DNA from: Isoetes taiwanensis
Taxonomy: Eukaryota > Streptophyta > Lycopodiopsida > Isoetales > Isoetaceae
Assembly: GCA_021234155.1 (NCBI GenBank)
Contig: JAJEKV010000114.1
Coordinates: 186,001 to 250,000 of the forward strand
Length of the DNA: 64,000 nucleotides
Direction of reading: 5' to 3'
The first letter of the stretch is position 1. Each line of letters opens with the position of its first letter. Shown here one piece after another: positions 1-64,000 of the stretch. The position numbers and the translations under genes are program-made. The notes under the pieces are model-generated. The model was given only the letters and a program-made list of their open reading frames with translations, made no database searches and was not told where the DNA came from.

Positions 1-1027
1 CTTCGACTTCTCATCGGCGCTTCCTCTTCTCTCTCTCGGTGGTACCTTATTCTCTTTGAACCCACCCTCCCCCTTTTGTTATTGTATTTTTATCGCGTGG
101 CACGCTACAGAATCAGCCCTCCACTGGGAGGTTTGGTTTGTCTTGTTGTTTTGTTGGTGATGTGCAGTACGTTAGCGGCGACACATCCGTTTCGACTTTT
201 CCATTCGTGGGTTTTGGGGGTGATTTTTATGCCTTACGTTTGTCCAAGCCCTTGCGAAGGCTTATCACTAGGGTTTTTCCTCGAAAACCCGAAAGGGCTG
301 GGTTTTTTAATCCCTTGATAAGCTTTCGGCAGTACACTAGCCAGCCTCTATTAGCATTGTATTTTGTTGGGGTCCAAATGATATAATTGGATTTTCCCTT
401 TATTTTTTATGGGTAGTTCGCATGTGTGCGGCTACCCACTATCCACCATTGTAGAAAATCTGCTGAGATGAATGAGAAGCAAGTCTAAGTCGGGCGGTTT
501 GTTGGTTTCATGCGAGTCCCATTCTAGAATTATACAATTCTTTACAATCCATTTTTTCTTAATAGCCAACACTACGATAAGCTATGTCATCACATTATAA
601 TTATATATAATTATTCCTCTAGTCTACTGCAAATAAGACATCCACAGGTCTAGAAAATTACTCATATTCTCTAGCAGATTATTCTTTCCCGATGGTCATC
701 AATACAATGCAACAAGAATACTAAACAGTAATTTTCAGCTAGATGCGAATGTATCTAATTGTTAAAACATATTTCATATATGAAATAGAATTTGTTACTA
801 TGGGTATGGTAAAACGTGAGAAGATGTTTTCTACACGTTGAATCAGTGAAAACATATCTAATGGGAAAATGGTATGCAAAAGGTTTAATAGATTTGTCAA
901 ATATTGTCTTGCCTTGCACATTCGATTGCTGACATGGGAAGAATTCCGGACAAAGTTCCTTCTTTTAAGATGTGATCGCACAATTTGACAGACAGTCATT
1001 GCCATTCTTCCTCCTATACCACAAGTA
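1..1027. other. No recognised gene
   Basis: Short ORFs occur in several frames here, but none carries a motif I recognise and codon use looks random. The first 400 bases are mixed-composition and the rest is AT-rich. The 3' half may be degraded upstream sequence of the LINE fragment that follows, but I cannot show this. Confidence 0.4.
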
Positions 1028-1818
1028 GTGGCTTCCCATCTCTGGGTGGTTCATGAGAATGTTAAGGCTGAGCATTTGGTGAATTCTATGTATAAGATCC
1101 TTCTTGCGGCAGAGGTGTTGCCCCCCTCACAAAAATGGCCTTTGGTGGTACTAGTAAATCAACAGAAAGTAGTTTGGAACTGGGTTTGGGACAAGTTACT
1201 TCATCCAAAGTTGTCAGTTTTGTGGTGGCAGATCATCCATAGATGTGTGCTTGGCGTCAATGTTTTGGTCCACAAATTTCGATCCGAGAGGTGCACAGGA
1301 CATGCCCTTTATGCTTTCGAGAGGGATGAGACAATCGAGCATTGTTTCTTCTTATGCCAGCATGCTAGACCGGCTTGGTTGTGGCTTTAGAGTCTTTTTT
1401 ATTGCAGTTTGAATAGTCAACAAGTCTTATTGGCAGTGTACCCAAGTTCTTGGGACAATATGGCAAAGAGGGCATTTCACTTAGCTTCAGCATGGATCAT
1501 TTGGTCAATGTGGAAAAGAAGAAACCTCTTTATTTTCAAGGGCCATAGAGCCCCTGATGCTCAAGTGCTTATTGAAGCCAAGCAACGCATCGTCAAAGCG
1601 TATATATCTTCCTCCGTAAAGGATGAAGTGAAGAATCGTATTTGGGTACACTATCTCCAAATTAACACTTATATGTAACTCATTTACATGTTGTGTGCTG
1701 TAAGGTGGCGGGTGGTTTTGCTCTGTGGACAATTCCTCCACTGGGTTTTCAGTCCCCCATCTCTGTTGCTCGTTTCTGATGATTAATAAAGTTTCACGTC
1801 CTTCAAAAAAAAAAAAAA
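1028..1818 (+). mobile_element. 3' end of a plant LINE (zf-RVT region, 3' UTR, poly(A))
   Basis: Two adjacent reading blocks (1028-1390 and 1409-1678) make up the C-terminal part of a LINE ORF2. The first has the zf-RVT layout: a tryptophan-rich LWWQIIHR segment, then ETIEHCFFLCQHAR. Some of the usual zinc cysteines are missing before that segment. The second block contains AWIIWSMWKRRN, typical of the tail after zf-RVT. A stop after WLWL separates them, so this is a pseudogene. A 3' UTR with AATAAA (about 1784) ends in a 14-base A run at 1805-1818. Endonuclease and reverse transcriptase are absent, so the copy is 5'-truncated. Confidence 0.85.
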
Positions 1819-4690
1819 CCCGGAGACAACTAGTTCAGGCAACAACCCTACTAGTAGTTCTAGCTACATCAGTCAATCCCTCAGTAGCCTTATCATTCCA
1901 TACAATAACCGAGCTAGTCATAGATGGGACATCCTACTATGGTCAAAAAGTCACATGACTTTAGTCTTATAATGTCTTTTATTTTCCAAAAGAAAACTCT
2001 TTACAAAGGGGTTGTTCAAAACCTGCATTCAGAAACTTAACATAAACTTTTATCACAACATGCATGAATGCCAAATTGCATGCCAGTCATTTCTACTTTG
2101 TTTTCTCACGTGGATCAGTTTAATAACACAATGCCATGACAGAAATATCATCTGGTCTTTTCTATATGGAAAGTAGAGCAAAACATAATATTTGCTTACC
2201 ATCAGAATGTTTGTAATCCATCTATTTACTCTTTAGAGTTTATCTTAAACAGAGATACCATAAAAAGTGCGCTTCTGCAGCAATATCCTGTAGCTTGAAG
2301 CCTTCAAGACAATTTTTTCCGCTTGAGTAAGCAGTCCAGTTCTCCATGCTTTTTCTTGATCCGTACACCCGTTTGAGCTAAAACCCACCATAACAGCAAA
2401 AAGGAGCACAATGGGAGAAGAAATACCAGGTACCTGCAGCCAATCATGTAAACATTAGCGAATATGTAGCAAAATAACAGGGGGTTCCAGGGGGATTTGA
2501 TATAGATATAATTCTTGAAACCATAGACCATATCCCTAAAACAATTCAATGGGTTATTATTAAAAAAAAACATAGATTTAAGATAAAAAATAGTCACATT
2601 AGCTCACTAGTTAGATTGGTTAAAGTAGTCTTATTAGGACATTGAGTTATTTTAGTAGAGGTTCGAATCCCCGTATTTCATATTCTAAAAGCTTAAATGA
2701 AACCGTATAGAGGCACGATATACCATCAAAACCTTAGGCAAACTCGTATTCGACATCTTAAAATCATAGGCGTCCCCAATCATAATTGAGCATAATCGAA
2801 ACGAGAGGTGTCCAGAGGCTCCAACATACAGTCTGGGCCGTAGGATTGACAGATCCGACGACTGTGGTAGTCCAGGGTGCACCTCGTTTAGAATATGTAG
2901 CGATAATCTCGGTAATGATACAAGGGCCAAAAGGTACATTGGGTACCCCTCACCCATTGTACCTTTTGCTCTTGATTAGTAACAGCCTACTAAGAATGTA
3001 AAAATCAAAAGAAAGCATTTTATCCAAAACCTTACATATTTGTTACCTTAGGCAGATATAAGATTCGGATTTCTAGGAAAGATATTGTACACCATGTCTT
3101 TTCAATTACCATGGTGTAATATTCAAACTAGCATATAATACAGATAGTAAAACTAATGCCTTCCTTAAGAAATACTTAGGAAATTATTTCGTTGCAAGGC
3201 AACAAAGCATCAGAAGCATTTATTTTGTTTGCAAGACAACAAAGCCAAGCAATAGTTATCAAAAACAATGAGTTCTCCTTTATCAAATGCCTATAAGCCC
3301 CCTTTCTATTATCTGTCATATGTTCTTAGATATAGAGCACAGAAAATAAATCTAAATAGAGAAGATACTCTAAAGCTATATAGGTTTTCCATAACCTCTT
3401 GTATCCTTCTTTGATCATAAAAAGAATAAAAAATAAAAACACAAAGCATACCTGAAGAACAAGTTCGTCAGATACTATGTTCACATCTAATGGTGTCTCA
3501 GAGACATCTTGTAAGAGGTTTGGACTTCCTCCACCAATCCAGTCTTTTCTTTATGGAATCATTTCGTTTTTCTACCGGCATGCATTGCTTTCTCCATATC
3601 CGTGTTTTACTTCACATCCTCTACTCCGCATCTATATTGCATGAATAGCCCAGGCTTTACGCATTCTTAACTTAATCGATACTCATTTCTTTGAGATATG
3701 GCGAAAAAGACAAAGCTACCACAATCAGAAATCATACTTGCCACAAGTTTTTCTTCTTGATCATGCTAGCCCCTGTTTGGGCGCTTGAATAGGTCGCAGA
3801 CAAAACCTCGCGACCGCCTCCTCTTCTTCTTAGCTATAAGCTATGGTGGCTGCCGAATCTTTCTTCCAAATCTTGCCAAACATGCTTCTGGACGCTTGCA
3901 TAGATCGCAGGGCATGCCGCATATAGCAAAACCATTTCGAAATTTGATTTTGCCCTAAGTGCATTTACGATGAATTTTGCATGCCGCAGGGTCGTGTCGC
4001 AAAACCCTAAGTTTGGCTATGCCATATTTCCGAATGCTCACAAAATCTCTCCCGGTTTCATTTGTCAACATAAAGTAAGCACGGATCGCAGGCTGTGCAC
4101 AAACCTTAAGTGTGGCTATGCCATATTTTTTCCGTGAAGTATTCAGCCCAATTTGCAAACGCTTTTTCCTCATAAAAAATTAATTATGGATGTCAATATT
4201 TAATTTTGCTCAATGGGTCTTAGCTTTTCATAGCATGCATGCCCGGTGCTATAGCTATCAAGATCTTCCAATTCTCCCAAAAGATTCTTCAGCCCTAGAA
4301 CCTATTAAATTCTAAAGGGTCCCTTATTTCCAATACGTCTAATGGTTACAAAAGCCATAGAAGTAAAATTATCCATTTATGAGGTATAAAGATGCTACTA
4401 GGTCCTTAATTCTAAAATAGGACCATACCCAATGGGTTTATTTTCAGTAGGATATGTTAGTAGGGCACATCCAGTTTTTGCATATTCTGCACTTGTGAAT
4501 CTTTCCCAATAAATGAGGTTTTCCTTTTGCATGTATTCAAGTCACCTGCATGTTTTATGTTTCTTAGCACATAATGCTCTACAATAGGTTGGGTTTGCCT
4601 TTACGCAGGCACAAAGCACAAGCTTATTCCAGGCACAACTTGCTCAGCAATTTTTAACACCCATGTTATCCATGTTCGTGTACATAACAT
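1819..4690. repeat. Large direct repeat, copy 1
   Basis: This segment is repeated at 5340-7939 in the same orientation with only scattered differences. Both copies begin with CCCGGAGACAACTAG directly after an A run, and both end at GTACATAACAT directly before another A run. No protein-coding function is evident; the ORFs inside are short and frame-inconsistent. Copy 1 carries an extra 436-base block (2462-2897) that copy 2 lacks. Copy 2 has a retro-insertion that copy 1 lacks. Confidence 0.9.
2462..2897 (+). mobile_element. Copy-1-specific block with a tRNA-like pol III promoter (SINE-like)
   Basis: Compared with the second large repeat, this block is extra and is bounded by TAGCGA at 2456-2461 and 2898-2903; the other copy has a single TAGCGA. 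Within it, TTAGCTCACTAGTTAGATTGG (about 2599-2619, shown here in two parts because it resembles an A box) is followed about 45 bases later by GGTTCGAATCC (2660-2670), an exact tRNA B-box core. The pair is spaced as in a tRNA gene, but no acceptor stem closes, so it reads as a tRNA-derived SINE or decayed tRNA. The block may be an insertion, or copy 2 may have lost it by deletion between the TAGCGA microhomologies. Confidence 0.55.
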
Positions 4691-5339
4691 AAAAAAAATC
4701 CTACCTCCAGCCGTAGGATTATTTTAGACCCCTATTTTTCTTTTCCAGAAAAAACGGTCATTATACTGTAACTATAGGGTGGTGCATCCCCCTACTTGTT
4801 ACAGTAGGGGTCTGCCATAATCCTATAGTTCATTTTTAGACCCAAAATCTTAGATGTACTCAAATATTTCACAAATTTGAAATTGTACCTTTATTGCACT
4901 TTTTGTAGTCGATTAGCGACTTATCATAGCATGGTCAAATGGCATGCTATCATAATTTTTGCAATCCTTATAGCAAAGCATGGTCAAATGCCATGCCAAA
5001 GATAATTTGTTTGTAGTGACTTTCTATTTTAGAAAGTTCAAACTATAATCATCCATTATCTCTTTCTACCACATAGAAATTGATATGTAAAGCTTTGTCA
5101 TACCTATTGCATGACTCAGTCATGTAATATTGCTAGACCATATCCAGTAGGATCAAGGTCCTTGTTTCAGACAAGTGGCACAAACTTCAAATAGTATTCA
5201 CCTGGATCATCACCATTATCCTGAAATCATAGGATCATTCGCATTAATATTTTCTCGAATATCAAGTTTTGCTCCTTTTACTACCAACAGATAAGATGTC
5301 ACACTGGTAAAACCAATGAAATGAAATGTCTAAAAAAAA
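4691..5339. other. Spacer between the two large repeats; no gene seen
   Basis: AT-rich sequence unique to the interval between the copies. It contains a short near-repeat (CATGGTCAAATGGCATGC, then a similar string about 60 bases on) but no coding signal. It ends in an 8-base A run immediately before copy 2. Confidence 0.5.
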
Positions 5340-7939
5340 CCCGGAGACAACTAGTTCAGGCAACAACCCTACTAGCAGTTCTAGCTACATCAGTCAATCC
5401 CTCAGTAGCCTTATCATTCCATACAATAACCGAGCTAGTCATAGATGGGACATCCTACTATGGTCAAAAAGTCACATGACTTTAGTCTTATAATGTCTTT
5501 TATTTTCCAAAAGAAAACTCTTTACAAAGGGGTTGTTCAAAACCTGCATTCAGAAACTTAACATAAACTTTTATCACAACATGCATGAATGCCAAATTGC
5601 ATGCCAGTCATTTCTACTTTGTTTTCTCACGTGGATCAGTTTAATAACACAATGCCATGACAGAAATATCATCTGGTCTTTTCTATATGGAAAGTAGAGC
5701 AAAACATAATATTTGCTTACCATCAGAATGTTTGTAATCCATCTATTTACACTTTAGAGTTTATCTTAAACAGAGATACCATAAAAAGTGCGCTTCTGCA
5801 GCAATATCCTGTAGCTTGAAGCCTCAAGACAATTTTTTTCGCTTGAGTAAGCAGTCCAGTTCATCATGCTTTTTCTTGATCCGTACACCCGTTTGAGCTA
5901 AAACCCACCATAACAGCAAAAAGGAGCACAATGGGAGAAGAAATACCACGTACCTGCAGCCAATCATGTAAACATTAGCGATAATCTCGGTAATGATACA
6001 AGGGCCAAAAGGTACATTGGGTATTTCTTGGCTTATCGCCCCTCACCCATTGTACCTTTTGCTTTTGATTAGTAACAGCCTACTAAGAATGTAAAAATCA
6101 AAAGAAAGCATTTTATCCAAAACCTTACATATCTGTTACCTTAGGCAGATATAAGATTCGGATTTCTAGGAAAGATATTGTACACCATGTCTTTTCAATT
6201 ACCATGGTGTAATATTCAAACTAGCATATAATACAGATAGTAAAACTAATGCCTTCCTTAAGAAATACTTAGGAAATTATTTCGTTGCAAGGCAACAAAG
6301 CATCAGAAGCATTTATTTTGTTTGCAGGACAACAAAGCCAAGCAATAGTTATCAAAAACAATGAGGTCTCCTTTATCAAATGGCTATAAGCCCCCTTTCT
6401 ATTATCTGTCATATGTTCTTAGATATAGAGCACAGAAAATAAATCTAAATAGAGAAGATACTCTAAAGCTATCAGATGTTTATAGGTTTTCCATAACCTC
6501 TTGTATCCTTCTTTGATCATAAAAAGAATAAAAAATAATTGCTTTCAGATCTCCAATTGGCCTGATCGTATTAAAATTCCAATATGGAGTGATAATTTAA
6601 AAGTGATTGATGCTTCAGGGACATTTCTTACTTCTAGAAGTACTTTGTAATATTTTGAGTGTATAATATAAAGTAAATCACGTTCTTCAAAAAAAAAAAA
6701 AGAATAAAAAATAAAAACACAAAGCATACCTGAAGAACAAGTTCGTCAGATACTATGTTCACATCTAATGGTGTCTCAGAGACATATTGTAAGAGGCTGC
6801 ACTTCCTCCATCGAATCCATCTTTTTTCTTTATGGAATCATTTCGTTTTTCTACCGCATGCATTGCTTTCTCCATATCCGTGTTTTACTTCACATCCTCT
6901 ACCTCCATCTATATTGCATGAATAGCCCAGGCTTTCTGCATTCTTAACTTAACTGATACTCATTTCTTTGAGGTTTGGCGAAAAGACAAAGCTACCACAA
7001 TCAGAAATCATACTTGCCACAAGTTTTTTCTTCTTGATCATGCTAACCCTGTTTGGGCGCTTGAATAGGTCGCAGACAAAGGCGACCTGCCGACCTCCTC
7101 TTCTTCTTAGCTATAAGCTATGGTGGCTGCCGAATCTTTCTTCCAAATCTTGCCAAATATGCTTCTGGACGCTTGCATAGGTCGCAGGCATGCCGTACAT
7201 AGCAAAAACCATTTCGAAATTTGATTTTGCCCTAAGTGCATTTACAGTGAATTTTGCATGCCGCAGGGCTGTGCGCAAACCCTAAGTTTGGCTATGCCAT
7301 ATTTCCGGATGCTCACAAAATCCCTCCCGGTTTCATTTGTCAACATAAAGTAAGCACAGATCGCAGGCTGTGCACAAACCTTAAGTGTGGCTATGCCATA
7401 TTTTTTCCGTGAAGTATTCAGCCCAATTTGCAAACGCTTTTTCCTCATAAAAAATTAATTATGGATGTCAATATTTAATTTTGCTCAATGGGTCTTAGCT
7501 TTTCATAGCTGTGCATGCCAGTGCTATAGCTATCAAGATCTTCCAATTCTCCCAAAAAGATTCTTCAGCCCTAGAACCTATTAAATTCTAAAGGGTCCCT
7601 TATTTCCAATACGTCTAATGGTTACAAAAGCCATAGAAGTAAAATTATCCATTTATGAGGTATAAAGATGCTACTAGGTCCTTAATTCTAAAATAGGACC
7701 ATACCCAATGGGTTTATTTTCAGTAGGATATGTTTGTAGGGCACATCCAGTTTTTGCATATTTGAGGTTTTCCTTTTGCATGTATTCAAGTCACCTGCAT
7801 GTTTTATGTTTCTTAGCACATAATGCTCTACAATAGGTTGGGTTTGCCTTTACGCAGGCACAAGGCACAAGCTTATTCCAGGCACAACTTGCTCAGCAAT
7901 TTTTAACACCCATGTTACCCATGTTCGTGTACATAACAT
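5340..7939. repeat. Large direct repeat, copy 2
   Basis: Near-identical to 1819-4690. It lacks the SINE-like block, carries a small retro-insertion at 6539-6696, and has a roughly 15-base length difference near 6025 (GTATTTCTTGGCTTATCGC). An 18-base A run follows the end. No gene is recognised in the repeat unit. Confidence 0.9.
6539..6696 (+). mobile_element. Short 5'-truncated retro-insertion with target-site duplication
   Basis: The corresponding site in copy 1 (about 3420-3445) is empty, which fixes the boundaries. The insert is flanked by AAAAAGAATAAAAAATAA at 6521-6538 and 6697-6714 and ends in an A run. Its 3' terminus, CACGTTCTTC before the A run, closely resembles CACGTCCTTC at the end of the LINE fragment at 1028-1818. 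A 5'-truncated member of the same LINE family, or a sequence mobilised by it, is the simplest reading. Confidence 0.85.
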
Positions 7940-8742
7940 TAAAAAAAAAAAAAAAAAAACATTCGATTTATGCCATTATTATGATGAAGAATGGTCTTAT
8001 GTATTTATCTATGCCTTATTCTTACATAAACATATGAGCACAATGCCTTCAATAATATTCTACTATACCATTACAGCTTTATCCTCCTATACATAAGGAA
8101 TTATTATGCACTCAGCAATGTAAAGTGGTGGGGGCAGGACCCATCTGGGTGTGTTGTAAAGTGTCACATGTCCGATAGGACGCTGCCTTGTGGCGTGACG
8201 TTAAAATCTCTTCTTCTTCTTCTTCTTCTTCTTCTAACTGTATAGTACATGTACGAAATTACCACCAATAAGCACATTCCATCCAAACTTTATAGTATTT
8301 CACCAATATCGCTATACAGTGTACCCTAACTTGTGGGAGCATATACCACAAACGAGGATTGCTATCTACGGCTTAAATTGAGGCATATCTTGGAAATGTG
8401 CCTATCCAACGGTGCTCGATGCCCGAAGGCACCCCTCATATGAATATGCACGCAAATAAAAAGGAGGTTTTAGAGTAAATTTAATTAAAAATATAGAATA
8501 GAACGGTTTGTGTCATGTTTTATGTTTTGGAATCTGCAAGCGATTGTTTCAAGCATGTGGTTCTGGGATGTTTATTGTTTGGATGGTGTAGCTCGGGGTT
8601 TTAGTCTGCAGGCAAATTGACAAGTAAGTACCTCGGAGTAGAGTATGGAGGGGGGGCGACAAAGGCTTCTTGAATCTAAAACAAAGATGCGTTTTTTGTT
8701 TTTCTGAGACGCCTTCAACTTCCTCCTTTCCAGTCCATCAAG
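7940..8742. other. AT-rich spacer with a CTT microsatellite; no gene
   Basis: An A run follows copy 2, and a (CTT)n tract lies at about 8211-8236. Nothing coding is recognised. The right end (from about 8690) may be the 5' part of the adjacent LINE ORF1, since the DUF4283 reading frame is already open before the first methionine. Confidence 0.5.
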
Positions 8743-9489
8743 TTGTTGGCAAAAAACTTTGTTCTCATTATGTTTGAAAGTAGTGATGCAGTGGACTCTT
8801 TGGTATCAAGAGGGATTGATCCACTTGGTGGGGAATATATAATGTACCAGTATCACTCTCCTGGCTTTACACCAGATACAGTTTATGCATTAAAAATGCC
8901 TTGCTGGTTCTCGTTACCTAATCTTCCTCCTGATCTAATGGCTCATCAATTTCTAATTGCAATTGCAACGGGACTTGGGGTTCATATCTCACACTCCATC
9001 ATGAATGGTCCAAGGATTTGTGTTTCTATGCCTGTGGACTCGCCTTTACCAGATTGTGTAGTTGTGAAGAGCGGGCCTTGGTATAAGAAGTTGGACCTTA
9101 AGCTTCTGAATGGTCCAGAATTAGCCTGTTTGTTTCCTGATAAGGAGGCTTTTGCTAGCTTTCATCGAGGTACTCGTGCATCTCAGGCACCTGTTCAACA
9201 TTCTTCTCAGGATCAAGCTCCTATTGTTATTTCTTCATCTATTCATGATCAATCTTTGCCAGTTGTCTTGTATTCCTCGACTATGGATGATGTTCTACAC
9301 ACAGTTCCAATGGTGTCGTCCTTAGCACCGTCAGCTGCAGCTATAGTTACTACCACTCTCCCCGTTGTTGCTTCTGCTTCTCATGCTTCTGAGGTTGTTA
9401 TGGCTGATGGTCCTAATCTTCAGTGCGCTAAAGAGTCATGGCAACAGGTCAATACTCTTCCTAGCCTAATATACCAAATAATATCTTGA
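8743..9489 (+). pseudogene. LINE ORF1 (DUF4283 gag-like protein), truncated
   Basis: The translation has the DUF4283 signature of plant LINE ORF1 proteins: NFVLIMFESSDAV, then MPCWFSLPNLPPDL, then GPRICVSMPVDSPLPDCVVVKSG (given in pieces), followed by a serine/threonine/alanine-rich linker. The domain normally binds nucleic acid in the retrotransposition complex. The zinc knuckle expected after DUF4283 is absent. Around 9455-9470 the frame passes straight into the C-terminal part of a reverse transcriptase, so the end of ORF1, the endonuclease and most of RT are missing. Confidence 0.85.
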
Positions 9490-11222
9490 AAAAAGATGGG
9501 GAAAGTTTACCAAATTTTATAACTGCAATGGAGAAGTTTGGCAGTCTATCAGGTGTGTTTTTGAACAAAAGTAAATGTGCCATAATTATGGAATCCTAGG
9601 AGGGATCTATGCAAGGAATTAAAGTGCTAAACAAAGAATCTGGTACAGTGATATTAGGCATCCCTTTGGCTTTGAATTCTTCACTCAATGGACTGTGGGA
9701 GCCAATTGTCACCAGGATCAAAAAGAAACTCGGGACATATGCATCTTGCCTCTCCTTGGCTGGTAGAATACAGATTGCTAATGCTGTCATAGACAGTACT
9801 CATGTCTATTTTTCTTCTGCAGTCATTGGGGATAAAGCTTCATATACCAAGATTGAGGCAGCCATTAGGAAATTTATTTGGCAGGGCACACACAAGGTAG
9901 CATGGGATGATTTGACCCTGGCAGCTAAAATGATATGGAGAGCCATCCATAACGATTCCCCATCACCAGCTCAGATACTGATTAAATATTGAGTGCAAGA
10001 ATCCTACCCTGTAGGCAGCCATACCTTGAAACATCAACTTCCTGATTCTGCATATTTCCAGTTTACCCCCTGTCCAAATACTTCGAACATCTTGAGGAGA
10101 ATGTTTGAGGCCTAGAACTTAGCCTCTTTGTGCTATAGACCTCCATCTATTGATGCTAAATCTAAAGAGGTGAAGTTTTTTTGGCATCCAGGTATGACAG
10201 ATAGTGATAATAACTGTTTGGCATGTATTCATCCTCAAAAATACATGCAATGGCATCAAGCAGGTATCAGACAGATAGGGAACTTTTATGATGATTGATC
10301 TGGCTGGAAATCTTGGGAAGAAATTGCTAAATCAACCAAGGGTTCAACTTTGGACAGGAAAATATATAATACAGTAATGGACAAAATTAAACAAGTTGAG
10401 GAGTTGGTTGGCAGTTATAGTCAATGGAATTTCAAGGGCAAAGAAATTTATTCAGTGAAGGAAATATATAAAGCCTTAATTTAGCACAAACCTTCCAGAG
10501 CTACTCTTCTTTGGAATTGTAGGCAAAAAGTTTTAGCTACAGTATGTAAAAAATGTAAAAAAGGTTGGAGGAGTATACTGCCAATAAAATAAGGACATTT
10601 ACCTGGCTTATATTGCATCAAGGGCTAATGACTAATAAGAGAAGAGCTAAGTTTGATTCATCTATCTCAAAGATGTGTCCTATGGGATGTGGAGAGGAGC
10701 AGGGTTCGAAATTGGGGGGGTTCGACCCTTAAAAATCCGGCCATTCCAAAAAATTTCCGATAGCCAAAAAATATTCCCGGCGTTTTTTCAGGCTATTTTT
10801 GGAGAAATTTCTAAGGATTTCCGGGAAAATACACTATAATTTCATGTATTTCCGGCAGCCTTAAATATAAGCAGGCATTTTTAATGGTTAGGGCAAATTC
10901 TAATTTCGAACCCTGGAGAGGAGGAATCATCCAATCATGTCTTTCAATGCTCGGTCATCAGTGAGTTTTGGAGCTGGACTGCCCAGATAAATAGAGGTAC
11001 AATTGGGGGAAATGGACTCATTGAATTTCTGAATACAGATAACAGAGTATTGAGCACAACAAGAGCACTTTGCTGTTGGGCAGTATGGAAGCACAGAAAC
11101 AGAGTTATAATGGAAAACAAAAATTCCAACATTATATGGCTCAAACAAACTTTCTTAGCTAAGCTTGTAAACTCGGCTGTTGCTCACAGATCCTTGAAAG
11201 GGAAGAATTATGATAAAGGCTA
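9455..11222 (+). pseudogene. LINE ORF2 remnant: RT C-terminus and zf-RVT, interrupted
   Basis: From about 9462 the frame reads NIPNNILKKDG and then FGSLSGVFLNKSKCA, the RT-thumb motif before the connection region. The block 9609-9992 gives ILGIPLALNSS, CLSLAGRIQIANAV and AAIRKFIWQGTHK, all standard plant LINE positions. The zf-RVT part follows at 10,560-11,222 (RTFTWLILHQGLMTNKRR, CPMGCGEE). It is split by a MITE at 10,700-10,915 and resumes with SSNHVFQCSVISEFW and CCWAVWKHRNRV. Several stops and frameshifts show it is dead. The copy is an internal-deletion derivative, since the endonuclease and the catalytic RT core are not present. Confidence 0.85.
10700..10915. mobile_element. hAT-like MITE, 216 bp
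   Basis: Perfect 14-base terminal inverted repeats (CAGGGTTCGAAATT at the left, its complement at the right) are flanked by an exact 8-bp duplication GAGAGGAG (10,692-10,699 and 10,916-10,923). Eight-base duplications and CAGGG termini are typical of non-autonomous hAT elements. Removing the element and one duplication restores the zf-RVT reading frame of the host LINE, which confirms the boundaries. No coding capacity. Confidence 0.93.
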
Positions 11223-11379
11223 GACAGCCTTTAGTAGATTTCAGGGACTTTATGATTTCTTTGTGCTTAACCTAACTATTAATGATGTTATTTTGCACAG
11301 ATGCTATGAGGAGGCTTAGTAGATATGGAGTCCCGGATCGGGAAATGGGTGTTGCAGAAGATGCGGACAGTGAGGATTC
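11223..11379 (+). mobile_element. LINE 3' UTR, first part
   Basis: Non-coding continuation of the LINE after its zf-RVT region, ending at the target duplication CAGTGAGGATTC (11,368-11,379) of a reverse-oriented insertion. The same UTR resumes at 12,503. Confidence 0.7.
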
Positions 11380-12490
11380 TTTTTTTTTTTTTTTTTTTGA
11401 AAGAACGGGGTGTTTTTTATATTTATCAGAATAAAAAGTACAAGTGTTTCAAACATACAAAAGGATTACTACAGGAGAAGCCTCAACATCTTCATCCTTT
11501 ATGCGCAGAAACTTATTCTCTGCTCTGTAAGCTAATATACATGAAGCTCGTGATGATCTCCCATATGGTGACCAGAAAAGACAAGAAGATACTGGAAAAA
11601 AGCTCCTGAAGCTTTCTTTTACACATTGAAGATCCAAAGCAGATATTCTAGAAACATTGAAGATAGAAGGAAGTACCATAATATGAGACCAAATTAGTTG
11701 CTTTGATTGTTGGGATGCAAAACAAGTCCAAATTTAAGTAGGCTAGACACACTTGCCCAACCGCCAAGACTCCTCCCAAAAGTCCGGTTCATGATATATA
11801 AGCTTCTTCCCCGCTCACATGATATCCCTAGCTCGGCCCCTAAATTGATCTCATTTCTTTGCTACTTAATCCATTCAAATAATTCCCAAATTCCACCAAA
11901 ACCCCTCATGATAAAAAGATGATTCTCGATCAATTCTTGAAAATTCTCACCTTTCTCGCTAGAAAGAAAGAACGGAGAAGGAAACTGCGCCTCGACAGAA
12001 AAAACCAGTGTAATGAAGGTCCGATGATCAAGTTAGAAGTCGCTTCTCTTACACAAGCCCTGCACCTAATCTACTCCACCTTATAGGCACCATTTTGCCT
12101 TTTCTGTTATGTCTCAGTGCAAGAAAGATTGGAATGATCCTTCTCCTAAAAGCAAAAGAACATTATGCTTTCATAAAGCAAGAATGCTTTCGAAAGCAAG
12201 AGCGTGAGTAAGCCACGTTAGTGGCATGAAGGCATGAAGGAGACATGGAAAGAACCACCAAAAAGCTGCTTCCAAGGAGAAAATTTACAAGAAACCTGGA
12301 AAAATTCTTCAAAGCTGCCGAATCCCATGCTAGCATCTGCAAACAGGAAAGGAAGCCTTCGATTTTGGGAGCAAAGCAAGTCTTGCGAATCGTTGAGAGA
12401 GGGGCGGTTTCTCTCTCTCGTCCATGGCCTAGTCATTGCCAGCCAAGCGCTGCGCCAAAGAACCATTACTTCTCCATAGACCATTCTCTT
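11380..12490 (-). mobile_element. Minus-strand retro-insertion with poly(A) tail, 1.1 kb
   Basis: An 18-base T run at 11,380-11,398 is the poly(A) tail of a minus-strand insert. CAGTGAGGATTC occurs at 11,368-11,379 and again at 12,491-12,502, a 12-bp target-site duplication. The minus strand ends with CGTTCTTTC before the tail, close to the 3' ends of the LINE fragments at 1.8 and 6.7 kb. A weak minus-strand reading block at 12,218-12,490 shows no known domain, so this may be a 5'-truncated LINE or a retrocopied transcript. Confidence 0.85.
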
Positions 12491-12502
12491 CAGTGAGGAT
12501 TC

Positions 12503-13014
12503 CAATCTCCCCAGGATCGAGGAAGAAGAAATTTTCATTCAGTTGAAGCAGGAAATGATCCATGCATCAGCATTAAAGAAGATCCTGAAAAGAGCATAAG
12601 CTTGGAGCCATAACAATCTCTGGCCATACTTCATGAATTTATATCATAAATGACAGCAGAGACGGGAGGCCCATGTTCTCTTACTGTTGGATTTCACTAA
12701 TTACCCGGTTGCCAAGCTAGATATGTTACTGAATATGTTTGGCAGACGTAGAGTGCTGGATCTTACCATGCAGGATCTGATCGACGCACAGTAGAATACA
12801 ACAGAGCAACTTTGAACAGATAATTTTGATTGCCTGGTTTTTGTGTGTATGAAATATGTAACAGACCTTAGTATATTTTTTTGAACACATCTCCAACTAT
12901 AAGGAATGTGTAATTGGCATTACGCCTAATAGTATACCACTGATGGTATACAGTATCACTATGTAAGTTACTAGTATGAATACAAAACCCACCTTACCTC
13001 CAAAAAAAAAAAAA
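12503..13014 (+). mobile_element. LINE 3' UTR, second part, with poly(A)
   Basis: Continues the LINE interrupted by the reverse insertion and ends in a 14-base A run at about 13,001-13,014, preceded by CACCTTACCTCC. This closes the element that opens with the DUF4283 ORF near 8.7 kb. I did not find a matching target-site duplication at the 5' side. Confidence 0.65.
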
Positions 13015-13274
13015 AATCGGAAACAAGTTTACCTACAAAAGTTAGTCTCAAACAGATTTTACATCAAATCCTACACAAACTAATTAATTTTTACACCACG
13101 ACCTATTTACTTTTACCAGAATTTTTGGCTGCATGTATGCATCCGTAAACCACCGTTTGGTGGAAATTTCTAGAATATTTCCTATTTATTTATTTTAGAG
13201 AACCAAGGGTTTAAACCGTACAGGCAGTGGCGCTTGAACGCCGCCAGAGCCATTCCCGTTCCATCCATCCCCTG
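13015..13274. other. Spacer, no gene seen
   Basis: AT-rich sequence between the LINE tail and a minisatellite, without recognised coding or structural signal. Confidence 0.5.
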
Positions 13275-13395
13275 CCATAGCCGACTTTCATGCCATGCCG
13301 CCGTAGCCGACTTTCATGCCATGCTCCGCCGTAGCCGACTTTCATGCCATGCCGCCGATAATGGAGTTCTTGAGCGGATAATGGAGTTCTTGAGT
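13275..13395. repeat. Two adjoining minisatellites
   Basis: Three copies of a roughly 24-base unit containing TAGCCGACTTTCATGCCATG are followed directly by two copies of GGATAATGGAGTTCTTGAG. Open frames run through it on both strands because the unit length preserves frame, but they have no recognisable product. Confidence 0.85.
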
Positions 13396-14188
13396 GATTT
13401 TGCTTCTTGCAAAAGCAAAAGCTTAGTTTTGCTTGAATGATTTTGAATAATCCCTTGTTTCTTCGACGACATTTTCTGTTGCGATCTGAGAGGGCCAGGA
13501 GTCTCATTGCTAGTCGACGGAGCGGATGGTCTCAAATGCCAGGCAAAATAGGGGCCCTGATGCCGATTAAATCTTGCATTTCAAGATCTTCTAGTCCGCT
13601 CGAGGAAGCAAATGGTGCGTAATTTAGGTATTGTTCTGCATGATTCAGTGTTTCTTCACATAACAGAGCTGGAGTAGAGGGCTCTCTTAGGTAATATTTT
13701 GCTTACAGCTCGCCTCTTTCTTCGCAGGTATGCAGCAGTTGTCTATTGTTAGTGAAGCTTCAACTTGCAGATGCCCCTGTTTTTGCATATCCCTTAAACT
13801 TGCAGATCTCTTGCTTTCAAAATCTCCTGTTTTTGCAGATCTTCTAAGCTTGTTGATCTCTTGCTTTCAAGATCTCCTGTTTTTGCAGATCTTCTAAGCT
13901 TGTTCTAAGTCTATTTTTTGGTAGTAGCAGAGGCATCAGATTCAGAAGGGAGCAAGATAAGTCCATGCCATAATTTACAAAGGCAATGCTAAACTTGTAT
14001 GTAATGTTTTATCTGAATTTAAAAAGATCAGCACAGAAATCCCCCGGTAAACACACACAAATCAGCTCTTTGAGCCAAGCACGGAATTTCCACCAAACTG
14101 GCGGTTTACGTTTGGTAGCCACCCGGTTTGAGGGGTTTTCGGTGGTAAACCCCCGGACCCTCAAACCGTGCAGTTACCTAGCACAAAT
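13396..14188. other. Gene-poor stretch with a 58-base tandem repeat
   Basis: At 13,775-13,912 a unit of about 58 bases with TTTTTGCAGATC, TTCTAAGCTTG and TTGCTTTCAA occurs two to three times. A short plus-strand ORF at 13,437-13,622 has no recognised motif. No other feature seen. Confidence 0.5.
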
Positions 14189-14500
14189 CGGATATTTTCA
14201 ATTGTAACCGGAAATTGAGGGGAGGAACCCCATTTTGAACACTGGTTGTGGGTTGTCATAGGATATGCATCCAAGTCGGATATTTTCAATTTTAACCGGA
14301 AATTGAAGGGAGGAACCTCCATTTTGAAACCTAGTTGTGGGTTGTGTCATCTGATATTTTCAATTTTAACAGGGCAATTGAAGGGAGAAACCACATTTTG
14401 AACCCTTGTTGTGGGTTGTGTCACAAAAATTGCATGTCGGATATTTTCAATTTCAACCCGAAATTGAAGGGAGGAACCCCCGTTGTGGGTTGTGTCAAAC
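14189..14500. repeat. Four-unit tandem array
   Basis: Units start with GGATATTTTCAATT at about 14,189, 14,277, 14,351 and 14,438 (spacing 88, 74, 87). Each continues through GAAATTGA.GGGAGGAAC and TTGTGGGTTGTGTC. Units differ by small substitutions and spacer changes. Non-coding. Confidence 0.88.
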
Positions 14501-14919
14501 GTTAATGTGTTATAGGCCTACCCAAATAATCATGGGAAAATTGCTCACTAAATAAATTCTGTATCAACCAGAAATATGCTGTCATATTTCTAAAATATAG
14601 CACCGTTACACCATGGCTATAACATACCCATTTTTCACAACAAATTGTTGCGTTTGGATAGGAACAAACGGATTTATTTACCATGCTATCATTTCTACAA
14701 GTTGCAAACTTGATTGAAAAAAATAATCATTAAAAGAATACCTATAAGTTAAAAGATATCTGAAGAATGACGTTCTTTGCAAGTTTTGGAAGGAAAGCAA
14801 CCTGCTTAATGATTTTTCTTGTTTTGCTGATCCCCAATAAGTACCAAAAATTCTTCACCTGTAGGCTAAGAGTATGTGAAACAATCAGATCGACCAAGCA
14901 GTACCCAGCAGAAAAAAAA
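14501..14919. other. 3' flank of the DUF579 gene
   Basis: Region downstream of the minus-strand DUF579 gene stop, where its 3' UTR would lie. Minus-strand ORFs here have no recognisable product. No certain polyadenylation signal was pinned down. Confidence 0.4.
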
Positions 14920-15774
14920 TCAGCAGAACTCTTTTGATTTGGGATTAGAGCTTGGCGGTATATGGAAATGCCATAACCTCTTAGTAGGGGCCTCCTCAGC
15001 CAGATATTTTGAGCACAAAAATTCCTGGCAAAAGGTCCTCTCAACTGGTCTCTCTACATCATGCACAAAAATATGAGTTGTGCGGTTGTCTGATCTGCTT
15101 CTGGCCATAACTCCAGCGCTGAAGATAGCACCCATTCTTCCTGGAGCTTCAGGAAAATAACCCCTAGGTGCATCTACCATAATCACATCCCATTCTACAG
15201 AATAAAGCTCTTCCGGAAGCATATTCAATGCAATTTTGCAAGTCGAATCCTGTATCTTCTGAATAGGTCTGCAGGCCTTTTTTCGCTCAGATCTTGCATA
15301 ATCCATCAGACCATTTGCATCCTTAAGTTGAGTATTGTATTGAACATGGTATGCTTCTAAATCTTTATGTTTCCCCTTTACACTCTCCATCCATTCCTTT
15401 GTTTCTTCCAAGAACACAGTTCTGCCACCATAGTTGAGGCTTTTCCACAGGACACTGTCAAAACCTAGACCAAAAACTAAGAAATTGCAGGGGCCATTCT
15501 TGGCTAATACTCTGGCAGTAAGTATTATTTCCTCAAATGTTTGCTGGGGAACTGTATTTGTGGTAGCATAATGAATGATTGCAGCAGAAAGGTCCGAAGG
15601 TAAGGCTTTGAAGGAAGGGATCACGGATATTGCTGTAATATCAGATCTACAGGTTCTTGCCGAATCTTTCATAGCAAATAGTCCTAAAGCTGCAAACAGA
15701 AAGACTACAACCATAGCCACAATCCAGGGCGGCTGTGGCTTGGAGATAACGTGCAGAACTGCCATAACCTTCAC
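14920..15774 (-). CDS. DUF579 (GXM/IRX15-type) polysaccharide 4-O-methyltransferase-like protein
   Basis: Complete single-exon ORF of 284 residues. A hydrophobic segment at residues 17-34 (PPWIVAMVVVFLFAALGLFA) predicts a type II Golgi membrane protein with its catalytic domain in the lumen. The domain starts near residue 95 with CNFLVFGLG, then GGRTVFLEE (116-124), WDVIMVDAPRGYFPEAPGR (195-213) and FVHDVERPVE (236-245). These are the hallmark blocks of DUF579. Known members methylate glucuronic acid on xylan using SAM (GXM proteins) or support xylan deposition (IRX15). The VDAP.GY..EAPGRM block is closer to the GXM clade, but which branch and substrate apply cannot be settled by eye. Length is normal for the family and there are no internal stops. 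This is the best intact host gene in the window. Confidence 0.93.
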   Translation of the reverse strand: MKVMAVLHVISKPQPPWIVAMVVVFLFAALGLFAMKDSARTCRSDITAISVIPSFKALPSDLSAAIIHYATTNTVPQQTFEEIILTARVLAKNGPCNFLVFGLGFDSVLWKSLNYGGRTVFLEETKEWMESVKGKHKDLEAYHVQYNTQLKDANGLMDYARSERKKACRPIQKIQDSTCKIALNMLPEELYSVEWDVIMVDAPRGYFPEAPGRMGAIFSAGVMARSRSDNRTTHIFVHDVERPVERTFCQEFLCSKYLAEEAPTKRLWHFHIPPSSNPKSKEFC

Positions 15775-16539
15775 AGTAGCAGCAGATTCAAGAATATATA
15801 ATATGAGTGGAATATCAATATGCTGGAAAGATGAAACAGGGGCAAAACCAGAGAAATATTTGAAACGGCGGATTCACAAAAATTTAAGTATACCTAGGGA
15901 TAAGATATGAAAAAGAATGAAAGAAATACGGTAAAAGGATCAGAATGAAAAGCTAAAGAGACTAGGAACTTGCCGGATTTCGGTAGATCTCTACATCAAT
16001 CAAATATTGAACTCTGCAGGTCTCATAAACCCGTTTCAAAGGATCGATTAATCTTCACATCGGCTGCAGGTTAGAATTTGTAGAGAAGTGCAAATAAGAT
16101 AGGCAAATGCCGAGCTTACAGAAAGATTTCATATCCGACGGACTCCATAGCCAAGAAGGCGAGGCATTGTTATGAAATAAAAGCGATCTATTTGAAGTGT
16201 GGACGAAGGAGCTACCTCTGAAACAGACAGAATATGAAAAGGGCGGATTATGTGAATAGATTTTGTACAGCATGTGTGGCACGATGCCATCTCCGTCGTG
16301 TCTCGGACGGCCTCGATTGCCACCCCGTGGGAATCCTGCGGTTAGGACCAAGTAATGCCATGACTATGTTTGCCTTGCATTCAAGAATTTAAAACTACCA
16401 AGATAGTGCTTAAAATGGGAAGCACTAAGTTTTGTAGAAATATTAAGGTTGAAACGGTATATTTGAGTGGTAGGACCTGCTTGAGATTTTTAAGATATTT
16501 TTGGGTAGGCTAGGTAATGTTTGAAGTGAAGTTTTGGCA
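15775..16539 (-). promoter_or_regulatory. 5' flank of the DUF579 gene
   Basis: Expected 5' UTR and promoter of the DUF579 gene. The annotated start is the first in-frame methionine before the membrane segment. ORFs on both strands here (for example 16,055-16,351 minus) look like chance frames. No specific TATA box or element is claimed. Confidence 0.4.
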
Positions 16540-16722
16540 ACCATCACGGTAAATGTCGAATGGGCATCTTATAGCCAGTTTAAATGGCAAAAAATCTATT
16601 GTCCACAAAAACGTCGTGTAATTTTTTTTGGACGTGGCTATAACATGTCAAAGACACGGATATACCACGGATATGCCCGTGGCTATAACATGACGGCGTC
16701 TGATATATACGGCGCTCCAGTT
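16540..16722 (+). mobile_element. Dispersed MITE-like element, copy A
   Basis: About 180 bases that recur in inverted orientation at 45,619-45,792. Shared blocks include GTAAATGTCG, GGCTATAACATGTCAAAGAC and ATATACGGCGCTCCA. Internally it carries repeats of GGCTATAACATG. An open frame crosses it but is not conserved in the other copy. No clear target duplication is seen at this copy. Confidence 0.75.
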
Positions 16723-17169
16723 TCTGGTGGCACCATAAGTGAAGAAGATCTGCCACCCTAAAACAAGTTGCTTACCATCAGTGTTGGGCCGACCTTCCAA
16801 CCTTTGCCAACCGAGGTTGGCTAAGGCTGGAGAGGTTGGTCTGAAAATGCCAACCGAGGTTGGTCTTTATCTAATCTTTTTGGAGTATAAAACACATGTA
16901 GTACAAGAAATTCAAGAAAATAGGCAATATACGGGCAGATCAAGCAAAGAGTTTGCTATTAGAAGTGCCCATCATCATGTGTGTTTATGCATGCACAATC
17001 CTGATACAGGGTTGGAGATTTGTAAGGTGAATTCTGATACAAGAATGAAAGTTACTCACCTCAAACCCAGGAATGTTAGAGTTCCATTTTCTCATCACGA
17101 CTCGGGGCTAACTTCCGTAGTGTTATCGCCACTGTCGTTTCTCACCCACCTAGGCAGTTACCTAGCACA
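16723..17169. other. Unassigned sequence with a weak ORF
   Basis: A plus-strand frame (16,739-17,182) runs through, with a repeated GCCAACCGAGGTTGG near 16,805 and 16,850, but there is no known domain. I regard it as non-genic. Confidence 0.35.
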
Positions 17170-17285
17170 TAGAATAGAATAGAATAGAATAGAATAGAAT
17201 AGAATAGAATAGAATAGAATAGAATAGAATAGGATTTTTATCGTCCACAGAACCAATTGGCCTATGGGACCCAAACAGGAGGTGC
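17170..17285 (-). mobile_element. 5'-truncated retroelement end with a pentanucleotide tail
   Basis: A (TAGAA)n array of about 12 units (17,170-17,231) adjoins TTTTTATCGTCCACAG and CCTATGGGACCCAAACA (17,234-17,282). The same end block next to a different microsatellite occurs at 38,002-38,083. Read on the minus strand, the shared block precedes the microsatellite, as in LINE or SINE families that terminate in short tandem repeats instead of poly(A). Confidence 0.7.
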
Positions 17286-18104
17286 AGCAAGCGTCATATC
17301 TCATGTAAAGGAGGAGACGGTGTGGCCACATGGTCATTTTTTTGCTTTCAACGGAGATTTCGATGCAAAAACAGAGGTGGAGGCCTCCACCTGAAGTCAG
17401 AGGCTTCAATCTTCCACTCCAACAAGGAGAGCATCACAAAAACGAGTTTGATCTGTTGGTCCCCCTCTCTTCTCTAGCTCTTCCCCCTTATATTCTGCGG
17501 CTCTTCACCTCTCTGGTACCCCGTTCTCGTATCAAGTTGAGATGTGGAGGTGGAGGTAGCAAAGATTGCATGTGGCGACCTCTAATAACATTCACAAAGA
17601 CACCATATAGCTAGTAAAGATATAATAACATGAAGCTATTGAAAGGGCCACGCATTGTGCCTTTCCAAGCCAAAGATCAATGTGACAAAGACTTAAGAGT
17701 GTATTGGTAAATGGGTACAAACAATAAATTTAATATTATGGGCAAGTTTGCATAAATGAGAAACTCCTTCTTTAAGATTCGACCATTCTAAAAAAATAAA
17801 CCGGTATGGCCTCCTTCGAGAAGGCAAAAATGTTATGTCCTCACTGAGTTGTAGGTAGATTTTGAAGCTCCATTTTCCATTTCAGTAACACAGTAAAGGG
17901 ATGAATTGTTTTAAATTGTCTAAAGATCAAGCTAAATTTGATGCATCAACTGCCTCTATAAGAGTCATATGGCTATAGATTGTTGTGCTGCAGTGCAAGC
18001 CGCTCAATTAAAATACCAATCAGATGTTGAAGTGGAGTGCGAACATCTCCACCCCATGCAGGAATAGTGGAGTCAGACTTCTTTTTCGACCTAGTATATA
18101 TTTA
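17286..18104. other. Spacer, no gene seen
   Basis: No recognised domain on either strand. A purine/pyrimidine-biased stretch and AT-rich DNA lead into the 3' end of the minus-strand LINE. Confidence 0.45.
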
Positions 18105-19911
18105 GATAGGTGCTCTATATTTCAACCTTTACATCTTGTTCACTCTCTAACACTAGCCTGATTTTTTTTAACCGTTCAAGTATCATATGAAGAAGTTGAT
18201 TTGATGATATGTCCTCTTGATCCTTATCGAAGACTAGAGCATCTCTCCTTTTCCATATTGACCAGATTGTCCAGGCCCTAACTATATGAAAGACCGCCTT
18301 CTTCATGTGGCACCATTCTAGGGGAAGGATGCCCAACAACAGTTCCTTGGCAACTAACGGGTATTCAAAGTTATTCAGACTCCATGCCCATACTACTTGC
18401 AACATCTCACATTCATCCAGGCAATGTTCTATGGATTCCTGTTCAACCTCACACATGGGGCAGAGTGGCTGACGTTATTGTCTCATTTTGAGACTAGTTG
18501 ATTGACGTTGGAATCCCGTGGATCACTTGCCAAAGGAAAGCATTAATCTGTGGGGAGAGATATTTCAGCCAAGCATTTCTCCAGATGTCTTTAAGGTTTT
18601 CCTCTGTGATCATTCGTTCCTACTTGGTAGATACTGGAAGTAACCCCTTAGTCCTCAAGATTCTGTAACTTGATTTCAAGCGAGGTGCAAAACCTATGGG
18701 TTTTTTTTTTTATCTCCTCTACTTATAGAGTTCGGGATTACCATAGCCACAATTTCCATATTATTTTGTCTGCCTTCTTTAAGGCAAAACATACCCGAAA
18801 TTTTGCCTAACTGGCTAATTTCTCTCCCTTCTACCACTGAGCACAAGAGATTATTCCACAATTTTTCCATTTCTTTACAATCCTTGCGTCATCTGCAATA
18901 CCTAAGGGGTCTTGTTTGTTGTGCAATTCCACTGGTACCCATCATGGAGAGGAAGCCTCTGCTTCGAGTTTGTTGATGTCAAGCGTAAATCATTTTTTTA
19001 TGACATGCCAAGCCAAAATTATTCCCTTCAGGAACGAGAAACTTCTCTACATGGCTTAAGTTTAATAAAAAAGAATGACGTGGGAGCGATACTTTGACAT
19101 AGGGCTTACTATGCTTACATAAAACTAATAGAGCATGGTTGATGAGGTGCATACATGGAGACTTCACCTTTTTCTGTAAGATCTCCATATGAATTTGGCT
19201 ATTAATCCTTTGCGTAATAATATGCCGACCATACAAATTCCCCCTTCTGTTTGATCCCTCTTGCACTTCCACCAAGCAATTTTGATCACTGCTCCTCCTT
19301 CATTCCCTTCCCAGACAAAGTTGCAGATTAGCCCTTCTAATTCATGTGCATTCTCTTGCGTATTACTTAACACATGTTTTGCCATAGTAATCCATCATGC
19401 AAGTGATAGCTTTGCCACCTTTCACCAATTTAAATGTTTCTGAAGGCCTAGCCATATTTCGTCCCATATTTGTGCATTAGCGATGTTAATGCCCACCGGA
19501 ATTCCTAACAGGTTAGAGTGCTCATCCTTAGGGATTATTTTCCATCCTAGAATTTCTAAGCATGTGGGATGCGGGTTCTCCAAAGGCCACTGTACGGAAC
19601 ATTTTTTCCAATTTATGAGACATCCTAAAGCTATTGAGGAGGCTAGTAATTCTCCTGCACATGGTAGATTATATTCCTTTGCCTCTATAAATAGAAATGA
19701 GTCTTCGTATTGGTTACATATTTGTTGAGAGCCATCCAACGCTTATAGTGACCATCTGCAGAGGCTTACATGAATATCTGTGAAAGTGCTTCTGCTGCTA
19801 TATTGAAAAGGAATGGAGCTAGGGGGGCACCCTTGCCTGATGTCCCTCTTTATGCCAAATATTGAAGAGGGTTCACCTTGGAATAAGACTGAGAAGTCGT
19901 ATTTAATTAAA
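18105..19911 (-). mobile_element. LINE, 3' half (RT C-terminal part and zf-RVT)
   Basis: Minus-strand pieces in order: RT palm to thumb (FSVLFQGEPSSIF, IKRDIRQGCP at about 19,830-19,900), QQICNQYEDSFLFIEA (19,690-19,739, a decayed YxDD motif), LGIPVGINIANAQIW, then FVWEGNEGG (19,330). The zf-RVT tail is at 18,115-18,456 (ESIEHCLDECEMLQVVW, AWTIWSIWKRRDALVF). Stops and frameshifts are frequent. The 5' half of the same element is at 31,685-35,560; the two were separated by an 11.8 kb transposon. Confidence 0.9.
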
Positions 19912-20099
19912 GTGGGACAAATCTTGAATTTTGGGACTCGGATTGAAAATGGGACTCACACACCATAAAAGAAATTTCTGAATTGATTGCTTGAATAGAA
20001 TTACACATGACACACATAGAATTGGGTTACTTGTTTTCCTCATAAATTTTACAAACCACTAGTTGAGAAAGTTTTCAAACTTCTCAATATTATGTACCC

Positions 20100-21020
20100 T
20101 CATACAATGATATAGCATGGAGGTTGCTCATGGCCTTGTCCATCTCCCTTCTTGGGATCTTGTGTGTGTTGTCCTTTGCAACGTGAGAACTTGGATATGA
20201 CCATACCACACACTCCACCAATTCCCTCCTTTGAGGGTCGATATAATTTGCCCTCCACTTCTTCTCCCAAAGAATCGGTGTATTGCTCCTTCAAGTTGCC
20301 CTTCTTGTGTCTCCCAATGGGCTCCCAATATTGAATTTGGAATCCGGGGACGCAACTCCTCTCCATCGTGGCATAGTGGTGGTTACATCGAGAGTGCCAC
20401 CCCTAACCATATTGGACAAGTCCTCATCATCGCCTTACTAGCACAAAGTATCCTTCCTTGATGTCCTCAAAGGATCCCACTCGGGAAGATCAAACCACTT
20501 CGGCTTTGAGGCCTTACTTCCCACAAACCACTTGGAACCCTTTGTTGGGACCCAAGTGAGCATTCTTAGACGTGCTTGCACCTTGAGAACCCTCCCATCT
20601 TGACTCGGCAAGAACCCGCCTCTTAGCTCCCTCCCACATGGCTATTCAGGTTTCTAAGCATGTCACAACTTTCTCCCAAAGACTTGATTAGGGAGTCCAT
20701 TTGATTTTTCTTAAGAGTGGAGGTGTGCTTTCCATTTCAACATCATCCCAAAGGCGTTATGTAATCCTTGATGCCCTTCACCGCTTGGCTAGAGTCTTTG
20801 ACTGCCTTGAAGGGAGGTAGTGGTTTTGGCTGCCCTTTTAGGAATGAGAACTTCACCAAAGAGCACCCCTTTGCCACAACTCGATACCTTGTACGCATCC
20901 ACAACTTGTCACCGGTCTCCACTTATATTGCATGATTGGTATTCCATCCCTAACCCAAAACTTGAACTGAAGTGGCTTTGTGTGTCCTGTCAACCGGTCC
21001 TTACCATCTAGCAAGTATCC
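20100..21020 (-). pseudogene. Degenerate C-terminal part of the transposase gene
   Basis: Minus-strand frames downstream of the DUF7869-like core (for example 20,128-20,366, with WEPIGRHKKGNLK) keep short protein-like stretches with many stops and frameshifts. They probably represent the C-terminal region of the same gene. No independent domain is identified. Confidence 0.4.
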
Positions 21021-21022
21021 TT

Positions 21023-22060
21023 CTACAAATGATTTCCAATCACAACCTCATCCATCAAGAAAGCCATTGGGTTGGGGTCAATGCAGCTCTCAAACACATC
21101 CATTAGTTCGTGGAGAGTGGTCACGTTTTCTCTCTTGAGCTTGGTGGAGAAAGTTCCAAAGAATCCATCTATATCATCATGCGTATGCCCAACCATCATG
21201 AATCCCACTTTCACAACTTTGAATACTCCCACTCTGTCCAAGTATGACATAGCCCCAAACATCCATCTATTCTTGTTTTCTTTCCAACGGTTGTCCAACT
21301 CAAACACATAGCTCCTCGGTGCAGTTGATTTCTCAAGTAAGGGGAAATCATCCCAAGTCCTCCTTGATTCACTAGACACCTTGGATGTGAGCTTTTTATC
21401 CGCCTTTGGTAACAAAGCGGTTGATCATCCATCAAAACCTCAAAATGGGTCTTTGAAGGGAATACCTCCCCCTTCTATCGATCCTTTCTCTAGTGTTCTC
21501 GGGCACTTGAAAAAATAGAGCTCACATGGAAGTTTGGATCATCTCTCCATAGATCAAGCACAAAATGACCATATGTTCCAGCCCATGACCATGTGTTAAT
21601 ACACCCGCCTTACTTACTTTCATCGAAAAGCGTTTTGACAACGCTTTGGGTAAAGGATCTAGCTTTGGCAAGAAAGTCTTGTGTTGGTCCATCTTATCAT
21701 GAATTATACACAAAAATTTGTCCGGCCGCATCTCGGAAAATGTTCTCCACCGCCAATACAACTGCCTACATGATATTTGGTCCCTTTGGTGATCTGCAAA
21801 TTGCTCCCTAATTGCCATTCTTTCTTTCTCTATTGCAGCTTGATGCAAGTGTATCCTTGAGTTGAATGCAAGTGTTGCACTTTGAGAATGGCATGTGTTG
21901 TAGGACACTCACGCCCCGAGAAGTGAGTGCTCCATAACTTGCTGAAATGTGATTGAGAAAGAGGCCTACCTCCAAGTAGTTTCCAAGATGGAGTTGACCT
22001 CCTTAAGGCACTCCTTTTGGATATAGTGTTGTGGCAACACTTTTTGCACCACTCGCACAC
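21023..22060 (-). pseudogene. DUF7869-like DDE transposase core, frameshifted
   Basis: Frames in order on the minus strand give SKLWSTHFSGRE (CxxC-type block, about 21,930), then RPDKFLCIIHDKMDQHKT (about 21,680-21,735), VSKAGVLTHGHG (about 21,590), YVFELDNRWKENKNRW (about 21,262-21,310) and VGFMMVGHTHDDIDGFFG (about 21,155-21,208). The recalled family pattern is an IIDGMDQ block, a QLDN..ENKNR block and VGHTHEDID, which supply acidic residues of an RNase-H-like fold. The acidic residues are largely retained, but stops and frameshifts split the gene. It appears divergent from the plus-strand genes to its right. Confidence 0.75.
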
Positions 22061-23080
22061 CGTGCTCGCTCACCTTTTCGACTTGTGGGGCATAGATTGA
22101 GACATGTATCTCACAAAGCTCTCAAGACTGCAATGGCCTTGAGAGTATTTGCTCTAGGTTTCAAAGTGAGTGCATTACCATGTTGGAACAAATCAGCCCT
22201 TTTCTAACCTTTGCCCCCAAGATCAGTAAAATGAAGACTTGCTCACCCCAAGAATCCATCTCAATGCTCTCATACATACCTTCATGCCCCTCAATTGATA
22301 TAGTAGCCGATCCCGTGTTTTTCATCATAGCTGGAATTCCTACACAAGGAGTAAATGAAATTAATCCTATCTTTTTGAAGTCTGTCCAATGTATTGGGAC
22401 CTTATCTTTTTCATTAAAACACGAGGTCATCCACATTGTAAAGATAATGCCTTTGTGTATATATAAAAAGTTAATCTAGGTTGCAACACTCTTGTCCCCT
22501 AATTGCCTCCAGTTTTCTCTTTTGTTGGTGCCATACTTTCCATCCTTTCTAAATATTTGTCACTTCTAGGCCTCTTGGGCACCCTTGGTAAATATTTGTC
22601 ACTTCTGCCTTTTTATGAAAGACATAGCGTCTCTTCCTTGTGATCAAAGGATGCTCATCGACCACCAATTTCTTCCACATGGCCTTGGGTGGGCCTTGGG
22701 GTGTGTGTAGTTCAAGAGGGGCATTCTAGAGTATCACCATTCTTGTGTGTAATATATCTAATTGGCCATCTCAACTGAGCTTGGGACTCCAGCAGCCCTG
22801 AGCACACAATGCAATCACTAGAGCTTCCCTGGGACATGATTGTATCAACTTCGATAAGAAGCTTCACAATGCCAACTCCAAGATGTTCATCTCCCAAATC
22901 TCATCATTCACACTATCAAATGGATCAACCGGTTATTATGCCCTCTCGCAAATACCGCCCGCAAGTTGCAAGGGTGCAACAAAAGGCAACCCTTCTTCCT
23001 CCATTGGAGCCTAGGGCAATGGCCTCTCATTGGACTTCCTTGGCTCCATTTTACTCATGTCACGTGCTCCCCTAATGAAA
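22061..23080 (-). pseudogene. Probable N-terminal part of the transposase gene, degraded
   Basis: Minus-strand frames at 22,161-22,436 and 22,712-22,897 are protein-like but have no motif I can name. Their position upstream of the transposase core on the same strand, and inside the same element, suggests N-terminal exons. Confidence 0.4.
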
Positions 23081-23089
23081 AAGCTCACA

Positions 23090-23345
23090 TTAAAACCATA
23101 TAGCCCCAAACACCACAAATATGACCATATGAACCATATAAAACCATACAAACATATTAAATATAACCATATTAAATCATACAACCATATTAACTAAAAT
23201 CATGTAACCATATTAAACCATACAACCATACTCATTCTAAACCATATGTAAACATTGTAACCATATATAACCATTGAAACTATTCAACCATTGAAACCAT
23301 ATTAAATATATAAGGTAACATATATAAACATATAACCTAACCTTT
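23090..23345. repeat. Degenerate AACCATAT-type tandem repeat
   Basis: AT-rich DNA made of many variants of AACCATAT, ACATATTAAA and CATACAACCATATT. It lies between the minus-strand transposase and the plus-strand genes, where divergent promoters would be expected. Confidence 0.8.
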
Positions 23346-24430
23346 CATATCTTGTCATGGCCACGTGGCGCCTCCTTAGAGGCTGAAAGCGTGGTCATGT
23401 CAGCAACCCGCACTGCCACGTCATGGAGGGCATGGCCCACACGTGACAGAAGTTTATTATTGCACTTTTACGAGGTTCGAGGGTGCAGCCAGAATTAACT
23501 GCACCCTCTTCCTATCCCCCCCGACCATTCTTCCTCCCCTGTTTTCTCTGATCACTCTTCGAGCTCTGTATTTTCCTTAAAGCCGCTTTTTCCGATCGGC
23601 GATCGATCGAACCGAGCCATTCCAAGGCCATCTTATGACAAGGCGTGGTCGACGGATCGGGGCGCTTCCAAATACCGTTCTCGCCAGAGATTGAGTGTTC
23701 GAGCTTCGTTCTTCGCCTCGAAGAAGAAAGTGAGGCCCTTTTTAGTGCTTTTTTAGTTTTCTCTAAGTCCTTTCTTGCATTTTTACTTATATTCTCGTTG
23801 TTAGAGGCTCTTATTAATCCCCGATACAATTTACAGGCCCGACAAATCCTTATTCACGCTTTATAAACGACTATACCCACATGGAATCGAACACGGAAGC
23901 CTCCTCCTCATCCAAAGAAATCCGGTATGTTTTTGTAATATCATACCCTTTTTAATCTCATTTCTCTGACTTGTTCTCTGTTTTCTCATTAATCTCATTT
24001 GTCTCCAATTGTTCTCTGTTTTCTCATTAATCTCACTAATCTCTCTGTTATCTGTTTTCCTTTTGTATTGTTTTCTGTTTTTGTTATCTTTTTCTTGCTT
24101 GTGGTTGAATTGAATACATTGTACAGGCAAAAGTGAGAATAGTGGTTAGAGTAGTAGCAAGCAACCGAGATGTCACTCATCGAGAGGCAGTGTTAGGAAG
24201 TAAGATATTGCGAGCATTAACGTAAGAGATTCACTAAAAAGATATAGCTAAACCGTCTAAGAATGTTTCATAACAAAACATAACTAGGAATGTTTTTCTC
24301 CCAAGAAGAACTAAGAATAGGAATTGCTTCACGACCGCATTTCTAACTCACAAAGATATCCTCCTCCACTGCGGGAGACATGCGGGAGTGGCGAGTTGAG
24401 AATACCCTTCAACAACAGTCCAGAGTACAT
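23346..24430. other. Transposon interior without a recognised gene
   Basis: Short ORFs on both strands (23,512-24,180) lack motifs. GC content rises near 23,400-23,600, and TTAATCTCATTT-like units repeat near 23,950-24,040. This could hold the first exon of the plus-strand gene. Confidence 0.4.
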
Positions 24431-24435
24431 GCCTT

Positions 24436-25465
24436 CTTCTCGACTCACGAGTCGAGAACTTCCTCGACTTCAGGCGAGAAGAGGGAGTGTACACACTGAC
24501 CTGCTGGGCGGTTGAGGGATTCTCGACTCACCGAAAGATTGCACCGCGGCTACCCAATGTCTTCACATTCTTTTTTTAAGCTTTGCAGCCTTTCTCGACT
24601 TCGTGAGTCGAGAATGTCATCTACCGCAATGGCCCTTTGTGCGGTCCTAAAGTGCCTCCCACCCGGGCCTGAGTCACTCTCCTTCGAACCATGCTCATCG
24701 AATATTGCGAAGAGGACTGGCTCCGACTGGGTGGAGGCCTCGGCGATTAATCGACTTTTCTAGGCTTCGTGAGTCGAAAACGAGGCTCTAGTGCACTCTA
24801 GAGCTGGCCTGCAAGCAGTCTTAACCACTCTCCTTCTATCTTCCTCGGACATTGCGAAGGGAAGTGGTTTTGACCGTCTGCCTGAGCCAACTCTTAGCAA
24901 CCAATTCTCACATGTGGTGGTGCAGATGGCCTCTACCCAATCAAAGACCGCCTCCTTCAAACCATCTTAGGGTGAATATTGGCGAAGGGGATGGGCTCTG
25001 ATTGGGTGGAGGCCTCTACAACTAACCACAGGGAAACCACAGAGCTTGCTGTATGCATTCTCGGCTCGCGAGTCGGGAATGCCTTACCCAACCGGCACTC
25101 CATGTGTACCATCCGGAGTTCTCGATGGCTAAGGCATTCTCGACTTTGCGAAGTCGAGAATGTAGACATCGGTTAACAATGCGATTCTCATTCTCGACTA
25201 GTGGTCGAAATCCTCTAGCCACCAAGCATGTAGACAGGAAGCCAAGCATTCTCGACTCGCAAGTCGAGAATCCCTTACAGCCAATTCTCCTGTCGAGAAT
25301 CCCTTACAGCCAAGGCTTGCATTCTCTACAACTACTGCACTTTCGTTCTCCTGTTTTTTTAGTCCCAAGTGCCTCTAGCCCATGCGAGCCACTCTCCTTC
25401 GAACCATCTTCCTCGAATATTGCGAAGAGGAGTGGTTCCGACTGGGTGGAGGCCCCTCCGACTAA
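24436..25465. repeat. Repeat block: palindromes alternating with an 80-base unit
   Basis: Eight or more variants of the palindrome CTCGACTCGCGAGTCGAG (around 24,440, 24,523, 24,592, 24,765, 25,062, 25,138, 25,192, 25,249) alternate with about four diverged copies of an 80-base unit. The unit carries CTCCTTCGAACCAT, ATTGCGAAG and GACTGGGTGGAGGCC (near 24,670, 24,830, 24,955 and 25,385). It has no certain protein; open frames exist because the units lack stops. Confidence 0.85.
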
Positions 25466-25768
25466 CTACAAGAGGATGCATTTGAACCGCATCTCCTGGG
25501 CCTTAGACCTAGCCTGATCTATGTACAACATTCCAAGAAAACAGTCCAAGAAAAAATACACCTAAAACGGAACTGTTCTTTACCCCCGATCCATTGTTTC
25601 ATCGCCGAGCATCTCTCAACCCAGAGAGTAAATCATCTCTCGTTGAAAAAAAAATGTTGGACAAGGAAACGATGAATCCGGCCGAGCTTATCGGCCAGTT
25701 CCATTATTTAAACACGACGGCATGTTCTACAAGCGAAAATAACATAGGCATCTCTCAAACTCACCTCT

Positions 25769-25999
25769 TCACCAGTAATTCCTTGGGCCATCAGATCCTG
25801 CGGATCCCGCAGCCTCACCTAGAGTCTTTGCTTCTTCTGTCGGTCTCATCAAGAGTGTATTCGCATCTAATACTTGTGTCACTGCGATTCTCGCGTATCC
25901 CCGTTCCATGGCGCAGCAGTGTAGAGTTCCCGTGTCTGGCAGCTCCTCTCCGCTTCCTACCTTAGCTCCGTGCTCATCGATCAAATCAACTGCTTGCAA
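25769..25999 (-). pseudogene. Tnp1/En-Spm-tail-like (DUF8039-type) fragment
   Basis: The minus-strand frame reads VDLIDEHGAKVGSGEEL, then RIAVTQVLDANTLLMRP and LGEAAGSAGS. This resembles the small all-beta domain often attached to plant CACTA transposase genes and some plant host proteins (V-L-x-G-x-x-V-A-x-G, later L-P and A-G-x-x-V-x-W-P). It is short, isolated and not joined to other domains. The similarity is judged by eye. Confidence 0.4.
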
Positions 26000-27200
26000 T
26001 AGGACGCGCGGTCAGGAAAAACACACATATGCAAGGCGCTGTTAGCAGCTTACCGCGTCGCGGCGCCATTCCGGAAGTCGCTTACAGTCGATGCTCGCCT
26101 CCGAACTCAAGGTCGCCAATGCCGCAGTCAAGATAAACTACGCTCCGCTCACTAAGTCCCTTGATGTGATTAAATTTCGAAATAGTGTTTGGGCGGGCTA
26201 AAGGCGACCGTGCTGTACCCTTAGCCCGCTTTTTTTCATAAATGATTGCATGTCCTTAAATTCAAACTAAAGAACACGCCCGATCTTTTTTACATGCAGT
26301 CCTAAAACTCACAACGCGCGGAGGAAACTTAATTTACAGAAGGGTCCGATCAGGAAGAGGATGAGGGGGCATACAGACATGGCGACTTCAGCCCAAGAAG
26401 CGGTAGGAGGGAGGGGATGCTAGTTCTAGCGGCACCAAGAAGAAGAAGACAAACACCCTGTGAGCTCGAGATTTATCTTTTGTCGAATACCTTAAGCGAT
26501 CCATCCTTTCTTCTTGCAAAGATTCACCGCTGACTCACTAGTGATCATCGGCGAACTCCGTTCTTAGGCCATCGAGGGACTAGAGACGAGCTTCTTGACA
26601 CACCAGCCAGATTCTTGGTGGTATGTCGAGGTATCAACAAGTGGGAAGGAGAAAGATCTGTTTCTCCACCAAAGAGACAAGAAGAGCTCCTGAGACAAGT
26701 ACAAGAAAATCGGTGTTGTGCTCTCCGGCTCCCGCCGATTCAAGCATTTAACACTACATGTCAAGGGACCGGAAGAGTAAGTTCTATCACACCAAAAATT
26801 ATCGGGTTTCAAATTATTCTCACTCTTCCATGAGCAAGGCTGAAGGGCACCAAAAAGGCAGCGCCTTTAAATTGTCGAACCTTGGGGTGGAAAGATCTGG
26901 AAGGGATGAAGGAGGCCGAACCCTAACATCCAGGGAGCTTGGAATGGAGATTTCCGAGTCGGGGAAAAAGCTGCTTCAATACGGGGAGCTTCACTTCTAC
27001 TTTGCTCAAGACTCTACAACACTCTGCGATGGGGAATGAAGTTGTGGTTCATACAAGAAAAAAAGTCCGCCAAAGACCAAAGATGGAGAAGATGACACCA
27101 CACGGGAGGAATCGATGACGAAGGGGCGAAGATATGGTCGAGTCCCCAATAATGGATCCGGATGATCGATCAGGATTTCACGCGAGAGGGGCCTGACGAA
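26000..27200. other. Transposon interior, unrecognised
   Basis: Plus-strand frames at 26,615-27,039 are protein-like in places (SGRDEGGRTLTSRELGMEIS) but carry no known motif. Possible exons of the plus-strand gene set. Confidence 0.35.
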
Positions 27201-27201
27201 A

Positions 27202-28307
27202 ATGGAGCGGCCCGGCTCCGATATTATCCGTTGGGAATATCACACAAAACGCTGGCTGGACATTAGGGCGGTGAAGGTTTGCACGAGGAGATGCCGTCTT
27301 GTTCAACCACGGAATTTAATCCAGCACATCTTTGGAGATTCTGAACGATGGTGCGACATCCCGTTGCGCATCCAATGCTGCGGATGTCATACCTTTTTAA
27401 GCAGATCGGCCGGTCGGTTGTTCACCGAAGTCCGAGGAAGACCTCGAAGGGAAAAAGACGTCCGGTTACTGGTAGTGGGCGGTCGCATTCGAGTGAGGGC
27501 GCAAAGTATTGCGACGGAGAAGCGAGGTGCCGCAAAGGATCAAGGATAGATATGCCAAGCGAGAGTCTGCGAGTTCTTTTCGCGAAACGCCCGACGGCGA
27601 ATCGGCCAGCATTAGCCACCGCTGAACACAATAGCGGCGAGTGCCCGCCTACGTAAGGTAAATAACTCGATTCTTTCCATTCTCGACTTCGCGAGTCGAA
27701 AAGCCAGGGAACACGTAAAAATCAAAGGATCGCGAGCTTTCGACTTCAGCGAAGTCGAAAACGTAAAGTAAAAGAAAATTAGATTTCAAGGGACTTTCTC
27801 GACTTCGCGAGTGAAACCCCGGGCTACTATTTACCGTTTATTTGGTGTTTGTAGATACTATCATGCTCGACATTGGTACATTGATGAATGCAGCCCTTAT
27901 CCCACGGATCATACACGCCAGGCAACGATGGAAAGCATTGGGTTGTCCTCGGCGTCCTAAAGGAAACAGGCTCCCTCGGATAAGTGGAAGACCTTTGAGA
28001 AACTATGCGATATGTTCTCACTGGCGGAGGGCCGGAAGATGATGAGGGAGAGGATGAAGAGGAGAAGAAGAAGAGAACACCAAGGAAAGGCGGGGAGTCT
28101 CTCTCGACCAATATGACCTCATTCTTAGCACCGAGGCGGTGCGGGAGAAATGGACCCGAGATATGGGCTCAATGGACAAGAGGCAAGCCGGCGGGCGGCA
28201 ATGGAGAATTTCCATCCGTGCCGGACCCCAAGTTGTTTGACAAGCAGTTCATGAAGAGGATACGAGGGCCTCATGGACAAAGAAACGCTTTGACACGCAA
28301 GGCGTAA
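27202..28307 (+). pseudogene. Unrecognised plus-strand ORFs of the transposon
   Basis: Two open blocks. The first (27,202-27,549) contains IQCCGCHTF, a possible CxxC pair, and a basic Arg-rich tail. The second (28,005-28,307) starts with an acidic DDEGEDEEEKKK run followed by a basic region. Palindromes at 27,680, 27,738 and 27,795 sit between them, behind an AAGGTAAATAA that could be a splice donor. No family is assigned. Confidence 0.35.
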
Positions 28308-29493
28308 TCTTGGATGGAACAATCACGCTAAGGAAGACTAGGAGTTCTAAAATGCAGACGCAAAGGATTATGCCACGGTCCTAAAGCGGCGGCGATGTTA
28401 GAAGAAGAAGCATCACGGAGTTACGCAACGTTGCATCTAATGAATACCATGACTTTGATTATTACAAGGAAAAGGCTGCCCTTGATGAGGAAGACATCAA
28501 GGAATTGAACCGCCTATGTCAACCCTACATCAACACCAAGCTAAGCGTAGCGTCAAAACCCTTCCTTTCCCCGAGCGTGCTATGGCAATTCAAGAGGAAG
28601 CTTGGATTCGGGGTGGTCCCATTTAAGGCCGACGATAGCTCCCCCCATTTCTGGTAACTTTGGGACACAAGGGATTTGATGGTCTGGAACTGGCACCTGG
28701 ACCAGTGGCACTATTTGTCATCAATATGATCGAAGACCCCACCCTTTTTATGACAAAGCCGACATAGAGCGAGTGGTACAAGGCGGTTCACGGACATGAC
28801 CGACTGGATACTTTCGGTTTCCTTTGTCTTTTGCATGCTTGGGGCAATCGGACAAATCTTTGTCTCCCAATGGGCAGTTGATATTAACTTCACCAACAAG
28901 ATCATGTACTCCATATACCTAACTTGATCATGAGTGTAGACTTGGCTTGCCGAAGGCACCAAGCTTTGCCAACATAGTTTTGGTTTTGATTTCAAGATCG
29001 GCTGTAGACCTGGATAAGTGGTGGTCTAGCGAGCATCATTATCTCGACAAGTTCATGATCTCTCAAGAGCAGATGGAACCCTGGAAGGGGGGCAGATTTA
29101 TGGAGGATGTTCCATCGATGGACAAGGTCAGCAAAGATGGTGCGACAGGTCCTATACATAGAATTCCTATCCGGCCAAGAGTTATCAAGTACTTCATAAC
29201 CAGCTTGGTCGAGGAAGATCAAATTGTATGCGAGTGGTACATGAATGGCTGTTCTCTCTCGGGGGCTATCTTTGTTTGGAATGAAACCTATATCCGTGGT
29301 TGGAAATAAGGACATGGTTGAAACCATTCGGTCATACCTGGATCTGCTTCATGAGCATTTCAAGGGGAGGAAGACAAATGGAAGCAGTAAAGACGACGAG
29401 GACGAGGGAGACCAAGCGGACGTAGACGTGAATGTCGAAGGTTTAGACAAGGATGCTGCCGAACACATTCTTGAGAATCTGAGATTGAGGTGA
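28308..29493 (+). pseudogene. Unrecognised broken gene in the transposon
   Basis: Pieces in shifting frames read like one protein: YKEKAALDEEDIKELNRLC (28,466), SPSVLWQFKRKLGFGVVPF (28,571), then a longer open block at 28,947-29,309 (WWSSEHHYLDKFMISQ, IRPRVIKYFITSLVEEDQI). An acidic piece at 29,380-29,493 ends in a GGTGAGTTT donor-like site. I do not recognise the family. It may be the second conserved protein of this transposon type. Confidence 0.4.
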
Positions 29494-29511
29494 GTTTACT
29501 TTGCTCTATCG

Positions 29512-29595
29512 GTGTTTCTCGACTCGCGAGTCGAGAAAACTCGTTTCCTTTCAATACCTTTTCTTTTCATTCTCGACTCGCGAAATCGAAAAACT
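29512..29595. repeat. Perfect CTCGACTCGCGAGTCGAG palindrome and a variant
   Basis: The copy at about 29,517-29,536 is a perfect palindrome. A second, with one arm mutated (CTCGACTCGCGAAATCGAAA), lies at about 29,571-29,591. Both directly follow a donor-like GGTGAG, suggesting an intronic position. Confidence 0.9.
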
Positions 29596-29739
29596 TCGTT
29601 CCTTTCGGCCGATGATATCATTTCGGGGAGTTCCATGTCAATGACTCGGATCATTGTCATTGGATACCGGCGGTTCACGTCGCGAGGAGGAGAATGCACT
29701 CCTCAAAGACAATCCAGAGCAAGACACTGCTCACAGCCA

Positions 29740-30471
29740 GAAAGGACCCGAAAAGATAATGATCCCGCATTTGGATCCCGATGAACCGGAAATATGGTCA
29801 GAGCCAAACTCCAACTGGGATCCAGCTGGTCCCGCCAAGCTCGTAATATTTGACGCCAATGGAGTATTAGCCGCAGTATACCACGATAAAGACGCCCCGA
29901 GATTAACACCTCGCATCCCGCCGAACGGAGCATAAAATAGTGTATCCGAGACCTAGAGCTAAGGAAATTGTTGAATGGTGCCCGAACGGGATTGAAGTGG
30001 GCATATGGTCTTGTATGGCAAAGAAAAATATTGTCAATGTTCTTGGTGTTCTCGGCATTTCAGTTTTGAAGTTCAAGTTCGTTTGGGGAAGCGAAAGGGT
30101 CGAGCATGTGTCGGACCTCGATCCAGCCATCACAAAGGGGAAGCCTATAATGGTGAAAAGGCTGGACAGGGTTTATGAGCAATTCCAGGACTATGGCAAA
30201 CACAACACGCGGCGATCATAGACGACTCCTCGCCTACAAGTGCTATCATAACGCCAAAAATACAATCATTGCTAAGCCATATCGACTGAAGAATATGAGA
30301 GACGGATAGGTGGTTGTCCTTCGGACTGTGTCCTGTCTTGGCGGAATTCCTCTTTGCCATTCTTGTCGCCGATGTGATTAGGAACTATCCGAGCCTCACG
30401 GAACCCGATCCAGAGAGCAAGGCGATCATGAAAGCTATGGACGACAAATATTTTGGTGAACAAGAAGAGTG
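29740..30471 (+). pseudogene. FCP1/NIF-type HAD phosphatase domain, frameshifted
   Basis: The reading frame gives KLVIFDANGVLAAVY (about 29,839-29,883), matching the first HAD motif of the plant FCP1-like group, where DxNG replaces DxDG/T. After a frame change come RPRAKEIVEWCPNGIEVGIWS (in pieces, about 29,945-30,015) and AKKNIVNVL, then KPIMVKRLDRVYEQF. After another shift comes AAIIDDSSPTSAI (about 30,209), the DD motif, and a tail ending at a stop near 30,471. FCP1-type enzymes dephosphorylate serine in RNA polymerase II tails and other proteins. At least two frameshifts make this copy non-functional. It lies inside the 11.8 kb transposon, so it is either a captured host domain or a regular cargo. 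Confidence 0.75.
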
Positions 30472-30574
30472 ACCTCTGCTTTCAGATAGTCAAATTGTGT
30501 GAATATTGTAAACAAACGTGAACACATGTATTGAACATTTTGTAATGAATATACTTGTATATTGAGTTTTCGAT

Positions 30575-30780
30575 GCCTTTCTCGACTCACGAAGTCGAAA
30601 GGCATGCTTGTCCTGTTGATGAGACCATTTGTATGTTTGATTGTGTGACCGATGCAGCCACAATCTATTATGATAATGCTTCGTTGCGTTTCGGGCCTTT
30701 CTCGACTTCGCGAGTCGAAAAGGCACCGGTTGTACTTTCACTTTTATGGGCCTTTCTCGACTCGCGAAGTCGAAAAGACA
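30575..30780. repeat. Three palindrome copies downstream of the phosphatase-like gene
   Basis: TTTCTCGACT-CACGA-AGTCGAAA at about 30,578, TTTCTCGACTTCGCGAGTCG at about 30,699 and TTTCTCGACTCGCGAAGTCG at about 30,753. The centre varies between CGCG and TTCGCG forms, but arm complementarity is mostly kept. Confidence 0.9.
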
Positions 30781-30859
30781 CTACTTCCCACGCATTGGAT
30801 GCGGTTGTATCAAAATGAATGTTCTCCATTGTAATTTGATTTCAACATTCTTTTCTTCG

Positions 30860-31418
30860 CTTTGACTAATGGCACCGTAATTGTTAATCATACTCTCCTT
30901 GCTCCGGTGGTTCGGTACACGATCCGACACCAGCACGTCCCGGGCATCCGCAGAGACCGCTCCAGGCGGCACGTATCCCGCTCAAGGAAGAAATACCGTT
31001 TCGGCACGAGATCCCGGTCCGCGCTACACTCTTGCCCGGCCTTTGGGATAAGGTTGCTCTCCTTAGAATTGAGAGGTTGCTTCGCTACACCCCTCGGGAT
31101 AAAGAAACGGTGAAGAACAAAGAGAAAGTCCAGGAAGCTCAAAGCATCTTGCAAGCATTGCATAACATCCACGGAGGTTGGGGAAGGAGCATATTCGATG
31201 GAAGGCTGCGGGAGGCGAGTGGAGCAGTCGGGTGGACAGGTCTGCCGGTAGCTCCAGAGGCACCTCCACGTGAGGCATTCCACACTCTTCAGGTTGCCCC
31301 CAAGGCTTACAGTCGGCGTGAAGAAGCGCCGCAAGTTAATCCCCTAAGGTGGACCACCTACCACGATGATGTAACTGTAGTGACAGCAAGACCGCCATGG
31401 TCTCTGCGTCCGATGTAA
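30860..31418 (+). pseudogene. Unrecognised ORF near the transposon right end
   Basis: The open block 31,032-31,418 contains RIERLLRYTPRDKETVKNKEK and a proline/arginine-rich tail with no known family. It ends 256 bases before the transposon terminus. One further decayed palindrome (TTCTCGACTCGCTAACC) lies at about 31,523. Confidence 0.35.
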
Positions 31419-31684
31419 AATACATTGTACCTATTCAATTTATTAATAAAAATTCTCTTTCAACTAGATCTTTGGTTTCAATCTTTAATGAATTTCCTTT
31501 GTTTCAGTTGCATTGTTCTTGTTCTCGACTCGCTAACCAGAGAAAACTGGAGCAAAGCTTGGATGCAGAGTTTTAGACAAAAATTCGAATTAAGGATAGT
31601 TTTCGGGTCGGGGTGCTCCTTTTTATGTAAATTAACAGGGTTCCAAAAAAAAATGGGAATGGAATGAGTCCCACTTTAATTAAA

Positions 31685-34600
31685 TATGACTTTGAGGCTC
31701 ACACAGATCTGAGAAGTTTCATGACTCCTTCTGTAAAAATGTTTCCACAACCCAATTTGAGCATTATTTTATGCAAGAAACTCCTCTGATACTCATAAGC
31801 CTTGGTAAAATCTAGCTTTAGAAAGGCCACCTCTTAACCTATTTTTCCAACCTAGTGCAAATCTTCGAATGTTCGGGATACTCCTACCTGGCAAAATGCC
31901 AGATTGGGCTTGTGAGATGCCTTCAGCTAAAATTGGCTTAGTCTTCTCTGCCATAGCCCTAGCTATGATTTTATAGAATGCAGATAATAGTGTGATGGGA
32001 CTCTAGTCATTGATTGTGCTTGGCTTCTTACACTTGGGTACCAATGAAATACATCATGTGTTCAACCTTGGGTTTGGATTTTCAGCTTGCATAAAGTCTG
32101 TATATGTAGAAGAGATATCATCCTTACTCCATTTCCAATTGCATTAGTAGAATTCCATAAGAATTCTATCCATACTAGATATTTATTTTTAGCCAGTACA
32201 AAAGTGGCCTTTTAATAGTCCTCAATAAAGAGGAAGACTTAGTATATCTTGCTGGTTAGAGTTTATTATGGGTGAGACTTTTGAAACCATCAGCTCTTTG
32301 AAGGTTTCTTGAAATGGTAAATTGTGTTCCCCAAAGAAAGCATAAAAAATGGTTATATAAGTACCTTTTGAGATCCCCTGCAGATTTGAGAATCGAACCA
32401 TCATCTAAAGTGATGGATGATAGTGTGGATGACCTCTTCTTTTCTTTAATTGTCTTAAAGAAAAACTTTATGCATTTATCAGCTTCTTTTAACGAGGTCA
32501 ATCCTGTTGTTTTCAACTATCTTGACTTCTTCTAATGTCTCTATCTATTCTATTATCCCCTTCTCCTCCATCCCATCATTGGGGCCCAATGCTCTAAGTG
32601 AGTGGAGCTGGCTGTAAAGGTAATCTAGCTCTTCCCCTTCTTTTTGCACTTTAGCTCTACCCCAGCTTTTGGCATAATTTGTTATATCTAAAAGAGTTGT
32701 TATCATGGTTTCTATACCAGTTCCCATTCTTATCGACTGCCATATGCTTTTGCAGGCATCCACAAATTCTGGATCTTTCAAATATCTGGTATTTAATTTG
32801 AATACTGGTTTAGAAGGTACAAAATTGCACTTCTTAGTAGATATCACATGTGGATTTTGATCTGAGATAGCATTTAATTGGTTCGACCTATGACGGTTTG
32901 GGAGGATGGATAAAGCCATGTCATTCATATAGCATCTATCATGTCTTGCATACGTCTTCACTGTTCCTGCCCATCCATTACACCATGTAAATCCATTATC
33001 TCCGTCCAACCCATAAAGCCCATATCCTCTAGCAATTTACACCATTAAAGTTTCTCAAACCCATGCACAATTTCAGTAGATGCCCCTTGTCTATCCTCAG
33101 CTGCCTCCACCATTTTGAAGTCTCTTGTCATAAGCCAAGCTACCTGGTTTTCAAAGCCTTCCAATCTACGTCTACGAGTAGCCTATAAAGCATCTCTGCC
33201 CCCGGGGTTGTTATGGGTATAAATATTCACCAAACCACATATTCTATTCATGTTGCCATAAAATTATAGCCCACTTACCAAATCTGTCTACCCGTGAATC
33301 ACATACTTTTATGTCCTTTATCCAGGTGACCAGAGTGCCTGTGATAGAGGTATCTTTTACTGCAGCAATACCCACGTATTCTTTACCTCCTCCTTGATTG
33401 CATTTGATAACCTGCTTTTCTTGTCTTCCAAGGATTTTACTCCCCTGATATTCCAGCTAAGGATCTTATTTGGAGACGCTTTTTACTTCTTTTCCCATTT
33501 TTTTTTCTTGTTACTCTAGGGGGATTTTCGTCCACCATATTCTCCTCTTCCATTCGAAGGTCAGCCCACAAATTTTTGTATGATGGGAGAACGCTCTCTA
33601 TAGCAGCCAACTCCTCATATACTACAATATCTCCTTGATTTCCTTTTACCTTTTTTGGCAATGCCTCCTCTGAATTTGTTACTTCTTCAATGTACCGAGA
33701 GAAAAAATTGTTTACTTCAGAGACAATATGAGTGTTGAGAGATCCCTGAGGAGGGGATTTTGGGCGAGACCCTCCTGTTTCAAGCAATATTTCTGGTTCT
33801 CCCTTTTTCCTTGACCCTACCACTTCGCAAGTCTGACCATCTGTTTTCGATAAGTCCTCCATTATTGCCGAGAGTAGGCTTCGGTAATTGGTCTAATGTT
33901 TGGAATTGCAGCATTGCTGGGGTTGTGGGTTTCTCATCCCCAACTAGGAGCAATGGGGTGACTCATTGGAACTCCAGCACTTATGGGTGGATCTCCGGGA
34001 GCGCTCTGTGCTTGATATTGAGGAGCCATACCTTCTTTAGATCTTGCTTGGGGGTTCTCTTCCACCCCTTTGATTTTTAGATCTAGAAACATTCTTTATA
34101 TTTCTCATTTATTGGTCAATTTCAAAGGGAATTTCAAAGAGAAGTTGCCACTCTTAACTATCACCCCTTTGGGTATGCTTGCCTTTGCTAGAATGTCTAC
34201 ACAGATCTTTGGCTCTCTATCTATGGAATGTGAGATATATGTGCCTATTGTGTTAGCAATGACCTTTAAAAACTCAGGTATTAGCATGTCTGGAGGTAGG
34301 TATTCAATCTCCAATCAGCACGGGATTTTGATTGCCGACATTTGATGGGAGGAGAAGCCAGGAGATTAGTATTGATATAAGATATATTCTCCCATAAAAG
34401 AGCCCGTTGCACGAGCCACCATCTTATCAACTACGTCTTCACTATGAAATAAGATGAGAAAGAAGGTGCCACCTAGTGCCTTTAGACATTCATGCTAAGG
34501 TAAACCTAACTTTTTCCAGTGTGCCGACAGCCAGAATTCTAGTTTTCGGAAGTTCAGGGATCCTCCTATAAAGAATCCCATAACAGTTCATGATATCGAG

Positions 34601-35560
34601 TTCTTTTACATGCATGCAATGATCTATTTCCGCTATCAAAAAATTAGACTCCTCGTCTACTTCCATATTTTCCAGCACTTTCAGTTTCATCTTTTTGAAG
34701 TTGGCCATTATTTAATTTGTCCAGATCTTGGGCAAAGTCTCCTTCTACTATTTTAAGAATTGCATCTACTCTTAAACTCCTGGATGTTTCTGTTGGCACA
34801 TTATTCTTAATCCACTCTGAGAATCTAGACTTGTTAACTCTTGCTTTCCAAGCCTCCCTTGTATTACTCCTTGCATTGCCATGGACCGAGTCTAGATTTG
34901 CAGTATTGCTATGCCATTCTCCAACTGCAGCTTTTGTAGAAACGATTATAGAGACAGTATTTTGGTACCTTTGCTTTGATGCAAAAACTCACTTTTTGCG
35001 ATCCTCTCTGCATTACCTTTCTCTTCCACTATAGCTTCTACCAACACACTGCAGATTTGCGCTTCAGCTCTACTAGTTTATTATTTTCTTCCTTTTCTTT
35101 CTCGTTTACATTGGTTTCTATATCTTCTATGGTTGAATCTGACATGCTTGACTGAGTGAATTTTTTCTGCCCATACACACTATCTCCTGCCCCTATCCCT
35201 GATATTGTAGTTTTCAATTTTTGAATAGCCTCAATAGCCCTCACACCTGCATTAGGAACCCGATCTTTCCCTACTATTACTTTATCTGCTCCATTGACAT
35301 TTGCCTCCTTTGGGGACTAGTCTATACTATGTAAGGCAAAGATTCTCGTAGATGGGCCAGAAATATTATCAGACAAGCAAGGGAATTGACTTACCTCATC
35401 CAGGGCAGAAGGCCCAATATTTGAATCCGATTTGTTGGAAGCCCCACCGACTGGGAGCGATTTGCACGCCCCTATAAGACCTGACGAATGGCTGTTATCC
35501 AATTTAAAACAATGATTGAAAGATGTATCAGGGGCCCTGAGAACCCATTGCAAATACCTG
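31685..35560 (-). mobile_element. LINE, 5' half (ORF1, endonuclease, RT start)
   Basis: On the minus strand, from right to left, ORF1 pieces appear first, including the DUF4283 block YLPPDMLIPEFLKVIANTIG and VIVKSGNFSLKFPL (34,105-34,314). A charged ORF1 tail follows (33,437-33,862). The ORF2 endonuclease starts with KILSWNIRGVKSLED (about 33,420-33,465). An open block at 32,545-33,009 contains endonuclease C-terminal and linker sequence (NGFTWCNGWAGTVKTYARHDR). RT pieces run down to the transposon junction. Together with 18,105-19,911 the LINE is about 5.7 kb, near full length, but it is broken by many stops. Confidence 0.9.
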
Positions 35561-37840
35561 GGTCAAACCCAGGCCGGTTTCTGACAGCCGCTATGGCTCG
35601 TTTGCGCCTATGCCCATGTTCGGCATTTTTCAAGTGTTAATTTAATCTCGTTTGGAGATGATATGTGGGATCCAAAGGAAAGAAAGCTAGGAAAACTGCT
35701 AGGATCGGCAAGATAGATTTAGAATTCACAGAGGTTAATCAAGGCATATATTTCGGACGATTAGTAGTTATTCAAAATTTATTTATTTTTAATGTAAATC
35801 ATGGTCCACTTCACTCGCGTTGATCCATAACATGGACAACCCTAAGGCTAGCTACAAAAAGCCGAGAGCCACTTGATCTAACCTCTGAGGCAACACATCA
35901 TCTAGGAGGGGTTAAACCTATACCTTGCGCAAATGCGGTGGAAAGATATTAGGTCTAGCTCACAGACGTCTCCCACTAGTCAATGCATGCCAAGAGACCT
36001 ACTACAACCGGTCAAGTCTTTCAGTGCCAGTCAGCCTAGCTATAGCTAGACAGGCTCCTATATACATGCCGAATATTAAAGGGAATTATTGAGATCATTC
36101 CATAGAGTCATCTCTAAACATGGCTTGTAGGTCTCTACCCTCCCTCGCCAAGCACAAGATGTAACAGAGAGAACATCCATAACAGCAATTTACCAAACGA
36201 ATAGAACAATAACTTCTAACCTAACTATCCTAATCGTACAGGAACATACATGATTAGGGTTTCTTTGTCAGTCCAATTTCAGTGCTAGATGCTCATAGAG
36301 ATTGAAAACGGGGTTTCCGGTTTAATTTGGTAATTTCCAGTAGTAGTTTATTTGTAGTGGCAAATTTTCTGGTAGCCATAAATAACCGAGGATTTTGAAG
36401 CCTGCCCAGTGGTCGGCAGCTCAGTTATAGATCCTTGCACATGGGATAACATCCCATGATGTCGGCCTCCGAGAGTGCTAACTTGGAGTTTCTCTATATC
36501 AAGATTTCAAATTGGAGATCCTGTTTAATGTCCTACAGTTTTGCTACCTTATTTGGGAATCCCAGTCCGCAGTATCTAGATGCTATTCCATAGTGAAGCA
36601 TCAACACAAATGGTTGTGATGCTCTGGCCTAGCCGATGGCAGTGGTCGACTGACGCATGTCAGTACGATGCAAAATGCGAGGGAGAAAATGGACTACATG
36701 GGGGACACGCAAGGGATCCCAAAGCAGGGATTATTTTGGGGTTGGGTCATTAAATCCGGGGTATGGCTATTTTGATCCTAAAAATTAGCCCCAAGGGATA
36801 AAAGAACCCTAATTGGAAAAACTCATGGACTCAACCCAACACCTCAGGTCAAGGATAAAAGGCCATAAGAACAAGCAAGATGTCTCCAATAAAGACGTAT
36901 GCAAAAACCACAAAATTATTAGTTAAGGCATCCCAAATTTCGAAGAACTTTTGCAAGTGATATATGCAAAACACTTATCTGTGAAAGATAACAACAACAA
37001 CGTAAGGTAATAAGGTAGTCGAAAATGGTCTACATGCACTAATACATTACAAAAATGGTGTGGTCCACAAATAAATGCTTACCATCCCATGGGGTCATGA
37101 AGCCCCTATAAACTTCTAAAAATGTCCACAAACATGAAAATAAACATTAGGAACCACGTGTGTGCAAGACTCATTAATAGAGCATGGAACGTGGTAAAAA
37201 CAATTGGAAGAGAGACAAACATATATACGTCCTGAGAAGGATGGATGACACCCGAAACTAATTGCATCCGAAACATCAAGAGTTCAAATCGACATAAATG
37301 TCCACAAGGGTTAGGTAAACATAGGGACTTGGACTGGAGACAATCTAGACAAGGGCCACATTGATGGAAAGATATAACAAAGACCTCCAGAGGGCCTACG
37401 TTAGGAAGCGCGAACCAAAAAGGCTTTAGGGTCACAACGGATTGAATGCCAATGAACTTTCAACTCGAAAAGCACAAGGACCACTATATGATACATGTAC
37501 AAGTTTACTAAAGATCAAGAAGAATTGCAAAGTCATGCAAATGAATAGACAAACGACCAAATGGTCGCATTGAGCAACTTCCTCTGAAACAATGAAACAA
37601 TAAGGTTTATGACTAAGGTGCGATTTCTATGCCACCGCCATGTCGTCGAAGTCATGAGAAATGGCTAGCCATTTTTTGGGGAGTGTCAAGAGCTTGTTGT
37701 TCGCAAAATAGGCCCCACGGTTTACAGTGAATGTAAATCGTCCCTAAGGGGCGTTGTACATCCCTCGAGGGACACAAATCATGAAAAATAGCAGGCAATT
37801 TTTCGAGGAGCATCACAAGGTATGTTATTTTTGCACAGGG
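35561..37840. repeat. Dispersed LTR-like repeat, copy 1
   Basis: Blocks at 35,670-36,260 and 37,440-37,830 recur in the same order and orientation at 41,405-41,985 and 42,445-42,790. The part near 35,885-36,160 (AGGCTCCTATA, GGTCTCTACCCTCC) is also alignable with 57,980-58,260 of the solo LTR. No LTR termini or target duplication were found here, so it is an old, possibly LTR-derived repeat. ORFs within it have no domain. Confidence 0.65.
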
Positions 37841-37844
37841 CAAA

Positions 37845-38001
37845 ACATGACACTGTCAGAGGAGCCCTTAGGGCTCAAGACTCATATATTAAAAAATTTA
37901 AATGGAGTGTAGGGCTAACTAAATCAAGCTCAACTAAGCAAATTCAAATGAAAAAAGGTGACCAACAAAAAACTAAACAACTTGGAGAGAAGTGTTGCAA
38001 G
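37845..38001. repeat. Dispersed repeat family A, copy 1
   Basis: GACACTGTC.GAGG and GGGCTCAAGACTCA, then GCTAACTAAATCAAGCT and AACAACTTGGA, recur at 45,255-45,440 in the same order. The copy is interrupted at 38,002 by a microsatellite-tailed retro fragment and continues at about 38,084. Confidence 0.75.
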
Positions 38002-38083
38002 AGATAAAGATAAAGATAAAGATAAAGATAAACTTTTTATCGTCCACGAGAACCCAGTCAGGTTATGGGAGCCAAACAATTAG
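38002..38083 (-). mobile_element. Retroelement end with a hexanucleotide tail
   Basis: A GATAAA array (38,002-38,032) adjoins TTTTTATCGTCCACGAGAAC and TTATGGGAGCCAAACA. The end block matches 17,234-17,282, which has a different (pentanucleotide) array. The other copy of repeat family A at 45,440 lacks this piece, so it is a separate insertion of about 80 bases. Confidence 0.75.
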
Positions 38084-38176
38084 GAAAACAATACTAGGAC
38101 ATCAATAGTTGGCACATTTATAACAATAATTTGTATTGAATCCTTAAGTTGTCTGGTGAAATATTAGCAGATTATA

Positions 38177-38700
38177 ACACACAACTACCATTTACATTAT
38201 TAACACAAACCATTGCATTTAACACATTTAAATTAAAATCCCCCTTAAACCCCCTTTTGGTTTGGGTGCATATTCACACGCAGGGGGTTACTCAGAACAA
38301 CGAGTCGCCGGGATGGGCATATTTGCCCTTTATTCCAAGATCTGAACCGTACATAGCGATCCTCGTTTGTGGGGTATGCATGTTCAAGTTTATGTATACT
38401 GTATATTAAGGTTTGCAAAATACTATAAGGTTTGAGAGAATGTACATAATGGTGTTAATTTTGTACATGTATTGTAAATATATTTTGGGGCTCTCACGCC
38501 CTCGTAACCCCCGTGAATATGCACCCAAACCAAAGGGGGTTTAAGGGGATTTTAATTTAAATGTGTTAAATGCAATGGTTTTGTGTTAATAATGTAAATG
38601 GTAGTTGTGTGTTGATTGCTATATTAAAAATTTTTGGGCCCTTCCGCCCTAACAAAAGCAAACGTAGATAAACTTTAAGGGCCTAAATCGTTAAGGGCTA
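38177..38700. mobile_element. Large inverted repeat (fold-back element)
   Basis: The left arm at 38,177-38,291 and the right arm at about 38,505-38,613 are inverted copies over roughly 110 bases with few differences (ACACAACTACCATTTACATT, CCCCCTTAAACCCCC, GGTTTGGGTGCATATTCAC). The loop is about 210 bases. The right arm extends outward to about 38,700 with homology to 45,040-45,235 in inverted orientation. It sits inside repeat family A, which is uninterrupted at 40,560-40,640. No coding capacity. Confidence 0.85.
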
Positions 38701-39372
38701 GATATTCAGATGAACAACAGGTTTAGTAAAACTAATGACAACGACATTTGCCATTACTTGGGCAGTTCCAAAAATTTGTCTCCACTACCAACGGCCTATT
38801 AATAAAAGCATTTGCCATTTGTGAAGGCACATAAAGTGGTCATGTGTGTATGTGCTGAAATCATATGAATCCATAACACTATATCTCTATCCAACAATCC
38901 AACAACTTGTCAAAAGCTCTCTGCATCCTCTAAGCTTGCACAGCTTGCACACTTGGAATACCTATCAAAGTTTATTGGACAATGTTGACCTGAAACTTCC
39001 TTCCAATAATAAGTTCATGGATGTTCTCTCCCTGCTTTAAGGGTGTTATTTGGTCTAGCATTATGCCCTCCTGTTGCATGTTCTCAAAGAACCTGCAGAA
39101 GCGAGTGATCTTCATGAGAGAGTGATCTTCCCCTTCCTAATATAGAAAAAATTGTGATGCCAAACAAAGACAATAATGCCACATTTTTCAGGGCTTTTCG
39201 AGCTGAATCATTAACTCCCAATAATGTGCACGGCATAAAATAAAACTTATATCACAAATGCATAAAAGTAGATCCAAAGGTAGACAAAAGTGCTCAAAGA
39301 TCTTTTCAAAAAGCCATATTATGCTGAAATACTGTTTAAGACATGGCTTTAGAAGCCATTCTTGCCAAGAAT
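38701..39372. other. Spacer, no gene seen
   Basis: AT-rich sequence with a short plus-strand ORF (38,846-39,040) lacking motifs. Confidence 0.45.
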
Positions 39373-39747
39373 TCCTTACATAGTGAAATTAATTTCTCTT
39401 GGGTGTATAAAAATAACCCTCAAAGAACTAGTAGCCACCATGAAAGCCGACTGGTTAAAAATCTTCAGCGAGAAACCCGGTTATGCATGATGACATTTGC
39501 ATCCTTACATAGTGAAATTGATTTCTCTTGGGTGTATAAAAATAACCCCAAAGAACTAGTAGCCACCATGAAAGCCGACTGGTTAAAAATCTTGCCAGAC
39601 TGGAAGTTATGCATGATGACATTTTACACCTTACATAGTGAAATTAATTTCTACTGGTGTATAAAAAATAACCCTCGCAAAGAACTAGTAGCCACCATGA
39701 AAGCCGACACGGTTAAAAATCTTATTGAGAACCCGAGTTGTGCATGA
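39343..39747 (+). repeat. Three tandem units of about 128 bases, open reading frame
   Basis: Units begin with CCTTACATAGTGAAATT at 39,373, 39,503 and 39,629. A plus-strand frame stays open through all three for 134 codons and repeats a protein pattern: LHSEINFSWVYKNNP, then KELVATMKADWLKIL, then LCMMTF. The unit length is not constant (130 and 126 bases), and the first unit leaves the pattern in its middle (frame slip around ESRLVKNLQRE). I do not recognise the peptide. It may be a tandemly copied exon or a chance open repeat. Confidence 0.7.
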
Positions 39748-39769
39748 TGACATTTTATGGAAAAGTAAT

Positions 39770-40300
39770 ACCTTGATAAAACCGATATCCTTTTGGTAGT
39801 CTGCGGGAAGCACCGACGGCAACACATGAGGCCATATTTCGAATCAGGCCATGAACATTGCCACAAACGCGCTACAAGAAAATCGAGTGAAATGAGAGGT
39901 CACGCGGCCATGCTTATACTACAAAAACAAACCGTGGTAACATACCGGTATTGAGCTCCAAATACCATATTTCTTCAGGGTGAGAATTCCAAGCAGCGGC
40001 GTGGCCCATTGTCGAATGAAACCCTCCCTAGTTCCTTATACACTGAATGGAAAAATAAAAAGGGGGGAACTAAACCTACCCCCCTTGGATCGAATCTTCA
40101 AAAACACCGCAAAAAACTCGCAAAAGGACCACACCGGGTGGAACAGGAGGAAGAATTAAAGCCCGAGGGATTATTTTTTTGTAGAATCACCTCTCACAAA
40201 TGCTGCCATCATCGATTCCACAAACCCTAACGCCCTAATTCCGGGCCGTCTCGAATCTCATAGAAAAGGGCTTTTATTATAAGCCCTTCGATCTTTTAAT
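39770..40300. other. No recognised gene
   Basis: A short plus-strand ORF (40,009-40,230) has no motif. Near 40,264-40,345 two small hairpins occur (GGGCTTTTATTATAAGCCC and AGGGCTTTCTTTGTAAGCCCT). Confidence 0.45.
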
Positions 40301-40505
40301 TAAAAGAGGGCTTTCTTTGTAAGCCCTCTGATCTTAACCATTGAAGAGGATGAAACAAAAATTGCACAAATTGCATGCAAAAACTTGGTGCACTCTAGAT
40401 GTACTGATTAGTATGCCTCGTGCAATACGCCCATGAAATCATATGAAAACCATGCCAAAAAGCGTATAAAATCACAAAAAAAACCCCCTGTTATAATGCT
40501 ACATA
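40300..40505. repeat. Inverted repeat partner 1
   Basis: About 200 bases, including TGCACTCTAGATGTAC, GCGTATAAAATCAC and AAACCCCCTGTTATAATGC, recur inverted at 42,785-42,990 with moderate divergence. They could be ends of one old element enclosing 40.5-42.8 kb or two independent copies. A short version of the inner end (AATATGTAGCAAAATAACAG) also appears at 2,462. Confidence 0.65.
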
Positions 40506-40800
40506 TTAACATGGACATCAATAGTATAACAATAATTTGTATTGAATCCTTAAGTTAACATTTGATGTGTCTGGTGAAATACTAGCAGATTATAACATGA
40601 TATCTTGATCGTTAATTTAATATATTATCTACCTTGGACCACATGACACATTTCATTGTTTCAAACCCAGGAATGTGAGAAAAAATTTTTGGCTGATGCT
40701 TTCTTGTTTTTCTAGAGATTTACCTACTGATTTCTTAATATTCTGGAGATTCACCCACTGATCTAGACAATCTACCTATTTTAAAGATTTCTACCTTGTA
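40506..40800. repeat. Repeat family A, uninterrupted reference copy
   Basis: TTTGTATTGAATCCTTAAGTT, CTGGTGAAATACTAGCAGA and TTATAACATGATATCTTGATC run without interruption here. The same sequence is split by the fold-back element near 38,177 and by a MITE at 45,619, so this copy shows the empty site for both. Confidence 0.8.
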
Positions 40801-41404
40801 TTATGGAGATGTACTTATGTTCCCAACTGCAGAATGGGTCCCATATACCAAATTATAAACGAAACTGAAAATCCAATGAGATGCTGAAAGAAAGATTATC
40901 AGACATGCTTTTATGGCAAAAAGACTGTTGTGGAATGTGCCAAAAATCAGCAGCAACTTCAGCAAAAGGATTGCAGGTGGCAATTGTGAGGGCCAAACGA
41001 CCACATCTGCAAAAATTGCTGTGATTGCACTTCAAGATAATGCAAACTAGATAGTAGTTTCTTCAAATCAAAACTTGCTCCACGCTTTGCAAGTGAAGAA
41101 AGAAAAGCGACCTTCCAATTTGGCTTCTGCATTGAAAATTATGTGGGAAAGAAAGCAGTAGCTGCATTTTCGCAGGCAAATTGAAGATTTGGAAAATTTG
41201 CCCACCAATTGCAAAATTGAAGCACCATCCTAGCATCAACATACCAGGGATCGATGACATGGACACCAAATCAGCTGCACCTCCAAAATTGGTGACTGAT
41301 CAACTGTACCGAGAGCCACGGTCTGGAGGTTGGGAAATTTTGGCGAGGAAAGGGTGATGTGCTAAAAACATCACCATGAAGGGCCGTCAACACCCGCTAA
41401 GCAC
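40801..41404. other. No recognised gene
   Basis: Minus-strand ORFs of 60-70 codons are present without motifs. Nothing further seen. Confidence 0.4.
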
Positions 41405-42790
41405 CCTATATCGGAAGGAAAGAATGCTAGAAAAACTGCTAAAATTGGCAAGATAGATCTAGGATTAATAGAGGTTAACCATGGCATACATTCTAGACGG
41501 CTAGCAGTTATTTAAAGTTCATATATATGATTTGTGGCTAGACTCATGTTCCACCATATCCATACTCGACCTCATCTCAATGAGGCAATGCGTCACCTAG
41601 GAGGGGTCAAACCTATACCCTGCGTAAACACAGTGGCAAGATATTAGATTTAAAATTCACATATGTCTCCTAATCAATGCACGCCAAGAGACGTAACTGG
41701 TCAAATCTCCCATTGTAAGCCAATTTGGCCCCCCCACCCACAGCTAGACGGGCTCCTATACACATGCCGAATACTAAAGGCAATTATTGAGGTCATTTCA
41801 TAGAGTCATCTCTTAGCATGGCTCTTAGGTCTCTACCCCTCTTTCCCCAAGCACAAGAGCTACATGACAGAATGAACAACTTCTAACTTAACTATCCTAA
41901 TCATACGTGAACATACATGATTAGGATTTTTTTATTAGTCCAATTATAGGGCTAAGTGCTCGTAGAGGTTACGATCCAATATGAAGCTAAAAGAACAATC
42001 TAACCCCTTGCTGGAATCATTCATAACTTTCACCCAATGTATTTAGTATTGAAGGATTTGAGAGAGAAAGTTTACATCAGAGGAATACACATACATTCAG
42101 ACATTGAATAGGATTTCATTAGCAAAATAGTATGAACTACAAGCAAGCATTTCAAAGCTGAACATTACTCTACAAGATCTACTGCTTTGGCTATTGCAAA
42201 CATAAAAGACGCAAACAACAAAGACGAGGTAACTCCAAAACTATCTCTGCGGATTTTTTCTCATCGAAAAGGGTTCAACCATTATTATCACGTGAAGCAT
42301 GTCTAACTTCTCCTGTTTGAGTGGGACTTGGTACTGGAAATAACACATCCTGCATTTCAAATGAGGAAAAGATGCGCTCTATATATTTTGAAGACGAAAA
42401 GAACACCATTGCAGTCACCTCAAAACTGGCTTCTCGATCGGGATTGGATGCTAATGAACTTTCAAACTGAAAAGCACAAGGACCTCTATATGCTACATTT
42501 ACAAGTTTACTGGGTTATCAAAGAACCTCCTCTAAAACAATGATAACCACATAAGTTGTAACAATAAGGTTTGACTAAGGCGTGATTTACATGTCGCCGC
42601 CATGCCATCGAAGTCATGAGAAATCGCTAGCAATTTTTTGAGGAGCGTTAAAGAGCTTGTTGTTTATGCACATGGCAAAATAGGACCGACGGTGCATGTA
42701 GATCGTCCCAAAGGGGCACTCTACATGTGTTGTCGAGGGGCGCGACGTCATGAAAAATGGCAGGCTATTTTCGAGGAGCATCACAAATAT
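41405..42790. repeat. Dispersed LTR-like repeat, copy 2
   Basis: Direct-orientation relative of 35,670-37,830. The order of the shared blocks is the same, but the middle is shorter. ORFs inside (42,328-42,543) carry no motif. Divergence from copy 1 is considerable, so the pair is old. Confidence 0.65.
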
Positions 42791-42990
42791 GTAGCATAAT
42801 AACTGGGGGTTTTCTTTGTGTTTTTGTACGCTTTTCACAAAGGTTTTCCTAAGATTTCATGGCGTATTCGAATGGATGTACTAATGCGTACATCTAGAGT
42901 GCACCATTTCTTGGTCGTTGATTTAGCTTTTTTTTTTTCAATGGTCCAACATCCAAGGGCTCACAACAAAAGCCCTCTTTTTATTTTAGT
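42785..42990. repeat. Inverted repeat partner 2
   Basis: Inverted counterpart of 40,300-40,505 (GTAGCATAATAACTGGGGG, GTACGCTTTTCACAAA, GTACATCTAGAGTGCACC). Confidence 0.65.
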
Positions 42991-43571
42991 TGCCATTTTC
43001 AGAGTTTTGCATGCAAGCATCCTGCCATCATGTTTTAGGGTTATTTTAGGGTTAGGAAGAAAGAAGGCAAGAATCGAAAGCAATACAATGCTGCAGGGTT
43101 TGCAAGCAGGGTTTCCCGCTTCTATCTTTTTCCGTTGCTATTGATCTTCCCTCCTCACCTGGAGTTGCAAAGCGCAGGGAATTGCACCCAGACAACAGGG
43201 AGCAGATTTTTGGAAGCATCATGCGCACCTTCACATCTCTGTGTCTGATTGGTAATGCTAGTTGCTTATCTCTCGAGGGCCAGGCACAAGCCGGGACCTG
43301 TTCTTGCCCGACCACGTCTTCTAGCTACTCGATTTCCTTTGCTGGCGCTGGATTCATTACCATAAGCAGGGCTTTGCCATAGTTCATCTGTAAAAAGGCC
43401 TCCGTTCAAATCTGTTTTTCAGAGGACACAAGGGCTAGGTTACTCCGTTTTCCAAAGACCATTTTTGGATAGACGGTGGTAAGGCCGGTGAGGCATTAGA
43501 AATCTAAGAAAGCTTGTTAAAAGGACACACTAACTTTATCTGAATTCACTTGTGGTTCACAGGTTTGTCGG
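42991..43571. other. Flank of a broken gene; no feature assigned
   Basis: Plus-strand frames are short. GC content is higher than around it. It could hold a first exon of the broken gene that follows, but this is not shown. Confidence 0.4.
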
Positions 43572-44749
43572 ATGAGAGTTTTTAAATTGGACCTGGAGCA
43601 TGTCCATGTACGAAGATCCCACACCCACTGTCGAACTCTTGTAGTAGAGCAGGAAGAAAGGTGGCATTGCAAATTCTGTAAAATATCTAATGAAGGCAGT
43701 GAGATATCAGACATATTTTATCTTTTTGCTAGTTTCCAGGATGTCAATAGCAATTCCAGTCAAAGTGATGTGCAGGTTGTGTGTCCTGGGCTGCCTGCTT
43801 CAGTTATTCTTCAAAAAATGCAGCAAGCACTGAAGTTATCTCAAAAAGAGAAGTCCTACAAACCACATTTCAGCTTATCTATTCAAGGTGCTTGGGAAAT
43901 CATCCAGTGGGTTGAAGCAGAAGCAACAGAGCCATGTGTTGATATTGTGGCCATGAACGAGACCCGTAATTTAGCTCTTTGTATGCTTCTCCATAGCTGT
44001 CCACCGTCCGTCTCAACTGAAGAGGTCTGTTTTATATTGTTAGGATTCTTGTTTCTAGAAGGGCAAGTGGAAAGTATCTATCATCCCTAGTGAATAAATA
44101 CCCTATGGCCAATCATGACCAGGTTTATAATAATGCAAAAGGCTACTCAGAAAGCCTTGCTGAAAAGTTGCTTCGCTGGTTATCAGCAGCAATCATCCTT
44201 GGTGGGATGAGATTCCACATGGAAAAGAAGGCAAGGATTGCATAATCCGAGAAATGAACAATTTGAGACTTGTTGGTCATTTATCTCGTCAATTAACATA
44301 GAAAAATTGAAAACTGGTGAATCACGAGCTTATGATGTTCAGCTAGCCATGCAATTGCTATCTTTACAAATTTTGCTGGGCGCAAATGTCAGCTGCAGTT
44401 CCTTGAAATCTATGGTTAATGCCTTACTTCTTTTGTTATTGCCTCAGTTTATAATTTGTTATACAAGACAAGGTCCGCAAGGTAAACTTTATTTGTTCCC
44501 CTTTTGGAAAAGGCATTTACCTAAGATATGCTGTGTATCAATGCAGGTCGTGACAATGAAATGGTTATGGGCAAGGATGAGGAATTGAGCAGTGTTTATC
44601 TGCCACAGGAGTTCCAGAAATTATTGACATTGCTACTTCCAGACGTATCTTCACCAGAGGAAACAAACGCTTCCTGGCTATGGTTAGGATTACCTTGTGC
44701 CTGGCCTATGGTTGTATTATGCATAGATCATACTCCGACTCGTGATTAA
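43572..44749 (+). pseudogene. Unidentified multi-exon gene fragment, probably broken
   Basis: The block 43,572-44,090 reads as real protein: ERWHCKFCKISNEGSE (a possible zinc pair), GLPASVILQKMQQALKLSQKE, HFSLSIQGAWEIIQWVEAE, IVAMNETRNLALCMLLHSC. In a second frame, LAEKLLRWLSAAIILGG follows at about 44,155-44,205. A third block at 44,280-44,400 reads AYDVQLAMQLLSLQILLGA, and another at 44,545-44,749 reads LSSVYLPQEFQKLLTLLLP. The helical leucine-rich character suggests an alpha-solenoid protein, perhaps of a PIK-kinase-like HEAT region such as SMG1, but I cannot confirm this. The frame shifts between blocks could be introns or decay. Confidence 0.5.
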
Positions 44750-44811
44750 TCCATAAATGCCAATATAGGATAGGAAATCTTTTGTGATACTGCAACAGTG
44801 TCTCGTCAGGG

Positions 44812-44962
44812 CTTCCTTAAGCGGCTTATTGACTATTTTGAGAATAATGGGGAATATCTGAATACCATGTATATATAGAGTGCTAGGAAATTCTTAAGCG
44901 GCTTATTGACTGTTTTGAGAAAAATGGGTAATACTTGAATGCCATGTATATAAGAATGCATA
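44812..44962. repeat. Two-unit tandem repeat
   Basis: AAGCGGCTTATTGACT starts units at 44,819 and 44,895. Both continue with TTTTGAGAA.AATGGG and ACCATGTATATA or GCCATGTATATA. Confidence 0.85.
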
Positions 44963-45039
44963 CATGCAATCATCAATTGAATCCATTTGCCATGGAAATA
45001 ATTTGTTTGTCTTTGTGTTATTGTGCTTTTTAGTAATCA

Positions 45040-45235
45040 ATATTTAGGCCCATAAAGTTTACCTATGTTTGCTTTAATTAGGGCCCGAAGGGCCCAATTT
45101 TTTTTTTTAATATAACAATCAACACACACCTACCATTAACATTATTAACATAAACCATTGCATTTAACACATCTAGATTAAAATCCCCCTTAAACCCCCT
45201 TTGGTTTGGGTGCATATTCACACGGGGGTTACGTA
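45040..45235. mobile_element. Terminal segment of the fold-back element family
   Basis: Inverted copy of 38,505-38,700: TTTAGGCCCATAAAGTTTA, AGGGCCCGAAGGGCCC, AACATTATTAACATAAACC and GGTTTGGGTGCATATTCAC. It stands alone here without its partner arm. Confidence 0.8.
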
Positions 45236-45254
45236 GGGCAGCACTAGGCAAAAT

Positions 45255-45618
45255 AGGACACTGTCCGAGGCGCCCTAAGGGCTCAAGACTGTCCGAGGCG
45301 CCCTAAGGGCTCAAGACTCACATATTCAAGAATCTAAATGGAGTGGAGCGCTAACTAAATCAAGCTTAACTAAGCAAATTCAAAATGGAAAAGAAGTGGT
45401 CAAAAAGGCTAAACAACTTGGAAGTTGGAGACAAGTATTGCAAGAGAAGGGAATAAATGAGTAACAACCTGGAAAACAGGCACATTTATGAGTAACAACC
45501 GGGAAACCAGGCACATTTATAACAATAATAAGTTGTATTCGACCCCTTAAGTTAAGCTTTGATGGGTGCTTTATGTTAAGCTTTGATGGGTGCTGTTGTG
45601 AAATACTAGCACACTATA
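45255..45618. repeat. Repeat family A, copy 3, with short internal tandems
   Basis: Contains two 28-base tandems (GTCCGAGGCGCCCTAAGGGC) at 45,260-45,316, and a two-fold GAGTAACAACC-GGAAA-CAGGCACATTTAT near 45,458-45,520. The sequence otherwise follows the order seen at 37,845-38,170. Confidence 0.75.
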
Positions 45619-45792
45619 GACTATGGAGCGCCGTATATATCGGACTATGGGTGTATCCGTGGTATATCCGTGTCTTTGACATGTTATAGCCACGCCCAAA
45701 AAAAATTACACGTCATTTTCGTGGACTTCGCAGATTTTTTGCCATTTAAGGCTGGCTATAACATGCGCGCGTCCGACATTTACTGCGATGGG
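45619..45792 (-). mobile_element. MITE-like element, copy B, with 9-bp target duplication
   Basis: Relative to the uninterrupted family A copy at 40,600-40,625, this 174-base insert sits between CACACTATA (45,610-45,618) and CAGATTATA (45,793-45,801). That is a 9-base duplication with two changes. It is the inverted homologue of 16,540-16,722. A 9-bp duplication suits a Mutator-type non-autonomous element, though clear terminal inverted repeats are not visible. Confidence 0.7.
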
Positions 45793-45801
45793 CAGATTAT
45801 A

Positions 45802-46280
45802 TATAACATGACATCTTGATCATTAATTTAACATAATTACCTACTTGGACTACGTGCCACGTTGCACTGTTTGAAGCCCAAGAATGTTAGGAATTTTTTT
45901 GACTGATGCTTCTTGACATTGCATAGATTTGATGTGTATTGAATACTTCTAATACTAGATTCCCAAATAAGTAGGCACTCAATGGGCCCTTGCTTGAGTA
46001 AGTTAAGCAAGGCTTTTGTTGCACAAAGAGAGACTTTCTCTCAGTCATAGGCCTACAAGATTCTTGCGCTCCAGACACGTGATAAGGTTTAGATGATACA
46101 ATAAGATTAGATTTAGGTGATAACATTAAGATTCGAATCGTCCTGTGTAAAAATGTGCAAAGTTGACATGCTTAAATCGAGAAATGGTCCAAACCAGAAT
46201 GAGGGTGCAACCAGGGTAGGCGAAGTCTGTCCTCAGCCGATAAAAAAAGAGAAAGCTGGTACTGATAACCACAGTTCCAA
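45802..46280. repeat. Repeat family A tail and unassigned sequence
   Basis: The first 100 bases continue family A after the MITE. Beyond about 45,900 there are only motifless ORFs on both strands. Confidence 0.5.
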
Positions 46281-46490
46281 ATGGCACAACCGGAAATCGA
46301 TAGGCTGCATAGCGAAGCAATGGATTTTTACTTTGCTCTGTCTGAAACAGACCAACAAAGGGTGAGAAAGTTGTTCAAAGATCTGGACAAGAATGGCAGC
46401 AACTGTGTGACGATACCGATGCCGATACCGGATGTGGGTTTTCTGAGTTCTTTGATAACTGTACCACCATGTAGTTTCCTGTATATCTAG
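46281..46490 (+). pseudogene. EF-hand protein fragment, exon cut by a repeat
   Basis: The frame gives MAQPEIDRLHSEAMDFYFAL, then DQQRVRKLFKDLDKNGSNCV, which is the start helix and the first half of an EF-hand calcium loop (D-x-D-x-N-G). After about 46,420 the frame enters sequence that is also present at 47,790 and therefore belongs to a dispersed repeat. Only the N-terminal part of a calcium-binding-type protein remains. No second EF-hand is visible nearby. Confidence 0.6.
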
Positions 46491-46870
46491 TTTACTGTCT
46501 TCCTCACACTAATTTTTCCATCCTCATACTGGCTTTTCTATTGTAGTGACTGGCTTTGCTATTGTAGTGAGAGCTTGTATTTCAACATATGTAGTCTACA
46601 TACTTATTCACCCAATCAAATTAAATTCCATTTTTTGTAAATCCATTTATTTATTTGATTCGTGGTTTGCATGCCAATCCAATATCGTTCAATTGTCTAC
46701 TTGTTGTGTGCTGTTTTCATGGCCTCTTGACATGAAATGAGTGGCGCCGCCTCTAAAATTCATCTGCACTTTACCCAACAAGGGCCTCTTACATTCATTG
46801 GACCTTTTATACAGCCTTGGTGTCATCCTAAATATCTTTGGTGATGTAAAAGTTAAGAGTCATTAAACCT
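46418..46870. repeat. 450-base direct repeat, copy 1
   Basis: Starts with GATGCCGATACCGGATGTGG and recurs at 47,797-48,240 with about 85-90 percent identity by eye. Blocks include TTTGATAACTGTACCACCAT and GGCCTCTTGACATGAAAT. Confidence 0.85.
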
Positions 46871-47796
46871 TTTAAGTAGAAAGCGATATAATATGTGCAT
46901 TCCCTTATCATATCATATTCATGATACTGCTTAATAGCCACAACAGATGAGCACGTTCCTATCATTCATTGTAAAGCTTTATGTTAGATGAACGCCCAAT
47001 AATTTACATAGGCCATCATTTAAAACTTGGCTTACAAACAATTCTTATAGACTTGTTTATCATTCACAAACAACTGATTTCTTATAAACTGTCTAATCAA
47101 TCAGAAACATTTATAATTGCAAAAAAGGATCATGTTATTGCAAAGCCTAAGCATCCAAAAGACAATTAAGTTCAAAATTCCCTAGCAAGGCACTTGCGAA
47201 AGCTACATGCCTTTGTCCAATAGATTCATTGGTATATGATGGAAGACATGATGTCGCTATCACTCCAGCAAATGCTACAATATGGAAAAAAACCATAAAA
47301 GTTACACTATAAAATCGTAGCAAATGATACAGGGAATACTTGCCTAATTCGTGCTTCCACATTTTGCATGCCTGTTTTAGCATATTTTCGTCTTGTATGC
47401 ATGACTACTAGCTACTTAACAGCTTATCTAATGCCATGGCAAAACTCAATCAAGATGGCAAATCATGTGTTTTTAGATATACGCAATAATACAATTGATT
47501 AAGAACAATTAGACCTTTCTACAATTAGAATGCATGCTCTAAATTCTTCCATCGCAACAGAGAACAATTAACAATTATATCCATATGAACATACATTTGA
47601 TTAAGCCTAAAAATCGATGATGCCAACTCAAATGTAGGCAGAAAACCCCAAGTGAAAATATCAAATGTTTTTCTTGGTCAAGTTTTTGAGCCCTAATGTA
47701 GCTCGTTTAACACCCACTTTTGTTTTATCAACCTTTGAAGACCCATCCACAGCTACTTTTTCCTATCACGACTAACGGCTCCAGTAACATGTTCCA
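46871..47796. other. AT-rich spacer, no gene
   Basis: Motifless short ORFs on both strands only (46,981-47,169 plus; 47,147-47,383 minus). Confidence 0.45.
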
Positions 47797-48240
47797 GATG
47801 CCGATGCCGGATGTGGGTTTACTGAGTTCTTTGATAACTGTACCACCATGTATTTTTCTGTGTAGTTTCTCGTGTTCCTCAAACTAACAGTTCCTTCATC
47901 TTCCTAAGGGCTTTGTCTGCTGTAGTACGAGCTTTGTCTATTGTATTGAGAGCTTGTATGTGAGCATATGTACATACTTATTTACCAAATCAAATTAAAT
48001 TTCATTGTTTGTAAATCCATTTATTTATTTGATTTGTGGTTTGCATGCCAATCGAATATCATTCAATAGTCTGTTGTTTGTTGTTTTTATGGCCTCTTGA
48101 CATGAAATAAGTGGCGTGGCCTCTAAAATTCATTTGCACTTTATGCAACAGGGGCCTCTTACATCCATCGGACCTTTTATGCAGTCTTGATGTCATCCTA
48201 CATTGTTTTAGTGATGTAAATGTTAAGAGTCATTAACACT
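47797..48240. repeat. 450-base direct repeat, copy 2
   Basis: Second copy of 46,418-46,870. The EF-hand exon is not repeated with it. Confidence 0.85.
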
Positions 48241-48340
48241 GAAAGCAAAGCATAAGGGAAGGCAAGCATAACTCCAAACGGAGAGTACTAGCAGCAGCGA
48301 CAAGGATGGAAGGACTATCAAAAGTCAAAGTAGACGGAAT

Positions 48341-49072
48341 TTTTTTTTTTTTTTTTTTATGGAAACGGCAGTAATATTATATTACATGTAAATACATAGT
48401 AATACAAAAAGACAGGGGGAAACCCTGTTATAAAGGCCAAATTGAAAAATGGCCTTGACACTCCCAAGGAGGATAATTACCTAAATTTAAACACTGATCA
48501 AAATTATAAAAGCATTAAGTTTCACTTGTTCTGGTAATTCCTGCTAGTGTACTGAATCTTCAGTTTTCTGTGACTCCATCCAAGGAAATAACTGCCGAGG
48601 CATGAATGGTAAATCTGAACAGCAGGTCATCAAGCTCCACTGCTCCATAGGAGGAGGAATCCAAAATGTGGAGGATCCACGATTCCCGGGCCCCTATACA
48701 GATTTGGAGCTTCTCCTCGAAATAAGGCTTGATTTCCTGTTTGAAAACCCAGATATCTTCATCTTTCAGTACCTGTTGTAAGGTTCGGATCATAATCGTT
48801 TCTGTTTTGACCCATTGCAGAGCTGCCAACACCTCCTGATGAGACATGGGGCGGGTATCCTCCGGGACCTCTCTGGCATGGCCGCCTTCACGATGCTTGT
48901 TGACTAGATAATCTGTCAAAGACATTAGAAATGTTATTGAAGTAAGACGAAAAGAAAACATAGAACCCTTGAAAAGAGCCCAAAGCATCCCATCTTTTGT
49001 CATAGTTGCATCCCTTTTTCATTCTGTGTGCCATGGCTGCTTCTGCTAACTCCAATTGGAGGGAGTCTTAAG
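48341..49072 (-). mobile_element. Retrocopy with poly(A) and a 17-bp target duplication
   Basis: AAAGTAGACGGAATTTT occurs at 48,327-48,343 and 49,073-49,089. Directly after the left copy a T run (to 48,358) is the poly(A) tail of a minus-strand insert. The insert is intron-free and ends at a sharp 5' boundary, as expected for an mRNA copied by LINE machinery, or for a 5'-truncated element. Confidence 0.9.
48560..49003 (-). CDS. 147-codon ORF inside the retrocopy, function unknown
   Basis: Open from the methionine at 49,003 to the stop at 48,560, with an in-frame stop just upstream of the start. A leading hydrophobic stretch (SFRLTSITFLMSL) is followed by a charged, helix-rich region: MSHQEVLAALQWVKTE, QQVLKDEDIWVFKQEIKPYF, SWILHILDSS. 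No family is recognised. A 200-base 3' UTR precedes the poly(A). A second frame starting at an upstream ATG (49,033) is open for about 50 codons, so the start choice is uncertain. Whether the copy is expressed cannot be told. Confidence 0.45.
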   Translation of the reverse strand: MTKDGMLWALFKGSMFSFRLTSITFLMSLTDYLVNKHREGGHAREVPEDTRPMSHQEVLAALQWVKTETIMIRTLQQVLKDEDIWVFKQEIKPYFEEKLQICIGARESWILHILDSSSYGAVELDDLLFRFTIHASAVISLDGVTEN

Positions 49073-49277
49073 AAAGTAGACGGAATTTTGAAAGGCAAGG
49101 CAAATAAGAGAATTGAAAGAATAAGTGACGATAAAGCTAGACGTCAGAATCATAGGAATTAGGGAATTTCCTAAAGAATGTGTATGAACTGGCTGCAGAC
49201 TTTTTCTAGAGGGAGATGGGAGAATCCAGATTGATAATAACAAGCGCAGAGAGAGCGGGGGTGTACAGGGGCAGAGC

Positions 49278-49975
49278 ATGACACATCAACGTCACCCACC
49301 GGGATCAAATAACGAAGAGCAGGATATTGCGGAAAGCGGACTGGATCAGGTATGGAGTCAAAGTCATAGACTCGAAAATGAAGATGCAGGGGGAAGAGGC
49401 GGCTTAGAAACTGGAAAAACTAAGGAAAATGAGGAACGAAGGCAGGTGCGCTTGCAAGTGGGGTGGGTAAAAGTAATATGCCAGGATTAGACAGGGGGGA
49501 AGCGGGCTTCTCCGGAGATCAAAACGCAGTAGATGGCGGGGACATCGGAATCGCAAAGTGGACTGGAGAAAATAGGAGACATAGGGGTTAGTGGGAGCCA
49601 AGAAGGTGGGTGTGGGGCAAAGGGAAGAGGAACGAGAGGCAGGAAGAGATCACAGGAGCAGGAACTATAAAGTATCGGGAGCCCGAGCGGAGCGAGCAAA
49701 CAAAAAGGGATGGGTCGAGCAGGGAGAGGACTGGGAATGGGCCTAGAACAAGCAATAGCCAGGGAGGTAACCGAAGGAGGCAGAGGAAGGAACAGGGAGA
49801 TCAGGAACTTGCAGTAAGCTTTTGGAATTGCAACAGGTATCCGTGGAACGATGGCGAGGGTTTAACAAGGTTCGAAGGGGAGGATGTGATATGCCTAGCC
49901 GAAACATGGGAGTATCATGAGAAAAGGTTGCCGCAAGTTCACACGTCACCCGGGTATAAGTAGACCTTTATGGGT
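49278..49975 (+). pseudogene. 5' part of a LINE: ORF1 tail and endonuclease start
   Basis: A purine-rich, Arg/Glu/Lys-rich block (49,610-49,800) leads into ELAVSFWNCNRYPWN and DVICLAETWEYHEKRLPQ (49,800-49,963). This is the N-terminal pattern of an apurinic-type LINE endonuclease (F-W-N-x-N near the start, then L-x-E-T-W). The frame ends at a stop just after PGYK, and no downstream endonuclease or RT follows. Composition (GC and purine bias) differs strongly from the neighbours. This LINE type differs from the DUF4283 family elsewhere in the window. Confidence 0.65.
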
Positions 49976-51440
49976 CAATAGGGAATAACTTGGGTTAACC
50001 TAAAAGGGCTTTTATTAGCTATGCTAAAATATTAGTAAGTAACTAACCTAATTAGGCTAATTAGATTATTAATTAGTAAAAGCCAGCCAATTAGGCAGTG
50101 CCACCTAGCCCAAATTGATTGGCCAGGGGGAACTTGCTAAGTTTGGAGGGCAAATTGGAGCCCTACCCCCAATTCTGCCCCAAATCGGTTTGGGGAGAGT
50201 TGGAAGAAGGAGGAGCTACCAGCTACTGCAACCAGACTTCAAGAATGGAAGCTTTTCGTGACAATGGCTCTAGCAAAGAGACCAGTTAGTCCCTAGATAG
50301 TCTGTGTTTCAGCTAACCCTTCTCTGATTAGATGAATGGTTAATTTCTCTTTTATGTGCTACTAAGATGATGATGGATACTTTGATTATGATTATGTAAC
50401 CATCATTCAAATAAATTGGGATTATGTCAATTCCAAAATCACGCCAACCTATGGTTGTTTTCTAGGGAGTTTTTGTTTTTTTATAATATTTTTTTTGTAC
50501 TTGACAAATGACATAAACATTGCACTTATCTTCTATCTTTTATATAGAACTTGAAAAATGTAAAAGAAATAAGCAAGTTTTTCAAATTTATGACATTATA
50601 ATCCTGAAGCATTGAGATGAAAATAATATATAAATTTGATACAACAATAGAAATAAGAATAATGATTAAAAACAATAATTGCTAGAATAATTGCCACTTC
50701 GGAAGTCCTTTAACTTCCTTGAATAATGGCTCAGATCTGTACATATGCTAATGATATACATGGATACATAATAATTGTGTGTGAAGGTATGTAATTATAA
50801 AGGAGTAAAGAAGAAATAAAGTGTTTATTATGTTGCATATAAAAGGTAAATAAAAGCAATGAGAAGTTTCAAAGCTGTTCCACTAGGACTAAATGCATAG
50901 CCCTTTTGAACCTACAAATGTAAAGGACTTGCAGAAAAATCGATATATAAGGACAGAGTAAATCACGCCAAGCGTGATTTGAAATCTATTGCAATGCACC
51001 CATGAAATGAAAATACTTATTCTGTCACTTAAAAAATTGCCAAATTTTTCATAAATATGCAACTTGAAAGCATTACACTTCAATTTCATACCAAGAGGAA
51101 CCTTCAATTGTGTCGTCGCGGTATGCAATATGGATGATGTTAGACAGAGAATAAACAAATAATAATGTTAATAATCGTAACAAATAAGGGACATTTAATA
51201 CAAGCGAAACTAAGGGCCACAACTTAAGGTTGCTAAAACAACAAGAAGAGGGATGCCAAAAGAAACATTATTTGAAGAACATATTTAAATTATACACCAT
51301 ATTTAAAACAAAATATTCTCTAGGTCAATGATTTGGAAGTAAAAAGCACATACTAGAGCTAGATAAAGGGATAAAATAGACCAAGGATAATAAGGGCTAA
51401 AAGAGCACATGGCCAATCAAATGAAAGTATTTACTCCTTT
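49976..51440. other. No recognised gene
   Basis: The left 500 bases are of moderate complexity (possible non-coding part of a mobile element). From about 50,480 the sequence is very AT-rich. One minus-strand ORF at 50,889-51,158 has no motif. AATCACGCCAAGCGTGATTT near 50,960 is a small palindrome related to the repeats that follow. Confidence 0.45.
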
Positions 51441-51443
51441 ATA

Positions 51444-51635
51444 AATCATGCTTCGCGTGTTTTAGATTCTCTCTCTTTAACTTTTTTGGGTGCAAATTGC
51501 CCTAGATCCATCCCATGCAACCCAACCCATTGGTTTGAAATCACGCTTTGCGTGTTTTAGATTCTTTTTCTTTGGGCTTTTTGCTATAAATCGCCCTAGG
51601 CCCTCCTATACAACCCAAACCATTGGTTCTAAAAA
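51444..51635. repeat. Two 95-base tandem units with a CACGC.TTGCGTG core
   Basis: Units start with AATCATGCTTCGCGTGTTTT (51,444) and AATCACGCTTTGCGTGTTTT (about 51,538). Both continue with AGATTCT, GCCCTAG and CAACCCAA-CCATTGGTT. Related small palindromes lie near 50,960 and 53,310. Confidence 0.8.
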
Positions 51636-52125
51636 AGTGCTAAAAGACACTTCTATTTTCTAAAAGGCTTATTAAAAAAATTCCTAACCTCAAGCATGGG
51701 CGGCTTTGGCTCAGCTCTACAATTTATCGTTATCACGGTGTGTCAAAGACCTACAACTTTCACAGTGGAAGAACCGGCTACAGTTTTCTGATGCCTTCAT
51801 CAGGAACTCTATGGACATATATCTGCCTTCTGTCTTCTGATGGGGAACTCCACAAAAGAATATGTCATTCTCTATTTCGACAGTGGTAGGCTATCTGCGA
51901 CCAAATGTACATCCACGAAAATCCTGAAACTCTTTTGGCCATATCTGTAAGCTGCTAACAACGCCGAGGATGCTACCTACGGTCAAAAAGCTTTAGGGAA
52001 GTAGCGGCCTCCCATAGAATCTATCCATGCATGCAGGAAACTGGAGTAGAAAGCAAAAAATTGGGCGCATTTGGGATTCTATATTCCAGGGATTAAATCT
52101 ACTCAATGCACTTTGAATCTAGTTT

Positions 52126-52605
52126 TTTCAGAGAAACAAGCTGAAAAAATGAATCAAAGTCTTCATAACAAATCCAAGCAGTATATCTGCAGCATGAGAG
52201 GGCGAAAGCAAAAGCCAAGGAAGAAACTGCAATAGAAAGCACAAAATAGATGTAAGTTTTTTGAATTTGCTCCTGACTTTTTTATCTGATTCTTTCGGAG
52301 AAGCAAGCAAGGCATATGAATCAAAGCCTTTATAACGAATCCAAGGAGCATATTTGCAGTACGAAAAGACGAAAGAAAAAGCCAGGGATCGAGGAAGAAG
52401 CTGCAATAGAAAACACAAATAGAAAGCACAAAATACGCGTACGTTGGAATTTGAATTTGCTCCTAATTTTTTTTTATCTAATTTGTTCAGAGAAGCAAGT
52501 AGGAAATATGAATCAAATCTAGCAGCACGAATCCAATAAGCAGGTCCGCAGCATGAAGGATACAAGCAGAAGCTAGGAATCAAGCATGAACCTATAAAGG
52601 AAGCA
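52126..52605. repeat. Three-unit tandem repeat, 165-190 bases per unit
   Basis: Units begin near 52,127, 52,289 and 52,482 with TTC.GAGAAGCAAG. They share ATGAATCAAA, CGAATCCAA and CAAGCAGAAGC- or AAGAAGCTGCAATAGAAA-type blocks. Minus-strand frames across it are open (52,128-52,583), with a Cys/Phe-rich peptide repeated by the units. I do not take this as a gene. Confidence 0.8.
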
Positions 52606-53338
52606 TAAAAAAGAGGTACAAAAATGGAAGCTCATGGTTTTTGCCTGTGGATTTTGAATCACTCACGCAAATTTTTTTGATGAGAACTCTGCCTGGTCTG
52701 GAGTATTTTCTTGCGGATTCATGGCAGGCTGATTTCGGTGGACCTCTGCCTTTATTTCTAATGAGCCTGCGGGCATGATCAATCCTTAAGATCCTTTCGT
52801 TACCATCCAATTTCAAAGCAAATTTTTTATTTCCCATTTAGCTTGCAAATAAGAAGGACGTGCCCTCAGTATATTTAATCGGCCTTTTTCATCTACATCA
52901 TTTATCTTCCTCTCATATACCTGGATCTTTCTTGAACCCACCAAAAAGTCCTGTATTTCTGCGCCTGGATTTGAAAGGGGCATTTTCTTGATGCTACCAG
53001 AACTGCTTGCAAGCAAGATGCTACCATGGGGAAGCAAGTATGATAGTTAATGTGTTGCAAATTAATGAATGCCGAACAATTCGAACCTGGAGGTCGATCC
53101 ATTACCAAATTCGTTGGGGTAAGGTTCGGATTAGGATTTAAAACATAGTTCAATGAATGCCTTATGATTCAAAGAATGGTTTGAAGAATGCATTAGAATT
53201 CTGGATGCAGCCAAAGAGTTCCCAGCTTCACGGATGAGCCATCGAAGCACATTCAAGAAAGTCTAATACAGGGCAAATGCAAGGTTGCAGTCTGATCACA
53301 GTTTTTTGCTCACGCTAAGCGTGTTTTTGGAAGGGGTA
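52606..53338. other. No recognised gene
   Basis: Minus-strand ORFs of 74-83 codons (52,592-53,153) have no motif. They might be 5' sequences of something lost. Confidence 0.4.
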
Positions 53339-53443
53339 ATTTTGTTGACCCGGAAATTTCTCCCTGAAATTTCCTGGCGGCCGCCAGCTGACCTGGCGGG
53401 CCGCGAGGGAAATTTCAGGGAGAAATTTCCGGGTCAACAAAAT
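53339..53443. repeat. Perfect hairpin, 36-base arms
   Basis: Arms at 53,339-53,374 and 53,408-53,443 are exact reverse complements over 36 bases, with a 33-base GC-rich loop (GGCGGCCGCCAGC). Each arm itself contains a smaller palindrome, GGAAATTT with AAATTTCC seven bases away. It is placed just before the left inverted repeat of the recombinase element. Confidence 0.97.
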
Positions 53444-53450
53444 TTCCCGA

Positions 53451-56400
53451 CGAAATTCTAACTAACCTGGAATTTCTTCGACCAGGAGTGACGTGTCAGC
53501 TGACGTGGCGCTGAGGTGGCAAGAACAAGAAAATTCCCCTGTTTCAGACATTTCTTCCCTTTTCCGCTTACGGCAGCGCAAATCTGCGTTGCCGGATGCA
53601 TTTTTGAGCTATTTTTGCCGGAGTTTTGCTGCTTTTTAGTGTTTCCATAGTTCTATAGTGCCTCTACCTTGCTAGCGCCATCATTTCTTGCCTTTTTTTC
53701 GTGCATTTTCGGCTGGGGTAAGTTTCTTGAAGTTTCTTGCTACATTCTTGCTCTGGAGCCTTTTTGATATGCTTTTTCCAATGATATGGCGAGTTCATTG
53801 AAGTATTTTGCGATCTGAGCTTGCTTCCAGGTAAATTTCTTATGATATTTATGTTCTTTTGTTGATTTGTGTTGAGTTTTTCGCTGATTTAGGTTATTTT
53901 TATCTGTAGATCTCGTGGAGGACTGCTAGGACTCAAAAGGTTTGGAGCAGCAGTACAGTATGACTCAAATGCATTTGAAACTTGCTTCTTTTCTTATCTA
54001 CTTTTGTTTATTTAGCATGGACGGCTTAGAAAGCGCAGTAGATGTTCCAGAGCCATCATTTGGCCTGAATATTACGCAAGAATTGGGCATGCATGATGTT
54101 GATGCCTTGGATGATGGTTTTTCTAACCTTGATAAGCTGATTACTGAGTTTCAAGGTCCAGAACTTGAGAACTTCGCTCAAGAAATAGAGGAGAGTTCCT
54201 GGTTCCATGAACAGCAAGTTTCTAATGATAAGGACGAATTTATCCCTCTAGATCTTGATCTGGTCAAGGAAGCAGAAGGAGGAGGAAGAGATGCATCTGC
54301 AAAGCTAACTATTTGGGCTAGACGGCGGTTTGATTCATGGAGGGCTGCCTTTAATCATGACTGCTCAATACCATTGGAGGATGTTCCACCCAAAGAACTG
54401 GCTGTGATGCTAATGAAGTTTATCCTACAAGTCAAGAAGAAGAATGGACAAGTCTATCCGCCGGGAAGGTATGATCTTACCTTTCTTTTGTTTTTACATG
54501 CATTTTTTTTTCTAACTTGTGTAATTTATTTATGCAGTCTCAGTGTTCTTTATAGAACATTTGGCAGGATTTTAAGGAAGAAACAGGAAAAAAGAGTATG
54601 TGAGAGTGGAATTGAAGAACCTCCTTTCAACATTTTAAAGGCTGATGTATTCAAAAAGAGTACGTATGCATTTGTCATTGCTGTTAGAAGATCCAGACTT
54701 CTTAGAGCAGCAGGGAAGAAAAAGAAAGCACCTACAATTCCTTTTGGTGTAGAACAGGACATTCTAGCAGATGTTGATCACCAAGTTTTTCATCCTAGGG
54801 GAGTACAAAAGAGGCTGTGTTTTTACATATGCTCCAGGTTTGGTATTAGAGCTTGAAAAGAATTATGGGATTTGAAAGTGTATCAGTTTTCACTAGGAAC
54901 TAGTGAGCATGGTGAATTTGTTAAATATGATGAAGCAATGAGTAAAAACAACCAGCCTTCTGTTATACGCTTTGAAGATCATCACTTTAGAGCTCAAGTG
55001 TGGAGTTATGAAGAGGATTTCGTGTTTACATACAAGCAGTATAGTAGACATTTACCTGCAAGACAATTTAATGATGCTGATAAGACCGACGGTGCTTTGT
55101 TCCTGACACCAATTGACAGTTGGACGACTAATGTAAGTTATGTATTTTGTGCTTCAATTTTTGTTTCTTTTGTTATATCAGATCTAATCTGTAGTTGTTT
55201 CAGGTCTGGTACCATAAACAGAGAGTAGGGACGAATACCATAACTAAGTGGCTAAAAGTGATGGGAGATACCGTAAATGCTGATATCTGCAATAAATCTG
55301 GCCGAGTAACACTAGTTTCAAGATTATCTTTGGCTGGCGTACCAGCAGAAGTTGGGATGAAAATTACTGGGCACAAGACATTTGATGCATTTAAACAGTA
55401 AGTATTTTGTTTAATTTATGTGCTTTATTGTTTTAATGGTTAATGCTGATGTTTTTTAATGATATTTTTAGGTATGATAGAAGCACCGAAGTGCAGGTTG
55501 ATGCTGCTATGGCCATACTTGCGCAGCCTGTTAATGACGATGGAACATGTCGTGTGTATTCATCAGTGCTTAATGATCAGATGGACAAAAAGAGAAAAGC
55601 TGAAATTGGGGTTATGGAAAATAGAAAGCAACATTGTCTTCGTCCCACGACACAGGTTAGTTATTAAAGATTGTTTGATTCCATTGCTGTATTTTTTTTT
55701 TTATGTTCTACATCGATATTCTGTTGTTGAAACAGCAAGTTGCTGATAGCGGCTTAGTTGTAAATGCATCTACAAGTGGTAGTGGTATTGCTGCAAATCA
55801 ACGTGGCATAAATGAACAGGTTAGTAGTTAGATTGAAGTTATTTTTTGGTTTTTCTATTTCTACAAGTTTTCATTTGATGCATTTCCACAGGCGAATACT
55901 ATTTCCACAGGTCACTTCATGCCAATGACAGTAGGAGGCGCAGATAAGGAAAATATTGCGCCATTAGCCCAAGAATACCTTGATTTCATTGACAATGATG
56001 TTGTAGATAAATTGATGGCATCAGATCCAATTGCACGAAAAGCTTTAATAGGTGGAAATTTCAATGTCACGAAAGGAAACAGCTTGACAAATACAGGTGG
56101 TCAGAGTTTTATGGGCGCAACATTTTCAGGTTGTGTTTTTCTTAGTTGTGGAAATCCTACTGAAGCTGCCAATGTCCTGGGACAGTTGAATTTGAACAAG
56201 AATTCAGAAACTTGAGTATCAGAAACTTTGTATGTGAACTTTGTTTGGATCAGAAACTTGAGTTTTCTGTATCAGAACTTGATGCTGATCAGACTTGATG
56301 TTTTTTGTATGAAACTTGATGTTTTTGATCAGAACTTGATCAATTTTGGACCAGAAATTCTGCTGAATTACTGTGTTGTAAATTGCTGTGTAAATTGTTT

Positions 56401-56519
56401 TGTATCAACGTGTAAATTTGTGTGTAAATCACCTCACAATCAACAGACAATGAACACAAAATTATAGTTTGTAAAAAAAGGGTGTTTAGGGGTGAAATTC
56501 CAGGGTGGTTAGAATTTCG
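53451..56519 (+). mobile_element. Candidate Crypton-like element with inverted ends, about 3.1 kb
   Basis: CGAAATTCTAAC-TAA-CCTGGAATTTC (53,451-53,476) and its inverted counterpart at 56,494-56,519 match at 24 of 26 positions and enclose the tyrosine recombinase gene. Similarity stops abruptly on both sides of the pair. No target-site duplication is apparent. Classical Cryptons lack inverted repeats and make no duplication, so the repeats may be recombination sites, subterminal signals or the true ends. Confidence 0.6.
54017..56215 (+). pseudogene. Crypton-type (DUF3504-like) tyrosine recombinase, six exons, one stop
   Basis: Predicted exons are 54,017-54,468, 54,538-55,132, 55,204-55,397, 55,472-55,655, 55,736-55,819 and 55,892-56,215, all with GT-AG borders and consistent phase (about 610 codons). 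An upstream in-frame ATG at 53,942 is less likely, because a TTTAG acceptor lies just before 54,017. The acidic N-terminus is followed by WARRRFDSWRAAF and KELAVMLMKFILQVKKKNG, then YPPGSLSVLYRTF across intron 1, as in Crypton and ZMYM/QRICH1-type DUF3504 proteins. The catalytic part shows FGIRA, FLTPIDSWTTN, WYHKQRVGTNTITKWLK, NKSGRVTL, then ITGHKTFDAFKQYDRST with the presumed His and Tyr. Lysine replaces His in H-x-x-R. The only break is TGA at 54,854-54,856, possibly CGA to TGA. Its product would excise and insert the element through a tyrosine-linked intermediate. Confidence 0.8.
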
Positions 56520-57364
56520 GTCTATTTTTCGCCTATTTTCGAGTTGATACATTTTCTAAAAAACAGTCTTGTTTTTTAGTCAAAGCGATCTTTTTGGATT
56601 AGTTTTAAGCTGATATATTTTTTAAGAAAAACTTCGTTTTTGAGTTAAATTGAGCTTTTTTGGGATTGATTTCGTACTTTTTGCATTATGCTAAACTAAA
56701 CATTGTTTTTTTAGCGAAACCATTTTTAGAGATTACTTTTTGTATATGAATTTGACGTACTTTTTGCATTACACTAAGCTGAACGTTGTTTTTGAGTTAA
56801 ACCACTTTTTGGGATTACCCTTTTTTACATGCCCAAAACCATTTTTGGCATGCCCAAAGCATTTATTTTTTCTTTATTCAGTTCTTTTGTATATTTCTAA
56901 TTTAGACACTACCCTTTTGGTTGGCTCTCAGTTTGGTGTATAAAATCATGTTTGGCATTGTTGCAATTCAAATGTGATATATATACTTTGTGGAAATGAC
57001 TAGGTATTACTATATAAATGCTAGAATGAGTTTTGCAAGGTGGATATGCTTTCTTCATTTTAGATGATATCGTGCTATTTTACAAAATATTGTCTCCAAG
57101 TAATATGATATTACATTTTTCATAATTTCAACATGAAATATGTGAATTTGCATATGCTACTAAATATATGCAATATGAAATTTGTCCCAAAATTAAGATA
57201 TAATCCTAATTTAATTGAATGATGGTTATGTTCTCTCTTTCTATTTCTCCTATGTGTATGGGGTTAAGGGTGGGTAGAGACCTGAAAGCTTCCGAAGTTG
57301 AGATGTCTCTAGCTAGAACCCTTAAGACCAAGTAATTGCAGCCTGTGCACAAGAGCCCACCTGG
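56220..57364. other. 3' flank, AT-rich, no gene
   Basis: Directly after the stop a short GAACTTGA-rich repeat (GATCAGAACTTGA, about 56,230-56,345) may be 3' UTR. From 56,520 to 56,860 there are diverged repeats of TTTTTGCATTA and TTTTTGAGTTAAA. No coding signal. The last 120 bases resemble LTR-type sequence (GGGTAGAGACC). Confidence 0.5.
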
Positions 57365-57369
57365 TTGTG

Positions 57370-58889
57370 TGTGACGTCCCCTACTTCCTCTACGATGCTC
57401 TCATCATATCAGAAGGCGGAGTTCATCCCCCTGAGCTGTCAGGGGGCCATCCACCTGACACCAATCCCAAGAACTGGGCCAGTGAGGAAGAGTGGATGGG
57501 TCATTTGCCCCGTCTTCCTTCAGGTTGACCTAGCTACGGAAGCGCGAATAAACATGAGCACATAACATCAAATACATCAACAAAGTCACCTCGAAGGGCG
57601 AACACATCACAACATGTACAGCAACATCAATAGCATCAACATAGGGGAATCCTACCCAAGGCTCAGACTCATGGGGGATTGATTGACGGCTTGGGTCTCC
57701 AGAAGTCAATACGGACCGAATTCATGGCAATTGGATTGGACTAGCATAAGAACATGGCTATTGGGTAGTCCACTCCATCCGCCCCTCCCGTGCACACTTT
57801 GCAGAGTAGGCTGAAAAGTATTGGGACCGGACCGTAGCCTGCTGGATGCATAGCCAAGAGGGCTACTACTGGGTTGCATCTCCCCAGTCCCGATAAGGCA
57901 GGAGGAGAGTCGCTTCCCCTCCAGAGGCATGCATGCCCCATCACAGGCAGCTAGAGGGCCACTGCCCGTATTCGACTTAAATCCCATTGAAGGTAACGCA
58001 TCACCCAAGAGGTGTCGAGCACATGCCTTGCCCACTCGCAGTGGCAAACCATTAAGCCTAGCCCACTAAGATCCCTGGTAGGCTTTACACACCAGAGGGA
58101 TCAATCTGTGATGGGACAAGCCCCCCCCTTATCCATCGGTCTAGCCCCGCCACCCACAACCAGGCGGGCTCCTGTGCACGGGCCACAATAATTGGGAATT
58201 AATGGGGCTATCTAGGATCATCTGCTACAGAGGCTTTTAGGGTCTCTACCCCCCTTCCCAATATATAGGATAACACAGAGTGGAATCACCATCATCATCA
58301 AGAACTGAAATGTAGAATAACATCTAATCTATCTACCTAAACATCCAGAGTTAGGTTCCTTTGTTAGAGCTTGTGATCTCGGAATCTATAAGGCCTCTAA
58401 GGCTGAAGTAACATGTTAAACCAACTACTAAAATGCGGTATTGCACAACAGAATGACCATTTACCTGATTCCTGACTCGCTCCTGCTCCTCGGAATGCGT
58501 CCATGCCTTTGCTTAGGATGAAAGCGGCTGCTGCTGGAAGATCTGTTGTGCAAATGCAGCTTTTCGGAGCCTGACAATGCGAACTAGGGTCTTGGCTTGG
58601 CCGGAATGGCCCAAGGAAACCCTAATTGCGAAAAGAAGAAAGGTTTAGGGTTTAAGGAGAGCCCTTATATGGGGACTTTTAGGGTTAGGTTAACATTGGC
58701 CAAATGGGGTTTTGCCATTTGGCAATGGGGGTTTATGGTTGTATATGTTTATTAAACATGCACAACATACGAGGTTGCCCCCTAGGTGCAACCCTTTACG
58801 GTTTGCCCGTACTTGTCATGATGACATGTACGTGTGATGTGGCAGTATAATATACGTATTCGGATCGTATAATATACTGGAACGTCACA
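57370..58889 (-). mobile_element. Solo LTR, 1,520 bp
   Basis: Begins TGTGACGT and ends ACGTCACA (8-base inverted ends with TG...CA). It is flanked by an exact 5-bp duplication TTGTG (57,365-57,369 and 58,890-58,894). No internal region or second LTR adjoins, so it arose by LTR-LTR recombination. The minus strand is the coding-sense orientation, judged from the related LTR at 59.0-59.8 kb that precedes a primer-binding-like site. ORFs across it are chance frames. Confidence 0.95.
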
Positions 58890-58894
58890 TTGTG

Positions 58895-59797
58895 GATGCT
58901 ATGTTGTGATTTAACATCAGACAACAGGTATGAAGGTGAAACGGTGGTGGGGTCTTGCCTAGCTTGGCTACAGGATTCCTATAGTGTGCTAGACTTATAG
59001 TCGATCACTGAGTGTGGGCCGGGTATGGGTCTGACACTCCCTGGGTCGCAGGCGATGTGCCTATATGGACGTCATGGACTCGAACGGGCGCGGTGAGCCG
59101 GCCTTTATATAGGTTTAGGGGAGTAAGTCGGGTATGGATGCAGGGGTCACGATGTGGCACGTGTTCTCTAGCACACCCAGGGATTCGTCATGCCCAAGGA
59201 GATGACGCCTCCCTGATCTGCCTCATTGGACCTGGGAGATGTAACTCGGAGTAGTCTCATAGGGCGATTCCATTATATTGCATCTCCGGAAGGCTACAAT
59301 CATGCCATAGCATGTTTCAGTCTATCTGCAAAGTGTGCACAGGAGGGGCGGATGGAGTGGACTACCCTAGCCATTGTTCTATGCCAGCCAACGCCATGTT
59401 ATACCTCTGTTTGCCGTTATCTTGAGACCCTGACCGTCAGTCGACCCCATGGAGTCTGAGCCAAGGGTAGAGACCTTATTTATGGTATATTGCTTATGTT
59501 ATCTTGTACTTGTATTGCCGTGTAGATGATGATGATGCATGGACCACCCATCGTGGTGGTATACTATTTTGAGCATGATTGTTGTGTGCTAACTTGTATG
59601 TACGCTTTCGATGTATAGGACTCCCATAGAGGACGTGTGACGAATGACACCTCCGTGTTCCTCACTCAGACACTTGGCCATCCCAGGTGGTTCGAGTTAG
59701 ACGGAGGACCTTTCCATGGTGATGTAGTAGCCATGGGAGGGAATTTCCCCTTTATTTGTACGACGAGAGCATCGTATAGATTCTGGGAGCATCACAG
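58895..59797 (+). mobile_element. Partial LTR of the same family, opposite orientation
   Basis: 59,200-59,470 matches the minus strand of the solo LTR (TCTGCAAAGTGTGCAC, GGGGCGGATGGAGTGGACTA, GAGTCTGAGCC). The end, GAGCATCGTATAG...GAGCATCACA, parallels GAGCATCGTAGAG...GACGTCACA of the solo LTR. The 5' end was not located. Confidence 0.7.
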
Positions 59798-59812
59798 TGG
59801 TACTAGAGCATG
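59798..59812 (+). other. Primer-binding-site-like sequence
   Basis: GTGGTACTAGAGCA follows the LTR end directly. It resembles the TGGTATCAGAGC complement of initiator methionine tRNA with small changes (TACT for TATC). It marks the start of the internal region of an LTR retrotransposon; gag and pol were not found downstream. Confidence 0.6.
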
Positions 59813-60448
59813 ATTTTGGTAGACCAAATCATTACACTGGCCGTGACCTAACTCTTAGATCGGTCAGTTGTAGGGGACGTTAACTTAAGTTGAATTACCC
59901 CAATCCCATAGCTAGTTTGTGTATTGGCCCAATTATGAGAGAGTTAAAGTTTAGGGGTCAAGGAGTGAGCTATTAGGATCAAGGATGTTATGTTTTGGGG
60001 GAGAACGAGGTCCCTTGTTTCTACAAGCCATAACTTTCTCTAGCTAGTTCGGATGAAGGCGATTTTTACACCAACGTGTCGGGAACGGTCCAATTGACCA
60101 AGGGCCACTGGTTTCCGGTGTCAAGACGACGTCAAATAGGCGTGGGAACACATAGTGCGTGATCGGAAAAACATCGTCTTAGAATCTCAAAAGAAACGCG
60201 TATTTTTCCTAATATGCACTCGTATAAAAATGCGTATTTCTGCCGTATAAATTAAAAAAAAATTGAAAAAAAATTGAACTTAAAAAAAGTGACGGTTATT
60301 TTTTTATTCCCATCTCGCCTACTTGTGCTCGCCGCATCGTCCGTCTGCCATAGCCGCCGGAGAAGAGCTTGCTTCCCCGTAACCGCGCGCTTGGTCACCG
60401 CCACTGTCGTCATACCAGGGCCTCCTCTTGAACCTTCTCCTACACCAA
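59813..60448. other. Unassigned sequence after the LTR
   Basis: Possible remnant leader of the retrotransposon, then AT-rich sequence with AAATT runs near 60,250-60,290. No gene recognised. Confidence 0.4.
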
Positions 60449-61174
60449 TGAACATGGCTCGTACCCACGGTTTTGTGTATTATTGTAACCTCAACATCCA
60501 CCAGATCTTTGCCGAGCTTGGCGAGCAGCTTGCCGATGACTCGGAAAAGGTCCGACCTCCTCCTAGACGAGTTGGTTCAGCGGTTTGCTGCCGAACATAG
60601 GGTACCCTACCCTATCTGCCACCCGTCGGAGTGCTTCCTCCTAAAGTTGAATGCCTTGGGGGAGCCATACATTTTGGTTGAACAACCAGACCGGGTTTTG
60701 ATGCTGGTCAAGTTTTACCCCCACTCCCCCCCACCATGTGTGGAGGTTGCCATAGATGAGGCCATCCGGGCTGAGGCCGAAAATTGCCTCGCAGAGTGCA
60801 TGGCAACTGCACATGCCGCACAACAGGAGCTTGAATGGGCAGAGCAGCAACGAGCAGAGGAGCTTGCCAAGCAAAATGAGGATCAACAGCAGATCCAACA
60901 AAACGAAGAGCTTAACACGCAGAGGGCTTCTAACCAGACCGAAGCCCCTATTTTTTTAAATGGAGGCGGAAGTTCACGGCCCATAAGTCGGGGAGCACCT
61001 AATAAGGAGAAGCTCAAGACAGTTGGGGGCATTGGCAAAGCCACGAGCTGTGCCCATCGACAGGACTGCGTGGACGCTGCCCGACCTCACCCGGTGTCGA
61101 GGGCAAGACCCTGCCCAAGAAGCCCACTCAGCCGAAGAAGCCGCACAGGTATAGGCCAGGTACCATGGCGTTGA
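60449..61174 (+). pseudogene. Unrecognised ORF with Gln/Glu-rich coiled coil
   Basis: One frame starts MARTHGFVYYCNLNIHQIF at about 60,449 and passes after a frame change into LLLDELVQRFAAEHRVPYP (about 60,560). It continues to a long helical stretch with AEQQRAEELAKQNEDQQQIQ, predicted as coiled coil. No domain is named. The 3' end overlaps, in another frame, the histone-like sequence that follows. It may be an unrelated protein, or a highly diverged upstream part of that histone-like gene, whose first codons also read MART. Confidence 0.4.
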
Positions 61175-61433
61175 GGGAGATCCGGAAGTATTAGATGACG
61201 ATAGAGCTTCTGCTACGGAAGCTTCCCTTCCAGCGCCTGGTCCGAGAGATAGTACATGAGCATCAGACAGATCTTCAGTTCCAAACCTTTGTTATGCTCG
61301 CCCTACTGGAGCCGAAGACTACCTGATAGCTCTTTTTGGGGATGCTAACCTCTGTGCTATCCATGCTAAGAGGATTACCATCATGACAAAAGAATTGGCC
61401 CTCGCAAGGAGAATTAGGGGAGACCAAAATTAG
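61114..61433 (+). pseudogene. Histone H3 pseudogene (globular region)
   Basis: The translation gives KKPHRYRPGTMALREIRKY, a stop (TAG at 61,192-61,194, where H3 has Gln), then [15 protein letters not shown] and TDLQFQTF. After a frameshift near 61,315 it reads [20 protein letters not shown] and [15 protein letters not shown]. This covers H3 from about residue 37 to the C-terminus. The stop fits a CAG to TAG change. The N-terminal tail with its modifiable lysines is not recognisable. Loop 1 has no insertion, so it is not obviously a centromeric H3. Substitutions are numerous, so it is old or a diverged variant before inactivation. Confidence 0.88.
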
Positions 61434-62500
61434 CTTTCTTCTCAAGTATTTTGTTGTACAAATTTTGTATAGAAATATAAAAATCTTGGTTGCCTAATTT
61501 AAAAAAAGAAAAAGGAAAAAAAGTATGGAGTATTTATTTAATTATTGATTACTAGTAATGGTGCCCAGCACTGCTGGGCATAAGTTGGGTAAATGCAGTT
61601 GATCAGAGAGAAGAAAAGAGTGAGACATAAAGTTGAAGACGCGTCATTACATAATAGTCGCTAATTTTGCTTTTTTTTTTTGTGTATATTGGACTCGAAT
61701 GAATTTTGTGTCGTGACAATTATGGCATATGAAATTGCTAGACTTTTTGTAATGTAATTTCCTAGCTTTTCTATGCATATAACCTCAACTATTCATGCCA
61801 TCTCCAAGGCCATAAATAAAGGGAATAAATGGCATTGTTTTAAACAAAGGGCATAAATGGCATTGCTTTGTTGATATACACGTATGATTTGGGGTACGAA
61901 AATGTTTTGTGCTGATTTACACATATGGTTTAGGGTACAAAAATGATTAGTTGCTGTAACTTCCTATTTTAAAATCACGCCTCCATAGTAATGTTCCATT
62001 GGATATAATCCAATTAGTATATCCATTCATCCTTTGTACCATTGAAACAACACGAAAGTAATAATCACCACGCATGGTGTCTTAGTATGATCATCACAAT
62101 TTACAACTCCACCTTAAATAATCAATTTATAGGGCTCGCCCTTATTGAATCAACTTCAATCACTTATATGGCGCACTATTTTTGGATCGGTCATGTTTGT
62201 TACATATTTTTAGTGCAAGCGCAGTAAATAGAACAGACAGCTATGGTTCGCTATGATTCGCAAACTCAGTAAATAGGACATATGTTTTTGTCAGCTATAA
62301 TTAGTTGGCACCTACATACTTATTCTGATAACACAATCCAATCATAGTTCTAAGATGGTCGATGGTCTTATGCATATCAGTGACAAAGTATATTGCATCA
62401 TTTACCATGGCAGTCCTATCTCTCTGCAAAATTCAAATGAAAATGCAACCAACTCACATCAAATAAGGCAATACAAAAAGACCATGAATCAGAAAACATC
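61434..62500. other. AT-rich spacer, no gene
   Basis: Motifless. A near-repeat of GGCATAAATGGCATTG and ACACATATG-GGGTACAAAAATG lies at 61,825-61,945. Confidence 0.45.
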
Positions 62501-62507
62501 AGTTAGA

Positions 62508-62605
62508 TGCTACAGACGTTATATATGGCTTCAAAAAACATCTGGGTTTCAGAGGCATAACATAAAGAAAAGGCGAAATGGTCTGAGAATATTGAGGAAT
62601 GGAAA
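62508..62605. repeat. 90-base direct repeat, copy 1
   Basis: ATGGCTTCAAAAAACAT, GGGTTTCAGAGGCATA and CATAAAGAAAAGGC, then AATGGTCTGAGAATATTG, recur at 63,258-63,345. Confidence 0.85.
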
Positions 62606-63257
62606 GTCCAGGGAATTTTGCCAAATTCGTCAATACACAAATTTTAAACTATTGGCTGCTGTCAGAACTACGGAGAGAAAAATGGGCATAACAAATACCA
62701 TGAATAATTTTCTTACAGCACAGCAGAGGATCTAACTGCTCCTAAAAATAATGTGCAAGTGCAGCGTGAGATCTTGCTTATAGTGCATGCTTCGTAATAC
62801 TGTATATCCAAGTTATATGATAGCCAACAATTACTTATGACGTGACTTTAAAATGCACAACTTTGTATTCATCAATATTAAATAGGGATATATGGACCAC
62901 CACAAATACCCAAACTTCTATATACTACATAACATGGCAGTGATTTTGAAACTGAAAATCAACAAAATGAAGATCTTAGAGTGTTGCCATGGAATGTTAA
63001 AAAAGGGATTTTGATCTTTGGCTCGAGCTTCTAAAATGCCAATGCATAAGCCTTGATGTTGAAACGTCACTCCATCTCTGAACATAGCAATCCACTGCCA
63101 GCTATAACTACCGAAAGCTAATTCATGCTCAAATATTACTACCTCTGTGCAACTGCTTTTGAAATCTTGCTTTCACTTCAAAGTCATCTGTCCTACCTAT
63201 TTTGAAAAGAACTTGATAATCAAATGAAGCAATCTAAAGCAAAATATTATGTACATG
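62606..63257. other. No recognised gene
   Basis: Only short motifless frames on either strand. Confidence 0.45.
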
Positions 63258-63345
63258 CTACAGATGGCTTCAAAAAACATATGGGGTTTCAGAGGCATAG
63301 CATAAAGAAAAGGCAAGGATAAGAAATGGTCTGAGAATATTGTAA
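63258..63345. repeat. 90-base direct repeat, copy 2
   Basis: Second copy of 62,508-62,605 with a 10-base difference before AATGGTCTGAG. Confidence 0.85.
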
Positions 63346-64000
63346 CAAATAAAATAGAACTCAAGAGATGGATCTATGAAAAGATATGCAGAACTGAGGC
63401 ATAATGTAAGTTTAAAATATGTAGAATGCAGTGACAAAATGAAGAAAAAAATAAATGTGTGGCGCTCCCAGTTTAATCAATGATTCCATGTGTTCTGTGT
63501 GACACAGAAACCCTTATGTTTTCTAGATTCAAATGGGCATCAAGAAAGCAGATTTGATGAACCAGTTCTGTTGCCGTTGCTGTCGTTCATCCTTTAAAGA
63601 CCAAATGACCTTTAGGATTGTAAATCCACTAAAAGCATCGGATTTTGTTCCATCCCTTGCTAAAGCTTTAAAATCCTTGATCCGATTTCGAAAAAAATGG
63701 AGTTGTTTCCTTGTTCCAATTGATAATATAAGGTAGCTTCAAAGAAACTTACTGCAAACGTCGGTAAAACCCTATCTGTGGCAATTTCGATGCTGGGGAA
63801 AAAGCCACAGAATTCCTGTAATGGAGTCGCAGGCAAAGGATTCCGCCATAGCTAGCGCACAACGATGGCTAACAGATCCTTGTAGAAAAAGGGACGGCTG
63901 TGGAATTTTATGCTTGAAGACCACGATACTTTTCTTACCATTGAATAGCTAGATCAAAACATGGCTGTCTAGATTAGGGCTCCATGGAAGACACGCATCA
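63346..64000. other. Window end; one unassigned short ORF
   Basis: A 67-codon plus-strand frame (63,533-63,736) contains QFCCRCCRSSFKDQ, a cysteine cluster of unknown meaning. A preceding TTCTAG and CAG-type acceptor could make it an exon, but this is not supported further. Confidence 0.3.

Follow-up and report, generated by a model that had tools for sequence, protein, structure and literature searches.

Two groups of mobile elements come closest to the elements described here. Cryptons (CryptonF, S, A and I) have no coding capacity beyond a DUF3504-type tyrosine recombinase (YR). According to the available text of two sources, they have direct repeats of 4-6 bp and no terminal inverted repeats (TIRs) (PMC3212892, PMC8969392). 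The former, as far as its accessible portion goes, describes neither TIRs nor long direct repeats in Cryptons, found no terminal repeats in the animal elements, and reports that DUF3504 is matched by Crypton YRs and not by those of DIRS or Ngaro elements (PMC3212892). The hallmark of DIRS1-like elements, in the portion of the source available, is a set of terminal inverted repeats combined with two adjoining internal complementary regions, without a target-site duplication (PMC3266345). DUF3504 is also found in host genes, described in the accessible text of PMC3212892 as conserved in animals, with the catalytic tyrosine or active site lost.

For plants, the available text of PMC11397423 states that no Crypton is known. 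In the accessible parts of two other papers, automated annotations list "Crypton" in plants (PMC8729191, PMC10722297), and because such labels exist we do not claim a first occurrence in plants. A figure legend in PMC3212892 reads "Plants: CR = Chlamydomonas reinhardtii"; the element meant is not visible in the available part of that paper. Searches of one open-access library (apparently without Repbase reports) brought up no characterised land-plant Crypton, and the term "Crypton" is absent from the main text of the I. taiwanensis (PMC8566536) and I. sinensis genome papers.

The window, a stretch of 64,000 nucleotides from the lycophyte Isoetes taiwanensis, contains the element summarized in Table 1 (copy W). 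We are confident that W is one defective copy of a Crypton-like YR DNA transposon family in the nuclear genome of this lycophyte. We read the family as a Crypton variant with DIRS-like ends, not a plain member, and its layout is new relative to described Cryptons. As in Cryptons, a DUF3504-type YR is all that the elements encode; they have a short direct-repeat-like core at both ends (here TTWYG/TTTCG), lack a DDE-type duplication and have given rise to non-autonomous derivatives. Unlike Cryptons as described, they have TIRs and a left-end hairpin, and they reside in a land plant.

Table 1. Features of the window copy (W), in window coordinates
Feature	Position	Strand	Evidence
Whole transposon copy, 3,191 bp, subfamily 1	53329..56519	+	Homology limits between copies, empty sites
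Left junction: target TTTTT plus G common with the element (consensus TTWYG)	53324..53329	+	18 insertions compared; empty site L056
Outer spacer GGAAGGGGT, 8 nt plus shared G; start of left end, overlapping first bases of arm A	53329..53337	+	
Outer hairpin arm A	53334..53374	+	Inverted repeat I1, 98% complementary; fold z -15; covariation
Hairpin loop	53375..53407	+	Similar loops in opposite orientation in L004, L010
Inner hairpin arm A'	53408..53448	+	Inverted repeat, covariation
Inner spacer, 6 nt, from A' to left TIR	53445..53450	+	Spacer comparison
Left terminal inverted repeat B	53451..53476	+	I2, 92% complementary; junction comparison
Exon 1, N-terminal part up to YPPGS	54017..54468	+	Spliced reading frame
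Exon 2, core region with FGIR arginine, contains TGA	54538..55132	+	Spliced reading frame, motif comparison
In-frame TGA	54854..54856	+	Only stop interrupting 610 codons
Exon 3, NKSGR and TGH motifs	55204..55397	+	Spliced reading frame, motif comparison
Exon 4, starts with putative catalytic tyrosine codon (YDRS, 55473-55475)	55472..55655	+	Spliced frame, motif comparison
Exon 5	55736..55819	+	Spliced reading frame
Exon 6, natural stop included	55892..56215	+	Spliced reading frame
Right terminal inverted repeat B', terminal AATTTCG	56494..56519	+	Inverted repeat, copy comparison

The recombinase gene of W has six exons, 610 codons and five GT-AG introns of 69-80 nt. A sequence-only reading of this DNA had proposed such a gene, of about 610 codons with one TGA, and had quoted the motifs YPPGS, GTNTITKW, GHKTFDAF and YDRST; the gene structure, the stop and all four motifs of the W protein are indeed in the sequence. 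The TGA is common to copy L002, and a sense codon takes its place in the other spliced models except L021, which has a frameshift there. FGIR, an invariant SK, NKSGR, TGH and YDRS recur in the different subfamilies, exceptions such as the TGR of L024 being few, and we take them to be the putative YR active site, an assignment based on their spacing. The R, R, H and Y motifs, likewise assigned by motif spacing, are found in most members, with the first H of HxxR being K (NKSGR).

From these motifs and from profile matches, the W protein is a predicted YR of the DUF3504/Crypton kind, in agreement with the sequence-only reading. The Pfam DUF3504 profile matched six of seven family members (E up to 1; best E 4.7e-4, below the Pfam cut-off), and the phage-type integrase profile phrog_1 matched five of the seven (best E 1.4e-6), spanning residues 354-445 in the member shown, which is the NKSGR-TGH-YDRS region. 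One member of this set, L068, is truncated before that region. For the W protein taken singly, the DUF3504 profile did give a match, but a weak one (E 4.7e-4, 20.7 bits) under the cut-off of 29.7; no Pfam match in W's family reached its gathering cut-off. QRICH1 gave weak matches in five of the seven members (best E 0.016), and the transposase C-terminal domain THAP9_C matched two of the seven recombinase proteins (best E 0.1); apart from the latter, no reverse transcriptase or DDE transposase was found in the seven. PDB sequence searches returned no match for two profiles and two at E 0.2 for a single protein only. Structure prediction from the exon translations was too poor to use (pLDDT 37), and a scan of viral contigs and prokaryote genomes found no relatives.

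When the whole genome was searched with the DUF3504 profile, W's family was not picked up, whereas two loci outside it scored above the cut-off. These two loci, L060 (C31:88000-93500) and L061 (C606:40200-45700), represent a second, distinct DUF3504 family; they pass the Pfam cut-off at 33.4 and 31 bits and have stops in the matched frames.

W's own family is large. We searched the assembly (G000; 1,658,258,908 bases in 1,110 contigs) for the further copies that the sequence-only reading had proposed to look for. With exon-2 DNA, all 40 scored places matched, at 71 to 100% (100 candidates, so that the count is a lower bound), and the protein search gave at least 165 exon-level matches (73 scored of 2,941 candidates). 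Most copies that we read fall into five subfamilies; L068/L069 and L073-L077 represent further ones. Full-length copies of the five subfamilies are 3.0-3.6 kb long and contain one spliced gene. Subfamily 1, to which W belongs, is small: its inner junction pattern occurs eight times at up to 2 mismatches, against once for the control. Two copies, L009 (1.37 kb) and L010 (1.19 kb), kept both ends and, of the gene, only the start of exon 1; they are non-autonomous deletion derivatives. L009 also has an additional partial left end internally. At L072 (C1034:32109700-32117500), about 8.4 kb lie between subfamily-1 left and right ends, either a nested insertion or cargo, with no frame longer than 148 aa in the 7.8 kb read. 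L003 and L007 (C1095) have flanks in common, as do L004 and L018/L057 (C342), which points to segmental duplications and not to separate insertions. That the DNA comes from a land plant, as had been supposed, is supported by the LEAFY SAM domain, which has four matches in G000, two of them on contigs with transposon copies (C907, C1034), and none in 14 control genomes.

We generated 22 spliced models by alignment to a relative, in which some small introns are possibly artefacts. Among them, L027, L062 and L070 have neither a stop nor a frameshift, with the start of L070 unsettled. L024 is open as far as its natural stop; its start was not found, and its exon 3 reads TGR for the family's TGH. 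The models of the different subfamilies agree in the positions of introns 1-3, and this recurrence argues that the elements do not move via spliced RNA. We computed dN/dS on exon 2 for 16 pairs, of which five were saturated in dS and the remainder ranged from 0.033 to 0.55. Pairs of intact or almost intact copies from subfamilies other than that of W gave ratios of 0.03-0.14. Individual values among the unsaturated pairs were 0.036 for L027/L024 (dS 1.6), 0.093 for L068/L069, 0.14 for L070/L071 and 0.22 for L022/L023. Pairs such as L027/L024 and L070/L071 suggest purifying selection on the recombinase. The values of 0.47-0.55 in two pairs with L004 are distorted by the L004 frameshift.

W itself shares a 903-bp identical run (54,200-55,102, with the TGA inside) with L002, which lies at a different locus, and its 3' end (56129-56519) is just 77-83% like L002. 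By this comparison, W is a mosaic copy. The presence of stop-bearing copies at two sites may reflect movement in trans or conversion between copies; since the TGA lies within the identical run, it could have been passed on by gene conversion, with no need for movement in trans. The sequence-only reading had called the copy "recent or recently selected", which was only half right: the TGA is shared with L002 at another site, the copy is mosaic, and its dN/dS against the near relative L003 is 0.435, compared with 0.03-0.14 for the intact or almost intact pairs from other subfamilies.

Comparison of copies placed the left end of the element at 53,329 (GGAAGGGGTAATTTT) and its right end at 56,519 (..TTAGAATTTCG). 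The extent proposed earlier, 53,451-56,519, had therefore to be corrected by 122 bp on the left. Its limits are the outer bases of the 26-bp inverted repeat, which is 92% complementary, and just left of this repeat lies a palindrome with 41-nt arms that belongs to the element by the same comparison. The sequence-only reading had named neither the repeat nor the palindrome.

In order to read the insertion sites, we joined the 80-base flanks of nine insertions and searched them against the genome. Empty counterparts were obtained for six of the nine (W, L003, L010, L013, L024 and L027); L002 and L009 had no empty site in the genome, and L004 had just a second filled copy (C342). Of 25 listed places that span a junction, 19 were fetched and read. 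Each empty site consists of the left flank, one base and the right flank. The base is G in 18 of the 19 loci and A in the remaining one, the diverged repeat L056 that matches the W insertion, which was read by eye, the script alignment having broken off. Two of the 19 loci have 3 further bases beside the site. Beyond the one shared base, a target-site duplication is absent (19 empty loci, six insertions), and a single shared base with no fixed-length duplication argues against insertion by a DDE (TIR) transposon. The pattern fits YR-type exchange at a short core and not the DDE transposase mode.

In a comparison of 18 insertions, the bases at the left junction are T (16), T (16), T/A (16), T/C (16) and G (18). 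This target consensus, TTWYG, resembles the right end of the element, TTTCG or a near form. The junction G is also the first element base in 12 copies of subfamilies 1-3 and hence little informative there; in the six copies from subfamilies 4 and 5, the flank ends with it. The left junction of L010 contains a C in place of the T seen in each of its five empty loci that were read, a difference that may stem from exchange inside the core or from mutation.

The left end of the element has the order A - loop - A' - B, and the right end consists of B'. B and B' are 0.78-0.96 identical in all 18 copies. In a comparison of seven copies, they fit better within a copy than across subfamilies, except in L021, whose B is marginally closer to the right ends of two subfamily-3 copies than to its own (0.86 versus 0.83). 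The circle junction (B' followed by A) is 0.73-0.86 identical to the reverse complement of A' followed by B in 14 of 18 copies, and 0.58-0.65 in L002, L009, L021 and L022. For five representatives, 300 random windows each gave means of 0.44-0.46; the random maximum for L070 was 0.83, probably from a window hitting the site itself. L021 equals its random maximum and is no better than random, and L002, L009 and L022 are weak. The segment A'-B repeats, in inverted orientation, the junction at which the two ends would meet in a circle, an arrangement also seen in DIRS retrotransposons. Between subfamilies 4 and 5 on one side and 1-3 on the other, junction identity is only 0.44-0.57, and cross-matches among subfamilies 1, 4 and 5 (0.44-0.53) are near random; the layout is still kept, in four subfamilies with differing terminal sequences and in non-autonomous copies.

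The spacers differ between the two sites. The outer spacer between the half-sites is 8 nt long in all 16 comparable copies, with one further G, common with the target, in subfamilies 1 and 3. The inner spacer is 6 nt in 15 of the 16, and 5 nt in L009; both subfamily-2 copies were not comparable. We rejected a model in which the circle and inner junctions are equal and the loop flips, since the constant 8-nt spacer at the outer arm means that the two sites are not interchangeable.

Computed as single-stranded DNA, the W hairpin has a folding energy of -61.8 kcal/mol (z -15.4); the L063 hairpin, with one unpaired T, has z -13.1. Covariation was assessed in 15 copies out of 18, which gave 11 distinct rows, after L002, L021 and L022 had been dropped for their broken hairpins; L014, L019, L020 and L062 were not in the set. 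Pairing was kept in 94.9% of cells and 17 of 23 pairs had changed on both sides, neither of which was reached in 500 shuffles, a control that is inflated by related sequences; slid versions paired at 57% at most. The number of further pair types was reached by 2 of 500 shuffles. Covariation in a palindrome can also arise from arm-to-arm copying, without the folded strand having a function.

The loops of W, L013 and L014 are similar to those of L004 and L010 in the opposite orientation. For W against L010, the local score is 28 inverted and 12 direct, which may reflect a true inversion or a deletion from a longer palindrome; L024 is mixed. We also considered the reverse-complement 5-nt loops of L027 and L063 as proof of recombinase action; the longer hairpin of L062, however, accounts for both through different deletions.

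Based on these features, we propose that the recombinase would join the right end (..TTTCG) to the left end to form a circle, whose junction would recombine with a TTWYG target, so that the left side would end up with bases of the target and the right side with bases of the element. Intact copies would move in trans those that lack a functional gene, such as W and the deletion derivatives. The palindromic left end may serve as a built-in splint for joining the ends, a reading to which we would give somewhat less than an even chance. In a single strand, A would pair with A' and B' with B. Because A' and B are neighbours, both ends would meet opposite one continuous strand and create the recombinase site; that the two arm pairs abut suggests such a splint.

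Integron attC and CTX-phage single-strand sites are palindromic, vary in sequence while pairing is kept, and have an unpaired base near the exchange. These sites are bacterial, and the Isoetes ends resemble them in the layout of the sequence. By this analogy, the internal complementary regions might serve recombination of a folded single strand and not reverse transcription: the stems A/A' and B/B' would abut and bring the ends together, the conserved extra T of the outer arm and the 8- versus 6-nt spacers would choose the strand as in attC, and Cryptons and DIRS elements would be structurally linked through this family. We regard this wider proposal as doubtful, and somewhat less probable than the splint itself.

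A conventional Crypton that uses only a double-stranded circle has about the same likelihood as the splint. The palindrome would then be a second, inverted recombinase-binding site (an accessory site) or a by-product, with no folding step. All integration features need the B'-A junction alone, and the inner spacer of 6 instead of 8 nt is what a binding or decoy site would be expected to have. Palindromes also form and delete easily; among the copies, similar loops are found in either orientation and a number of hairpins have been damaged. Against this, four subfamilies with otherwise dissimilar junctions have retained both the A-loop-A'-B layout and the difference in spacer length, and so have the non-autonomous copies.

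The combination of TIRs with two adjoining internal complementary regions that match both ends could instead indicate descent from a DIRS1-like retrotransposon, by decay or loss of autonomy, with the recombinase alone being kept; this combination is the DIRS1 hallmark in the accessible part of PMC3266345. We consider such an origin improbable, although the lack of a target-site duplication is likewise common to both. DIRS1-like elements have a reverse transcriptase, RNase H and methyltransferase, none of which was found in the scanned Isoetes proteins or frames. The longest non-gene frame in five elements (W, L022, L027, L070 and L067) is 149 aa, and the 10 scanned of 33 other frames of at least 70 aa, mostly outside the gene, contained no reverse transcriptase or DDE transposase and gave weak unrelated matches only. 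In five subfamilies, a single spliced gene fills full-length copies of 3.0-3.6 kb, and their spliceosomal introns are kept, unlike in DIRS1-like elements. The complementary regions lie at the left end here, as opposed to the 3' end in DIRS1-like elements, and a match to DUF3504 is, according to the available text of PMC3212892, a property of Crypton YRs that those of DIRS and Ngaro elements lack.

The sequence-only reading had suggested a host-like or domesticated single gene, a very improbable explanation that the many introns and the purifying selection between subfamilies would favour. It is refuted for W, which belongs to a mobile, multi-copy family with defined ends, deletion derivatives and empty sites, and which has a stop. 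Domesticated DUF3504 genes (KCTD1, ZMYM2-4, QRICH1 and WOC) contain the same YR-derived domain and have lost the active site, whereas the Isoetes family keeps the motifs; the loss of the tyrosine in such host genes is described in the accessible portion of PMC3212892. Contamination by fungal or other non-plant DNA is the least probable explanation of all: the published assembly came from plants raised under non-axenic conditions, as stated in the available part of PMC8566536, but the copies are spread over many large contigs, among them C1034 and C907, whose LEAFY matches make contamination unlikely, and insertion-target sequences recur element-free elsewhere in the assembly.

The genome of this land plant thus contains a diverse Crypton-like set, in which some copies are open-reading and near-identical and in which ends and insertion sites could be read from empty loci. 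The ends are unlike those of described Cryptons and like the DIRS layout, and they bear on the origin of DIRS elements and on how Cryptons move, both of which are, to our knowledge, open questions. If the single-strand proposal is true, one strand would be peeled out while the donor copy stays, which would account for the multiplication of Cryptons. The copies are ready substrates for testing.
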